Shown: positions 1 to 44,897 of the stretch, piece by piece | Position numbering within the stretch: the first letter of the stretch is position 1 | How the letters are laid out: each line of letters opens with the position of its first letter | Source: Candidatus Adlerbacteria bacterium | GTDB taxonomy: Bacteria; Patescibacteriota; Minisyncoccia; Phycocordibacterales; SBAW01 | DNA length: 44,897 nucleotides | Direction of reading: 5' to 3' | Assembly (NCBI GenBank): GCA_003135635.1 | Contig: PLCJ01000002.1 | Coordinates: 1 to 44,897, forward strand | Translations under genes and position numbers: made by a program | The notes under the pieces: generated by a model | Told to the model about the DNA's origin: nothing | Databases searched by the model: none | Seen by the model: only the letters and a program-made list of their open reading frames with translations

Positions 1-2307
1 CTTGCAACTGCAGGAGGCAACGTCGGTATCGCCACTACCTCTCCCTTCACCACCCTCTCTGTCCAAGGCAACGGATACTTCTCAGGTAACTTCACGGCAG
101 CAAACATCACTGCAACCGGGACGCTTCAAGTGAGCGGCAACACGACACTCGCCAATGCAACAACAACAAGTCTTTTTTCCAATACCCTTACCTCAAACGG
201 TCCCATCACTATTGGCACTACTGCCTCTACAACAATACAAGGAAACAACTCCACCTCGACGTTTGCTGGAGGAATCAATTTATCCAACGGATGCTTTACG
301 GTAAAGGGCGGATCATGTATCGGTAATGTCGTAAAGCTTGAAAGTATTTACTCAACGACAACGGCTGGCACTTCGACCGTACAATTCACCGGCACACCCA
401 ACAGCACCCCATCCTGGGGAGCAACGGTGCTCACCCTTCCCGCAAATACTTCCTACTATATTGTTGAGGCATGGGGTGGTGGTGGTGGTGGTGGTGCTGC
501 CACCGCAAACGCCGGAGTTGCTGGAGCTAACAGTTGTTTCAACCCCGCTGGTACCGCCCTTGCTTGTAACAACAATTTTGTGCAAGCAGGTGGTGGTGGT
601 GGTGGTGGTGCTACGGCTGCAGGTACGGCTGGTGCAGGGGGCATCGCTCCTTATATCACTTTCGTAGATGATTTTGGTGAAAATGGCGGAATAGGGGGAG
701 CGGGCAATGCCACAACTACCGGTAGTTATGGAGGAAATAGCCCTCGTGGCGGTCAAGGTGGGCAGCCGCAAGCGGCCACTGCTGCCGGCAATGCAGGAGG
801 GGCCCCCGGCGGCGGCGGTTCGGGTGGCAGAAGTTCACCAATAGTTAACGCTGCGGGCGGCGGCGGCGGCGCATATTCGGAAAGTTTTTCCACGTTTCCT
901 TTTTCAGGGGTATTCGTAGTCGGTGCGGGCGGTGCAGGAGGGGCTGCCGGCACGCAAGCTGGTGGTGCGGGCGCAACTGGCACTGTGATTATATATGTCT
1001 ATACAGATACAGTAGGCGGAAACGACTTGGCAGAAAATTATCCTGTCGATAATCCGCTTGTTGGGGCAGGCGATATTGTGTCTTTTGATCCTTCTATCAC
1101 TGCCACGGTAGGTGACGCAGTCGCTGGAAATAACCTGCCACTTGCCGGTGTTATCTCAACGGCGCCGGGTCAAGTCATAGGGGACCAAGGCACACAGGCA
1201 GTGGGTGAGCGTCCAGTAGCACTCTCTGGTCGTGTACCGGTGAAGGTGAATCTTGAGGGTGGTCCAATCGCGGTTGGCGATCGCATCGCGCTGTCATCTG
1301 TGCCGGGAGTTGGCAAGAAGGCCGGACCCTTTGATGATTCGGTCGGTATCGCGATTGCTCCCTATGACGGTACTTCAGGTAATAACACCGTCATGATATT
1401 CATGAACTTGCAGCGAGGCATCGACATCAATAACATATCCCTTGGCCTCCTTGGTCCTTCCGTATTCTGGCATATCTCAAGTACTACCGCGACGAGCACA
1501 GGTACTACTACGAACCTGTTCGACTTTGTCGGTGGAGTGATGGATGCCATAAGCTCGCGCCTAGGCATACTTTCTGATGCTTCCTCGACACAGGCCACTA
1601 CAACCGCGACAGAAGCAAGTTCGACGAGTCCCACGGTTGTGGATTTATTTGCAAACGAATTCTTGCAAGGCATCTTTAGTAATATCATTAAATGGTTTGC
1701 CAATGCCGAAAATGGCATAGGAGACTTCTTTGCGAACCGCGTGACTACCAAAGAGCTCTGTATTTCCAATGATACTGGAAGCTCGACCTGTGTTACAAAA
1801 ACACAACTTGACGCACTCTTAGCAGGAGATGTAGGAGCAACAGGAGGCATTCAAGTAAGCACGGGAGGAGGTACCTCTTCGAGCAACTCTTCTGGTTCTA
1901 GTTCTGCATCCTCAACACCAAGTAGCACGAATACGACGCCACTGTCGATTACTGTTAACGGTAATAATCCTGCAACGATTTCCGTTGCTAGTTCATATAA
2001 CGATCTTGGGGCTACGGTGAATGACACCATTGATAGCAATCTTGGATATAGCACTTTCGTCAATGGCCTACTGGTTCCAACCGTTAGTCTCGACACCTCC
2101 ACTACTACCACATACACGATTGACTATGTTGCGGCCGACTCAGCGGGTAATACCGCAACCTCGACACGTACAGTATTTATTGTGCCCGATAGCACAAACA
2201 CGAGTACTCTCACAAGCATCAGCTCGAGCACCAGCACAAGCACGAGTACCAACTCAAGTACGAGCACCAGCACAAGCACCAGCACGAGTACTCCTTCTGG
2301 ACAGTAG
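1..2307 (+). CDS. Large cell-surface protein, 5'-truncated by window start (glycine-rich domain, S74-like shaft region, Ig-like/DUF5011-like domain, Ser/Thr-rich tail)
   Basis: Frame 1 is open from base 1 (LATAGGNVGIATTSPFTTLSVQGNGYFSGNF...) into the listed ORF, so GTG at 130 is not the true start. WGGGGGGG runs, DLAENYPVDNPLVGAGDIVS..., a TYTIDYVAADSAGNTATSTRTV Ig-like domain, and an (ST)n tail. Confidence 0.85.
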   Translation, partial: LATAGGNVGIATTSPFTTLSVQGNGYFSGNFTAANITATGTLQVSGNTTLANATTTSLFSNTLTSNGPITIGTTASTTIQGNNSTSTFAGGINLSNGCFTVKGGSCIGNVVKLESIYSTTTAGTSTVQFTGTPNSTPSWGATVLTLPANTSYYIVEAWGGGGGGGAATANAGVAGANSCFNPAGTALACNNNFVQAGGGGGGGATAAGTAGAGGIAPYITFVDDFGENGGIGGAGNATTTGSYGGNSPRGGQGGQPQAATAAGNAGGAPGGGGSGGRSSPIVNAAGGGGGAYSESFSTFPFSGVFVVGAGGAGGAAGTQAGGAGATGTVIIYVYTDTVGGNDLAENYPVDNPLVGAGDIVSFDPSITATVGDAVAGNNLPLAGVISTAPGQVIGDQGTQAVGERPVALSGRVPVKVNLEGGPIAVGDRIALSSVPGVGKKAGPFDDSVGIAIAPYDGTSGNNTVMIFMNLQRGIDINNISLGLLGPSVFWHISSTTATSTGTTTNLFDFVGGVMDAISSRLGILSDASSTQATTTATEASSTSPTVVDLFANEFLQGIFSNIIKWFANAENGIGDFFANRVTTKELCISNDTGSSTCVTKTQLDALLAGDVGATGGIQVSTGGGTSSSNSSGSSSASSTPSSTNTTPLSITVNGNNPATISVASSYNDLGATVNDTIDSNLGYSTFVNGLLVPTVSLDTSTTTTYTIDYVAADSAGNTATSTRTVFIVPDSTNTSTLTSISSSTSTSTSTNSSTSTSTSTSTSTPSGQ

Positions 2308-2434
2308 GATCGTACTGCCGTATACATGAGAGGAGGATTTTTATTTTATCCGCTTATCTCCATTTCCTAAGTACATTACAAGATTTTTAGTTGTATATTC
2401 TTCTGTTTAATTATCTTATGATACACTTCTGTCC

Positions 2435-2974
2435 ATGTTATTTACCCGTAAAGGTGATGATGGAACTTCCGGTCTCTTTGGAACGCCTGAGCGTTTTCCT
2501 AAAGACGCTATGATATTTGAAGCGCTCGGCGCTGTAGATGAACTCAACTCGCTTCTTGGGGTCTGCTTTTCAAGAGCAAAGATCATAAGAAATAAAAATT
2601 CCCTTATGCTGGGAGGAATAGTGCGCAGGGCACAAGAAAATCTCTTTATTGTTCAGGCTGAGCTGGCAGGTGCACAAAAGACACTTTCCAAGTCACACGT
2701 AGATCGGCTTGAAAGAGATATAGCTGAAATAGAAGGCCATATAGAAAATCCACATTCGTTTATCATACCTGGAGCGACAGAGCTTTCTGCTCTTTTTGAT
2801 TATGCGCGTGCGGTTTCCAGACGCGCAGAGCGCCATGTTGTAGCGGCCCGCGGAGTGCGTCCCGTCTCCGCGCATACGTACCAATACCTCAATCGTCTCT
2901 CGAGCCTCCTTTATGTACTGGCTAGATACGCAGCCTTAAAGAAAGGCACAAAGGAAGACGCACCTTCCTACTAG
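2435..2974 (+). CDS. pduO: Cob(I)alamin adenosyltransferase, PduO type
   Basis: N-terminal FTRKGDDGTSGLFG and AVDELNSLLG motifs; C-terminal RAERHVVAARG...YLNRLSSLLYVLAR. Confidence 0.9.
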   Translation: MLFTRKGDDGTSGLFGTPERFPKDAMIFEALGAVDELNSLLGVCFSRAKIIRNKNSLMLGGIVRRAQENLFIVQAELAGAQKTLSKSHVDRLERDIAEIEGHIENPHSFIIPGATELSALFDYARAVSRRAERHVVAARGVRPVSAHTYQYLNRLSSLLYVLARYAALKKGTKEDAPSY

Positions 2975-5271
2975 TTGCTGACTTTTGATTCTGCTGATGG
3001 AGCAACAATATCAATTTCACAGGCACCCGCCACGCACGCATACTCTTTTGCTCCGGTGGTAGCGTCAGCCGCTTCATAGAGGACCAATTTTGAGAAATCT
3101 ATAGTGGGAAAACGAGATGCAAGTTCCATATATCGCTCTTGGGTGATTTCCTCGTACGGAGCGAGCTGATAGGTGTGTTCATTACGCGGCAGGAACGTGA
3201 GACCGCCAATGATATCCCAATTACGATAAATCCAATCGCCCACCGAGAGCCACTCATCCGGACTCACCGAGACCGTTACTGACGGATTATGCTCGCAGTA
3301 ATTCTCTTTAACTATTTTCCAATACTCAAGCTGCCGGTGGGCAGTGATGTCATCTTTAACGAGCGCCTTTGAAGGTGCCTGTACGGGAAATTCCAATACC
3401 CATGTCAGGGCAGTTTCTTTCGTTTGTCCGACTTCAGGAACACACGGAACTCCTTCATCTTGAAGCAGCTTCAGTAAAGGATTATGTCCCTCGATGCGTA
3501 CACGTCGTATGTAATATTTCGCATGTCTTGGATGCATTCCAGACGCACAATCAAATAATTGTGAACCATTTCCTGATGGCTTCACGCACGTGATGGCGGT
3601 GGAAGGATTGATGCCAAAACGTTTTGCATACTTGCGATTAGTTTCAATTGCTACTTCTTTGAGTTTTCGCAACACTTGCGGATCACGGACCACTGTATTT
3701 TCCCACTGACCGGTCATAGAGACACCAAGGAGTGCCTCTTGCTCGCAGTTCTTTTTCCATTCCGGCGAGAGATAAGGAAAATTGGTAAGAGATGCTTGGT
3801 AGGTGCCGAGAATCGTAGCAACGCGTACCTTATCCATCAAAGTCTCCTCGGTATCTTCAGAACGCACTACCACTTCGCTTAAATTACAAAATTGTTTTGA
3901 TTTGAGAATTATTTCGCCGCAGGGATTTGTTCCGCAGGTCCAAAATCCTTCCTCAAACAGCTTCCAGCGACGCGTGGGCAACTGCTTCTTTAGGCTTCCC
4001 CGGTTGAAAATGCCTCGCTCCCCAGAGCCGCTTTTGGCAAGGTTAAACCACTCATCGAGGAACTGATCCATCGTTGGTTTCTCGTTATAAATTGCGGAAT
4101 TATTGGCCATCGCCCGTTGTGGATTGGTGAGATAGAATTGGCCATTTTTTGCCCCGCGCATCTCAACGTCATCAAGATCGGAGAGGGAAATAAGCGCACT
4201 GCGTCTCACCCCACCGGCGACGACGATTTCACCGATTTTGCAGATAATGTCATGGACATCAAGGGTGGTGAGGTGTCGGCCTTGGCGGAGTAGCATACGC
4301 TCTCGAGTAAAATCCAGAAGATTGCGCAGTGGTTCGGGTCCCGATGAACGTCCGCCCATGATTTTAAGCCGGGCACCTCGGGGGCGAACTTTCGAATAAT
4401 CAAATGCAACGTCATTTCCTTGGGTCCATGTCTGCATGCCATGGAAAAGGGCATCACACCATCCTTCTTTGCTATCACCGATGACATGCATGGGAAGTTT
4501 TTTTCCAGTCTGGCGTTTGATGATGGGAAGTGATTCCACGGTCTGCCTTTCAACTGAGAAACCAACACCGGTGCCACACATCGAGATGTACATAATTTCG
4601 GAAAAATCTTGCCAGCTCGCAGGAGCGATGAATGCGCAATTATAAACACACACATTGCTAGCGCGCGCCGGGGCACCGGAACTCCACAGCAAACGCATCG
4701 AGCCCATCGCTTTCATGTAGAGCATATATTCTCGTATTTCTTCGTATTCGCTCTTCTTAAGTTTGCTACCAATATTTTCTCGCATGAAAGATACGTATCG
4801 ATCAACTGTTTCCACCCACGTCTCGCGGCGCATCTTGTCATCAAGCCAACGAGAGTAGCTGCTGTAAAAAACAAATTCAGAAAGTTGGTTACGAAAGTAT
4901 TTTTTGCTGGTCTCCACAAGTGAACGAACCTCATCGGACACCTGCGCCTCATCCTTACGGAGCTCCGCGTGCTTTTCTCGGTAAAGAATATACGCTTTGG
5001 CGGTGGCCACAAACTTCTGGACCATCAATTCTTGCTCCACAAGATCCTGAATCATCTCAACCGTGGGCTGAAATGAAACATCTGCCTCTTTTTGAGCAAG
5101 AACTTTTTTGAAAACGGCATCTGCGATCTTTTCTGGCGCACTCTTGCGCAACTCTTCTGCGGCGCGCATCGCTTCTTCAGCTGCTCTTGCAATCTTGCTC
5201 GTATCAAACGAAACGGTGGAACCATTTCGCTTGACAATGGTGAGTGGAGCTGAAGATTTTTTTCGAGGCAT
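2971..5271 (-). CDS. nrdJ: Adenosylcobalamin-dependent (class II) ribonucleoside-triphosphate reductase
   Basis: ATP-cone N-terminus (IVKRNGSTVSFD), MCGTGVGFSVER, TNPCGEI, C-terminal CVAGAC Cys pair. Confidence 0.92.
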   Translation of the reverse strand: MPRKKSSAPLTIVKRNGSTVSFDTSKIARAAEEAMRAAEELRKSAPEKIADAVFKKVLAQKEADVSFQPTVEMIQDLVEQELMVQKFVATAKAYILYREKHAELRKDEAQVSDEVRSLVETSKKYFRNQLSEFVFYSSYSRWLDDKMRRETWVETVDRYVSFMRENIGSKLKKSEYEEIREYMLYMKAMGSMRLLWSSGAPARASNVCVYNCAFIAPASWQDFSEIMYISMCGTGVGFSVERQTVESLPIIKRQTGKKLPMHVIGDSKEGWCDALFHGMQTWTQGNDVAFDYSKVRPRGARLKIMGGRSSGPEPLRNLLDFTRERMLLRQGRHLTTLDVHDIICKIGEIVVAGGVRRSALISLSDLDDVEMRGAKNGQFYLTNPQRAMANNSAIYNEKPTMDQFLDEWFNLAKSGSGERGIFNRGSLKKQLPTRRWKLFEEGFWTCGTNPCGEIILKSKQFCNLSEVVVRSEDTEETLMDKVRVATILGTYQASLTNFPYLSPEWKKNCEQEALLGVSMTGQWENTVVRDPQVLRKLKEVAIETNRKYAKRFGINPSTAITCVKPSGNGSQLFDCASGMHPRHAKYYIRRVRIEGHNPLLKLLQDEGVPCVPEVGQTKETALTWVLEFPVQAPSKALVKDDITAHRQLEYWKIVKENYCEHNPSVTVSVSPDEWLSVGDWIYRNWDIIGGLTFLPRNEHTYQLAPYEEITQERYMELASRFPTIDFSKLVLYEAADATTGAKEYACVAGACEIDIVAPSAESKVSN

Positions 5272-5438
5272 TATGAAAAATTAAGGTACTTATAATTGTG
5301 CTCTCTATTGTACAAAGAAAGTCCTAAAAAGGACAGAAAAAGTGTGGAAAAAAGTTGCGGGAACAAAGCTCGACACTTGTCTATAGAGGCGTTGAGGAAA
5401 TGGCGCTTATTATGTAGTCTGGGAAGGTCCTTGCAGTA

Positions 5439-5511
5439 GCCGATGTAGCTCAGTTGGTAGAGCAACTCCATGGTAAGGAGTAGGTCGCCGGTTCAAACCC
5501 GGCCATCGGCT
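5439..5511 (+). tRNA. tRNA-Thr (GGT)
   Basis: Cloverleaf: GCCGATG/CATCGGC acceptor, TAGCTCAGTTGGTAGAGC D-arm, ACTCC-ATGGTAA-GGAGT anticodon arm, GTTCAAACC T-loop; CCA not encoded. Confidence 0.95.
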
Positions 5512-5573
5512 CCCGGTTTGTAGAAAAATCGGACAAAAGGTTCATCTTCCCTCAAAGCAAAAATACAGGGAAA

Positions 5574-5646
<73 letters not shown>

Positions 5647-5707
5647 CTCACAATCCTTAAGGGGCGTCCGATCTGTATTCCTTATATATAAGGAGTACAA
5701 TCTGGGC

Positions 5708-6844
5708 ATGGAACCACTGGCAGTCACTATACGGCCTCGCAAACTCAGTGAGTTTATTGGTCAAGAACATTTGGTAGGAAAGGGCAAACCACTGCGCGAA
5801 GCAATAGAAAAGAAACATCTTTTCTCTTTTATTCTGTGGGGTCCACCCGGAAGCGGCAAGACCACCTTAGCGCGTATCTACGCGCAGGCACTTGATGCGG
5901 ATTTTTATCAGATGTCTGCAGTTGACTCTGGAAAAAATGAAATTAAAGCAATCCTTGGAGAGAAGGGAGCACTCAAACTCGGCAAACCAAAAATTCTTTT
6001 CATAGATGAAATACATCGTTTCAATAAAGCGCAACAAGATTTTCTTTTGCCATTTGTAGAAAACGGAGAGCTTACATTAATTGGCGCAACAACTGAAAAC
6101 CCTTCCTTCGAAGTGATACCGGCGCTTCTCTCGCGCTGTCGTGTTTTTGTTTTGCAAGAACTCAGTGCGAAGGAGATGGCGTTGATACTGAAGCGCACCG
6201 GTTTCAAAATTTCTAAAACCGCCGCAGAGTGGGTGATCGCTATGGCCATGGGGGATGCTCGACAAGCAATCACACTTCTTGAGAACACTCAGAAATTATA
6301 TGGAACAATCACGAGCGACACGCTGAGAGAAACTCTACAATCTAAACATCTTCGCTACGATAAAAAAGGAGAAGAGCATTACAATACTGTAAGCGCTTTT
6401 ATAAAATCGATGCGTGCCGGTCAGGGAGATGCAGCGCTATATTACTTGGCACGAATGGTGGACGCAGGAGAGGACCCACTCTTTATAGCTCGTCGTATGG
6501 TTATATTTGCCAGCGAAGATATAGGACTCGCGCAACCGACCGCGCTTGTTGTGGCCAATGCGGTATTTCGGGCGGTCGAGACCATAGGCTACCCCGAAGC
6601 AAGTATCAACCTTGCCCATGGCACGGTGTATCTTGCCCAGAGCAAGAAAAATAGGGCTTCATATCAAGCTTTTTTTGCTGCTCTTGATGACGTGAAGAAG
6701 TTTGGGAATGTTCCCATTCCGCTTATACTACGCAATGCACCTACAAAATTGATGCAGGAGCTCGGCTATGGAAAGGGCTATAAAAAGTATGATAAAGAAA
6801 ATTACTTGCCCGATAAACTCAAAGATAGAAAATATTTGCCTTAA
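5708..6844 (+). CDS. rarA: Replication-associated recombination protein A (AAA+ ATPase, RarA/MgsA)
   Basis: RPRKLSEFIGQEHLVG, Walker A GPPGSGKTT, Walker B LFIDEIHRFNKAQQD, C-terminal GYGKGYKYxH-like region. Confidence 0.93.
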   Translation: MEPLAVTIRPRKLSEFIGQEHLVGKGKPLREAIEKKHLFSFILWGPPGSGKTTLARIYAQALDADFYQMSAVDSGKNEIKAILGEKGALKLGKPKILFIDEIHRFNKAQQDFLLPFVENGELTLIGATTENPSFEVIPALLSRCRVFVLQELSAKEMALILKRTGFKISKTAAEWVIAMAMGDARQAITLLENTQKLYGTITSDTLRETLQSKHLRYDKKGEEHYNTVSAFIKSMRAGQGDAALYYLARMVDAGEDPLFIARRMVIFASEDIGLAQPTALVVANAVFRAVETIGYPEASINLAHGTVYLAQSKKNRASYQAFFAALDDVKKFGNVPIPLILRNAPTKLMQELGYGKGYKKYDKENYLPDKLKDRKYLP

Positions 6845-6882
6845 TCCGCGCATCGTGACGTCCACAGGATCTTTTTAGAGAA

Positions 6883-7749
6883 ATGACTCCAGAAGAAACG
6901 ACCGCACGAATTACGCAGATAGAAGCCACCATGGTGCGTGCGGACTTTTGGTCTGATAAAGCAAATGCGCAGGCACTCATTAGAGAGCTTCATGATCTTA
7001 AGCTACAAGCTGAAGGCGGGAATACCTATGATGCGGGAGGCGCGGTACTTTCCATTGTTGCGGGTGCCGGGGGTGATGATGCGGAAGATTTTGCGAGGAT
7101 GCTATTTTCTATGTATCGCCGATATGTCGAGAAGCGCGGATGGAGTCTGCGGGTGCTTCATCAAAACGAAAATGATCACGGAGGATATCGCAATCTCTCT
7201 GTAGAGATTGGTGGTACGCGCGCATATGGAACTCTCAAGGGTGAATACGGTATCCATCGACTCGTACGCATCTCCCCCTTTAATGCTTCTCAAAAACGCC
7301 ACACCTCCTTTGTGCTCGTTGAGGTGTTGCCGGTGCTTCAGCAAGTGGCTGTCGTTGATATTCCTGAGAGCGATCTCGAAATTCAATTTGCGCGCGCTGG
7401 AGGCCCGGGAGGACAGAATGTTAACAAGCGCGAAACAGCGGTACGCGTGGTGCACATCCCAACGGGCATTTCTGCGCACGTGGATGGCGAACGTTCACAA
7501 AACGCCAATCGAGAAAAGGCGATCACTATTGTTAAGGCAAAACTTCTCCATCAACTGCAGATCGAACGCAAAGAGACCATAGCTGATCTTTCAACTGCAG
7601 CAGGAAAAATAGAGTGGGGTAATCAGATACGCTCATATGTACTTCATCCCTACAAGCTGGTCAAAGATCATCGCAGTGGTGTAGAGGTGCATGACGCACA
7701 AAGCGTTCTTGAAGGGAATATCGAAGCGTTTCTAGATGAAGAAACATAG
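6883..7749 (+). CDS. prfB: Peptide chain release factor 2 (short N-terminus)
   Basis: SPF stop-recognition motif ([18 protein letters not shown]) and GGQ motif ([12 protein letters not shown]). Confidence 0.92.
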
Positions 7750-7839
7750 GAGCGGTTTTTTCATTGTGGAGAGCCGCTTTTAAACACAGGATAGTAAGCA
7801 GTTTTGCGCCCCTGGCAATTGTGAGTATCATAGAAGATT

Positions 7840-8520
7840 GTGATCTACTACGATCGCGTCACGAAGATATATGCGGATAATTCTGTCGCTCTGGATGATG
7901 TAAGTTTCTCTATTGAGCCGGGAGAGTTTGCCTCTGTCGTCGGACACTCAGGCGCAGGTAAAACTACGCTCATTAAGATGCTTCTTGCGGAAGAGCGACC
8001 GAGTTCTGGCTCGGTCTTTTTTGAGTCAGTGAATGTCCATGAAGTGCCTATGAATCGGATTAATACGTTGCGACGCAAAATTGGCACCGTCTTTCAGGAC
8101 TTTAAACTCCTTCCCAACAAGACTGCGTACGAAAATGTTGCCTTTGCGATGGAAGCGGCTGGCCGTCCGGAGGAAGAAATTCGCTCTGATGTGCCCCACG
8201 TGCTTGATCTCGTCGATCTTGGAGATAAAATGAATAATTTTCCCAGTGAGCTCTCCGGCGGAGAACAGCAGCGTGTGGCTATTGCCCGCGCGATTGTAAA
8301 TCAGCCTGATGTGATCGTAGCTGATGAACCGACGGGGAATCTTGATCCACTCAATACTTTTGAGATTGCCCAGATTCTTAAAAAGATCAATGATCTTGGT
8401 ACGACAATTATACTCACCACGCACAATAAGGGCGTCATCGATTCACTCAAAAAACGTGTGATCACTCTGGATCGCGGTAAGATCGTTCGTGATGATCGGG
8501 AAGGAAAGTATATACTGTAA
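7840..8520 (+). CDS. ftsE: Cell division ATP-binding protein FtsE
   Basis: ABC ATPase: GHSGAGKTT, LSGGEQQRVAIARA, VIVADEPTGNLD; GTG start; directly followed by ftsX. Confidence 0.93.
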   Translation: MIYYDRVTKIYADNSVALDDVSFSIEPGEFASVVGHSGAGKTTLIKMLLAEERPSSGSVFFESVNVHEVPMNRINTLRRKIGTVFQDFKLLPNKTAYENVAFAMEAAGRPEEEIRSDVPHVLDLVDLGDKMNNFPSELSGGEQQRVAIARAIVNQPDVIVADEPTGNLDPLNTFEIAQILKKINDLGTTIILTTHNKGVIDSLKKRVITLDRGKIVRDDREGKYIL

Positions 8521-8522
8521 CT

Positions 8523-9461
8523 ATGCAGTGGCTAACAATAAAACGTATCTTTCGAGCCGGGTTTCTTGATTTTTTGCGTAATGGATTTGTCTCTATCTCA
8601 TCTATTCTGGTCATGACGGTTACACTCTTTATCATCGGGATGACTATTTTCACCGGTGTCATCCTCAACACCGCTCTTCAACAACTGCGCGATCAAGCCG
8701 ATGTGAGTGTGTACTTTATTCCAGGAGCCCCAGAGAATCAAATTCTACAGCTCCAGCAAACACTCCAGGCGCGACCCGAAGTCACTTCCGTGACGTATAC
8801 CTCCCAAGATGACGCACTTGCACAGTTTCGCGCACTCCATCAAAACGATCAGCTCACGCTGCAGGCCCTCGATGAGCTTGGAGTAAATCCGCTCGGCGCA
8901 GTGCTTACGGTTAAGGCGAAAGATATCTCTCAGTACGCTGCGATCGCTCAATTTTTACAACAACAGCAACAACAGGCGCTGCAAGCCGGGCAAACTTCTA
9001 TCATCGATAAAATAAACTATTTCGACGCACAACACCAAGAAGCACTCAGTCGTCTGCAGCAAATTACTACCTCTGCACAAAAACTTGGGCTAGTCATTAT
9101 CATCATACTTGTGGCAACGACGGTTGCCATTTGTTTCAATACGCTTCGACTTGCTATTTACACCTCTCGCGAAGAAATCGCAGTTATGCGCTTGGTGGGT
9201 GCGGGGCAAACGTACATCCGTGCTCCGTTTATGGTGGAGGGTGTGCTCTACGGACTCATTGGCGGAATCATCACTATGCTGCTGTTTTACCCCTTAACAT
9301 ATTGGCTTGGCAACGCAACGCAAGACTTCTTTGGCGGCATCAATGTCTTTACCTACTACATAACAAACTTTGGGATTTTCTTTGCAATTATTGTAGGCAC
9401 CGGGGTGGTGCTTGGAGCTCTGGCAAGTTTTCTTGCCGTACGGCGCTATCTTAAGATTTGA
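8523..9461 (+). CDS. ftsX: Cell division protein FtsX (permease-like)
   Basis: N-terminal TM, DVSVYFxPGAPENQI extracellular domain, C-terminal three-TM FtsX-type domain (EEIAVMRLVGAGQTYIRAPFMVEGVLYGLIGG). Confidence 0.92.
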   Translation: MQWLTIKRIFRAGFLDFLRNGFVSISSILVMTVTLFIIGMTIFTGVILNTALQQLRDQADVSVYFIPGAPENQILQLQQTLQARPEVTSVTYTSQDDALAQFRALHQNDQLTLQALDELGVNPLGAVLTVKAKDISQYAAIAQFLQQQQQQALQAGQTSIIDKINYFDAQHQEALSRLQQITTSAQKLGLVIIIILVATTVAICFNTLRLAIYTSREEIAVMRLVGAGQTYIRAPFMVEGVLYGLIGGIITMLLFYPLTYWLGNATQDFFGGINVFTYYITNFGIFFAIIVGTGVVLGALASFLAVRRYLKI

Positions 9462-9479
9462 TGTACCCCTTCACCCAAT

Positions 9480-11138
9480 ATGCCGATAAGTGACTCCACG
9501 CACCGCGACCAACCCAAATATATTTTTGTCGTCGGTGGGGTCATGTCGGGGATCGGTAAGGGCATAGCGGTTTCAGCAATCGGAAGAGTTCTTAAATCAA
9601 AAGGATTTGGTGTCACCGCGATCAAAATCGATCCGTATATTAACGTGGATGCGGGCACTATGAACCCGACGGAACACGGTGAAGTCTTCGTTCTTGACGA
9701 TGGATTTGAGACCGACCAAGACATGGGCAACTACGAGCGATTCTTGGATATATCACTGCCAGAGATTAACTATCTCACCACAGGACGGGTGTATCTTGAA
9801 GTCATTCGCAAAGAACGCAATCTCGAGTACAAAGGTAAAAATGTTGAGGTGGTGCCGGATATCCCTGCAGAGGTTATCCGTCGCATTATGCAAGCACAAA
9901 AAAATGCGAGTGCTGATATCACACTCATCGAAATAGGAGGTACCATCGGCGAGTATCAAAATATTATTTTCCTTGAGGCTGCTCGGATGCTTAGGCAGAA
10001 ATATCCGCGTGATGTGGCGGTGGTCATGGTGTCCTACGTTCCTATTCCAAGCAATATCGGTGAGATGAAAACAAAACCGACGCAATATGCTGCCCGCTCG
10101 CTCAACAGTGCTGGACTTCAAGCGGATATAATTCTGGCACGTGCAGTAAAACCCATTGATCAAAAGCGCAAGGAAAAGATCGCGACCTCGTGCAATATAA
10201 TTCCTGAGCATGTTATCTCGGCGCCTGATGAAGAAAGTATTTACGATGTACCCTTACATTACGAAAAAGATAATCTGGGCGATATATTATGTGACGTGTT
10301 GGGACTTGACCATCGACCCACTAATTTCGGACAGTGGGAGGCGTTTATTCAGAAGTCAAAAGAAAGCATAGATACGGTTGAGATTGCGGTTGTGGGCAAA
10401 TACTTCGACTCTGGAGACTTCGTTCTCTCGGATGTTTATATCTCGGTCCTTGAAGCTCTGAAACATGCCGCATACCATAATAATTGCAAACCGAAGATCA
10501 CTTACTTTAATTCTAAAGATTTTGAATCGGGTAAACTGCCACTTTCTGCGCTTGATGCGTACGGCGGTATACTCATACCTGGCGGATTTGGAGAAACAGG
10601 AGTGGAAGGGAAGATACAAGTGATCGAGTACGCCCGTGTCCATAAAATTCCATATTTTGGACTGTGCTACGGGATGCAACTTGCGGTCGTGGAGTACGCG
10701 CGCAATGTCGCAGGTCTTGTGAGTGCACATACCACCGAGATTAATCCTCAGACACCCCATCCAGTCATTGCAGTTATGGAGAGTCAAAAAAAACACTTAG
10801 CGGAAAATATCTACGGGGGAACTATGCGTCTGGGTGCGTATCCGTGTGTCGTCGTGGAGGAAACACTCGCGGCAGAAGCGTACGGCAAGGAGATGATTTC
10901 AGAACGTCATCGGCATCGTTTTGAGGTAAATCCTCACTATGTTAAAGAGCTAGAGAAGAGCGGTTTGGTGTTTTCCGGAAAATCCCCAGACGGAGTACTT
11001 ATGGAAATCGCCGAGCTTCCTAGAAGTCAGCACCCATTTTTTGTGGGAACGCAATTTCATCCAGAGTTTCTTTCCCGTCCGCTTAATCCGCACCCACTTT
11101 TTTGTGCTTTTATACTAGCTGCCCATAAGCGTCATTAG
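9480..11138 (+). CDS. pyrG: CTP synthase
   Basis: KYIFVVGGVMSGIGKGI, KIDPYINVDAGTMNPTEHGEVFVLDDG, GATase nucleophile FGLCYGMQ, QFHPEF. Confidence 0.96.
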   Translation: MPISDSTHRDQPKYIFVVGGVMSGIGKGIAVSAIGRVLKSKGFGVTAIKIDPYINVDAGTMNPTEHGEVFVLDDGFETDQDMGNYERFLDISLPEINYLTTGRVYLEVIRKERNLEYKGKNVEVVPDIPAEVIRRIMQAQKNASADITLIEIGGTIGEYQNIIFLEAARMLRQKYPRDVAVVMVSYVPIPSNIGEMKTKPTQYAARSLNSAGLQADIILARAVKPIDQKRKEKIATSCNIIPEHVISAPDEESIYDVPLHYEKDNLGDILCDVLGLDHRPTNFGQWEAFIQKSKESIDTVEIAVVGKYFDSGDFVLSDVYISVLEALKHAAYHNNCKPKITYFNSKDFESGKLPLSALDAYGGILIPGGFGETGVEGKIQVIEYARVHKIPYFGLCYGMQLAVVEYARNVAGLVSAHTTEINPQTPHPVIAVMESQKKHLAENIYGGTMRLGAYPCVVVEETLAAEAYGKEMISERHRHRFEVNPHYVKELEKSGLVFSGKSPDGVLMEIAELPRSQHPFFVGTQFHPEFLSRPLNPHPLFCAFILAAHKRH

Positions 11139-11260
11139 CTCTTCTAATAATTACGCTCGTACATTTCTTTGAACACGCACGATCTTCTTTACTTGGAGGT
11201 GGACGGACTTGTGCCTACGGCTAGAGAAAATATCAGGGGTTTGTTACAATCGAGCGGCAT

Positions 11261-11334
11261 TGCGGGATCGTCTAATGGTAGGACAACAGACTCTGGATCT
11301 GTTTATCTTGGTTCGAATCCAAGTCCCGCAGCCA
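11261..11334 (+). tRNA. tRNA-Gln (CTG), CCA encoded
   Basis: TGCGGGA/TCCCGCA acceptor, ACAGA-CTCTGGA-TCTGT anticodon arm, CTTGGTTCGAATCCAAG T-arm, G + CCA. Confidence 0.94.
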
Positions 11335-11365
11335 GTTTCGGTAATAAAATTAGCAAAAAGAAAAA

Positions 11366-11390
11366 CCGGCGATTAGGCCGGCCTTTCTTT
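11366..11390 (+). terminator. Candidate intrinsic terminator downstream of tRNA-Gln
   Basis: CCGGC-GATTAG-GCCGG stem followed by CCTTTCTTT. Confidence 0.55.
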
Positions 11391-11414
11391 CGGGAAGCAG
11401 TCTGCTGAAATCAG

Positions 11415-12125
11415 CTAGTTCGCAAACATCTTCATGAACCACCCGAAGAAGCTGAACGAGTTTTCGTGCGCCTTAACGAAGGCGTCTATCTTTGCCTGTG
11501 AGTCTTGGAGTACCTGTATCTGAGCGGAGAGTTCGGCCTTGTCGGAGTCGCTGGTCGCCTTAGCGAGCAGGTCCTGCAATTTCGCTATGTTAGCCGAGGT
11601 AGTCGCCATCTCGCTGCGCAACTGACCGAGACTGTGATAGTCGCTGCCGAGGAATAGTGCATGCAAGCCTCCCACGCCTTCTACCTTTGCAATAGCGTTG
11701 GCTGAAGTGCTGGCTGAATCCTGCTGGGACTCTGCCACAGCGCGCACCTGTGCGCCTATGCCGCCTTCGCGGTTGGCGACCGCAAGGAGCGATTGGACGA
11801 AGGCTGCAACTGTACTGCGATGAGACTCAGCGGTGAGCTGGCCATTGGCGCTTGCATTCGTGCTCGTTGCGTTACCATGAACGCCTGACTTGGCCGCCGT
11901 GCTCGTCGCGTTACCGCGTACCGCGGTCTGTGCTGCAGAACTGGTTGCATTACCGCGGACAGCCCCTTGCGCAGCAGTGCTTGTGGAGTTGCCTTGCGTG
12001 TGTATTTGGATATCCGCATTGGCATTTGCGTGGATGTTAGCCACCCCCTGCGCCGATGCGACAGATACCAAGGCCCCCGAAAGCAGGAGGGCGGCTGAAA
12101 GAACGGAAATTGTTTTTATTTTCAT
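11415..12125 (-). CDS. Secreted protein of unknown function with 13-aa repeats and C-terminal coiled coil
   Basis: Signal peptide (MKIKTISVLSAALLLSGALVSVASAQ); repeats GNSTSTAAQGAVR/GNATSSAAQTAVR/GNATSTAAKSGVH/GNATSTNASANGQ. Confidence 0.75.
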   Translation of the reverse strand: MKIKTISVLSAALLLSGALVSVASAQGVANIHANANADIQIHTQGNSTSTAAQGAVRGNATSSAAQTAVRGNATSTAAKSGVHGNATSTNASANGQLTAESHRSTVAAFVQSLLAVANREGGIGAQVRAVAESQQDSASTSANAIAKVEGVGGLHALFLGSDYHSLGQLRSEMATTSANIAKLQDLLAKATSDSDKAELSAQIQVLQDSQAKIDAFVKAHENSFSFFGWFMKMFAN

Positions 12126-12152
12126 AATGATTGTTGATTAAATGCTAAATTG

Positions 12153-12175
12153 GGTATAGCACAGATTACTATACC
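12153..12175. promoter_or_regulatory. Inverted repeat GGTATAG-N9-CTATACC upstream of the 13-aa-repeat secreted protein
   Basis: Perfect 7-bp arms; on the minus strand the right arm contains an extended -10-like TGCTATACC 23-30 nt upstream of the ATG at 12125. Confidence 0.45.
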
Positions 12176-12394
12176 ACCCAGTATATGACGCTCTCAGTTA
12201 AGTACTATTACCTATAGTAATATTAACACTAATTTAAATGATGTCAGAATAGTTCCAACATCGTACCAGACGGCCAGCCAGTTTGGTAACTGACCAACTA
12301 ATGACAAACAGGAATATTTTGAGTACGCTTGACCACAGCGTTCTTGTAAACGCACATTCCAGCTGCAAACGGCAGTACCATAAGGAGATACCCA

Positions 12395-12598
12395 GTGAGT
12401 ACTCCCGAGAGTAAGCCCCACGGCGGGATGACGGTTCGTGAAGCCGGCCAGAAAGGTGGCGAGACTGTCAAGCGCAAGTATGGCCCGGAGTTCTTTGAAA
12501 CAATCGGGCGAAAGGGCGGCGAGGCCACGAAAAAACGCCACGGCCACGAGTTCTACGAAGAGATCGGCAAGAAGGGCGGTCAGAAGTCAAGAGCCTGA
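12395..12598 (+). CDS. KGG-repeat stress protein (GsiB/YciG-like hydrophilin)
   Basis: Three KGG-type repeats (GQKGGETVKRKYG, GRKGGEATKKRHG, GKKGGQKS); GTG start with AAGGAG Shine-Dalgarno. Confidence 0.85.
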   Translation: MSTPESKPHGGMTVREAGQKGGETVKRKYGPEFFETIGRKGGEATKKRHGHEFYEEIGKKGGQKSRA

Positions 12599-12925
12599 TC
12601 GGGGAGGATAAGAGGGCCACATAAGAGAAATAACCACTAGCTCGACTACGACTACTGAACCACGTGGATGGCTGCCTTTCTGTCTCGAAGACGAGAGGGT
12701 GCCTGCGTTTACCAAACCCAGGCACTCTCAAGTCTCTTCTCTCAGACGCGTCAATCTGTGCGGGTGTAGCTCAGCTTGTATGAAGAAGATTAAGGAATTT
12801 CAAACATTGTGCTCAGTCTATTGTTCTGAACTTATTTAAATCAGGCAGCTCGCTAGTTTTTCTAGAAGATCCTTTGTAAATTGTCTACGAAACCAAGTGA
12901 AGTGATTTTTGATTATAATAGGCAT

Positions 12926-13534
12926 ATGTTGAAAAATACTATTTTTGAGCCTTTGCTGTGGTGGCTGTATAGCGCAATAGCAGTTACGGGTCTTTGTGGA
13001 TTGATATATCTTGCGGTACAACAGAATTTTCGACAGTCGCTCAATGATCCTCAGATTCAAATAGCAGAAGATGCAGCTGCACAAATAGCTAGTGGAACAC
13101 AAATTGATCAAGTTGTTCCCTTAGGAAAGGTAGATATTGCAAACAGCCTCTCTCCATGGGTTGCGTTTTATAACAATACGGGTGTACCACTCCTTTCCCA
13201 AGGCGAGCTTAATGGCGCCCCACCACAGTTGCCGTCAGGACTTTTCAATGACTCTACATGGCTCGCTTCAAAGACGTATCAAAGTGTAGGAGGGAAAGAA
13301 ACTCGGGTAACATGGCAGTCTTCGGGGGGTGTTCGTCAAGCACTGGTTATAGTACATCTCATTTCTTCTCCACAAGGTACGGGATTTGTTGTTGCCGGCC
13401 GAAACATGCGTGAGGTGGAAGATAGAGAAAGTCAACTTACTTTTGAAGTTTTTATGGCATGGATAGTAACACTGGGTGCACTGCTCCTCAGCAGTTTTGT
13501 TGGATGGTGGTTACTCAAGCCTAGAAAAAATTAG
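12926..13534 (+). CDS. Membrane protein of unknown function: two TM helices flanking an extracytoplasmic domain
   Basis: MLKNTIFEPLLWWLYSAIAVTGLCGLIYLAV ... FMAWIVTLGALLLSSFVGWWLLKPRKN. ATG 12926 preferred over TTG 12881 because a TATAAT lies just upstream of 12926. Confidence 0.7.
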   Translation: MLKNTIFEPLLWWLYSAIAVTGLCGLIYLAVQQNFRQSLNDPQIQIAEDAAAQIASGTQIDQVVPLGKVDIANSLSPWVAFYNNTGVPLLSQGELNGAPPQLPSGLFNDSTWLASKTYQSVGGKETRVTWQSSGGVRQALVIVHLISSPQGTGFVVAGRNMREVEDRESQLTFEVFMAWIVTLGALLLSSFVGWWLLKPRKN

Positions 13535-13547
13535 AGGTAATCTCTTC

Positions 13548-13793
13548 TCAAGAAAGATGGCCCTTCTTTTTGAGATATTCTTCCACTTGTGCTGCGTCTG
13601 AATCCGGTAGGATATCACCGTCAATGTCTAGTGTAGGGGATTTCCACTGGCCCGACTTCACAATAGCTTCATCCTTATATTTGGGGTGCACAAGCATGTC
13701 CCTTTCTTCAAAGGGAATATTGTGTGTATTAAGAAAATCTTTAACCTCCTCAGCCCATCCACAGCCAGTTTTTGTATACACGACAATATTCAT
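13548..13793 (-). CDS. Glutaredoxin-like protein with CGWA (single Cys) active site
   Basis: VVYTKTGCGWAEEVKDFLNTHNIPFEERDM, SPTLDIDGDILPDSD. Confidence 0.78.
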   Translation of the reverse strand: MNIVVYTKTGCGWAEEVKDFLNTHNIPFEERDMLVHPKYKDEAIVKSGQWKSPTLDIDGDILPDSDAAQVEEYLKKKGHLS

Positions 13794-13934
13794 ATTACTT
13801 CTATTATAAATAACTTTTGGAATAAGGGAACAATGAGCTATGCGTGCCTCTACTTTACTGTCAATAACTCTATACGGTATATAAAACCTGTGCTACGCTT
13901 AATATGTTTATCAGGTAACACTATTTTATATTAT

Positions 13935-14087
13935 ATGTTGTACACGATTGCCATCATTCTTGTTGTATTGTGGCTTATAGGAGTGCTCACCTCCTTTACG
14001 CTCGGAGGTTTCATTCATATATTGCTGGTCATTGCGATTATCATGATCCTTATACGTCTCATTCAGGGCAAAAATCCCATTAAGTAA
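13935..14087 (+). CDS. Small lmo0937-family-like membrane protein
   Basis: MLYTIAIILVVLWLIGVLTSFTLGGFIHILLVIAIIMILIRLIQGKNPIK matches the family pattern; the upstream part of the listed ORF looks non-coding. Confidence 0.8.
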   Translation: MLYTIAIILVVLWLIGVLTSFTLGGFIHILLVIAIIMILIRLIQGKNPIK

Positions 14088-14165
14088 TACACTCAAAAAA
14101 ATTACTCCATAGATAAAATGTATTGAGCAAATCTATCACGCATTCGGTATAGTTTTTATCTTCCT

Positions 14166-14636
14166 ATGGCTCCCGCAAAACAAAGACGCAACGTGAGGAG
14201 GCGACAGCACTCCCTTTCCCGCACAAAAGGACGAGCCCGAAAGCGTCCGGGCATGGGTGGCAGTGGCAAATTCTTCCATATCCAAGTCCGCCCGAAGAGG
14301 GAATTCATTTCTTTCCGCATACAAGACGTGGGGGAGAAAGGACATCTTGAGCGTCTCGCGGGCCGACGCTCAAGCGGAAGCTGGGATACCGTGAGCTGGC
14401 TCATAAGCAAACAGAATGCACATATAGGAAAAAATGGGCGCCTTGTTATAGATAGCAAGAAAGCGAGAACCATGTTAAAGCAAATTCGAGGTGCCATTGT
14501 GCACAAAAAAGGAGACGTTTTTCAAGCACGACCGCGTCGCAATGTGCCGGAAAAGGAAAAACCGACCCTCCTACAACGCCGTGCTCAAGCTCGCAATATT
14601 AAAAAGGCACAACAGGCCCGTCGCAAGCGCGCGTGA
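14166..14636 (+). CDS. Highly basic protein of unknown function
   Basis: 156 aa with Arg/Lys-rich ends and a central GSGKFFHIQVRPKREFISFRIQD...WDTVSWLISKQNAHI region. Confidence 0.65.
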   Translation: MAPAKQRRNVRRRQHSLSRTKGRARKRPGMGGSGKFFHIQVRPKREFISFRIQDVGEKGHLERLAGRRSSGSWDTVSWLISKQNAHIGKNGRLVIDSKKARTMLKQIRGAIVHKKGDVFQARPRRNVPEKEKPTLLQRRAQARNIKKAQQARRKRA

Positions 14637-14641
14637 GCCTC

Positions 14642-15346
14642 TTATTTTAAGTTTTCTGCAAAAAAGGAGAGCGTTTTCTTCCAGGCATCCTGGGCTGCTT
14701 CTTTGTTATATGCCTTTGGGTTTTGGTCATTGAAAAACGCATGTCCCGTTTTTTCGTATACCTCCGCAGTGAAATTTTTGTTGTATTTTGCCATACGTTC
14801 TCTGAGCTCAGGAAGACTCCCGATGAGAGCGGTATCTTCTTCTCCATAAAACGCCAATACTGGGCAAGTAATCTGAGCAATCTCATCTTCGCTCGGAGGC
14901 TGGCCATAAAATGGTACTGCTGCTTTAAGACGCGGCTCATGTGCCGCAAGATGAAAACTATACGAACCTCCAAAACAAAATCCAACGACTCCAACATTTC
15001 CATTTGAAGAGGGGAGCGCGAGCAATTCTTCAAAAGCCGCTTTTAATTCTGCAATCGCATGCTGTGCATATTCCGGTGTCAGTATTGGTTGCATTGCCTC
15101 GCGCATGCGTGCCTGAGCGTCATGGCGCTTCTCAGGATCTTGAAAATCAGCAAAGATTGAGGGACTAATTTTTTCAAATATGCCAGTCTCGCTTAAAAGA
15201 TCTGGTGCCAAAGTGGTGTATCCTTCGCGCGCAAATCTATTGCAGATATCTTTGATATGATCATTCAAACCCCAAATTTCGTGAATGACGATAAGACCGG
15301 GGCTCTTAGTTGTAGATGTTGTGACTGGGGCAATATAGCTTTCCAT
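14642..15346 (-). CDS. Dienelactone hydrolase family protein
   Basis: GLIVIHEIWGLNDHIKDICNRFAREGYTTLAPDL, nucleophile VGVVGFCFGG, TGHAFFND. Confidence 0.88.
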   Translation of the reverse strand: MESYIAPVTTSTTKSPGLIVIHEIWGLNDHIKDICNRFAREGYTTLAPDLLSETGIFEKISPSIFADFQDPEKRHDAQARMREAMQPILTPEYAQHAIAELKAAFEELLALPSSNGNVGVVGFCFGGSYSFHLAAHEPRLKAAVPFYGQPPSEDEIAQITCPVLAFYGEEDTALIGSLPELRERMAKYNKNFTAEVYEKTGHAFFNDQNPKAYNKEAAQDAWKKTLSFFAENLK

Positions 15347-15389
15347 AGGGGACTATAAATTATACACGCATAAAGAAACTTTTGCTTCA

Positions 15390-15418
15390 TTGACATCCCA
15401 GAGCAGGAAAGATATACT
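15390..15418 (+). promoter_or_regulatory. Sigma70-type promoter of the marR-efflux operon
   Basis: TTGACA-N17-TATACT. Confidence 0.75.
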
Positions 15419-15423
15419 CAGCC

Positions 15424-15441
15424 TACCTAACTATTAGGGTA
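15424..15441. promoter_or_regulatory. Imperfect palindrome, candidate MarR operator
   Basis: TACC-TAA-CTA-TTA-GGGTA lies at the expected transcription start, between the -10 and ATG 15455. Confidence 0.5.
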
Positions 15442-15454
15442 CGGAACTACTTTC

Positions 15455-15868
15455 ATGAAACAAGACAACGATACCACATTTTCCCTCATGTTTGAGCTGG
15501 GGCGACTCATCCGAAGTCGAATGGAAAAGAGCGCCCCGCTACTTCCTATTGCGCAATTTGAGACGCTACGTTTTGTATATGACAAAGTACGTCCCAATAT
15601 GCGAGATATCGCAAAACACCTGCAAGTATCGGCGCCTTCTGCAACGGCACTCGTCGATGAGCTTAATCGCGCGCAGTATCTGCATCGGCAACCCGATACC
15701 AAAGATCGTCGCCAGGTACGACTCGCCATGACAGAAAAAGGTTCTCGCATGCTTCTCAAAAGCATTGCGCAGCGCAAACGCGTTTTACGTAGTGTCTTGA
15801 GCCCTCTCTCCCACAATGATCAACATGAACTTAATCGTATCCTTACCAAAATAACTGCGCGTTCATAA
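15455..15868 (+). CDS. MarR family transcriptional regulator
   Basis: Winged helix: MRDIAKHLQVSAPSATALVDELNRAQYLHRQPDTKDRRQVRLAMTEKG. Confidence 0.88.
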   Translation: MKQDNDTTFSLMFELGRLIRSRMEKSAPLLPIAQFETLRFVYDKVRPNMRDIAKHLQVSAPSATALVDELNRAQYLHRQPDTKDRRQVRLAMTEKGSRMLLKSIAQRKRVLRSVLSPLSHNDQHELNRILTKITARS

Positions 15869-15875
15869 ATTTCCT

Positions 15876-17450
15876 ATGAAATCATTTTTCTCCAAAGAAA
15901 TCCTCACTAACCCCTTGATCCTATCGGCAATAGGGGGAGTAGTCCTTATAGGTATTGGAAGTATCATCTATTATGTCGCCGCGACGCGCTTGCCGGTGGC
16001 GGTACTTGCCACTCCAACCACAGGAACCATTGAAGAGGTAGTTACCGGCACTGGAGCGGTTACTCCCGCACAAAATCCCGACCTTGCTTTTGAGAGTGGA
16101 GGAAGAGTCGCGAGGATATCAGTCACTGTAGGAAGCAAAGTCTTCCAAGGGGAATTGCTCGCCTCCCTTGACACCAGCGAGCTTCAGGCACAACGCGCGC
16201 AAGCGGCTGCGAATCTCTCCTCCCAGCAAGCAAATCTCTCCCAAATGCAAGCAGGTCCGCGGCAAGTTGACGTACAGGCAAAACAAACCGCCGTCGATCA
16301 AGCCAATACCGCTCTTTCTAATTTTTATGCAAGTATTCCAGCAAATATCACGCAGGCCTATGACGAATCATTTAGTGGCATTTCCGCTAGCACTGATATA
16401 CTTTTCGCCCAGCCCAATTCACCAACTCCCACGCTTATATTTTCAACGACAAATAGTCAGCTTGCCACCAATGTAATAAACGATAGAGAGCAGATCAATG
16501 GAGAACTTTCAACATGGAGCATTCAAGCGAACGCTCTCTCGGAAAACTCTTCCACTGTCGACATTGGTGCGGCGCTCATCGTTTCTCTTGCGCATCTACA
16601 AGTGCTGCGCCTCTACAGCGACACTCTCCTTCAGGCACTCGGGGGTGCAGTTCCGTCGAGCAGTTTCCCTCAAGCTTCAGTGGCGGCGGCGCAAACTGCC
16701 GTGGGTGCCCTGCGCGACAAGATAAATGGTCTCATTTTGACACTTCAAGGCGAACAGCAGCAGATATCTACCGATAAACTGATGATTAGCTCCGCGCAAG
16801 ATGCACTTAACCAGACGCTCGCTGGCTTAACACCACAAGCTATAGAGGCGCAGCAAGCGCAAGTTGCCGCCGCGCAGGCGAATGTAGAGAATTTCAACGC
16901 CCAAATACAAAATGCGATAGTGGTAGCGCCTTTTAGCGGCACGGTCTCAAGCGTTCATGTAAAGGAGGGCGATATTGTCTCTCCCAATACAATCGCTGTG
17001 TCGCTTAATCCGGAAAGCGCGCTGCAAATTGATGTGTACCTCACTGAAGTTGATGTCGCCAAACTGCAGCTAGGAGACAGTGCAGAGGTGACGCTCGACG
17101 CATATGGAAACGCACGTGTATTTCACGCGAGCGTTGTCTCTATAGACCACTCACCAACCATGCAAAATGGTATTCCTGCATATAAAACGACACTACAATT
17201 CTCTGACGCTGACCCCAGCATTACCTCCGGTATGACGGCCAACGTCACCATTGCGGCAGCGCAAAAGCAAAACGTGCTTATTATCCCCCTCTCGGCGATC
17301 GTACAAAATGGCAATCAATATTTTGTGCTCATTCCCTCTCAGGGAAGTACCGCGGAGCGTCAAATCCAAATAGGTTTGGAGAGCACCAGCACCGTTGAGG
17401 TCATATCAGGACTCTCACAAAATGATCAATTTCTTGTCAATGGAAAATAA
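15876..17450 (+). CDS. Membrane-fusion/periplasmic adaptor-type protein (HlyD/MacA-like)
   Basis: N-terminal TM, split lipoyl domain (GGRVARISVTVGSKVFQGELLASLDTSELQAQ / VVAPFSGTVSSVHVKEGDIVSPN), long Gln/Ala coiled-coil. Confidence 0.87.
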   Translation: MKSFFSKEILTNPLILSAIGGVVLIGIGSIIYYVAATRLPVAVLATPTTGTIEEVVTGTGAVTPAQNPDLAFESGGRVARISVTVGSKVFQGELLASLDTSELQAQRAQAAANLSSQQANLSQMQAGPRQVDVQAKQTAVDQANTALSNFYASIPANITQAYDESFSGISASTDILFAQPNSPTPTLIFSTTNSQLATNVINDREQINGELSTWSIQANALSENSSTVDIGAALIVSLAHLQVLRLYSDTLLQALGGAVPSSSFPQASVAAAQTAVGALRDKINGLILTLQGEQQQISTDKLMISSAQDALNQTLAGLTPQAIEAQQAQVAAAQANVENFNAQIQNAIVVAPFSGTVSSVHVKEGDIVSPNTIAVSLNPESALQIDVYLTEVDVAKLQLGDSAEVTLDAYGNARVFHASVVSIDHSPTMQNGIPAYKTTLQFSDADPSITSGMTANVTIAAAQKQNVLIIPLSAIVQNGNQYFVLIPSQGSTAERQIQIGLESTSTVEVISGLSQNDQFLVNGK

Positions 17451-17454
17451 ATAT

Positions 17455-18111
17455 ATGACAGAGCTTACAGAACACAGTACAAAAGAAAAAAAACCTCTCA
17501 ATATAGGCGTTCTTGGAATTGCGGCATTCATTCTCATAGTTATCGGGGGTGGCGTCGCTGTCTTTGCGTATATCGCTGCAACAAACAAAATGGTTTACAT
17601 TGATCTGGCAACTATTTCTGCCCCCACAGTCAATCTTTCACCCACGACAGCAGGCACTCTAGAAGATGTCTATGTAGCGGAGGGCGATACGTTGCTTCCC
17701 AATACTGTTGTCGCCAAAGTCGGAAATGAGCTTTTGAAATCAACAGCAGGTGGTCTTGTAATAACAGCGAATAATAATATTGGTGCCCAAGTGAATCCGG
17801 GCGACAGTGTCGTTTCGATGATAGATCCAACACAATTGCGCGTCGTGGGACAAGTCCAAGAGAATAAAGGCCTCACTAATATCGCTGTGGGCGACCGGGC
17901 GGTCTTCACCGTTGATGCGTTTGGTGGGGAGCAATTTACTGGTATTGTCGATGAGGTCTCTCCGACCTCCCAAAGCTCAGATGTTGTTTTCAGCGTCTCA
18001 AACAAACGTCAAGAGCAGAACTTCGACGTGAAAGTACGCTTCGACACGAGCGCGTATCCACAGCTCAAAAATGGAATGTCTGCAAAAATCTGGGTTTATA
18101 AAACGATGTAA
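17455..18111 (+). CDS. Second, shorter HlyD/EmrA-like adaptor without long coiled-coil
   Basis: TM helix, ISAPTVNLSPTTAGTLEDVYVAEGDTLLPNTVVAKVG, beta-barrel domain. ATG 17440 is an alternative start overlapping the previous stop. Confidence 0.8.
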   Translation: MTELTEHSTKEKKPLNIGVLGIAAFILIVIGGGVAVFAYIAATNKMVYIDLATISAPTVNLSPTTAGTLEDVYVAEGDTLLPNTVVAKVGNELLKSTAGGLVITANNNIGAQVNPGDSVVSMIDPTQLRVVGQVQENKGLTNIAVGDRAVFTVDAFGGEQFTGIVDEVSPTSQSSDVVFSVSNKRQEQNFDVKVRFDTSAYPQLKNGMSAKIWVYKTM

Positions 18112-18121
18112 TCATAAATGA

Positions 18122-19606
18122 ATGGAAGAAGGAAAAGACAACTCAAAATGGTTGATACTGGTGACCGTGATGGTGGGTACCTTCTTGGGACGCCTTGACC
18201 AGACTATAGTCAACCTTGCACTTCCAAAAATAATCAATGATTTTGCCATTACTGTCACTGCTGCGGGCTGGATAGCAACCGCCTACATTCTTGCAAACGC
18301 CGTCTTTGTTCCGGTGTGGGGGAAGTTAGGTGATACTATTGGGCGCAAAAGAGTATACATTCTGGGCTTCGCTATATTTATTGTTGGTTCTGTGCTTGCG
18401 GGACTCTCGTGGAACCTCGGCAGTATGCTGGTCTTTCGCGTCATTCAGGCAATAGCAAGTTCTGCAGATTATCCAACCGCAATGGCAATCCTCGCCTTCA
18501 CCTTTAAGGAAGGACGCCAACGTGCGCAGGCGCTCGGTATTTGGTCTTCTGTATTCGCCGCCTCAGCAGTTGTAGGACCGCTTCTGGGAGGCCCACTTAT
18601 TGATGGCTTGGGCTGGCGCTGGATTTTTTACATTAATATACCGGTGGGAATCATCGGACTTTTGATGGCGTTGGTCTTCATACCAGAGTCAAAGGGGAGG
18701 GAGACCGTCTCTTTTGATTTATGGGGTGCACTGACATTAGGGAGCGCACTTTCCTCTTTGGTATTAGTGCTTGATCAGGGTACTACCTGGGGATGGACCT
18801 CACTCAGCAGCGCAGTGTGCTATATCGGGATTATTCTCTTTACTACCGTTTTCTATTTCATTGAACGTGTACATCCTGAGCCTCTGGTTGATCTGAAATT
18901 TTTCAAAAACTCAATCTTTGTCAATACACTCGCCAACAATTTCATTGTGTTTATGGGACTCTCCGGCAGCATTTTTCTTGTCCCTATTTTTGCGCAGACA
19001 TTTCTTGGCTATTCTGCTACACAATCCGGCTATCTATTCATCCCCATGGCAGCCGCGCTCATGCTCGCCTCACCTCTGGGGGGTGCTCTTGTTGGGAGAG
19101 TGAAAACGAAATATATCATTGCCGCCTCCACTGCCACCGCCGCAGTGGGACTATTCCTCTTTTCTTATCTAATAGATGTACGCGCGACTGCCCTTGATAT
19201 TATGATCCCCATGGCGGTGTTGGCATTCGGCCTTGGTTTCGGTATGGCACAACGCACGGGCATTATTGCGGCGATTGTGCCCTCGGAGGAAATGGGCGTC
19301 GCCTCTTCTATCTTGGCACTGGTACGCAATATCTCAGGAGCATTTGGTATTGCTTTATTTGGGACCATCCTTAGCAACGCGACAGGAAATGACGTACTTT
19401 CTATAGCACGAAACAGCACTCTATACGTACATACGCAGCAGGCAACGCAGACCTTCATTGCCCTTATCGAGCTTAAGGCTCAAGTGGATGCCTACGGTGA
19501 AATCTTCCTCATTGGCATGTTCATCCTCATCGTTGGCGCTGTGGCCGCGTTTTGGCTTAACGTTCCCGAGAAAAAAATGACGGGAGCAATTCTGGTCCAT
19601 GAGTAG
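18122..19606 (+). CDS. MFS transporter, DHA2 (EmrB/QacA) family
   Basis: FLGRLDQTIVNLALPKI, VWGKLGDTIGRKRVY, LGGPLIDGLGWRWIFYINIPVG. Confidence 0.9.
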   Translation: MEEGKDNSKWLILVTVMVGTFLGRLDQTIVNLALPKIINDFAITVTAAGWIATAYILANAVFVPVWGKLGDTIGRKRVYILGFAIFIVGSVLAGLSWNLGSMLVFRVIQAIASSADYPTAMAILAFTFKEGRQRAQALGIWSSVFAASAVVGPLLGGPLIDGLGWRWIFYINIPVGIIGLLMALVFIPESKGRETVSFDLWGALTLGSALSSLVLVLDQGTTWGWTSLSSAVCYIGIILFTTVFYFIERVHPEPLVDLKFFKNSIFVNTLANNFIVFMGLSGSIFLVPIFAQTFLGYSATQSGYLFIPMAAALMLASPLGGALVGRVKTKYIIAASTATAAVGLFLFSYLIDVRATALDIMIPMAVLAFGLGFGMAQRTGIIAAIVPSEEMGVASSILALVRNISGAFGIALFGTILSNATGNDVLSIARNSTLYVHTQQATQTFIALIELKAQVDAYGEIFLIGMFILIVGAVAAFWLNVPEKKMTGAILVHE

Positions 19607-19629
19607 TGCACAAACCAATCAGCCATCTT

Positions 19630-20331
19630 TTATTTCCCCATCCGACGTTCACGTCTTGCAAAGTCTTTTAAAATTTCCTTGAGGTGTTCTTTTGTAAAGG
19701 CAGGCCAGTATTGCTGTGGAAAGAATAACTCACTATAGGCTCCCTGCCATAAAAGAAAATTTGAAAGGCGGTGTTCACCACCTGTTCGTATAATGAGATC
19801 TGGATCAGGCATGCTACCAGAGAAATTAGTAGTCCATAAATGATGGTTAAGTGACTCCTCGGTTATTTCTTCATCTTCTGCTGCCAGTGACTGCGCAGCC
19901 TGTACAATATCAGCACGACCTCCATAGGAAAGACATATCCATAATGTTATTTTTTGCTCTATAGAAGTATTTCTTTCAGCGTGTTGCATTACAGACTGTA
20001 ATTTGCTGCTAAAACGCTCTCGTTGTCCAACAAACCGTATACGCACTCCTTCTTTTACAAGACGTGTGAGGTATGCGGGAAGCATTTCCTCAAAGAGATT
20101 TATCAAATAAGAAACTTCCCGTGTTGAGCGATTCCAGTTCTCAGTAGAAAAAGCGTATACCACAATATGTTGTATACCAAAATCACGTGCTGCAAGCACT
20201 ATGGGTTCAACATTGTCCATTCCTCTCCTATGACCCTCAAGCGTAAGCAATTTGTGCTCTTTAGCCCAGCGACGGTTACCGTCCATAATGATCCCAATAC
20301 ACACGGGTATATTTGTTGATTTAGGTATCAT
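19630..20331 (-). CDS. uppS: Isoprenyl transferase (undecaprenyl diphosphate synthase family)
   Basis: GIIMDGNRRWAKEH, GHRRGMDN, YAFSTENWNR, DLIIRTGGEHRLSNFLLWQGAYSELFF. ATG 20331 preferred; GTG 20358 is the longer alternative. Confidence 0.92.
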   Translation of the reverse strand: MIPKSTNIPVCIGIIMDGNRRWAKEHKLLTLEGHRRGMDNVEPIVLAARDFGIQHIVVYAFSTENWNRSTREVSYLINLFEEMLPAYLTRLVKEGVRIRFVGQRERFSSKLQSVMQHAERNTSIEQKITLWICLSYGGRADIVQAAQSLAAEDEEITEESLNHHLWTTNFSGSMPDPDLIIRTGGEHRLSNFLLWQGAYSELFFPQQYWPAFTKEHLKEILKDFARRERRMGK

Positions 20332-20335
20332 AATT

Positions 20336-20611
20336 TCAGTAAAGGATTCTGAATCCACTCATTGTTTCTGCTGGCTCTTTCCAGATAACATCAACCTGCT
20401 TTACATTAGCCAATATCGGACCATGGTGTAGCTGTTTAAGATATATAGCAAGAACTATTTCGTCTCCTTGGGCAATAACCTCAACTGTACCATCGGAGCG
20501 ATTACAGACTGTTCCAGCAATGTTTAAACGCTGCGCATTGCGTTTCGCGAAGTCACGATACATTACTAGCTGCACTCTCCCACGCACGACAGCTCGAAGC
20601 TCTTTTCTCAT
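20336..20611 (-). CDS. Acylphosphatase-like protein
   Basis: RAVVRGRVQLVMYRDFAKRNAQRLNIAGTVCNRSDGTVEVIAQG follows the GRVQGVxFR...GxVxNxxDGxVE pattern, with substitutions in the phosphate loop. Confidence 0.82.
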   Translation of the reverse strand: MRKELRAVVRGRVQLVMYRDFAKRNAQRLNIAGTVCNRSDGTVEVIAQGDEIVLAIYLKQLHHGPILANVKQVDVIWKEPAETMSGFRILY

Positions 20612-20764
20612 AATATCTGTAACTAGTACCTGTGTTTTTTAGTTCCAATACAAATAATATCTTTATACATTATAAGGATAAATCATTTCTATGTATCTTC
20701 CTAAGAAGTATACATATATAGTTCCTTGGTTTCTTATATTTGATTTATTGTGCATACTCTTCCT

Positions 20765-21175
20765 ATGAATAGTGATTGGGAAAAATTCTCCTCCCTCGAT
20801 CAGGAAGCATGGAGAAAAAAGTTGACCCCGGAGCAATACCGGGTGTTGCGGGAAGGAGGCACTGAGGCCCCTTTTTCAGGTGCCTTGCTTTCTGAAAAGC
20901 GTGATGGTACATACCGATGCGCTGCCTGCGAAGCATTACTTTTCTCCTCCGACACAAAGTTTGACTCGGGTACTGGTTGGCCAAGCTTTGATCAGGCTCT
21001 CCCGGGGGCTGTCTTGTTGCGGAGTGATATTTCCCACGGCGCAGAGCGTACTGAAGCAATCTGTGCGCGGTGTGGTTCGCATCTGGGACACGTGTTTGAT
21101 GATGGGCCCACACAAACCACTAAGCGCTATTGCATGAACTCGGTGTGTCTCACATTCAAGCCGCAGAAAGAGTAG
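20765..21175 (+). CDS. msrB: Peptide-methionine (R)-S-oxide reductase
   Basis: [53 protein letters not shown]. Confidence 0.92.
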
Positions 21176-21252
21176 CGTATTAACGTTGACCATGCATACT
21201 TTTAGGCCCATAATATAGACATATTGCACGGCTTCACGTGCTTTTCTTTTGT

Positions 21253-23043
21253 ATGGAGATTCGCAACATAGCTATCATTGCACACGTCGATCACGGTAAA
21301 ACAACGCTTACCGACGCACTCTTGCGCCAGAGTGGTGCTACCGCAGAGGGGGTTTCTATGGACTCCAATGACCTGGAGCGAGAACGAGGCATTACCATTT
21401 ATGCAAAAAACGCTGCGGTCATATACAAAGGAACAAAGATAAATATTGTCGATACGCCAGGACACGCTGATTTCGGTTCAGAAGTTGAGCGAGTATTGCG
21501 CTCTATCGATTCGGTGCTCCTTATCGTGGACGCCCAAGAAGGTCCCATGCCTCAAACGCGTTTTGTGCTTAAAAAATCCCTTGAGCTTGGATTCAAACCA
21601 ATTGTGGTCATAAACAAAATAGACAAGCCTGCGGCTCAACCTGCAGTGTGCGAAGAAGCGGTGCTTGGGCTTTTCCTTGAACTTGGTGCGAGCGATGAGC
21701 AGTCTAATTTTCCAGTCGTCTATACCATTGCTCGGCAGGGTATAGCAAAAAAGAAACTTGACGAAAACTCAAGCGATCTTACACCACTTCTTGACACCAT
21801 TCTTCAGTATGTGCCTCCAGCTTTTAAGGGTAACGAAGGAGATTCTTTCCTTGCGCAACCATTTAACCTCGGCTACGACAATTTTTTAGGTCGCCTTGCA
21901 TTGGTGCGGGTATATCAGGGGAGTAGTACGCCAGGAACTCCCGTTTTTATAAAAAAACCAACAGGTGAGACTCGTACGGGGAAAATACTTAAACTCTTCA
22001 CATTCGCCGGACTCAGCCGAGTTGAGACAAATACCGTAGAAGCAGGGGATATTGCGCTTATTGCAGGTCTTCCCGATATATTTATCGGAGAAACCATTAC
22101 CGATGCGGAAAACGCACCACTCCTTCCCGCTATCGCCATTGATGAGCCCACTATCACGCTTAATTTCCTGGTGAATAATTCGCCATTTGCCGGACGTGAA
22201 GGTAAGTTTGTTACGTCTCGGCAGATTCGTGAGCGGCTCGAGCGCGAACTGGAAATTAACGTCGGTCTCAAGATCGATTTTGAAGACGATATTTTTCAAG
22301 TTTCTGGTCGCGGGGAGCTTCACATCGCAGTGTTGCTTGAAAACATGCGCCGAGAGGGATACGAACTACAGGTATCCCAACCCCACGTCATCATGCACAA
22401 AGAGAATGATATTTTATCTGAACCGTTTGAAGAAATTATTATTGACATTCCATCAATCTATCAAGGTGCTGTTATTGAACGGCTTGGTGCTCGAAAATGC
22501 GTGCTGAGCTCAGTAAATGTACATCATGAATCAGCGCGCCTCGCGTTTACGGGTCCGACTCGTGGTCTTTTGGGCTATCGCTCGCAATTTATGCTGGATA
22601 CAAAAGGCGAAGGTATTTTTTCATCTCGTTTTTTGGCATTTAAACCGTATGCGGGAGAAATCATTAAGCGTGCCACGGGCTCTATGGTGTCGATGGTGGC
22701 AGGCAAGGTGTTGGGCTATGCACTGTGGAATTTACAAGATCGCGGGGTGCTTTATATTGGCCCGGGTAGTGAAGTATATGAGGGTATGGTGATAGGTAAT
22801 ACTGCCAAGGGTGAAGAGATGTCGGTGAACCCGACCAAAGGAAAGCAGCTTACGAACATGCGCGCTTCAGGTTCCGATGAGTCAATCATGCTCACTCCGC
22901 CTTATGAAATAACGATTGAACGCGGTCTTGAGATTATGGGTGAAGACGAATACCTAGAAGTGACCCCTCTTAGTACAAGGCTGCGCAAGCAGTATCTAAG
23001 CGATCTTGATCGCATCCGCGTACGAAGGAGCACGAATCGCTAA
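21253..23043 (+). CDS. typA: Ribosome-associated translational GTPase TypA/BipA
   Basis: [52 protein letters not shown]-terminal TypA domain. Confidence 0.94.
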
Positions 23044-23047
23044 CACT

Positions 23048-23067
23048 GCCCAAATGTTATACTGGGC
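23048..23067. promoter_or_regulatory. Inverted repeat GCCCA-N10-TGGGC over a TATACT -10 of the VIT1/CCC1-like gene
   Basis: TATACT at 23058-23063 sits inside the repeat, 7 nt before ATG 23071. Confidence 0.45.
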
Positions 23068-23070
23068 GCC

Positions 23071-23769
23071 ATGATTGAAGAGATCGTCTCCCCGAGGTCA
23101 CACTCTGACGTATCGACTCTTGTACGCAACGTTATTTTAGGAATGTCCGATGGTTTAACGGTACCTTTTGCGATTGCTGCTGGTCTGGCGGGAGCGCACG
23201 CTTCAACGACCACCATTATTACCACCGCGATGCTTGCGGAAATCGCTGCGGGGTCTATTTCAATGGGGCTCGGCGGATATCTCGCAACTCAAACTGAAGC
23301 GGATCACTACACGGCGGAGCGAGCGCGCAAAAAACGGGAAGTTACTACTAATCCAAACACAGGAACCCAAGGAGTTATTAAGTGGCTTATGTCCTATGGA
23401 CTTTCCTCGGAGGAGAGTATGACGGTTACAGCACTTCTTAAACGTCGCAGAGATGCTTGGTTTGATTTTATGATGCGCTTTGAGCTCGGCGAAGAACCAA
23501 ATAAGAATCGCGCTCTTAAAAGTGCCGTCACCATTGGCGGATTTTATATAATTGGCGGCCTTATTCCACTCATACCGTACTTGGTGGTATCGTCAGTACC
23601 AAAAGCTTTGTACTTCTCCATTATTCTCACCGGTTCAGCCCTTTTGATATTTGGATTTTTGCGAGGCCACTTTATTGGCGGCAAACCCTGGAAAGGAATG
23701 CTACAGACGCTTTTGGTTGGAGGTCTTGCTGCGGGCGCGGCATTTCTCTTGGCAAAAATTGTTTCGTGA
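23071..23769 (+). CDS. VIT1/CCC1 family (Fe/Mn) transporter
   Basis: VRNVILGMSDGLTVPFAIAAGLAGA, MLAEIAAGSISMGLGGYLATQTEADHY. Confidence 0.9.
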   Translation: MIEEIVSPRSHSDVSTLVRNVILGMSDGLTVPFAIAAGLAGAHASTTTIITTAMLAEIAAGSISMGLGGYLATQTEADHYTAERARKKREVTTNPNTGTQGVIKWLMSYGLSSEESMTVTALLKRRRDAWFDFMMRFELGEEPNKNRALKSAVTIGGFYIIGGLIPLIPYLVVSSVPKALYFSIILTGSALLIFGFLRGHFIGGKPWKGMLQTLLVGGLAAGAAFLLAKIVS

Positions 23770-24422
23770 AAAAAGCCCAATTAAAACGATACATACTCTG
23801 GGCATGTCTCATGCTTGGAAGTGTGGGTGCTCTCGCTCTTGCGGTGCCAGTAGTGTTTTATATTGTCACGCAGGGCTACACGTACCACTCCCTTGATAGT
23901 GTACCTTCCGCGCAAGTGGCATTGGTACTGGGTGCCTCCGTTGTGGGAAAGAACATACTTTCACCGATTCTGCAGCAGCGCGTTGACGCAGCGATACTGC
24001 TTTACCGAGCACACAAGGTCTCAAAAATATTAATGAGCGGCGATAATGCTACGCTTTCCTATGATGAAGTCGAACCAGTACGACGGTACTTACTGTTTGC
24101 GGGCGTGGCACCGCAGGATATATTTCTTGATCATGCTGGATTTGATACGTATAGCAGCATGTATCGCGCACACACCGTGTTTGATGTCTCCTCTATGATT
24201 ATTACCTCTCAATCGTTTCATTTGCCCCGGGCGATATTTATTGCCCGAGCCCTTAACATTGAGACCTATGGCTTTACTGCACCCGGAGGGGGATGGTTCA
24301 ATACGCTCCGGGAAATTCCGGCCTCTGATAAGGCTTTTTTCGATGTTCTTTTTGCGCGGATACCGCGCTACTTGGGAGCACAATTTCCTATCACTAGCGA
24401 CGGACAATCAACCTGGCAGTAG
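23766..24422 (+). CDS. SanA/YdcF/ElyC-like (DUF218) membrane protein
   Basis: TM helix then VALVLGASVVGKNILSPILQQRVDAAILLYRAHKVSKILMSGDN, IITSQSFHLPRAIFIAR; GTGA overlap with upstream stop. Confidence 0.85.
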   Translation: MKKAQLKRYILWACLMLGSVGALALAVPVVFYIVTQGYTYHSLDSVPSAQVALVLGASVVGKNILSPILQQRVDAAILLYRAHKVSKILMSGDNATLSYDEVEPVRRYLLFAGVAPQDIFLDHAGFDTYSSMYRAHTVFDVSSMIITSQSFHLPRAIFIARALNIETYGFTAPGGGWFNTLREIPASDKAFFDVLFARIPRYLGAQFPITSDGQSTWQ

Positions 24423-24509
24423 GATATATTTCTGATATTTGGTATATCGATAAAGTATAGGTATACTGGAGGGAAGTAGAGAGTCATTATCTGTAAAAAT
24501 ACTTCATAT

Positions 24510-24815
24510 ATGTCAATAGGAATGAAATGGGTTATTGGTATTGTTGTTGTTGCGGCACTGGGAGTAGTGGCATGGCAGAGCGGATGGTTAGGAAACCTTT
24601 CTCAACCAAACGCGCAGCAACAAACAAGCACTGTAGCAAACAGTACCCAAACCGCATCCGCTACGAGCAGTCTTCCCACAGCGCAAAATGATACCTCAAA
24701 CACTGCCATGGCGCAGGATGCAGCTGCTATCGATGTGCAAATGCAAAATCTTGCAACTGATTCCAGCTTGCTCAACCAAAGTCTCAGCGATAAACCACTG
24801 CAACAGAGCTATTAA
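24510..24815 (+). CDS. Small membrane-anchored Gln/Ser/Thr-rich protein, unknown function
   Basis: N-terminal TM (WVIGIVVVAALGVVAWQSGWL) then low-complexity tail. Confidence 0.6.
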   Translation: MSIGMKWVIGIVVVAALGVVAWQSGWLGNLSQPNAQQQTSTVANSTQTASATSSLPTAQNDTSNTAMAQDAAAIDVQMQNLATDSSLLNQSLSDKPLQQSY

Positions 24816-24831
24816 ATAACCGCATATACAT

Positions 24832-25650
24832 ATGAATTTTCAAAATTTTGTGCGTCTGTGCGTCACACTTCCTTTTCTGGCCATATTAATAACGCCGGTG
24901 TTCGTTTTTGCTCAGACCGCAACGGTGGGGTTGCAAGTAAGTGCCACCGCAAGTACTTCAGTGAGTTGGAGTGCTGCAGTTGCTGCAGTTGCTGCTAAGG
25001 CGCGTGCTGATAAGGAGATTACTCGCCGCATTGCGGCACTCAATGACCTTAATACGCGCATCCAAGCGATGACGCGAGTGAGCAGCTCTTTCAAGCAGAC
25101 TCTTGCGAGCAACGTCAAAAATCAAATTCAATTACTCACCGCACTTCAGGTAAAAATTGATGCTGATAGCAATCTTGCAACGCTCAAAACGGATATCCAA
25201 TCTATTACCCAATCCTACCGTATCTTTATATTGGTTCTGCCCCAAGGTCGTATTTCAGCAATGGCTGACCGTGTCGCGAATATTACTTTCATGATGCAAG
25301 GTTTGGGCGTAAAGCTTCAAGCACGCTTGCAGGCTGCAGCCGCTGCAGGCAACAGTGCGACTGCAGATAGTGCGATTCTCACTGATCTCGGCGCAAAATT
25401 AACTGATGCACAAACCCAAGCACAAGCAACACTCATTCTCATTGGTCCGCTCACACCAGATAATGGTAATCAGACAGCGATGGCCGCAAATACCAAGGCG
25501 CTCCAGCAAGCGCGCAGCGATCTCGGAGTGGCTCAGCAAGATCTCGTGCAAGCCCGGAAAGATATTGCTCTTCTTCTGAAGGCAGTTCTATCAATGAAAG
25601 TTTCTACTCCAACGTCGGTTAGTGCTTCTACAACTCCCGCTACTCACTAG
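24832..25650 (+). CDS. Secreted helical/coiled-coil protein, unknown function
   Basis: Signal peptide (...LPFLAILITPVFVFAQ) and Ala/Gln-rich helical body. Confidence 0.7.
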   Translation: MNFQNFVRLCVTLPFLAILITPVFVFAQTATVGLQVSATASTSVSWSAAVAAVAAKARADKEITRRIAALNDLNTRIQAMTRVSSSFKQTLASNVKNQIQLLTALQVKIDADSNLATLKTDIQSITQSYRIFILVLPQGRISAMADRVANITFMMQGLGVKLQARLQAAAAAGNSATADSAILTDLGAKLTDAQTQAQATLILIGPLTPDNGNQTAMAANTKALQQARSDLGVAQQDLVQARKDIALLLKAVLSMKVSTPTSVSASTTPATH

Positions 25651-25898
25651 TCTTTGCGCGTGCAGCAATTTAAGCGCATAGAGCACATACAGTAAGTCCA
25701 AAGGAAAACTCGATGCGGTATATACTGCAGCGCGAACGTATTTTCTTTGGGCACTCATCCTGAATGCTATTGTTGGTTCTCTTTTTTGCCGACTTCTGGG
25801 CGTTATTTTCTTGCACTCAAAAAAGTGAGCCTCTCTAAACTTTAACTGGCGAGCTTTGAGGAATTTCTGTAACAAGGAGAGTCAAAAGGAGTAAAAAT

Positions 25899-26966
25899 AT
25901 GTCCCTTGAGTATTTAAATGCCACGTGGTATGGTGGCGCCAGATTATCCTCCTTCTCCTTATTTATTAAGCTACTTCTTATGACTATTACTATTCGTTCT
26001 CTAGCGTTTTTTGCTTTAGTACTCGGCGGGCTGTTGGCAATGGGTGCACCTGCGCTTGTCTCCGCCCAGATGGTGCCTTGCGGTTGGTATTATAACGGTT
26101 CTTCTAGCTCTTCTTGTGGCACGGGGACGCTTCTTGTATATGTGCAGTCTCTCAATGGGACTGGCAGCTCTTACTATTATGGGAACTATGGAAACGGGAA
26201 CTATGGAAACGGGAACTCCTATTCGTCATCTAATTTTACCGTGCAGGTCTCTGGACAAAATGCTTCTCCATCATCTTTTGTCGGTTCACAAAGTGGTACG
26301 CTCGTCTCCATAACAGGGGGAAGCTCCTATTCCGTAACGGTGCCGCAAGCTTTTGGATATACACCATCTTATTCGGTTGGATGTAATGGAACTATTGCTG
26401 CCAACCAGCAGGCAACCTGTGTTGTTACTATGAGCGCTGGCTCGACCTATTCTTCCTATCCGCAACCGTATCCCTATCCCTATACCTATTCCACACTCTC
26501 CTGCAACCCTTCCTATCAAACGGTCTCCGCAGGACAAGTAGCGACTTTTACTGCAACTGGAGGTAACTCCGGGGTCTATAACTGGATGACCGCCGATCGA
26601 TCATACCAAGGGATAGGACCAGTTCTTAACACATCTCTTGAAAGCAGCGGTACCCAAACGGTAACAGTGTCCGATGGTTACCAGACGGCAACGTGTACGG
26701 TTATGGTAGTGGTAAATGGTGTTATTACCTATCCCGGATCTCAGACGTACATCCCCCCTGCTGCCCAATATGCGTATTCCGGATCTCAAGCGTACGGTTC
26801 TTCTGCTGTCTCTGCTGTCCAATACACATATGTACCAAATGTTCCCAACACCGGGTTTGCTCCGATTAGTGCATCAAGCATCACTTTTGCGCTTGTTGTA
26901 TTGATGGGGTTGTGTGTCTTCTCTTTCCCCTATGTCAGAAAAGCATTTGCTATTGTTCTCCGCTAG
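25899..26966 (+). CDS. Secreted Tyr/Gly/Ser-rich surface protein with C-terminal sortase sorting signal
   Basis: Shine-Dalgarno AAAGGAG before ATG 25899 (alternative ATG 25980), signal peptide, YPQPYPYPYTYS, C-terminus VPNTG-FAPISASSITFALVVLMGLCVFSFPYVRKAF. Confidence 0.8.
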   Translation: MSLEYLNATWYGGARLSSFSLFIKLLLMTITIRSLAFFALVLGGLLAMGAPALVSAQMVPCGWYYNGSSSSSCGTGTLLVYVQSLNGTGSSYYYGNYGNGNYGNGNSYSSSNFTVQVSGQNASPSSFVGSQSGTLVSITGGSSYSVTVPQAFGYTPSYSVGCNGTIAANQQATCVVTMSAGSTYSSYPQPYPYPYTYSTLSCNPSYQTVSAGQVATFTATGGNSGVYNWMTADRSYQGIGPVLNTSLESSGTQTVTVSDGYQTATCTVMVVVNGVITYPGSQTYIPPAAQYAYSGSQAYGSSAVSAVQYTYVPNVPNTGFAPISASSITFALVVLMGLCVFSFPYVRKAFAIVLR

Positions 26967-26967
26967 G

Positions 26968-27642
26968 ATGGCGGTTCTGTCTTCTTCTCGATCGACTCGC
27001 AGTTTCTACCTACAAATCGCTTGTATTGTTGTGGGTATCTTTGTGGTGCTTGTGGGGGCCGCGGATGTCACGGCGCGTGTTGCGCGCAGCGCGTTTGGTC
27101 CCAACGCCGCTTTTATGGCATTTGCTCCAGCGGTTGCGCTTAATAATCCGCTCTTTGTACAAAATAGTCCCAGCACGCCGATTGCGTCCACAACTCCACT
27201 CACTCCTGCGCGGCTGGTTATTCCAGTCATTGGGGTCAATGCTGCAGTTGAACAAGTTGCAAACAAGGCCGATGGGTCCATGGGTACGCCGAGTACCTTC
27301 GGCGATGTTGCTTGGTACATGCTCGGACCGAAACCTGGAGCACCAGGCAATGCGGTTATTGATGGACACGTCAATAACGCACTTACCACCGCTGGCGTGT
27401 TTGAACATCTCTCACAGCTCAAAGCCGGTGACTTGATCATGGTTTCCGATGCCACAGGCAAGACACTTACGTATACGGTGCGTGGAGTTGAGGCTTATGG
27501 AACAAGCAATACGCCGATTGACAGTATATTTACCACCACCGGACCCTCACAACTTGTGCTTATCACGTGCGAGGGGGAGTGGGTGCAAAGCCAACATTCT
27601 TTTAATGAACGCTTAGTTGTCTACGCACTTCTCAATACGTAA
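26968..27642 (+). CDS. Sortase (class D/E/F-like)
   Basis: N-terminal TM; catalytic His in NAVIDGHVN, Cys in LVLITCEG, Arg in NERLVVYAL. Confidence 0.88.
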   Translation: MAVLSSSRSTRSFYLQIACIVVGIFVVLVGAADVTARVARSAFGPNAAFMAFAPAVALNNPLFVQNSPSTPIASTTPLTPARLVIPVIGVNAAVEQVANKADGSMGTPSTFGDVAWYMLGPKPGAPGNAVIDGHVNNALTTAGVFEHLSQLKAGDLIMVSDATGKTLTYTVRGVEAYGTSNTPIDSIFTTTGPSQLVLITCEGEWVQSQHSFNERLVVYALLNT

Positions 27643-27714
27643 TCGGTGAGTTGCGAGGATATAACCGCAATGCTAGGATGATGGCGTTCGGGTAAGTTCT
27701 CCAATGTGCCTTTT

Positions 27715-27775
27715 GTAAGGCGTCAGGAGTGGTCGCCTTACTCAACAGGTAGTAATTTTTCTTTCGCGTATTACT
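27715..27775 (+). promoter_or_regulatory. Structured 5' leader of the RRM gene (two hairpins)
   Basis: GTAAGGCG-TCAGGAGTGGT-CGCCTTAC (27715-27741) and AGTAAT-N13-ATTACT (27751-27775), ending 3 nt before ATG 27779. Confidence 0.55.
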
Positions 27776-27778
27776 TGT

Positions 27779-28030
27779 ATGGCACAGAAACTGTTTGTAG
27801 GCGGGCTTCCGTATCGCACCACGGGGGATGAGCTTCGCGACGCATTCGCTCAGGCGGGTGAAGTTGCAACGGCATCCATTGTGACTGATCGGGAGACTGG
27901 CCGTTCACGAGGCTTTGGCTTTGTTGAAATGGCAGATGCCTCCGGCGCGCAGAACGCCATTTCCATGTGGAATGGTAAGGAGTTCAACGGCCGTATGCTC
28001 ACCGTCTCCGAAGCACGTCCGAAGGCATAA
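27779..28030 (+). CDS. RNA-binding protein with RRM domain
   Basis: RNP2 KLFVGGLPY and RNP1 RSRGFGFVEM. Confidence 0.94.
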   Translation: MAQKLFVGGLPYRTTGDELRDAFAQAGEVATASIVTDRETGRSRGFGFVEMADASGAQNAISMWNGKEFNGRMLTVSEARPKA

Positions 28031-28048
28031 CGCTTTTGGGTACACGCA

Positions 28049-28079
28049 AACGCTGTCCGGTTTTTCCGGATGGCGTTTT
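28049..28079 (+). terminator. Intrinsic terminator after RRM gene
   Basis: AACGC-TG-TCCGG-TTTTT-CCGGA-TG-GCGTT followed by T residues. Confidence 0.75.
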
Positions 28080-28099
28080 GCATTAGGATAGATAGAAGT

Positions 28100-28921
28100 A
28101 TGCGGTTACACGCTCTTATTCATACGGTTTTACTTCATCATAAGAAAGAAGGGAGAACCCATCTACCGTGGCGTAGAAACAACGATCCATACCATGTTTT
28201 GGTTTCTGAGCTCATGCTTCAGCAAACACAAGTTGATCGGGTGATATCGAAATATCGTGCGTTTATAAAACAATTTCCAACACTACAAACACTTGCCCAG
28301 GCACCGCTTCCTTCAGTTCTTGTAGCGTGGCAAGGGCTTGGCTACAACCGTCGTGGCAAGTTTTTACACGATGCGGTTCGTATGATTGTAAAAAAATACG
28401 ATGGAAAGATTCCGCACGATCCTGTGCTCATCCAAAAATTGCCCGGGGTTGGACCCTACACCGCACGCGCCATTGCGGCGTTTGCGTTTAACAGGCCAGA
28501 AGTTTTTGTCGAAACGAATATCCGTACGGTTTTTATACATCATTATTTTTCACACCAAGAGAAAGTCTCTGATAAAGAATTGCTTCCTTATATCGCCCGG
28601 TCACTGTCCGCAGCCAAACAAGCGGGCCTATCGCCTCGCCTGTGGTACGGCGCACTTATGGATTACGGCGCGTATCTTAAGAAGAAAGGTCTCCGCATTA
28701 ATTATAAAAGTGTGCACTACACCAAGCAGTCAAAATTTAAGGGCTCCGCACGTCAATTACGCGGGGTGATTCTACGTATCCTTCTGCAGGCTCCCACAAC
28801 TCTCGCGGTACTTTCCCAGACTACTGCGCGCAGTAAAAAAGAAATTACCCATGAGCTCTTGCGCCTGCGCGGTGAAGGCCTGGTAGTTTCTCGGGGATCT
28901 TTCTTCTCAATTTCCGATTAG
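28100..28921 (+). CDS. HhH-GPD DNA glycosylase, MutY-like, lacking the Fe-S cysteines
   Basis: LPWRRNNDPYHVLVSELMLQQTQVDRV, LPGVGPYTARAIAAFAF, VETNIRTVF; C-terminal winged-helix-like segment. Start ATG 28100 preferred over 28070. Confidence 0.83.
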   Translation: MRLHALIHTVLLHHKKEGRTHLPWRRNNDPYHVLVSELMLQQTQVDRVISKYRAFIKQFPTLQTLAQAPLPSVLVAWQGLGYNRRGKFLHDAVRMIVKKYDGKIPHDPVLIQKLPGVGPYTARAIAAFAFNRPEVFVETNIRTVFIHHYFSHQEKVSDKELLPYIARSLSAAKQAGLSPRLWYGALMDYGAYLKKKGLRINYKSVHYTKQSKFKGSARQLRGVILRILLQAPTTLAVLSQTTARSKKEITHELLRLRGEGLVVSRGSFFSISD

Positions 28922-29006
28922 AAATCCTCATGAAAAGCATTAAGTTGAGAGAATTCTCTGTCTACATGGTATCGTTAACGTATTAGCGATAACGAATTAA
29001 CGTTTA

Positions 29007-29465
29007 ATGGAAAGTACACATACTCCAGACCCATGGATTGAAGATAGAGCCAAGAAGGGCCCCCATCTAACAACACACGAACAGATTGGATTTAATGGCC
29101 GTTTAGCTGTATTTATTACTAATAAGTTTGGCTCTATGGGGGCTTTTTATATTCTGGTTATATGGATGTTTGGTTGGATGGTTCTTGCTACCCTAGGATT
29201 TGGTGTTTTTCGACGAGATCCATACCCATTCACTTTTTTGCTTTTCTTAAGCAACTTAGTCCAACTCTTTGCCCTCCCTATTTTGGCAGTAGGCCAGCAG
29301 GTTCTCAGTCGAGCTTCTGATAAACAAGCAAGACAGACTTTCAAAGACGCTGAGACGCTTTTGAAACTTCAGGGTGAAGTTCAAAGATTGATCGAAATCA
29401 ATAATAAACTAACTCAAGAAATTCACGGTGTTATAGTTACAAAAAGCAATGATGAAAGGGTATAA
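29007..29465 (+). CDS. DUF1003 family membrane protein
   Basis: FNGRLAVFITNKFGSMGAFYILVIWMFGWMVLA, DPYPFTFLLFLSNLVQLFALPILAVGQQVLSRASDKQA. Confidence 0.9.
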   Translation: MESTHTPDPWIEDRAKKGPHLTTHEQIGFNGRLAVFITNKFGSMGAFYILVIWMFGWMVLATLGFGVFRRDPYPFTFLLFLSNLVQLFALPILAVGQQVLSRASDKQARQTFKDAETLLKLQGEVQRLIEINNKLTQEIHGVIVTKSNDERV

Positions 29466-29512
29466 TGCATGTAGGGGCATAAGGTTTTAATACAGATACT
29501 ACTTGAACTAAC

Positions 29513-29710
29513 ATGGAAAATAATATTGGCGAACTTACTCTTACCTGTCTGGAATGTAAGCACGGGGAATGTGGTGAGATAACGGAAGCATTGAATATTC
29601 GAAGTCGTATGGAACAGCATCTGAAACTGTACCATCCCTCTTATGTATCTGAAGACGATTTTCCGAAGATGGTGGAAGAACATCGGGAGAAAGGCACTTC
29701 CTATATCTAA
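29513..29710 (+). CDS. Small Cys/His-containing protein, possibly DUF1059-like
   Basis: LTCLECKHGECGEITEALNIRSRMEQHLKLYHPSY. Confidence 0.6.
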   Translation: MENNIGELTLTCLECKHGECGEITEALNIRSRMEQHLKLYHPSYVSEDDFPKMVEEHREKGTSYI

Positions 29711-29712
29711 TA

Positions 29713-30213
29713 ATGAAGGAATCAAAAAATCAGGATCTGTTAAATTTAATCTATCCAACCATTTTTATCGTGGTGTTTGGGGCTGTCTGTATAAATATTC
29801 TTTTAGCCATGAATGGAAAACTGCCTACAGCGATTAACGGCTTTGACTTGGCAATTGTGATACTTGCTTCATTTAGATTTATTCGTGCCCTGACGTACGA
29901 CAAAATGTTTAAGGTTGTTCGAGATTGGGCACACTACCTTCCTGATGGCAGAGAAAGAAAATATGGATTCGTAAGAACCATTTATGACCTTATTTCCTGT
30001 CCTTGGTGCACTGGCATTTATACTTCTATTTTTGCTCTTTTTCTCTATTTCCTCTCTCCCGCATACTGGTTTATCCTCCTCATATTTGCGGTGTCTGGAG
30101 TAGCTTCTTTTATTCAGATTGTTATCAATTTAATCGCCACTCATTACGAAGTTGCTGATGCTCGGCTTGATAAAATAGAGGAGAGTAGGGGGCAGAGCAA
30201 GGTCGGGTCCTAG
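29713..30213 (+). CDS. DUF1360 family membrane protein
   Basis: FRFIRALTYDKMFKVVRDW, LISCPWCTGIYTS. Confidence 0.82.
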   Translation: MKESKNQDLLNLIYPTIFIVVFGAVCINILLAMNGKLPTAINGFDLAIVILASFRFIRALTYDKMFKVVRDWAHYLPDGRERKYGFVRTIYDLISCPWCTGIYTSIFALFLYFLSPAYWFILLIFAVSGVASFIQIVINLIATHYEVADARLDKIEESRGQSKVGS

Positions 30214-30258
30214 CAAGGTCAAGCCAAAAAGTCCTTAGAATCAAAGTCTAATTTGCGG

Positions 30259-30291
30259 CCCTCTCGTGGAGGATGTTAGAACCAGCTTGAG
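30259..30291 (+). repeat. Dispersed GTTAGAA element, copy A
   Basis: CCCTCTCGTGGAGGATGTTAGAACCAGCTTGAG. Confidence 0.6.
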
Positions 30292-30331
30292 TGGATAAGG
30301 ACTCTCTAATGAAGGCTTTGAAATTTGGATA

Positions 30332-31462
30332 TCAGTGTAGCGATATAGTCCACACAAGGAGCGCTGGCGTATTGTCATCAACTGCGGCAAAGCGGGCCTG
30401 ACTTCCAGAAGCATCTACAGCAAGTCCAAATGCTCCTCCTTGATTTGCATCTAAGGATAACTCCTTAACGAATGTTCCTGCGGGAGTGAATTCAACGATT
30501 TCGCTGGGCTGAGTTTTATCAGAATTAATTGCATCACCATTTGTTACGAGCAGATCACCATTTGGCGCTTGTGCTAGGGCAAGCGGGCCATGGAGGTGTT
30601 GTTGATCCTTGTATACGATCGTTTCCATTCCTCTACTTGTAGTTGCGCTTCCAGCATTTGCAATACTATATATGGCATTATTTACCGTTGAAGCGACAAA
30701 AAGAGAATCATTTTGTGCATTGTAGACAAGACCAGTTGGTCCCACTACTGCCGCATTCGGGTCAGTGTGATGACCATACCCTGAAGCAATGGTGGTTCCT
30801 TTGTGAGAAGTAAGCCCGACAGAATTGAAGGTCAGGTCAAAACGAACCACTGTGCCAGAGAGAGCGTTTGTTACAAACACTTGTACCTGGGCTCCCTTGT
30901 CATTCACGGCCATGTCCCATGGACCATCGATAAGAGTTGGGTCGGTCAATGTCGTGAGAAGCTTTCCTTTACTATCAAGCACAAGTAAAGAGCCCGGCTT
31001 TGCTGTGGCACCGGTACCGTCAGCTGTCGGAAGATTGCCGACGATAATGAAACCGGACTTAAGAACTGCGAGAGCGGTCGTCAAACCCAGAGGCCCTTTT
31101 CCTTGGAAAAAAAGTGACTGCTGTCCGGTTGGCGTGATCCTGACTATCGTCGTGCCCGCACCCTGGATGGTTTTATCATTCCAATTGGATACAAGGACAT
31201 CTCCGGGATTAAGCACACCTCCAGAAGGAAACCCTGTTGGCACAAACGCTATGCCGTAGGGATTTGTGTCGCCATTGGATGGAACCGTGGAGATCGATTG
31301 AGCCGAACTTGTCGCATCAGGGAGAAATGCAGTAGAAGTCTGAACTGTTTGCTGGGTCGGTGTCTGTGTTGAAGGGGAGGTCGAACTCTGTCCCATGTAC
31401 CAAACAATGCCCCCAATAATAATAATGATCACTATTCCCCCAACAATATAAGAAGTTTTCAT
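30332..31462 (-). CDS. Membrane-anchored extracytoplasmic beta-propeller (NHL/SMP-30-like) protein
   Basis: N-terminal TM plus Ser/Thr/Gln linker; repeated PYGIAFVPTG, DGPWDMAVND, GPTGLVYNAQNDSLFVAS, GPLALAQAPNGDLLVTNGD motifs. Confidence 0.75.
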   Translation of the reverse strand: MKTSYIVGGIVIIIIIGGIVWYMGQSSTSPSTQTPTQQTVQTSTAFLPDATSSAQSISTVPSNGDTNPYGIAFVPTGFPSGGVLNPGDVLVSNWNDKTIQGAGTTIVRITPTGQQSLFFQGKGPLGLTTALAVLKSGFIIVGNLPTADGTGATAKPGSLLVLDSKGKLLTTLTDPTLIDGPWDMAVNDKGAQVQVFVTNALSGTVVRFDLTFNSVGLTSHKGTTIASGYGHHTDPNAAVVGPTGLVYNAQNDSLFVASTVNNAIYSIANAGSATTSRGMETIVYKDQQHLHGPLALAQAPNGDLLVTNGDAINSDKTQPSEIVEFTPAGTFVKELSLDANQGGAFGLAVDASGSQARFAAVDDNTPALLVWTISLH

Positions 31463-31471
31463 ATTTTTCTT

Positions 31472-31660
31472 TTAGTACGTGGGTGATTGCTGCGTAGCAG
31501 GGGTAGTACCACTCTGCGTGGGCGCATTACTGTAGCCATGTCCCGCAAATACAAAATAATATACAAGGCCATACAGTACTCCAGCGATTACGACATACAA
31601 TAATATCAACTGCCAAAGCGGCCTCTTGCCGTAACTATATCCTGATTTTTCCTCATTCAT
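31472..31660 (-). CDS. Small single-TM protein
   Basis: MNEEKSGYSYGKRPLWQLILLYVVIAGVLYGLVYYFVFAGHGYSN...; the upstream part of the listed ORF is likely non-coding. Confidence 0.65.
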   Translation of the reverse strand: MNEEKSGYSYGKRPLWQLILLYVVIAGVLYGLVYYFVFAGHGYSNAPTQSGTTPATQQSPTY

Positions 31661-31722
31661 ATACAACGTAAAATAGCCTAATAAAAGAGTAGTAATTATA
31701 CCACAGTGTGTTTTTATAAGTG

Positions 31723-31755
31723 GCTTCTCACCACAGAGGACGTTAGAATACTTGT
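31723..31755 (+). repeat. Dispersed GTTAGAA element, copy B (divergent)
   Basis: GCTTCTCACCACAGAGGACGTTAGAATACTTG; TTCTC/GAGGA hairpin. Confidence 0.4.
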
Positions 31756-31768
31756 ATAAAAAACAAAT

Positions 31769-31800
31769 CACCCGGTTTAGATCGGATGATCTGCCGGGTG
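31769..31800 (-). terminator. Intrinsic terminator for the gene at 31812-32102
   Basis: CACCCGG...AGATC-GGAT-GATCT..CCGGGTG; reads into ATTTGTTTTTTATA on the minus strand. Confidence 0.75.
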
Positions 31801-31811
31801 TGGACTCGTTC

Positions 31812-32102
31812 TTAGTTTTCGATGAACGGAAGTTCCGCCGCCTTTATCACCCGAGTCAAAATGTCAGCGGTTTGGGGACCCACGTTTGAAATTAACGCAC
31901 GAATTTGTTCCTTACTCGGGTACTTTTTTAGGAATTCTTCCATAGTCCAAGATTGCGATCCTCCATGACGGCCAGAAATCTTTCTTATGATAGTCAGAAC
32001 GCGTCTTGTTTCCTCTCGGCCGTACCCCAGATCAAGGAGGCGGCCTTCAGTGAAGAAGGCCCCGACAGTTAATTGCCGAAGATCTTCATCCGTAATAGCC
32101 AC
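31812..32102 (-). CDS. Small protein of unknown function
   Basis: 96-aa ORF followed by a strong terminator in the same orientation. Confidence 0.6.
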   Translation of the reverse strand: MAITDEDLRQLTVGAFFTEGRLLDLGYGREETRRVLTIIRKISGRHGGSQSWTMEEFLKKYPSKEQIRALISNVGPQTADILTRVIKAAELPFIEN

Positions 32103-32242
32103 CGAGATTCTCCCTTACAAGCTCCAGGTATGTCTACCCAGACGCTACTACCTGAAGAAGAAAACGTCAATTGCTTATTTTTTCTTTGTTTTGGAGTGAT
32201 AGGATTCGGACTTACTCAAGATTTTGTTGTCCAATCTAAATC

Positions 32243-33013
32243 TCAAGGAACGAGAGTGTGCGTTAAGAGAATATCTTCTATAAATCTTGCTGTTTCTTCC
32301 GGACCAGAGACCTCCTGCGTACGCACGCCTGTCTCGATGACAACAGCATCGTTACCACCCTCCTTTAACGTATCACCCACATACAACATCTCCGACACTG
32401 AAATGCCGCTGATATCTGCAAGTTGACGGATACCGTAGGCTTTGGTGATACCTTTGCGAGTGATGTCGATTGAGCTAGTTGCATTCACTGCCACAGAGCA
32501 TTCCGGAAGACGCCGTAGAAGAGCTGCGCGCAGCGGCATACGCTTTAATTTATCAGGATCCCACCTACTTTTTATTTCAAAGGGTGCTTTTTGTCCAAGA
32601 GCAGAGAATGTTATTTCACCACCACGATCTTCTATGCGCTCTCCCCATACCTGTGTTGGGGGCTCAGCAAGCCCCGTTTCTTTCAAGGCTTCATTAAGAG
32701 CTCCCATGATATGTGTTTTTTCCTCTGGGGTAAAAGTATGATCATACCGAGAATGCCATGCATGATTTTCAAACACATAGCACGCTGCCGCACTGGTGGG
32801 GAAGAGGTAGAGGCGCTCAAGAGGAGTATTCATGGGCAGCGCAGGAAGAAGCTGATTTTCAAATTGATGGAAGGCCGCCCCCGATAGCACTGCGATCGGC
32901 ATTTTTTGCATGAGTTTACAAAGAAGCTCACCCATATCAGCAGAAACGCGCTGCTTGCTCTCAGCCAGTGTGCCGTCAAGATCAAATGCAACAAGTTTCG
33001 GTTTGAAATCCAT
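32243..33013 (-). CDS. HAD-IIB hydrolase, eukaryotic-type phosphomannomutase-like
   Basis: VAFDLDGTLAESKQ, NATSSIDITRKGITKAYGI, MLYVGDTLKEGGNDAVV (GGND as in PMM). Confidence 0.8.
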   Translation of the reverse strand: MDFKPKLVAFDLDGTLAESKQRVSADMGELLCKLMQKMPIAVLSGAAFHQFENQLLPALPMNTPLERLYLFPTSAAACYVFENHAWHSRYDHTFTPEEKTHIMGALNEALKETGLAEPPTQVWGERIEDRGGEITFSALGQKAPFEIKSRWDPDKLKRMPLRAALLRRLPECSVAVNATSSIDITRKGITKAYGIRQLADISGISVSEMLYVGDTLKEGGNDAVVIETGVRTQEVSGPEETARFIEDILLTHTLVP

Positions 33014-33024
33014 TTTTTTATTTC

Positions 33025-34950
33025 TTACTGCAAATTATCTGGAAGCAAAATCTTCAGCAATTGCTTCAGCGATACTCTTGCTACTCCTATGACTGTGTCC
33101 GCTGCGCCGTAATAGATATGGAGTGTATTGCCGCGAACTACCATGCCACAGGAAAAGACCACGTTGGGGACCTGCCCTACGCGCTCATAGGACTCTGAGG
33201 GTTCAAAGATGGTGTCAACTGTGCGCGAGATTACTACTGAAGGGTTCTTCAAATCCAGAAGTACAGCGCCAAGGCGATAGGTTAAGGTCTTTGACACACC
33301 ATGGTAAATGAGGAGCCAGCCCTTACTTGTCTTTATTGGCGGTCCAGCAATACCTATCTTTATACTGTCCCACATGCCGGGGCGTGGTCCTATTATCTCG
33401 ATACAGCGGGCAAGTCGGCTCTTGCTGAAATCAAGCGTATCGACGAAATCAGCGCACAACTGTGGGTCAATGCGATGAAAGATCATATATTGGCCGCCGA
33501 TTTTTTCCGGTAGGAGACAGGTATCTTTCTCATTAATGTTATTGGGTGTTATAAGCTGAGGCTTTTGCCACCTATCCCATCTTTTTTCTAAAAAATCTTT
33601 TGCGGAAATTGAAGTGAGTGCGACGCGCGTTGGATTAACACCATCAAATGCCGTGTAGGCCATATAAATGGTATTGCCGATTTTCGTGATACGTGGATCT
33701 TCGCAGCCGGAGTTACCATTTGAATTTCCTTTTTTCATCTCGAAATCCTCCCGGGGTGTATAGACCGCTTCAGGCAAGCGCTCGTTTATTTTTATGCCAT
33801 TTTTTGTCGATGCGTATCCTATAACTGAAGTGTTAGTATCACCCATTGCCCGGTACAACAAATGTACCGAACCGCCAAGGTCTATTGCTGCGGAGTTAAA
33901 CACAGCTTTTTTCTCCCATGAGTGCTCTTCAATTGGCCTTAGTATTGGATTCTCTTTTGCTCGCAGAACAAGTTCTATACGCCGCTCGGGTACCATGACA
34001 TTGAGAAGATCCTGCAGATTAAGTGATGCTCGGGCGCACACGGTGTCCGCGGCGCCATAGTAGATATCAACGCGACCGTTTTTATGGAGCAATGCTCCGG
34101 AAGGGAAGACGATATCGGGCACCATGCCGTATTTCTCATAAATATCCTCCGGCACCATAATGGGGCCCTTTGTTCTTCCTATAATTTGGCATGGATCTTT
34201 CAGATCAAGCAGAAGTGCTTCGATGCCGTAAACTCGTTCCCCTCCGCCAAAATAATTTTGAATATACGAGTAGAACATGAGCCACCCACTCTTTGTTTTT
34301 ATGGGAGGAGCACCAACCTCGACATGGTCATGGTCAAAGCGCAGCGGGTTAATAGTGTATTCACGCATGTCGGCATGCCACTTTTCCCAAAAAGACGGAT
34401 TCCACAACTCTTCTAGCGTATCCACTTGTACTATGGCGATGTGTGCAGGAGGTTCGTCGGTGTGCGCGGTAAGCACAGCGGTTATTTTTCCCCCGATGCG
34501 CTGGGGGAAGAGTGTCATAGCTTTGGCATTAAACGGCGTGATGAGATGCTTCTCATCTATATGTTCCAAATCTTTTGAAAGTGCTGCTGCAACCTTGATA
34601 TTCCCCGGGCCAAACGGCACGCCACCAAGCGCTGTATAGAAAATGACATACTGTCCTTCAAAAAAAGTGACTCGTGGGTCTTCACATCCATATTTTTCCC
34701 ATGGCTCCTGGGGAACGATGAACTGCCGACGATTTTGAAAGTGTTCGCCATCCATCGAAAGCGCTTTACCGATGGTTGAAATACCACCTGGTGCCACGAG
34801 CACGTCAGGACTCCCGAGCGCGCGATAGAGAAGATGCGTCATAGTGCCGCTGCGCACGGGAGACGGATTGAAGGTAGCGCGTGATTCCCATGGTCTGTCG
34901 GTCAGAGGAGCAATAAGCGGATTATGCGAGCCGCGTTTGATGACGTACAT
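33025..34950 (-). CDS. Tandem (two-domain) GH130 family glycoside phosphorylase/hydrolase
   Basis: Two homologous halves, each with GCEDPR (YGCEDPRVTFFEGQYVIFYTA; SGCEDPRITKIGNTIYMAYTAFDG), GxPPIKTxxGWLxxYH/Y and YYGAADT. Confidence 0.88.
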   Translation of the reverse strand: MYVIKRGSHNPLIAPLTDRPWESRATFNPSPVRSGTMTHLLYRALGSPDVLVAPGGISTIGKALSMDGEHFQNRRQFIVPQEPWEKYGCEDPRVTFFEGQYVIFYTALGGVPFGPGNIKVAAALSKDLEHIDEKHLITPFNAKAMTLFPQRIGGKITAVLTAHTDEPPAHIAIVQVDTLEELWNPSFWEKWHADMREYTINPLRFDHDHVEVGAPPIKTKSGWLMFYSYIQNYFGGGERVYGIEALLLDLKDPCQIIGRTKGPIMVPEDIYEKYGMVPDIVFPSGALLHKNGRVDIYYGAADTVCARASLNLQDLLNVMVPERRIELVLRAKENPILRPIEEHSWEKKAVFNSAAIDLGGSVHLLYRAMGDTNTSVIGYASTKNGIKINERLPEAVYTPREDFEMKKGNSNGNSGCEDPRITKIGNTIYMAYTAFDGVNPTRVALTSISAKDFLEKRWDRWQKPQLITPNNINEKDTCLLPEKIGGQYMIFHRIDPQLCADFVDTLDFSKSRLARCIEIIGPRPGMWDSIKIGIAGPPIKTSKGWLLIYHGVSKTLTYRLGAVLLDLKNPSVVISRTVDTIFEPSESYERVGQVPNVVFSCGMVVRGNTLHIYYGAADTVIGVARVSLKQLLKILLPDNLQ

Positions 34951-34977
34951 ATTAAAAGTAGTATAGCTTATTGCTTA

Positions 34978-36075
34978 CTACTCAGCGTTTTCTTGTGTCA
35001 TTAATTTCTTTAAAAATTCCTCGAGGTTCATCTTTGCCACGGCGATATGTTTATCGCCGCCGCCGTAATACACCAAAAGATCATCTCCTACTACAACGGT
35101 GCCTGAGGCATACGTGACCCCCGGCTTCCAGTCGTTCTCATACCACTCCTGTGCTTGAAGGATGGGATGGGAGGAACGGTAGAGCACTTTCGTCGGATCA
35201 TTGAGATCAAGAAGCATCGCCCCAACTTTGTAGGCCACCGTTGCATGTGCAGGGTCAAATCCATGATAAAAAAGAAGCCAGCCATAAGGAGTTTTTACCG
35301 GTGGTGCACCCGCGCCACGTACAAGCTTGTCCCAGTGATCCTTACGGCCGCCACTTCGCGCACTCCCTTCAATAAACTTAGTCCCGTCAAATACATTGAG
35401 GTCTTCTACATATTCGATACGGATATGCGGAGAAATACTGTGTAATATTGCGAATTTTCCTTGTATTTTCTCAGGAAATAGCATCCAATTTTTTTGTGTT
35501 TCCCCGGGGGGCGAAAGCATGACCGATGGTTTCCATTTCCAATTTTTATTGCGGAAGTCATCAAGCCCAATTGAGGTGAGTGCCATACGCAGGAAATTCC
35601 AACCATCAAAGGCAACGAAAGTCATGTAGACCATCTCGTCTATCTTTACGAGTCGTGGATCCTCGGCGCCACCCCAGCCACCGCCGGAAGCATAGGTGAA
35701 GGGGTCATAGGAAAGAGGCCTCTTATGTGTGCGATCAAGGCGCGGGATACAAAGAGGCGTATACACCGGATAGGGGAGTCGCTCATCAAAATTGATACCA
35801 TCTGCACTTGAAGCATACCCGATGCGGGAGATACCATCTTTGCCGAGCCCACGATATAAAAGGTGTACGCGACCATCGCTGTAGAGCGCTGCTGGGTTGA
35901 AGATTGCTTCGGACTCCCACCAGTGATCGGCTACTGGCTTAAGGATAGGGTTCTCTCTCGCACGGCGAAGAGTAAAAGTCTGGCGCTTATGAAGTGCTCC
36001 GATGAGTACGGCACAAAAAAGTGCTATGACAACAAGCGCAATGAAGGTAAGAAACTCACTTAGTGCGACGTTCAT
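34978..36075 (-). CDS. Membrane-anchored GH130 family protein
   Basis: N-terminal TM (FLTFIALVVIALFCAVLIGAL) followed by a GH130 domain: GGAEDPRLVKIDEMVYMTFVAFDG, GAPPVKTPYGWLLFYHGFD, YYGGGD. Confidence 0.88.
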   Translation of the reverse strand: MNVALSEFLTFIALVVIALFCAVLIGALHKRQTFTLRRARENPILKPVADHWWESEAIFNPAALYSDGRVHLLYRGLGKDGISRIGYASSADGINFDERLPYPVYTPLCIPRLDRTHKRPLSYDPFTYASGGGWGGAEDPRLVKIDEMVYMTFVAFDGWNFLRMALTSIGLDDFRNKNWKWKPSVMLSPPGETQKNWMLFPEKIQGKFAILHSISPHIRIEYVEDLNVFDGTKFIEGSARSGGRKDHWDKLVRGAGAPPVKTPYGWLLFYHGFDPAHATVAYKVGAMLLDLNDPTKVLYRSSHPILQAQEWYENDWKPGVTYASGTVVVGDDLLVYYGGGDKHIAVAKMNLEEFLKKLMTQENAE

Positions 36076-36425
36076 GTTCGCCCGTACTTATCATTTAACC
36101 GAGTGATATCCTTCTCGTCGAAGTTCCCGAAGGCTATCTCAAGAAACTGCAGTCCCTCTGGGCCGCCCTCGACGCGATGTGTTGAATGCCGCGGACTAAA
36201 GAATGTATCACTTTCACGAGCATTGAAATTTTTCTCTCCTATCTGTATGGTTCCAGAGCCTTTGATAATGCGCCAGAATTCGTCGCGGTGTTCGTGCGTT
36301 TGTAAACTAGTAGCTTCTCCAGCATGAATGGTTATTATTTTTACAGTCGTTTTCTCATTGAGCGTGAATCGCTCGAAATCCCCCCAGGGACGAATTTCTT
36401 TCTCGTAATTAGAGAGACCCTCCAT
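36072..36425 (-). CDS. Phosphomannose isomerase type II-like cupin
   Basis: IRPWGDFERFTLNEKTTVKIITIHAGEATSLQTHEHRDEFWRIIKGSGTIQIGEK...LNDKYGR; 4-bp stop/start overlap with the downstream GH130. ATG 36425 preferred over 36488. Confidence 0.87.
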   Translation of the reverse strand: MEGLSNYEKEIRPWGDFERFTLNEKTTVKIITIHAGEATSLQTHEHRDEFWRIIKGSGTIQIGEKNFNARESDTFFSPRHSTHRVEGGPEGLQFLEIAFGNFDEKDITRLNDKYGRT

Positions 36426-36564
36426 GTTATAAGTATACGCGAAAATTTTATGTGTGGTGCTAGGAACATAAGGAAGCCTCTCCCTCACGGGATTGTCATA
36501 GTCCGTAACAATGGTGTATAACTAGCTATTATTAATGTGATTAAAGGTAATAAAGATAAATACT

Positions 36565-36840
36565 ATGAACATCAAAAAAATGTTGCTCGGGGTTGGGGTA
36601 AGTGCGTCATTGTTTGGCTCAATGGCGGTGCCGGCGTTTGCTGCATCTAATAATTATTGTGGTTCTTCAGACAATGGATGTGACCAAGCCGCTCTTGTTG
36701 GAGCGCAGTGCGGTTCAGGTGCCGCATCGGGAGCCTTCGGTGCTTTCGGCAAGGGTAACAATTTTGCGGGTGGGGCAAATGGTCATCAAACTGGTCTTAA
36801 TAACAGTGCTGTATGTGGCAACCGACAGGGCAATCTTTAG
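36565..36840 (+). CDS. Small secreted Gly/Ala/Asn-rich protein with four cysteines
   Basis: Signal peptide MNIKKMLLGVGVSASLFGSMAVPAFAA, mature NNYCGSSDNGCDQAALVGAQCGSG...CGNRQGNL, followed by a terminator. Confidence 0.75.
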   Translation: MNIKKMLLGVGVSASLFGSMAVPAFAASNNYCGSSDNGCDQAALVGAQCGSGAASGAFGAFGKGNNFAGGANGHQTGLNNSAVCGNRQGNL

Positions 36841-36879
36841 GACCGACAAGTGAGCGCATTTGAAGTTTGTACTTATTAC

Positions 36880-36915
36880 AAAACCGCTCCAGAAAATTGG
36901 GCGGTTTTGTTTTTG
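36880..36915 (+). terminator. Intrinsic terminator after the small secreted protein
   Basis: AAAACCGC...GCGGTTTTGTTTTT. Confidence 0.8.
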
Positions 36916-36942
36916 ACATTTTCAAATAAAGTATCTTTATTT

Positions 36943-36979
36943 GCCTCGCCTGCTGGAAGATGTTAGAAACTGGTTGGTA
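36943..36979 (+). repeat. Dispersed GTTAGAA element, copy C
   Basis: GCCTCGCCTGCTGGAAGATGTTAGAAACTGGTTGGTA. Confidence 0.55.
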
Positions 36980-36993
36980 GGACATAAAGAAAT

Positions 36994-37020
36994 TGCCGCC
37001 ACCTCTGGGGAGGAAGCGGC
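36994..37020 (-). terminator. Intrinsic terminator for the gene at 37036-37431
   Basis: Minus strand: GCCGC-TT-CCTC-CCCA-GAGG-TG-GCGGC followed by AATTTCTTT. Confidence 0.65.
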
Positions 37021-37035
37021 AGTAAACCTGATCTT

Positions 37036-37431
37036 TCATGTATAGAACTGTCGTATCGTTCTGATTCCTTCCGGCAGCTTTTCTCTGCTCTTGCGGAAAG
37101 AATCAAGACGATCCTTCGCTTCATTCAGATCTTCTCGACACCGTTTGATACGACGACGCATACTTGCATCTAGCATCTTATCTAGGTATTCCGTTACCTC
37201 TGCAGAGGAAGCAAGAACTAACATCGTACGAGATTTCGATGTCGTGGAATCTGTATCGATAGGATAGACCTTTTCTTGACTAAGGTAGTGATCAAGCACT
37301 AGGACATGGAATGTTCGTTCCTGGAGATCAACCTTCGTAATGACTCCAGGATGTATTCCCACTTGCTGTCTTTTGCGCTCATCGTACCAAACCAAGGCAT
37401 TAACCTTGATGTCAGATTCAGTGAGCTCCAC
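37036..37431 (-). CDS. Protein of unknown function
   Basis: 131-aa ORF with a following terminator; beta-rich N-terminal half and basic helical C-terminal half. Confidence 0.6.
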   Translation of the reverse strand: MELTESDIKVNALVWYDERKRQQVGIHPGVITKVDLQERTFHVLVLDHYLSQEKVYPIDTDSTTSKSRTMLVLASSAEVTEYLDKMLDASMRRRIKRCREDLNEAKDRLDSFRKSREKLPEGIRTIRQFYT

Positions 37432-37514
37432 AAACCCTCCCCATAAAAATATTGCAATCCATCTTGAAACTACCCTTCGGAGTGAAGGAAGTCAATGTAA
37501 ATGATCTGTTTTCT

Positions 37515-37551
37515 TGCTCTCCTCGTGGAGAATGTTAGAACCTGTTTGATT
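37515..37551 (+). repeat. Dispersed GTTAGAA element, copy D
   Basis: TGCTCTCCTCGTGGAGAATGTTAGAACCTGTTTGATT; CTCC-TCGT-GGAG hairpin. Confidence 0.6.
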
Positions 37552-37582
37552 GCAATGTAGAGGTGAATTTGGTACGTTTTGG

Positions 37583-37807
37583 ATGAAATCGCTCTTTTTG
37601 AAAGAAGGTAAAGTTTTGCACGCTCGCGAAAAGTCAAAAACTAGCATGGGTGGGTTGTGTCCCAATTGCCAGACTCCCTTCCCCGTAATAAAGACCTCAT
37701 ACCCAGATGGCTGCGTCCTTCAACAAATTCCTTGCAGCCCTAAGCGCTGCAGAAAAAACAAGAGAGATTGGCTAAGCAGGGAACTCCTGGCGTCTCTTTT
37801 CGGATAA
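37583..37807 (+). CDS. Small Cys-containing (CPNC...CSPKRC) protein, uncertain
   Basis: MKSLFLKEGKVLHAREKSKTSMGGLCPNCQTPFPVIKTSYPDGCVLQQIPCSPKRCRKNKR. Confidence 0.45.
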   Translation: MKSLFLKEGKVLHAREKSKTSMGGLCPNCQTPFPVIKTSYPDGCVLQQIPCSPKRCRKNKRDWLSRELLASLFG

Positions 37808-37833
37808 CAGATTTAGCTATCTGGCGCATCGAC

Positions 37834-37898
37834 GGGGAGTTGAGCAAGGCTCCTCCCCTGAAGAGCACTCCTCTAGCGATCCTAGGGGTATTTTTTTG
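37834..37898 (+). terminator. Tandem hairpins ending in a T-run
   Basis: GGGGAG-TT-GAGC-AAG-GCTC-CTCCCC (37834-37858), then CTCTAG-CGATC-CTAGGG + TATTTTTTT. Confidence 0.6.
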
Positions 37899-37976
37899 CT
37901 TTGGCGGCAGGGCTCTCGAACCTTATTCCAAAGGGTAGTTCTCAATTGGTTCAAAAAAACTGTAGAACAGAGTATC

Positions 37977-39890
37977 TTATATACCTAATATAACTGGAAT
38001 CACAATTGGTCGTTTGTTTGTCTTCTCAAAAAGGAAACGGGCTACAGCATCGGTAACATTATTTTTGACATAATCAAAATTTACTGGGTGCATGCCTTTA
38101 GTCGTATCCTCGATTGTTTTTTTGATTATGATGCGTGTCTGTTGGAGAAGGGTTTGTGATTCACGCAAGTAAATGAACCCGCGTGAGATAATATCGGGGC
38201 TTTTACGTAAACGTCCCGTCTGGGGATTTACTGTAGCGATGATGACAAACATACCCTCTTGAGCAAGTACGGTACGATCCCGAATAACCGCTTCTTGGAT
38301 GTCACCGATGGAAAAACCATCGACTAGACGAAGTCCCGATGGCGCATTCTCCGGAATCCGCACAATGCGACTTCCTTCATCCTTAATTTCAATAATAGCG
38401 CCATTATCCGGAACAATAATCTCATCTTCTGCACGGCCGCATGCTTTGGCGATGTCGGCATGTACCCGCAGCATATAGTGATACCCATGCACCGGCATAA
38501 AAAAACGAGGATTTATTTTTTGATGAATCCAGAACGTTTCATCGCGATTTGCATGTCCTGACGAGTGCACATCCATAGTATCGCGATGAATGATGCGTGC
38601 TCCTTGACGGCTGAGGTTATCTTTAAGCTTTTGCACCGCTCGTTCATTTCCCGGAATAATTGAAGAGGAAAGCAACACCGTGTCGCCCTTTCGTATCTTT
38701 ACGTGTTTGTGCGTTTTAACTGCGATGCGCATGAGTGCGGCAAATTCGTCTCCCTGTGCACCTGTTGCAAGAACCACTATCTTATTGTCTGGCACAGACT
38801 CAAGCTGCTCGGGGCTAATAAAGGTTTTTTCACTTACCTTAAGCATGCCGAGCTGCTTTACGATTTCAATGTTTATTTTCATACTGCGTCCTTCGACAAG
38901 GAGTTTTTTGCCATACCGCTCGCACGCTTCAATGATGCTCATAATGCGCTCAAGCTGCGAGGCAAAGGTGCCAATGATGAGGCGCCCCGTTGCTCCGGCG
39001 ATAATATCATCCATGTTTTTTTGCACCGTGCTCTCCGGTATGGAAAAACCAGGCTTTTCCACATTGGTTGAGTCGCTCGCAAGGAAAAGCACTTTCTTAT
39101 CTTTGAAGAAGGAGAATTCTTTCTCTTCTTTCTCACTCGGGATGCCATTGATGTGGTCAAGCTTAAGGTCGCCGGTGAATACGAGCAGACCGTATGGTGT
39201 TTCAACAATGATGCCCATTGAATCGGGGATAGTGTGTGTGACTGAAAAGAAACGCACCCGCAAGTCTCCCGCGCGTACCACTTCTTCCTTCTCCACTTCA
39301 TGAATGGTCAGTGGCTTCAAATGAGGAAATTCCTCCTGGCGCCTGCGAATCATGACTGCGGTAAGGCGGCGGGTATATATAGGAGGGTAGCCGATGCGAT
39401 CGATGATATAGGGAATACCGCCGATATGATCAAGATGGCCATGGGTGACATATATGCCACGGATCTTTTCGGCGCGGTCTTCCAGGTACTTGGTATTGGG
39501 GAGAATATAATCGATGCCTGGTGTATCGTCATCATGAAATTGAAAACCGCAGTCAACGATTACAATATCGTTGCCGAATTCAACTGCGGTCATATTCCTC
39601 CCCACTTCTTCAACCCCTCCCAAGGGGATAATCCGAATAGTGCCGGGCTCAATGGGCGGGACCGGCTTTTCATCGCCGCCCCCGTTTTGAGACGACTCTA
39701 TAATCTCTCGCGGAGGATGTGGTTGGTGTGGTTTTGGACCACCGCGACGAAGCGGATTGCCCTGCGAGCGGAAGGGTTTATGCCCTCCTCGCTGCGGCAT
39801 TTTTCCAGGTGCGTGATTGGCGCCACCGCGATGATCTGGACGTGCTCTGCCAAATCGACCACGACTGGGGGATGTGTTTTTCTGCTCCAT
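37977..39890 (-). CDS. rnj: Ribonuclease J with Arg/Gly-rich N-terminal extension
   Basis: RIIPLGGVEEVGRNMTAVE, VTHGHLDHIGGIPYI, FTGDLKLDH, HSSGHANRDE, FMPVHGYHYML. Confidence 0.92.
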   Translation of the reverse strand: MEQKNTSPSRGRFGRARPDHRGGANHAPGKMPQRGGHKPFRSQGNPLRRGGPKPHQPHPPREIIESSQNGGGDEKPVPPIEPGTIRIIPLGGVEEVGRNMTAVEFGNDIVIVDCGFQFHDDDTPGIDYILPNTKYLEDRAEKIRGIYVTHGHLDHIGGIPYIIDRIGYPPIYTRRLTAVMIRRRQEEFPHLKPLTIHEVEKEEVVRAGDLRVRFFSVTHTIPDSMGIIVETPYGLLVFTGDLKLDHINGIPSEKEEKEFSFFKDKKVLFLASDSTNVEKPGFSIPESTVQKNMDDIIAGATGRLIIGTFASQLERIMSIIEACERYGKKLLVEGRSMKINIEIVKQLGMLKVSEKTFISPEQLESVPDNKIVVLATGAQGDEFAALMRIAVKTHKHVKIRKGDTVLLSSSIIPGNERAVQKLKDNLSRQGARIIHRDTMDVHSSGHANRDETFWIHQKINPRFFMPVHGYHYMLRVHADIAKACGRAEDEIIVPDNGAIIEIKDEGSRIVRIPENAPSGLRLVDGFSIGDIQEAVIRDRTVLAQEGMFVIIATVNPQTGRLRKSPDIISRGFIYLRESQTLLQQTRIIIKKTIEDTTKGMHPVNFDYVKNNVTDAVARFLFEKTNKRPIVIPVILGI

Positions 39891-39913
39891 GCTTGGGTTA
39901 GAAATAGTAATAT

Positions 39914-41677
39914 TTATTGAATAGTGTAAGAAACATTATGCGGGGCAAAAAACGGCCACACACGGTCCGTCTCGATATACCACTGTCGTACGTTAAGAAA
40001 CCGGTCACTCGGTATGCCTATAGTACCAAGATCAACTCCTGCGACGTTGTTGGGTATACTATACAGGTAATCGGGCGTATAGAGAAATATCGCAGGGAGG
40101 TCATTTTGCAACTGCGCATCAAATTGTTTATAGAGTTGTTGCTGGAGCGCTCGATTACTAGCCCCTCTCAATTGACTCAATATTTTATCGGCGATGGGGT
40201 TTGCGTACATCGCAATATTAAGTCCTGGATTGTTGCGCTCGCTTGAGCTCCAGAATGCATAGAGATCTGGCTGGCGGCCAATAACCTCTCCAAATAAAAG
40301 TGCACTATAGGAACGCGGACCGATAACGTTTTGTGCTAAGTCGCCCTGACTGAATACCTTTATATCAACATGCGCGCCCATCTTACCCCAGGCATCGCTG
40401 AAGTACTGCGCGGCCGCATTGAGTTCAGGAGTGTCGGCAGTGGTAAGGGAGAAGGAGAGAATTTCTGTTGTCGCTGATTTTCCACTTCCACTGGTTTTTT
40501 GCAAAGTGCCATCAGTGCCCGGCTTCCATCCTGCGTCAAGAAGCATTTGCCGAGCGCTTGCGATTGATACGGCGGCACTCCCTACATTTGTTGTATCAAC
40601 ATCTGAGGGCAACGGGCCATTTATCGGCGTGCCATATCCATTTAATACGTGCGCAATAAGATCGGGCTTATCGATGGCTGCCGAGAGAGCCGCGCGTACC
40701 GTTTTATCTTGGAGCACAGGCGATTGGCTCTCGTTGAAAAATACTCCGTAGATACGATTGAGGGGCGCACTCGTAATAGGAAAACCCGTAAGATTGGAGA
40801 GATTTTCCGGTGACAATCCCCCCGCTGCTCCTATCTCGCCTCCCTTAAGGGCCGCTTCAAGTGCAGCTTCACTTTGGTAAAACCTCAGGGTTATATTTGA
40901 CAGATATGGTTGACCAAGTGTGTTACTCCCAAAAGCAGAAAGGGTATAAGAAGAGGGAATACCATCTGAGCCTTGTTTAATGGACGCTATGCGGTAGGGA
41001 CCCGAGCCGACAGGGTTGGTATTGAGATTACTGAATGGAAAATTGTCATCGCTCACAGCACTCCAAAGATGTTTTGGTAATATCCCAAGAGTAAGATTGT
41101 CTATAAAGGGTGCGTAGGACTGCTTCAGTGTAAACACTATGGTATGAGGATCAGCTGCTGTGACCGTTACGCCATTCCAGTTGGCGCTCACCGGACTTTT
41201 AAGCGCCGGATCCTGTGTTTTTTGAATGGTAAATACAACATCGTCCGCAGTAACAGGCGTCCCGTCGTCAAAGGTGGCGTTGGGGCGCAGTACAACAGTA
41301 TAGGTGAGGCCGTCGCTTGAGATGGTATAGCTTTGCGCTAAATCCGGCGCGTAGGAGCCATCAGGCATTGCCCGCAGAAGTCCCGAGTACACCAGTTGGG
41401 TGAGGTCGTGGTCGGCGTCTGAAATTGCCAATACTGGGTTGATGAAACGAGGAGTCCCAATGATACCTTCTGTAAGTGTTCCTCCATAGGAGGGAATGGT
41501 GACCAGTATCGCACCATTTAGAAGATACAGAAGAGCAAAAGAGCACACGACGCATACAGCTGCAAAAAAACAAAAAACAACCTGACCACTTAGCGAAAAG
41601 GACCGGAGTGTACTCTCCGTGGTATCCAAAAATGGCAGGGAAACCAGCCGAGACAGGCTACGCCAAAAGTCACGCAT
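39914..41677 (-). CDS. ABC-type peptide substrate-binding protein (SBP family 5), TM-anchored
   Basis: GGTLTEGIIGTPRFINPVLAISDADHDLTQLVYSGLL, FDDGTPVTADDVVFTI; N-terminal TM instead of a lipobox. Confidence 0.9.
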   Translation of the reverse strand: MRDFWRSLSRLVSLPFLDTTESTLRSFSLSGQVVFCFFAAVCVVCSFALLYLLNGAILVTIPSYGGTLTEGIIGTPRFINPVLAISDADHDLTQLVYSGLLRAMPDGSYAPDLAQSYTISSDGLTYTVVLRPNATFDDGTPVTADDVVFTIQKTQDPALKSPVSANWNGVTVTAADPHTIVFTLKQSYAPFIDNLTLGILPKHLWSAVSDDNFPFSNLNTNPVGSGPYRIASIKQGSDGIPSSYTLSAFGSNTLGQPYLSNITLRFYQSEAALEAALKGGEIGAAGGLSPENLSNLTGFPITSAPLNRIYGVFFNESQSPVLQDKTVRAALSAAIDKPDLIAHVLNGYGTPINGPLPSDVDTTNVGSAAVSIASARQMLLDAGWKPGTDGTLQKTSGSGKSATTEILSFSLTTADTPELNAAAQYFSDAWGKMGAHVDIKVFSQGDLAQNVIGPRSYSALLFGEVIGRQPDLYAFWSSSERNNPGLNIAMYANPIADKILSQLRGASNRALQQQLYKQFDAQLQNDLPAIFLYTPDYLYSIPNNVAGVDLGTIGIPSDRFLNVRQWYIETDRVWPFFAPHNVSYTIQ

Positions 41678-41689
41678 GAAGCTTATGAA

Positions 41690-41920
41690 TTATTTAACGG
41701 TGAGAGCAATGAACGCTGACAGGGCAAACAATATACTGATAGCAATGGTGGTGTAAAAGAGATATTTCTCCAAGCCACGACGAGTATTATACGTTGCGCT
41801 GAAGTTATCTCCGCCGAGCGCCCCACCGAGAGACGCTCCCGTTTGCTGGAAAAGCACAGAAACGATAAGCACAACGGAGAGCACTATCTGGATGTACGGG
41901 AGTATCCCCTGCAGGATCAT
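41690..41920 (-). CDS. secG: Preprotein translocase subunit SecG
   Basis: ILPYIQIVLSVVLIVSVLFQQTGASLGGALGG...RRGLEKYLFYTTIAISILFALSAF. Confidence 0.88.
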   Translation of the reverse strand: MILQGILPYIQIVLSVVLIVSVLFQQTGASLGGALGGDNFSATYNTRRGLEKYLFYTTIAISILFALSAFIALTVK

Positions 41921-42012
41921 TGCTCTTGACTCTAGCACGATTTATCCGTAGATGCAATTTGACATTCTTAAAAATCACTGCGGGCAAAGACGCAATGACG
42001 CTCTTGGCATTC

Positions 42013-42042
42013 TTGACAAGTGCCCGCCGCCTTCATTATACT
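42013..42042 (+). promoter_or_regulatory. Sigma70-type promoter of groES-groEL
   Basis: TTGACA-N18-TATACT. Confidence 0.65.
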
Positions 42043-42120
42043 GCTGCCGAATCCGCGCGAATGGGCAATACTTTTTCGCGCATCAGGGCTACCCATTTTT
42101 AACCACTTAATCTATACGTT

Positions 42121-42489
42121 ATGAAAAAAAAGAAACACGCAAGGACTACTGCAGCAAAAAAGCAAAACAGTAAAAAAATTCTTCCCAATACCTCGGGCAT
42201 TATGCCACTGGCTGACCGTATCTTGGTAAAGCCGCTCTCGGCTGAGGAAATGAACAAGACCACTTCCTTTGGCATCATCATTCCTGACAGCGCTAAAGAA
42301 AAGCCCGAACAAGGCACCGTAATAGCAGTTGGTCCTGGCAAGCGCACGGACAGCGGCGAAACGTTGACCCCCGGAGTCAAAGTTGGAGATAAGGTGATGT
42401 TTTCTAAATACGGCTACGATGAAGTCAAAATCAATGGCGTTGAGTACTACATCGTAACCGAGAGTAATATATTAGCGATTCTTAATTAA
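42121..42489 (+). CDS. groS: Co-chaperonin GroES with Lys-rich N-terminal extension
   Basis: MPLADRILVKPLSAEEMNKTTSFGIIIPDSAKEKPEQGTVIAVGPG..., followed by groEL. Confidence 0.93.
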   Translation: MKKKKHARTTAAKKQNSKKILPNTSGIMPLADRILVKPLSAEEMNKTTSFGIIIPDSAKEKPEQGTVIAVGPGKRTDSGETLTPGVKVGDKVMFSKYGYDEVKINGVEYYIVTESNILAILN

Positions 42490-42498
42490 CGTATATTT

Positions 42499-44142
42499 AT
42501 GGCAAAGCAGATTATTTTCAATGAACGCGCACGCCGCGCACTTAAAAGCGGTATCGATAAATCAGTGGGTGCCGTACGTGTGACGCTCGGTCCGCGGGGA
42601 CGCAATGTGGCTCTCGATAAAGGCTACGGAGCTCCCACGATTACCAACGACGGTGTCTCCATCGCTAAGGAAATCTCGCTTCGCGATAGATTTGAAAACA
42701 TGGGAGCCGAGATTGTGAAAGAAGTCGCGAGCAAAACAAACGATATCGCTGGAGACGGGACCACCACCTCCGTGGTGCTTTTGCAAGCAATTGTTGAGGA
42801 GGGAATGAAACACACCGAGGCGGGACTCAATGCCATGGCGGTGCGCTCCGGTATTGAAAAAGCAACCGCTGATGCGGTTGTGGCACTCAAGGCTCTTGCA
42901 AAGAAAATTCAAAGCGACGAAGAGGTGCGCCAGGTTGCTACCATCGCCGCACAGTCTGAAAGTATCGGTACCATTATTGCCGATACCATCAAAGAGGTGG
43001 GGAAAGATGGCGTTGTGACAGTGGAGGAATCGCAATCCCTTGGTATTGAAAAGGAGGTCGTGGAAGGACTTGAATTTGACCGCGGCTATATCTCGGCCTA
43101 TATGCTCACCAACGTCGAGCGCATGGAAGCATCCTACCGCGATTCGCTTATACTCGTCACTGATAAAAAGATTTCTTCGGTGCAAGAGATTCTCCCCATA
43201 CTTGAAAAGGTTGCTCAGAGTGGCAAAAAGGATCTGGTCATTATCGCGGAGGATGTCGATGGAGAAGCGCTTGCCACATTCGTCGTTAATAAAGTGCGCG
43301 GCACATTCAATGTGCTTGCAATCAAAGCACCCGGATACGGGGAGCGCAAAAAAGAAATGCTTCAAGATATCGCTGTTATGGTTGGCGCAGAAGTTGTTTC
43401 TGAAGATGTCGGAATAAAGTTTGAAAATGTCACGCTCAATATGCTTGGCCGTGCAGGGAAAGTCATTTCGACCAAGGATTCAACTATTCTTGTGGGAGGC
43501 AAGGGTGCCAAAAAAGATATAGATAACCGCGTCGCACAGATTCGCGCGCAGATAGCAAATATTGACTCGAAATTCGATAAGGAAAAACTGGAAGAGCGAC
43601 TTGCAAAGCTCACCGGGGGAGTGGCGGTTATTCGTGTGGGTGCCGCGACAGAAACTGAGATGAAGTATTTGAAACTTAAAATCGAGGATGCAGTCAACGC
43701 CACGAAAGCGGCTATAGAGGAGGGTATTGTTGCGGGGGGTGGATCAGCGTTCATTAAGGCCGCACAGAAACTTTCAGAGTCTTTTGCAAAACACAAAGAA
43801 TCTATGTCGCCTGATATGCGTGTTGGTTACGAAGTGGTACTGAAAAGTCTTGAAAGCCCACTCAGACAAATCGCACACAACGCCGGAGCTGACAGTGGGG
43901 TGATCGTCAATGGGGTCCGCTCGGCAAAAGGCAATGCTGGCTACGACGCAATAAGCGGAGAGATCGTGGGGGATATGATTGCCGCGGGTATTGTTGATCC
44001 AGTGAAAGTAACGCGCACGTGTCTTGAGCGTGCGGCTTCCGCGGGAGCAATGCTTCTTACCACTGAGGCTGCGGTAGCTGAAGAGCCTAAAGACGAAAAA
44101 ACTCCATCCATGCCCTCCGGTATGGATGATATGGATTATTAG
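42499..44142 (+). CDS. groL: Chaperonin GroEL
   Basis: VTLGPRGRNVALDKGYGAPTITNDGVSIAKEI, AGDGTTT, VAGGGSAF. Confidence 0.97.
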   Translation: MAKQIIFNERARRALKSGIDKSVGAVRVTLGPRGRNVALDKGYGAPTITNDGVSIAKEISLRDRFENMGAEIVKEVASKTNDIAGDGTTTSVVLLQAIVEEGMKHTEAGLNAMAVRSGIEKATADAVVALKALAKKIQSDEEVRQVATIAAQSESIGTIIADTIKEVGKDGVVTVEESQSLGIEKEVVEGLEFDRGYISAYMLTNVERMEASYRDSLILVTDKKISSVQEILPILEKVAQSGKKDLVIIAEDVDGEALATFVVNKVRGTFNVLAIKAPGYGERKKEMLQDIAVMVGAEVVSEDVGIKFENVTLNMLGRAGKVISTKDSTILVGGKGAKKDIDNRVAQIRAQIANIDSKFDKEKLEERLAKLTGGVAVIRVGAATETEMKYLKLKIEDAVNATKAAIEEGIVAGGGSAFIKAAQKLSESFAKHKESMSPDMRVGYEVVLKSLESPLRQIAHNAGADSGVIVNGVRSAKGNAGYDAISGEIVGDMIAAGIVDPVKVTRTCLERAASAGAMLLTTEAAVAEEPKDEKTPSMPSGMDDMDY

Positions 44143-44163
44143 TTGAGGTACCCCCAAAAGTGA

Positions 44164-44169
44164 TATAAT
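44164..44169 (+). promoter_or_regulatory. -10 element (TATAAT) just upstream of lemA
   Basis: TATAAT ends 6 nt before ATG 44176; weak -35 TTGAGG at 44143. Confidence 0.5.
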
Positions 44170-44175
44170 AGCTCT

Positions 44176-44745
44176 ATGATGCTCGTGTATATCGTTATTG
44201 GAATTGTGGTGATAGTGGCGCTGTGGGTCATGGTGGCCTACAACCATTTTGTCACGATGATACAGCGCGCAAAAGAGGCGTGGGCCGATATTGATGTGCA
44301 GCTAAAGCGTCGCTATGACCTAATTCCTAATCTCGTTGAGACGGTAAAAGGATACGCCGCTCATGAACGGGGAGTCTTTGAAAACGTCACCATGGCTCGG
44401 GCGCGCGCAATGAATGCAAGTGGACTCGCCGATAAGGGTGTTGCGGAAAACCAGCTCTCCCAAACGCTCAAGAGTTTGTTTGCAGTTGCAGAAGCCTATC
44501 CTGATCTCAAGGCAAATCAAAACTTTTTGGAGTTGCAGCGGGAGTTGGAAGATACAGAAAATAAAATTCAAGCGGCACGCCGCTTCTACAATGGTAACGT
44601 TCGTGACCTCAATACCGCGCTGCAAAGTTTCCCCGGCAATGTTATTGCAAACTCATTTCATTTTGAACCACGTGAATTCTTTGAGTTGGGAGGGCAAGAT
44701 GCGGCTGCACGAGAACCGGTCAAGGTAAGTTTTGCTAAGACCTAG
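44176..44745 (+). CDS. lemA: LemA family protein
   Basis: N-terminal [46 protein letters not shown]. Confidence 0.94.
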
Positions 44746-44789
44746 CGGCTTCACTTCTTGAGGCGCCCGCATTCCCCGTAATTTATATT

Positions 44790-44897
44790 ATGGCTACACT
44801 CTATACGCATAAGGATGAAAACGTCGCAAAAACATGGGTACTCATGGCAGTGTTTCTGTGTATTGTCATAGCAGTCGGGTGGGGAATTTCATGGTAT
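44790..44897 (+). CDS. htpX: M48 family peptidase HtpX, N-terminus only (cut by window end)
   Basis: MATLYTHKDENVAKTWVLMAVFLCIVIAVGWGISWY, directly after lemA. Confidence 0.82.
   Translation, partial: MATLYTHKDENVAKTWVLMAVFLCIVIAVGWGISWY

What the first reader, a model, noticed from the sequence alone, without database searches (positions are those of the whole stretch)
32243..36425. Compact GH130 + PMM-like HAD + PMI-like cupin cluster: candidate minimal mannoside phosphorolysis route
Four co-directional minus-strand genes with very short gaps: PMI-type cupin, TM-anchored GH130, double-domain GH130, PMM-like HAD. Characterised GH130 enzymes include mannoside phosphorylases that yield mannose-1-phosphate. 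A PMM would convert this to mannose-6-phosphate and a PMI to fructose-6-phosphate, so the cluster could encode a full ATP-sparing path from mannosides to glycolysis, or the reverse. Such a path would be notable in a reduced genome. The pathway assignment is inference; family membership is read from motifs.
Basis: partly seen in the sequence, partly recalled or inferred. Interest (0 to 1): 0.72.

Follow-up and report, generated by a model that had tools for sequence, protein, structure and literature searches.

The report
Four-gene mannose-1-phosphate / β-mannan module
A very small bacterium carries four adjacent genes that together look like a reversible, nucleotide-free route between fructose-6-phosphate and a β-linked mannose polymer, and since no other enzyme turning fructose-6-phosphate into another hexose phosphate was found in this genome, the polymer may be its stored or surface sugar.

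Summary
Four overlapping or tightly spaced minus-strand genes (32243-36425) encode a type-II-PMI-like cupin, a membrane-anchored GH130, a two-propeller GH130 and a PMM-type HAD. The set is conserved: of 46 related genomes with the double GH130, the HAD lies within 6 kb in 39 and the cupin in 37. One relative fuses cupin to GH130; another has a classical phosphohexomutase beside the GH130 pair and no HAD. In this 602-kb genome (95% complete) I found no other PMI or phosphohexomutase, no PGI, no PF00483 sugar nucleotidyltransferase and no glycogen genes. The grouping F6P-Man6P-Man1P-β-mannoside is therefore well supported by genomics. Two corrections: the GH130s belong with β-1,2-mannoside phosphorylases, and only one of three GH130 domains (C-terminal half of the double protein) keeps the full phosphorylase signature; the membrane-anchored one is rewired and the third is hydrolase-like at one position. 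And catabolism of external mannosides is not shown: no maltose-type importer was found, the anchor predicts a cytoplasmic catalytic domain, and relatives put glycosyltransferase and lipid-phosphatase genes beside the cluster. I favour synthesis and turnover of an endogenous β-mannan. Activity, linkage and direction are untested.

The parts
36072..36425 (-). Single-domain cupin of the type-II mannose-6-phosphate isomerase family (117 aa from the ATG; the ORF runs to a GTG at 36488)
   Evidence: PF01050 E 1.6e-19. Q-x-H-x-x-R-x-E, distal H and E-x-D-x-x-R-x-x-D-x-Y-x-R motifs shared with E. coli CpsB's PMI domain. Fused to GH130 in L126.
34978..36075 (-). Membrane-anchored GH130 (365 aa): one N-terminal TM helix, catalytic domain predicted cytoplasmic, rewired anion site
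   Evidence: PF04041; TM orientation; fold closest to 9gph Teth514_1788; R166 to S, K200 to V, new Arg at column 201, His219 kept.
34006..34950 (-). N-terminal GH130 propeller of the double protein (about residues 1-315): lacks the phosphorylase signature, has a hydrolase-like Glu
   Evidence: 24/24 homologous domains keep Asn/Asp/Asp of the -1 subsite and have Glu at the column of BT3780 Glu268; none has R166, K/R200 or H219.
33025..34005 (-). C-terminal GH130 propeller of the double protein (about residues 316-641): canonical beta-1,2-mannoside phosphorylase signature
   Evidence: 25/25 homologous domains keep D98, K148, R166, K/R200, H219; 41% identity to 7fip in the fold search.
32243..33013 (-). 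HAD-type phosphohexomutase of the PMM/alpha-PGM family (256 aa)
   Evidence: PF03332 over cut-off; 4bnd E 1.8e-39, PMM2 4e-11; DxDGTL, GD....GGND and a PMM-like S-x-D motif where L. lactis alpha-PGM has T-x-N.

Best explanation
The four genes form one operon-like module that links fructose-6-phosphate to a beta-(probably 1,2-)linked mannan without nucleotide sugars. The cupin interconverts F6P and Man6P. The HAD interconverts Man6P and alpha-Man1P. The C-terminal GH130 domain of the double protein reversibly adds mannose from Man1P to the chain end, releasing phosphate, or removes it. The membrane-anchored GH130, whose catalytic domain faces the cytoplasm, primes, extends or holds the chain at the inner face of the membrane. 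The N-terminal propeller of the double protein binds or trims the chain. I think the net role is synthesis and turnover of the cell's own beta-mannan (a mannogen-like reserve or an envelope glycan); run backwards, the same enzymes feed F6P to the PfkB-type kinase, aldolase, GAPDH and PGK. Shown here: gene content, conservation, residues, predicted fold, and what was not found in the genome. Inferred: activities, linkage, direction and the role of the polymer.
For: Conserved linkage: HAD within 6 kb in 39/46 and cupin in 37/46 GH130 genomes; co-occurrence Fisher p outside the focal genus 2e-8 and 1e-10, not corrected for phylogeny. Natural cupin-GH130 fusion in L126. PF02878 phosphohexomutase beside the GH130 pair in G062, which has no HAD; HAD-less GH130 genomes have PF02878 in 3/5 against 3/41 with HAD, p=0.012. 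A Man1P guanylyltransferase beside the cluster in G030. Canonical phosphorylase signature and beta-1,2-associated Lys in the C-terminal domain, 25/25. Own genome: no match to PF02878, PF00483, PF00342, PF10432, PF01238, nor to E. coli GlgP/GlgC/GlgB. So Man1P has no detected nucleotidyl route of that family and F6P no detected glucose-phosphate exit. Anchor orientation N-out/C-in in every TM homologue tested, strongly basic tails in four others. GT4, PAP2-type phosphatase, VTT and alpha/beta-hydrolase genes beside the cluster in congeners. Lower glycolysis to PGK and transketolase present.
Against: No activity data. Phosphorolysis is reversible, so residues cannot set direction. No dedicated priming or export enzyme is recognised in the window. 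The GT4/PAP2/VTT neighbours are not adjacent in this genome, and no PAP2 or alpha/beta-hydrolase homologue of them was found in it. GMD is present, so GDP-mannose is probably used somewhere. Absences rest on a 95% complete assembly.
Confidence: 0.55

Rival explanations
1. Catabolic route: imported beta-mannosides are phosphorolysed by GH130 to Man1P, the HAD gives Man6P, the cupin gives F6P, and lower glycolysis yields ATP.
For: Known precedent for GH130-PMM-PMI catabolism in Bacteroides (PMC4264767). Canonical phosphorylase domain. PfkB-type kinase, class II aldolase, transketolase, GAPDH, PGK, TPI present. No glucokinase found, so a phosphorolytic entry would save ATP.
Against: No transporter gene in the cluster and no MalE/F/G-type importer found in the genome. 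No mannan hydrolase in the cluster. Membrane anchoring is unexplained. Free mannose left at the chain end would be lost without a hexokinase.
Confidence: 0.25
2. Man1P supply for GDP-mannose or another NDP-mannose, as proposed for Thermoanaerobacter Teth514_1788/1789.
For: GMD over the curated cut-off in this genome. Guanylyltransferase next to the cluster in G030. Cupin fused to a CTP_transf_like domain, next to the HAD (G111, G040) or GMD-like genes (G040, G100).
Against: This genome and most cluster-bearing congeners lack any PF00483 protein, and no homologue of the CTP_transf_like protein was found here. Such a supply would not need three GH130 domains.
Confidence: 0.12
3. The GH130 proteins are mainly hydrolases or binding proteins and the HAD is an alpha-phosphoglucomutase, so the genes do not form one mannose pathway.
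For: N-terminal propeller lacks the phosphorylase signature and has a hydrolase-like Glu; TM protein lacks two signature basic residues. Nearest solved structure of the HAD is alpha-PGM.
Against: 25/25 intact signature in the C-terminal domain. HAD homologues keep the PMM-like S/T-x-D motif in 37/38. No PGI found, so Glc6P would be disconnected. Cupin-GH130 fusion.
Confidence: 0.08

Closest known systems
[quoted passage not shown]
   Same: Best sequence and fold match; Glu-Asp pair, K148, R166, K/R200, H219 in the C-terminal domain; two GH130 genes side by side (PMC4264767)
   Different: Thermoanaerobacter proteins are single-domain and soluble, and their genes sit with ABC transporter and guanylyltransferase genes. 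Here there are three propellers, one membrane-anchored, with PMI and PMM genes and no transporter.
Leishmania mannogen cycle (GT108 enzymes)
   Same: Beta-1,2-mannan as a cytoplasmic reserve made and broken by propeller enzymes around Man1P (PMC3290622, PMC8950772)
   Different: GT108 is only a distant fold match (6q50, 6q4w: 12-17% identity). Leishmania elongation uses GDP-mannose; this genome shows no PF00483 guanylyltransferase.
Bacteroides GH130-PMM-PMI catabolism of beta-mannosides
   Same: Same reactions Man1P-Man6P-F6P (PMC4264767)
   Different: No uptake genes found here; mutase and isomerase are a HAD and a stand-alone cupin.
L. lactis alpha-phosphoglucomutase (4bnd) and eukaryotic PMM
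   Same: Same HAD-IIB family, DxD and GGND motifs
   Different: S/T-x-D sugar-site motif as in PMM2, not T-x-N as in the L. lactis enzyme.

Membership tests
GH130 (PF04041) | Pfam model above curated cut-off; five-bladed propeller | tested here: met
   133 and 333.6 bits against 26; AlphaFold models (pLDDT 83.9, 89.2) match GH130 structures first
beta-1,2-mannoside phosphorylase (GH130) | -1 subsite Asn28, Asp98, Asp287 (Teth514_1789 numbering) | tested here: met
   All three domain types, 72/72 sequences
beta-1,2-mannoside phosphorylase (GH130) | Basic and His residues present in phosphorylases and absent in hydrolases (columns R166, K200, H219) | tested here: inconclusive
   Met in the double protein's C-domain 25/25; not met in its N-domain 0/24; TM protein keeps only H219 plus a shifted Arg
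beta-1,2-mannoside phosphorylase (GH130) | Lys associated with beta-1,2 linkage (K148 column; Arg in the beta-1,4 enzyme TM1225) | tested here: met
   Lys in 72/72. Equivalence with BT3780 Lys199 passes through an insert, so it is probable, not certain
beta-1,2-mannoside phosphorylase (GH130) | Phosphate-dependent cleavage or Man1P-dependent synthesis | not testable with these tools
   Needs purified enzyme
NCBIfam NF052550 beta-1,2-mannobiose phosphorylase equivalog | Score above 450 bits | tested here: not met
   445.6 (double, two domains) and 214.1 (TM protein)
GH130 hydrolase (BT3780 type) | Pair of Glu (227, 268) | tested here: not met
   Only the Glu268 column is Glu, and only in the N-domain of the double protein
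Type II PMI (PF01050) | PF01050 above cut-off and conserved cupin motifs | tested here: met
   70.6 against 23.6 bits; motifs shared with CpsB
Bifunctional GMP-PMI (TIGR01479) | Guanylyltransferase domain plus cut-off 372.95 | tested here: not met
   70.1 bits, C-terminal part only
HAD-type PMM (PF03332) | PF03332 above cut-off; DxDGT; GGND | tested here: met
   28 against 22.4 bits; motifs
HAD-type PMM (PF03332) | Phosphomannomutase activity | not testable with these tools
   Closest structure is alpha-PGM
GT108 mannogen enzymes | Closer to GT108 than to GH130 | tested here: not met
   GH130 structures rank first, Leishmania entries rank 36 or later

The most novel reading that the evidence does not exclude
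In these reduced Parcubacteria genomes the mannose branch has replaced the glucose branch. With no PGI, no alpha-phosphohexomutase, no PF00483 sugar nucleotidyltransferase and no glycogen genes found, F6P can leave central metabolism as hexose phosphate only through this module, which builds a beta-mannan directly from Man1P at the inner membrane. A membrane-anchored GH130 with a re-engineered anion site would act as a dedicated synthase, with a phosphorylase partner for recovery: a bacterial, nucleotide-free counterpart of mannogen or glycogen.
Probability: 0.3. Interest if true: 0.82.

Novelty: new variant of a known kind. Interest (0 to 1): 0.6.

Why it matters
Patescibacteria are thought to make little of their own material, and what they store or coat themselves with is mostly unknown. 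A conserved module that could make and recover a polymer from F6P without spending nucleotide triphosphates on activation would explain how cells lacking the usual sugar nucleotidyltransferases can still build a glycan, and gives a concrete target (β-1,2-mannan) to look for in cultured relatives. It also shows a GH130 lineage whose anion site has been rewired, useful for understanding how phosphorylases, hydrolases and transferases interconvert in this fold.

Tried and rejected
(1) Membership in GT108: rejected by fold ranking. (2) Plain hydrolase reading of the GH130s: rejected for the C-terminal domain by residues. (3) GDP-mannose supply as the main role: weakened by absence of PF00483. (5) HAD against PF02878 exclusion over all genomes is not significant (p=0.16); only within GH130 genomes is it (p=0.012). 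(6) GH130 against PGI exclusion is significant overall (p=0.005) but not outside the genus (p=0.13), so it is not a main argument. (7) Literature search for GH130 with Patescibacteria/Parcubacteria: the one clearly relevant paper reports two GH130s without signal peptides in a Microgenomates genome, no module described in the passages read; four other GH130-Patescibacteria hits were not read. (8) The cupin search against PDB returned only weak oxalate-decarboxylase and other cupin matches. (9) Predicted models gave fold only; whether the shifted Arg of the TM protein fills the phosphate site could not be measured.
Full report
Observation. The window is contig C2:1-44897 of a 602,608-base, three-contig genome, 95.3% complete. 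Named relatives that carry the same genes are Candidatus Taylorbacteria, Adlerbacteria and Kaiserbacteria. The four reported genes are present and correctly bounded. The cupin starts at the ATG at 36425, overlaps the membrane-anchored GH130 by 4 bp, and the next gaps are 27 and 11 bp, then 140 bp to the next gene. Pfam calls are over cut-off for PF01050, PF04041 (both proteins) and PF03332. The three GH130 domains here are the only ones in the genome.

Conservation. Of 118 genomes from the same genus, family and order, 46 have the double GH130 protein, nearly always with a second GH130 gene next to it. The HAD lies within 6 kb on the same contig in 39 of 46 and the cupin in 37 of 46; outside the focal genus the co-occurrence has Fisher p of 2e-8 (HAD) and 1e-10 (cupin), uncorrected for shared ancestry. 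Gene order varies between families while the set stays together. The GH130 pair also recurs in other orders of the class and elsewhere in the phylum.

Functional coupling. In L126 (G058) the cupin and a GH130 domain are one 430-residue protein. In L074 (G062), which has neither HAD nor PF01050 cupin, a four-domain PF02878-80/PF00408 phosphohexomutase lies beside the GH130 pair. GH130 genomes without the HAD have PF02878 in 3 of 5 cases, against 3 of 41 with it (p=0.012). In L066 (G030) a guanylyltransferase with a ManC β-helix domain and a PMI cupin lie divergently beside the cluster. These independent arrangements point to Man6P/Man1P as the shared metabolites.

What was not found in the genome. 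There is no PF02878 phosphohexomutase (present in all 14 control genomes), no PF00483 nucleotidyltransferase (14 of 14 controls), no PF00342 PGI (12 of 14 controls), and no PF10432 or PF01238. E. coli ManA, CpsG, Pgm, Pgi, PfkA, Glk, GlgP, GlgC, GlgB, enolase and pyruvate kinase gave no match; TpiA, Pgk, GAPDH, aldolase and transketolase did. A PfkB-family kinase sits beside the aldolase and transketolase genes. No MalE, MalF or MalG homologue was found. These absences are provisional because the assembly is incomplete, but cluster-bearing congeners share several of them.

Residues. I aligned 23 membrane-type, 24 N-terminal and 25 C-terminal domains with four phosphorylases and two hydrolases of known structure (reference sequences read from the alignments). 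The -1 subsite residues named for Teth514_1789 (Asn28, Asp98, Asp287; PMC4264767) are kept in all 72. Three columns are basic or His in all four phosphorylases and lost in both hydrolases: R166, K200 and H219. I use them as a phosphorylase signature; that they hold the phosphate is inferred, not shown. The C-terminal domain of the double protein has all three in 25 of 25. The membrane-type domain has lost R166 in 21 of 23 and K200 in 21 of 23, has gained an Arg one position on from K200 in 21 of 23, and keeps H219 in 21 of 23; the two exceptions that keep R166 and K200 (L074, L076) are the sister branch to the rest, so the change looks derived. The N-terminal domain of the double protein has none of the three and has Glu in 24 of 24 at the column of BT3780 Glu268, one of two candidate bases of the hydrolases (PMC4599007). 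The Lys linked to β-1,2 specificity is present in 72 of 72, with a caveat about an insert in BT3780. The three domain types are three clades, and membrane-type and C-terminal domains are sisters (97% SH-aLRT).

Location. All TM homologues tested have a more positive C-terminal flank, so by the positive-inside rule the catalytic domain is predicted on the cytoplasmic side; in four other families the helix is replaced by a strongly basic tail, and in others by an extra N-terminal region. The models (pLDDT 83.9 and 89.2) match Teth514_1788 and 1789 first.

HAD and cupin. The HAD's nearest structure is L. lactis α-phosphoglucomutase, then PMM2. At the sugar-site motif it has S-x-D like PMM2, and so do most homologues (S or T in 37 of 38, D in 37 of 38), where the L. 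lactis enzyme has T-x-N. I read it as a phosphomannomutase, but its specificity is untested. The cupin shares the metal-binding motif and the E-x-D-x-x-R-x-x-D-x-Y-x-R tail with the PMI domain of E. coli CpsB.

Direction. Phosphorolysis is reversible; the characterised relatives were shown to work in both directions (PMC4264767). Points for synthesis and turnover of an endogenous polymer: no importer found; anchoring at the inner face of the membrane; GT4, PAP2-type phosphatase, VTT and α/β-hydrolase genes beside the cluster in congeners; and PMI and HAD genes that persist without GH130 (G004, G017, G020, G022, G111), in G111 with the cupin fused to a nucleotidyltransferase-like domain, that is, in an apparently anabolic setting. 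Points for catabolism: a canonical phosphorylase domain, lower glycolysis as far as PGK, and precedent in Bacteroides (PMC4264767). I put about 0.55 on the endogenous β-mannan reading and 0.25 on the catabolic one.

Comparison with the known. The reactions are known; the arrangement (three GH130 propellers, one membrane-anchored with a rewired site, with a stand-alone PMI cupin and a HAD mutase, in genomes where no PGI or sugar nucleotidyltransferase was found) was not described in the passages I could search and read. I rate it a new variant of a known kind.

Noticed in passing
L110:8496-9305, L116:7619-8515, L117:6280-7149; stand-alone copies L089:3976-4422, L076:4787-5224, L074:21-518: A HIGH-type (CTP_transf_like) nucleotidyltransferase is fused to the PMI cupin near HAD or GMD-like genes, and stands alone beside the GH130 cluster in other genomes: a candidate Man1P nucleotidyltransferase unrelated to PF00483.
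   Followed up: partly
L107:7243-7692, L108:8192-8635, L112:8465-8737: In congeners without GH130, a HIT-domain protein sits between cupin and HAD in the place of the GH130 pair (next to the HAD at a contig end in L112).
   Followed up: partly
G000:C3:239178-240215 and C3:226000-249000: The genome has GMD and several GT4 glycosyltransferases although no PF00483 nucleotidyltransferase was found; nucleotide sugars may be taken from a host.
   Followed up: partly
L086:1219-4462 and matching stretches in L066, L068-L073, L107, L108: VTT/DedA-type, GT4, alpha/beta-hydrolase and PAP2-type phosphatase genes lie beside the cluster in many congeners but not in this window.
   Followed up: partly
L075:9821-11056, L077:9204-10493, L078:9628-10998, L081:10176-11648: Homologues of the membrane-anchored GH130 carry a Lys/Arg-rich N-terminal tail instead of a TM helix.
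   Followed up: no
L091:6001-6882 and 9784-10650: A Woesearchaeota contig carries a phosphorylase-like and a hydrolase-like GH130 close together.
   Followed up: no
window 39914-41677, 41690-41938, 42121-44142: Oligopeptide-type solute-binding protein (SBP_bac_5) next to RNase J, then sequences that read like SecG, GroES and GroEL; unrelated to the finding.
   Followed up: no
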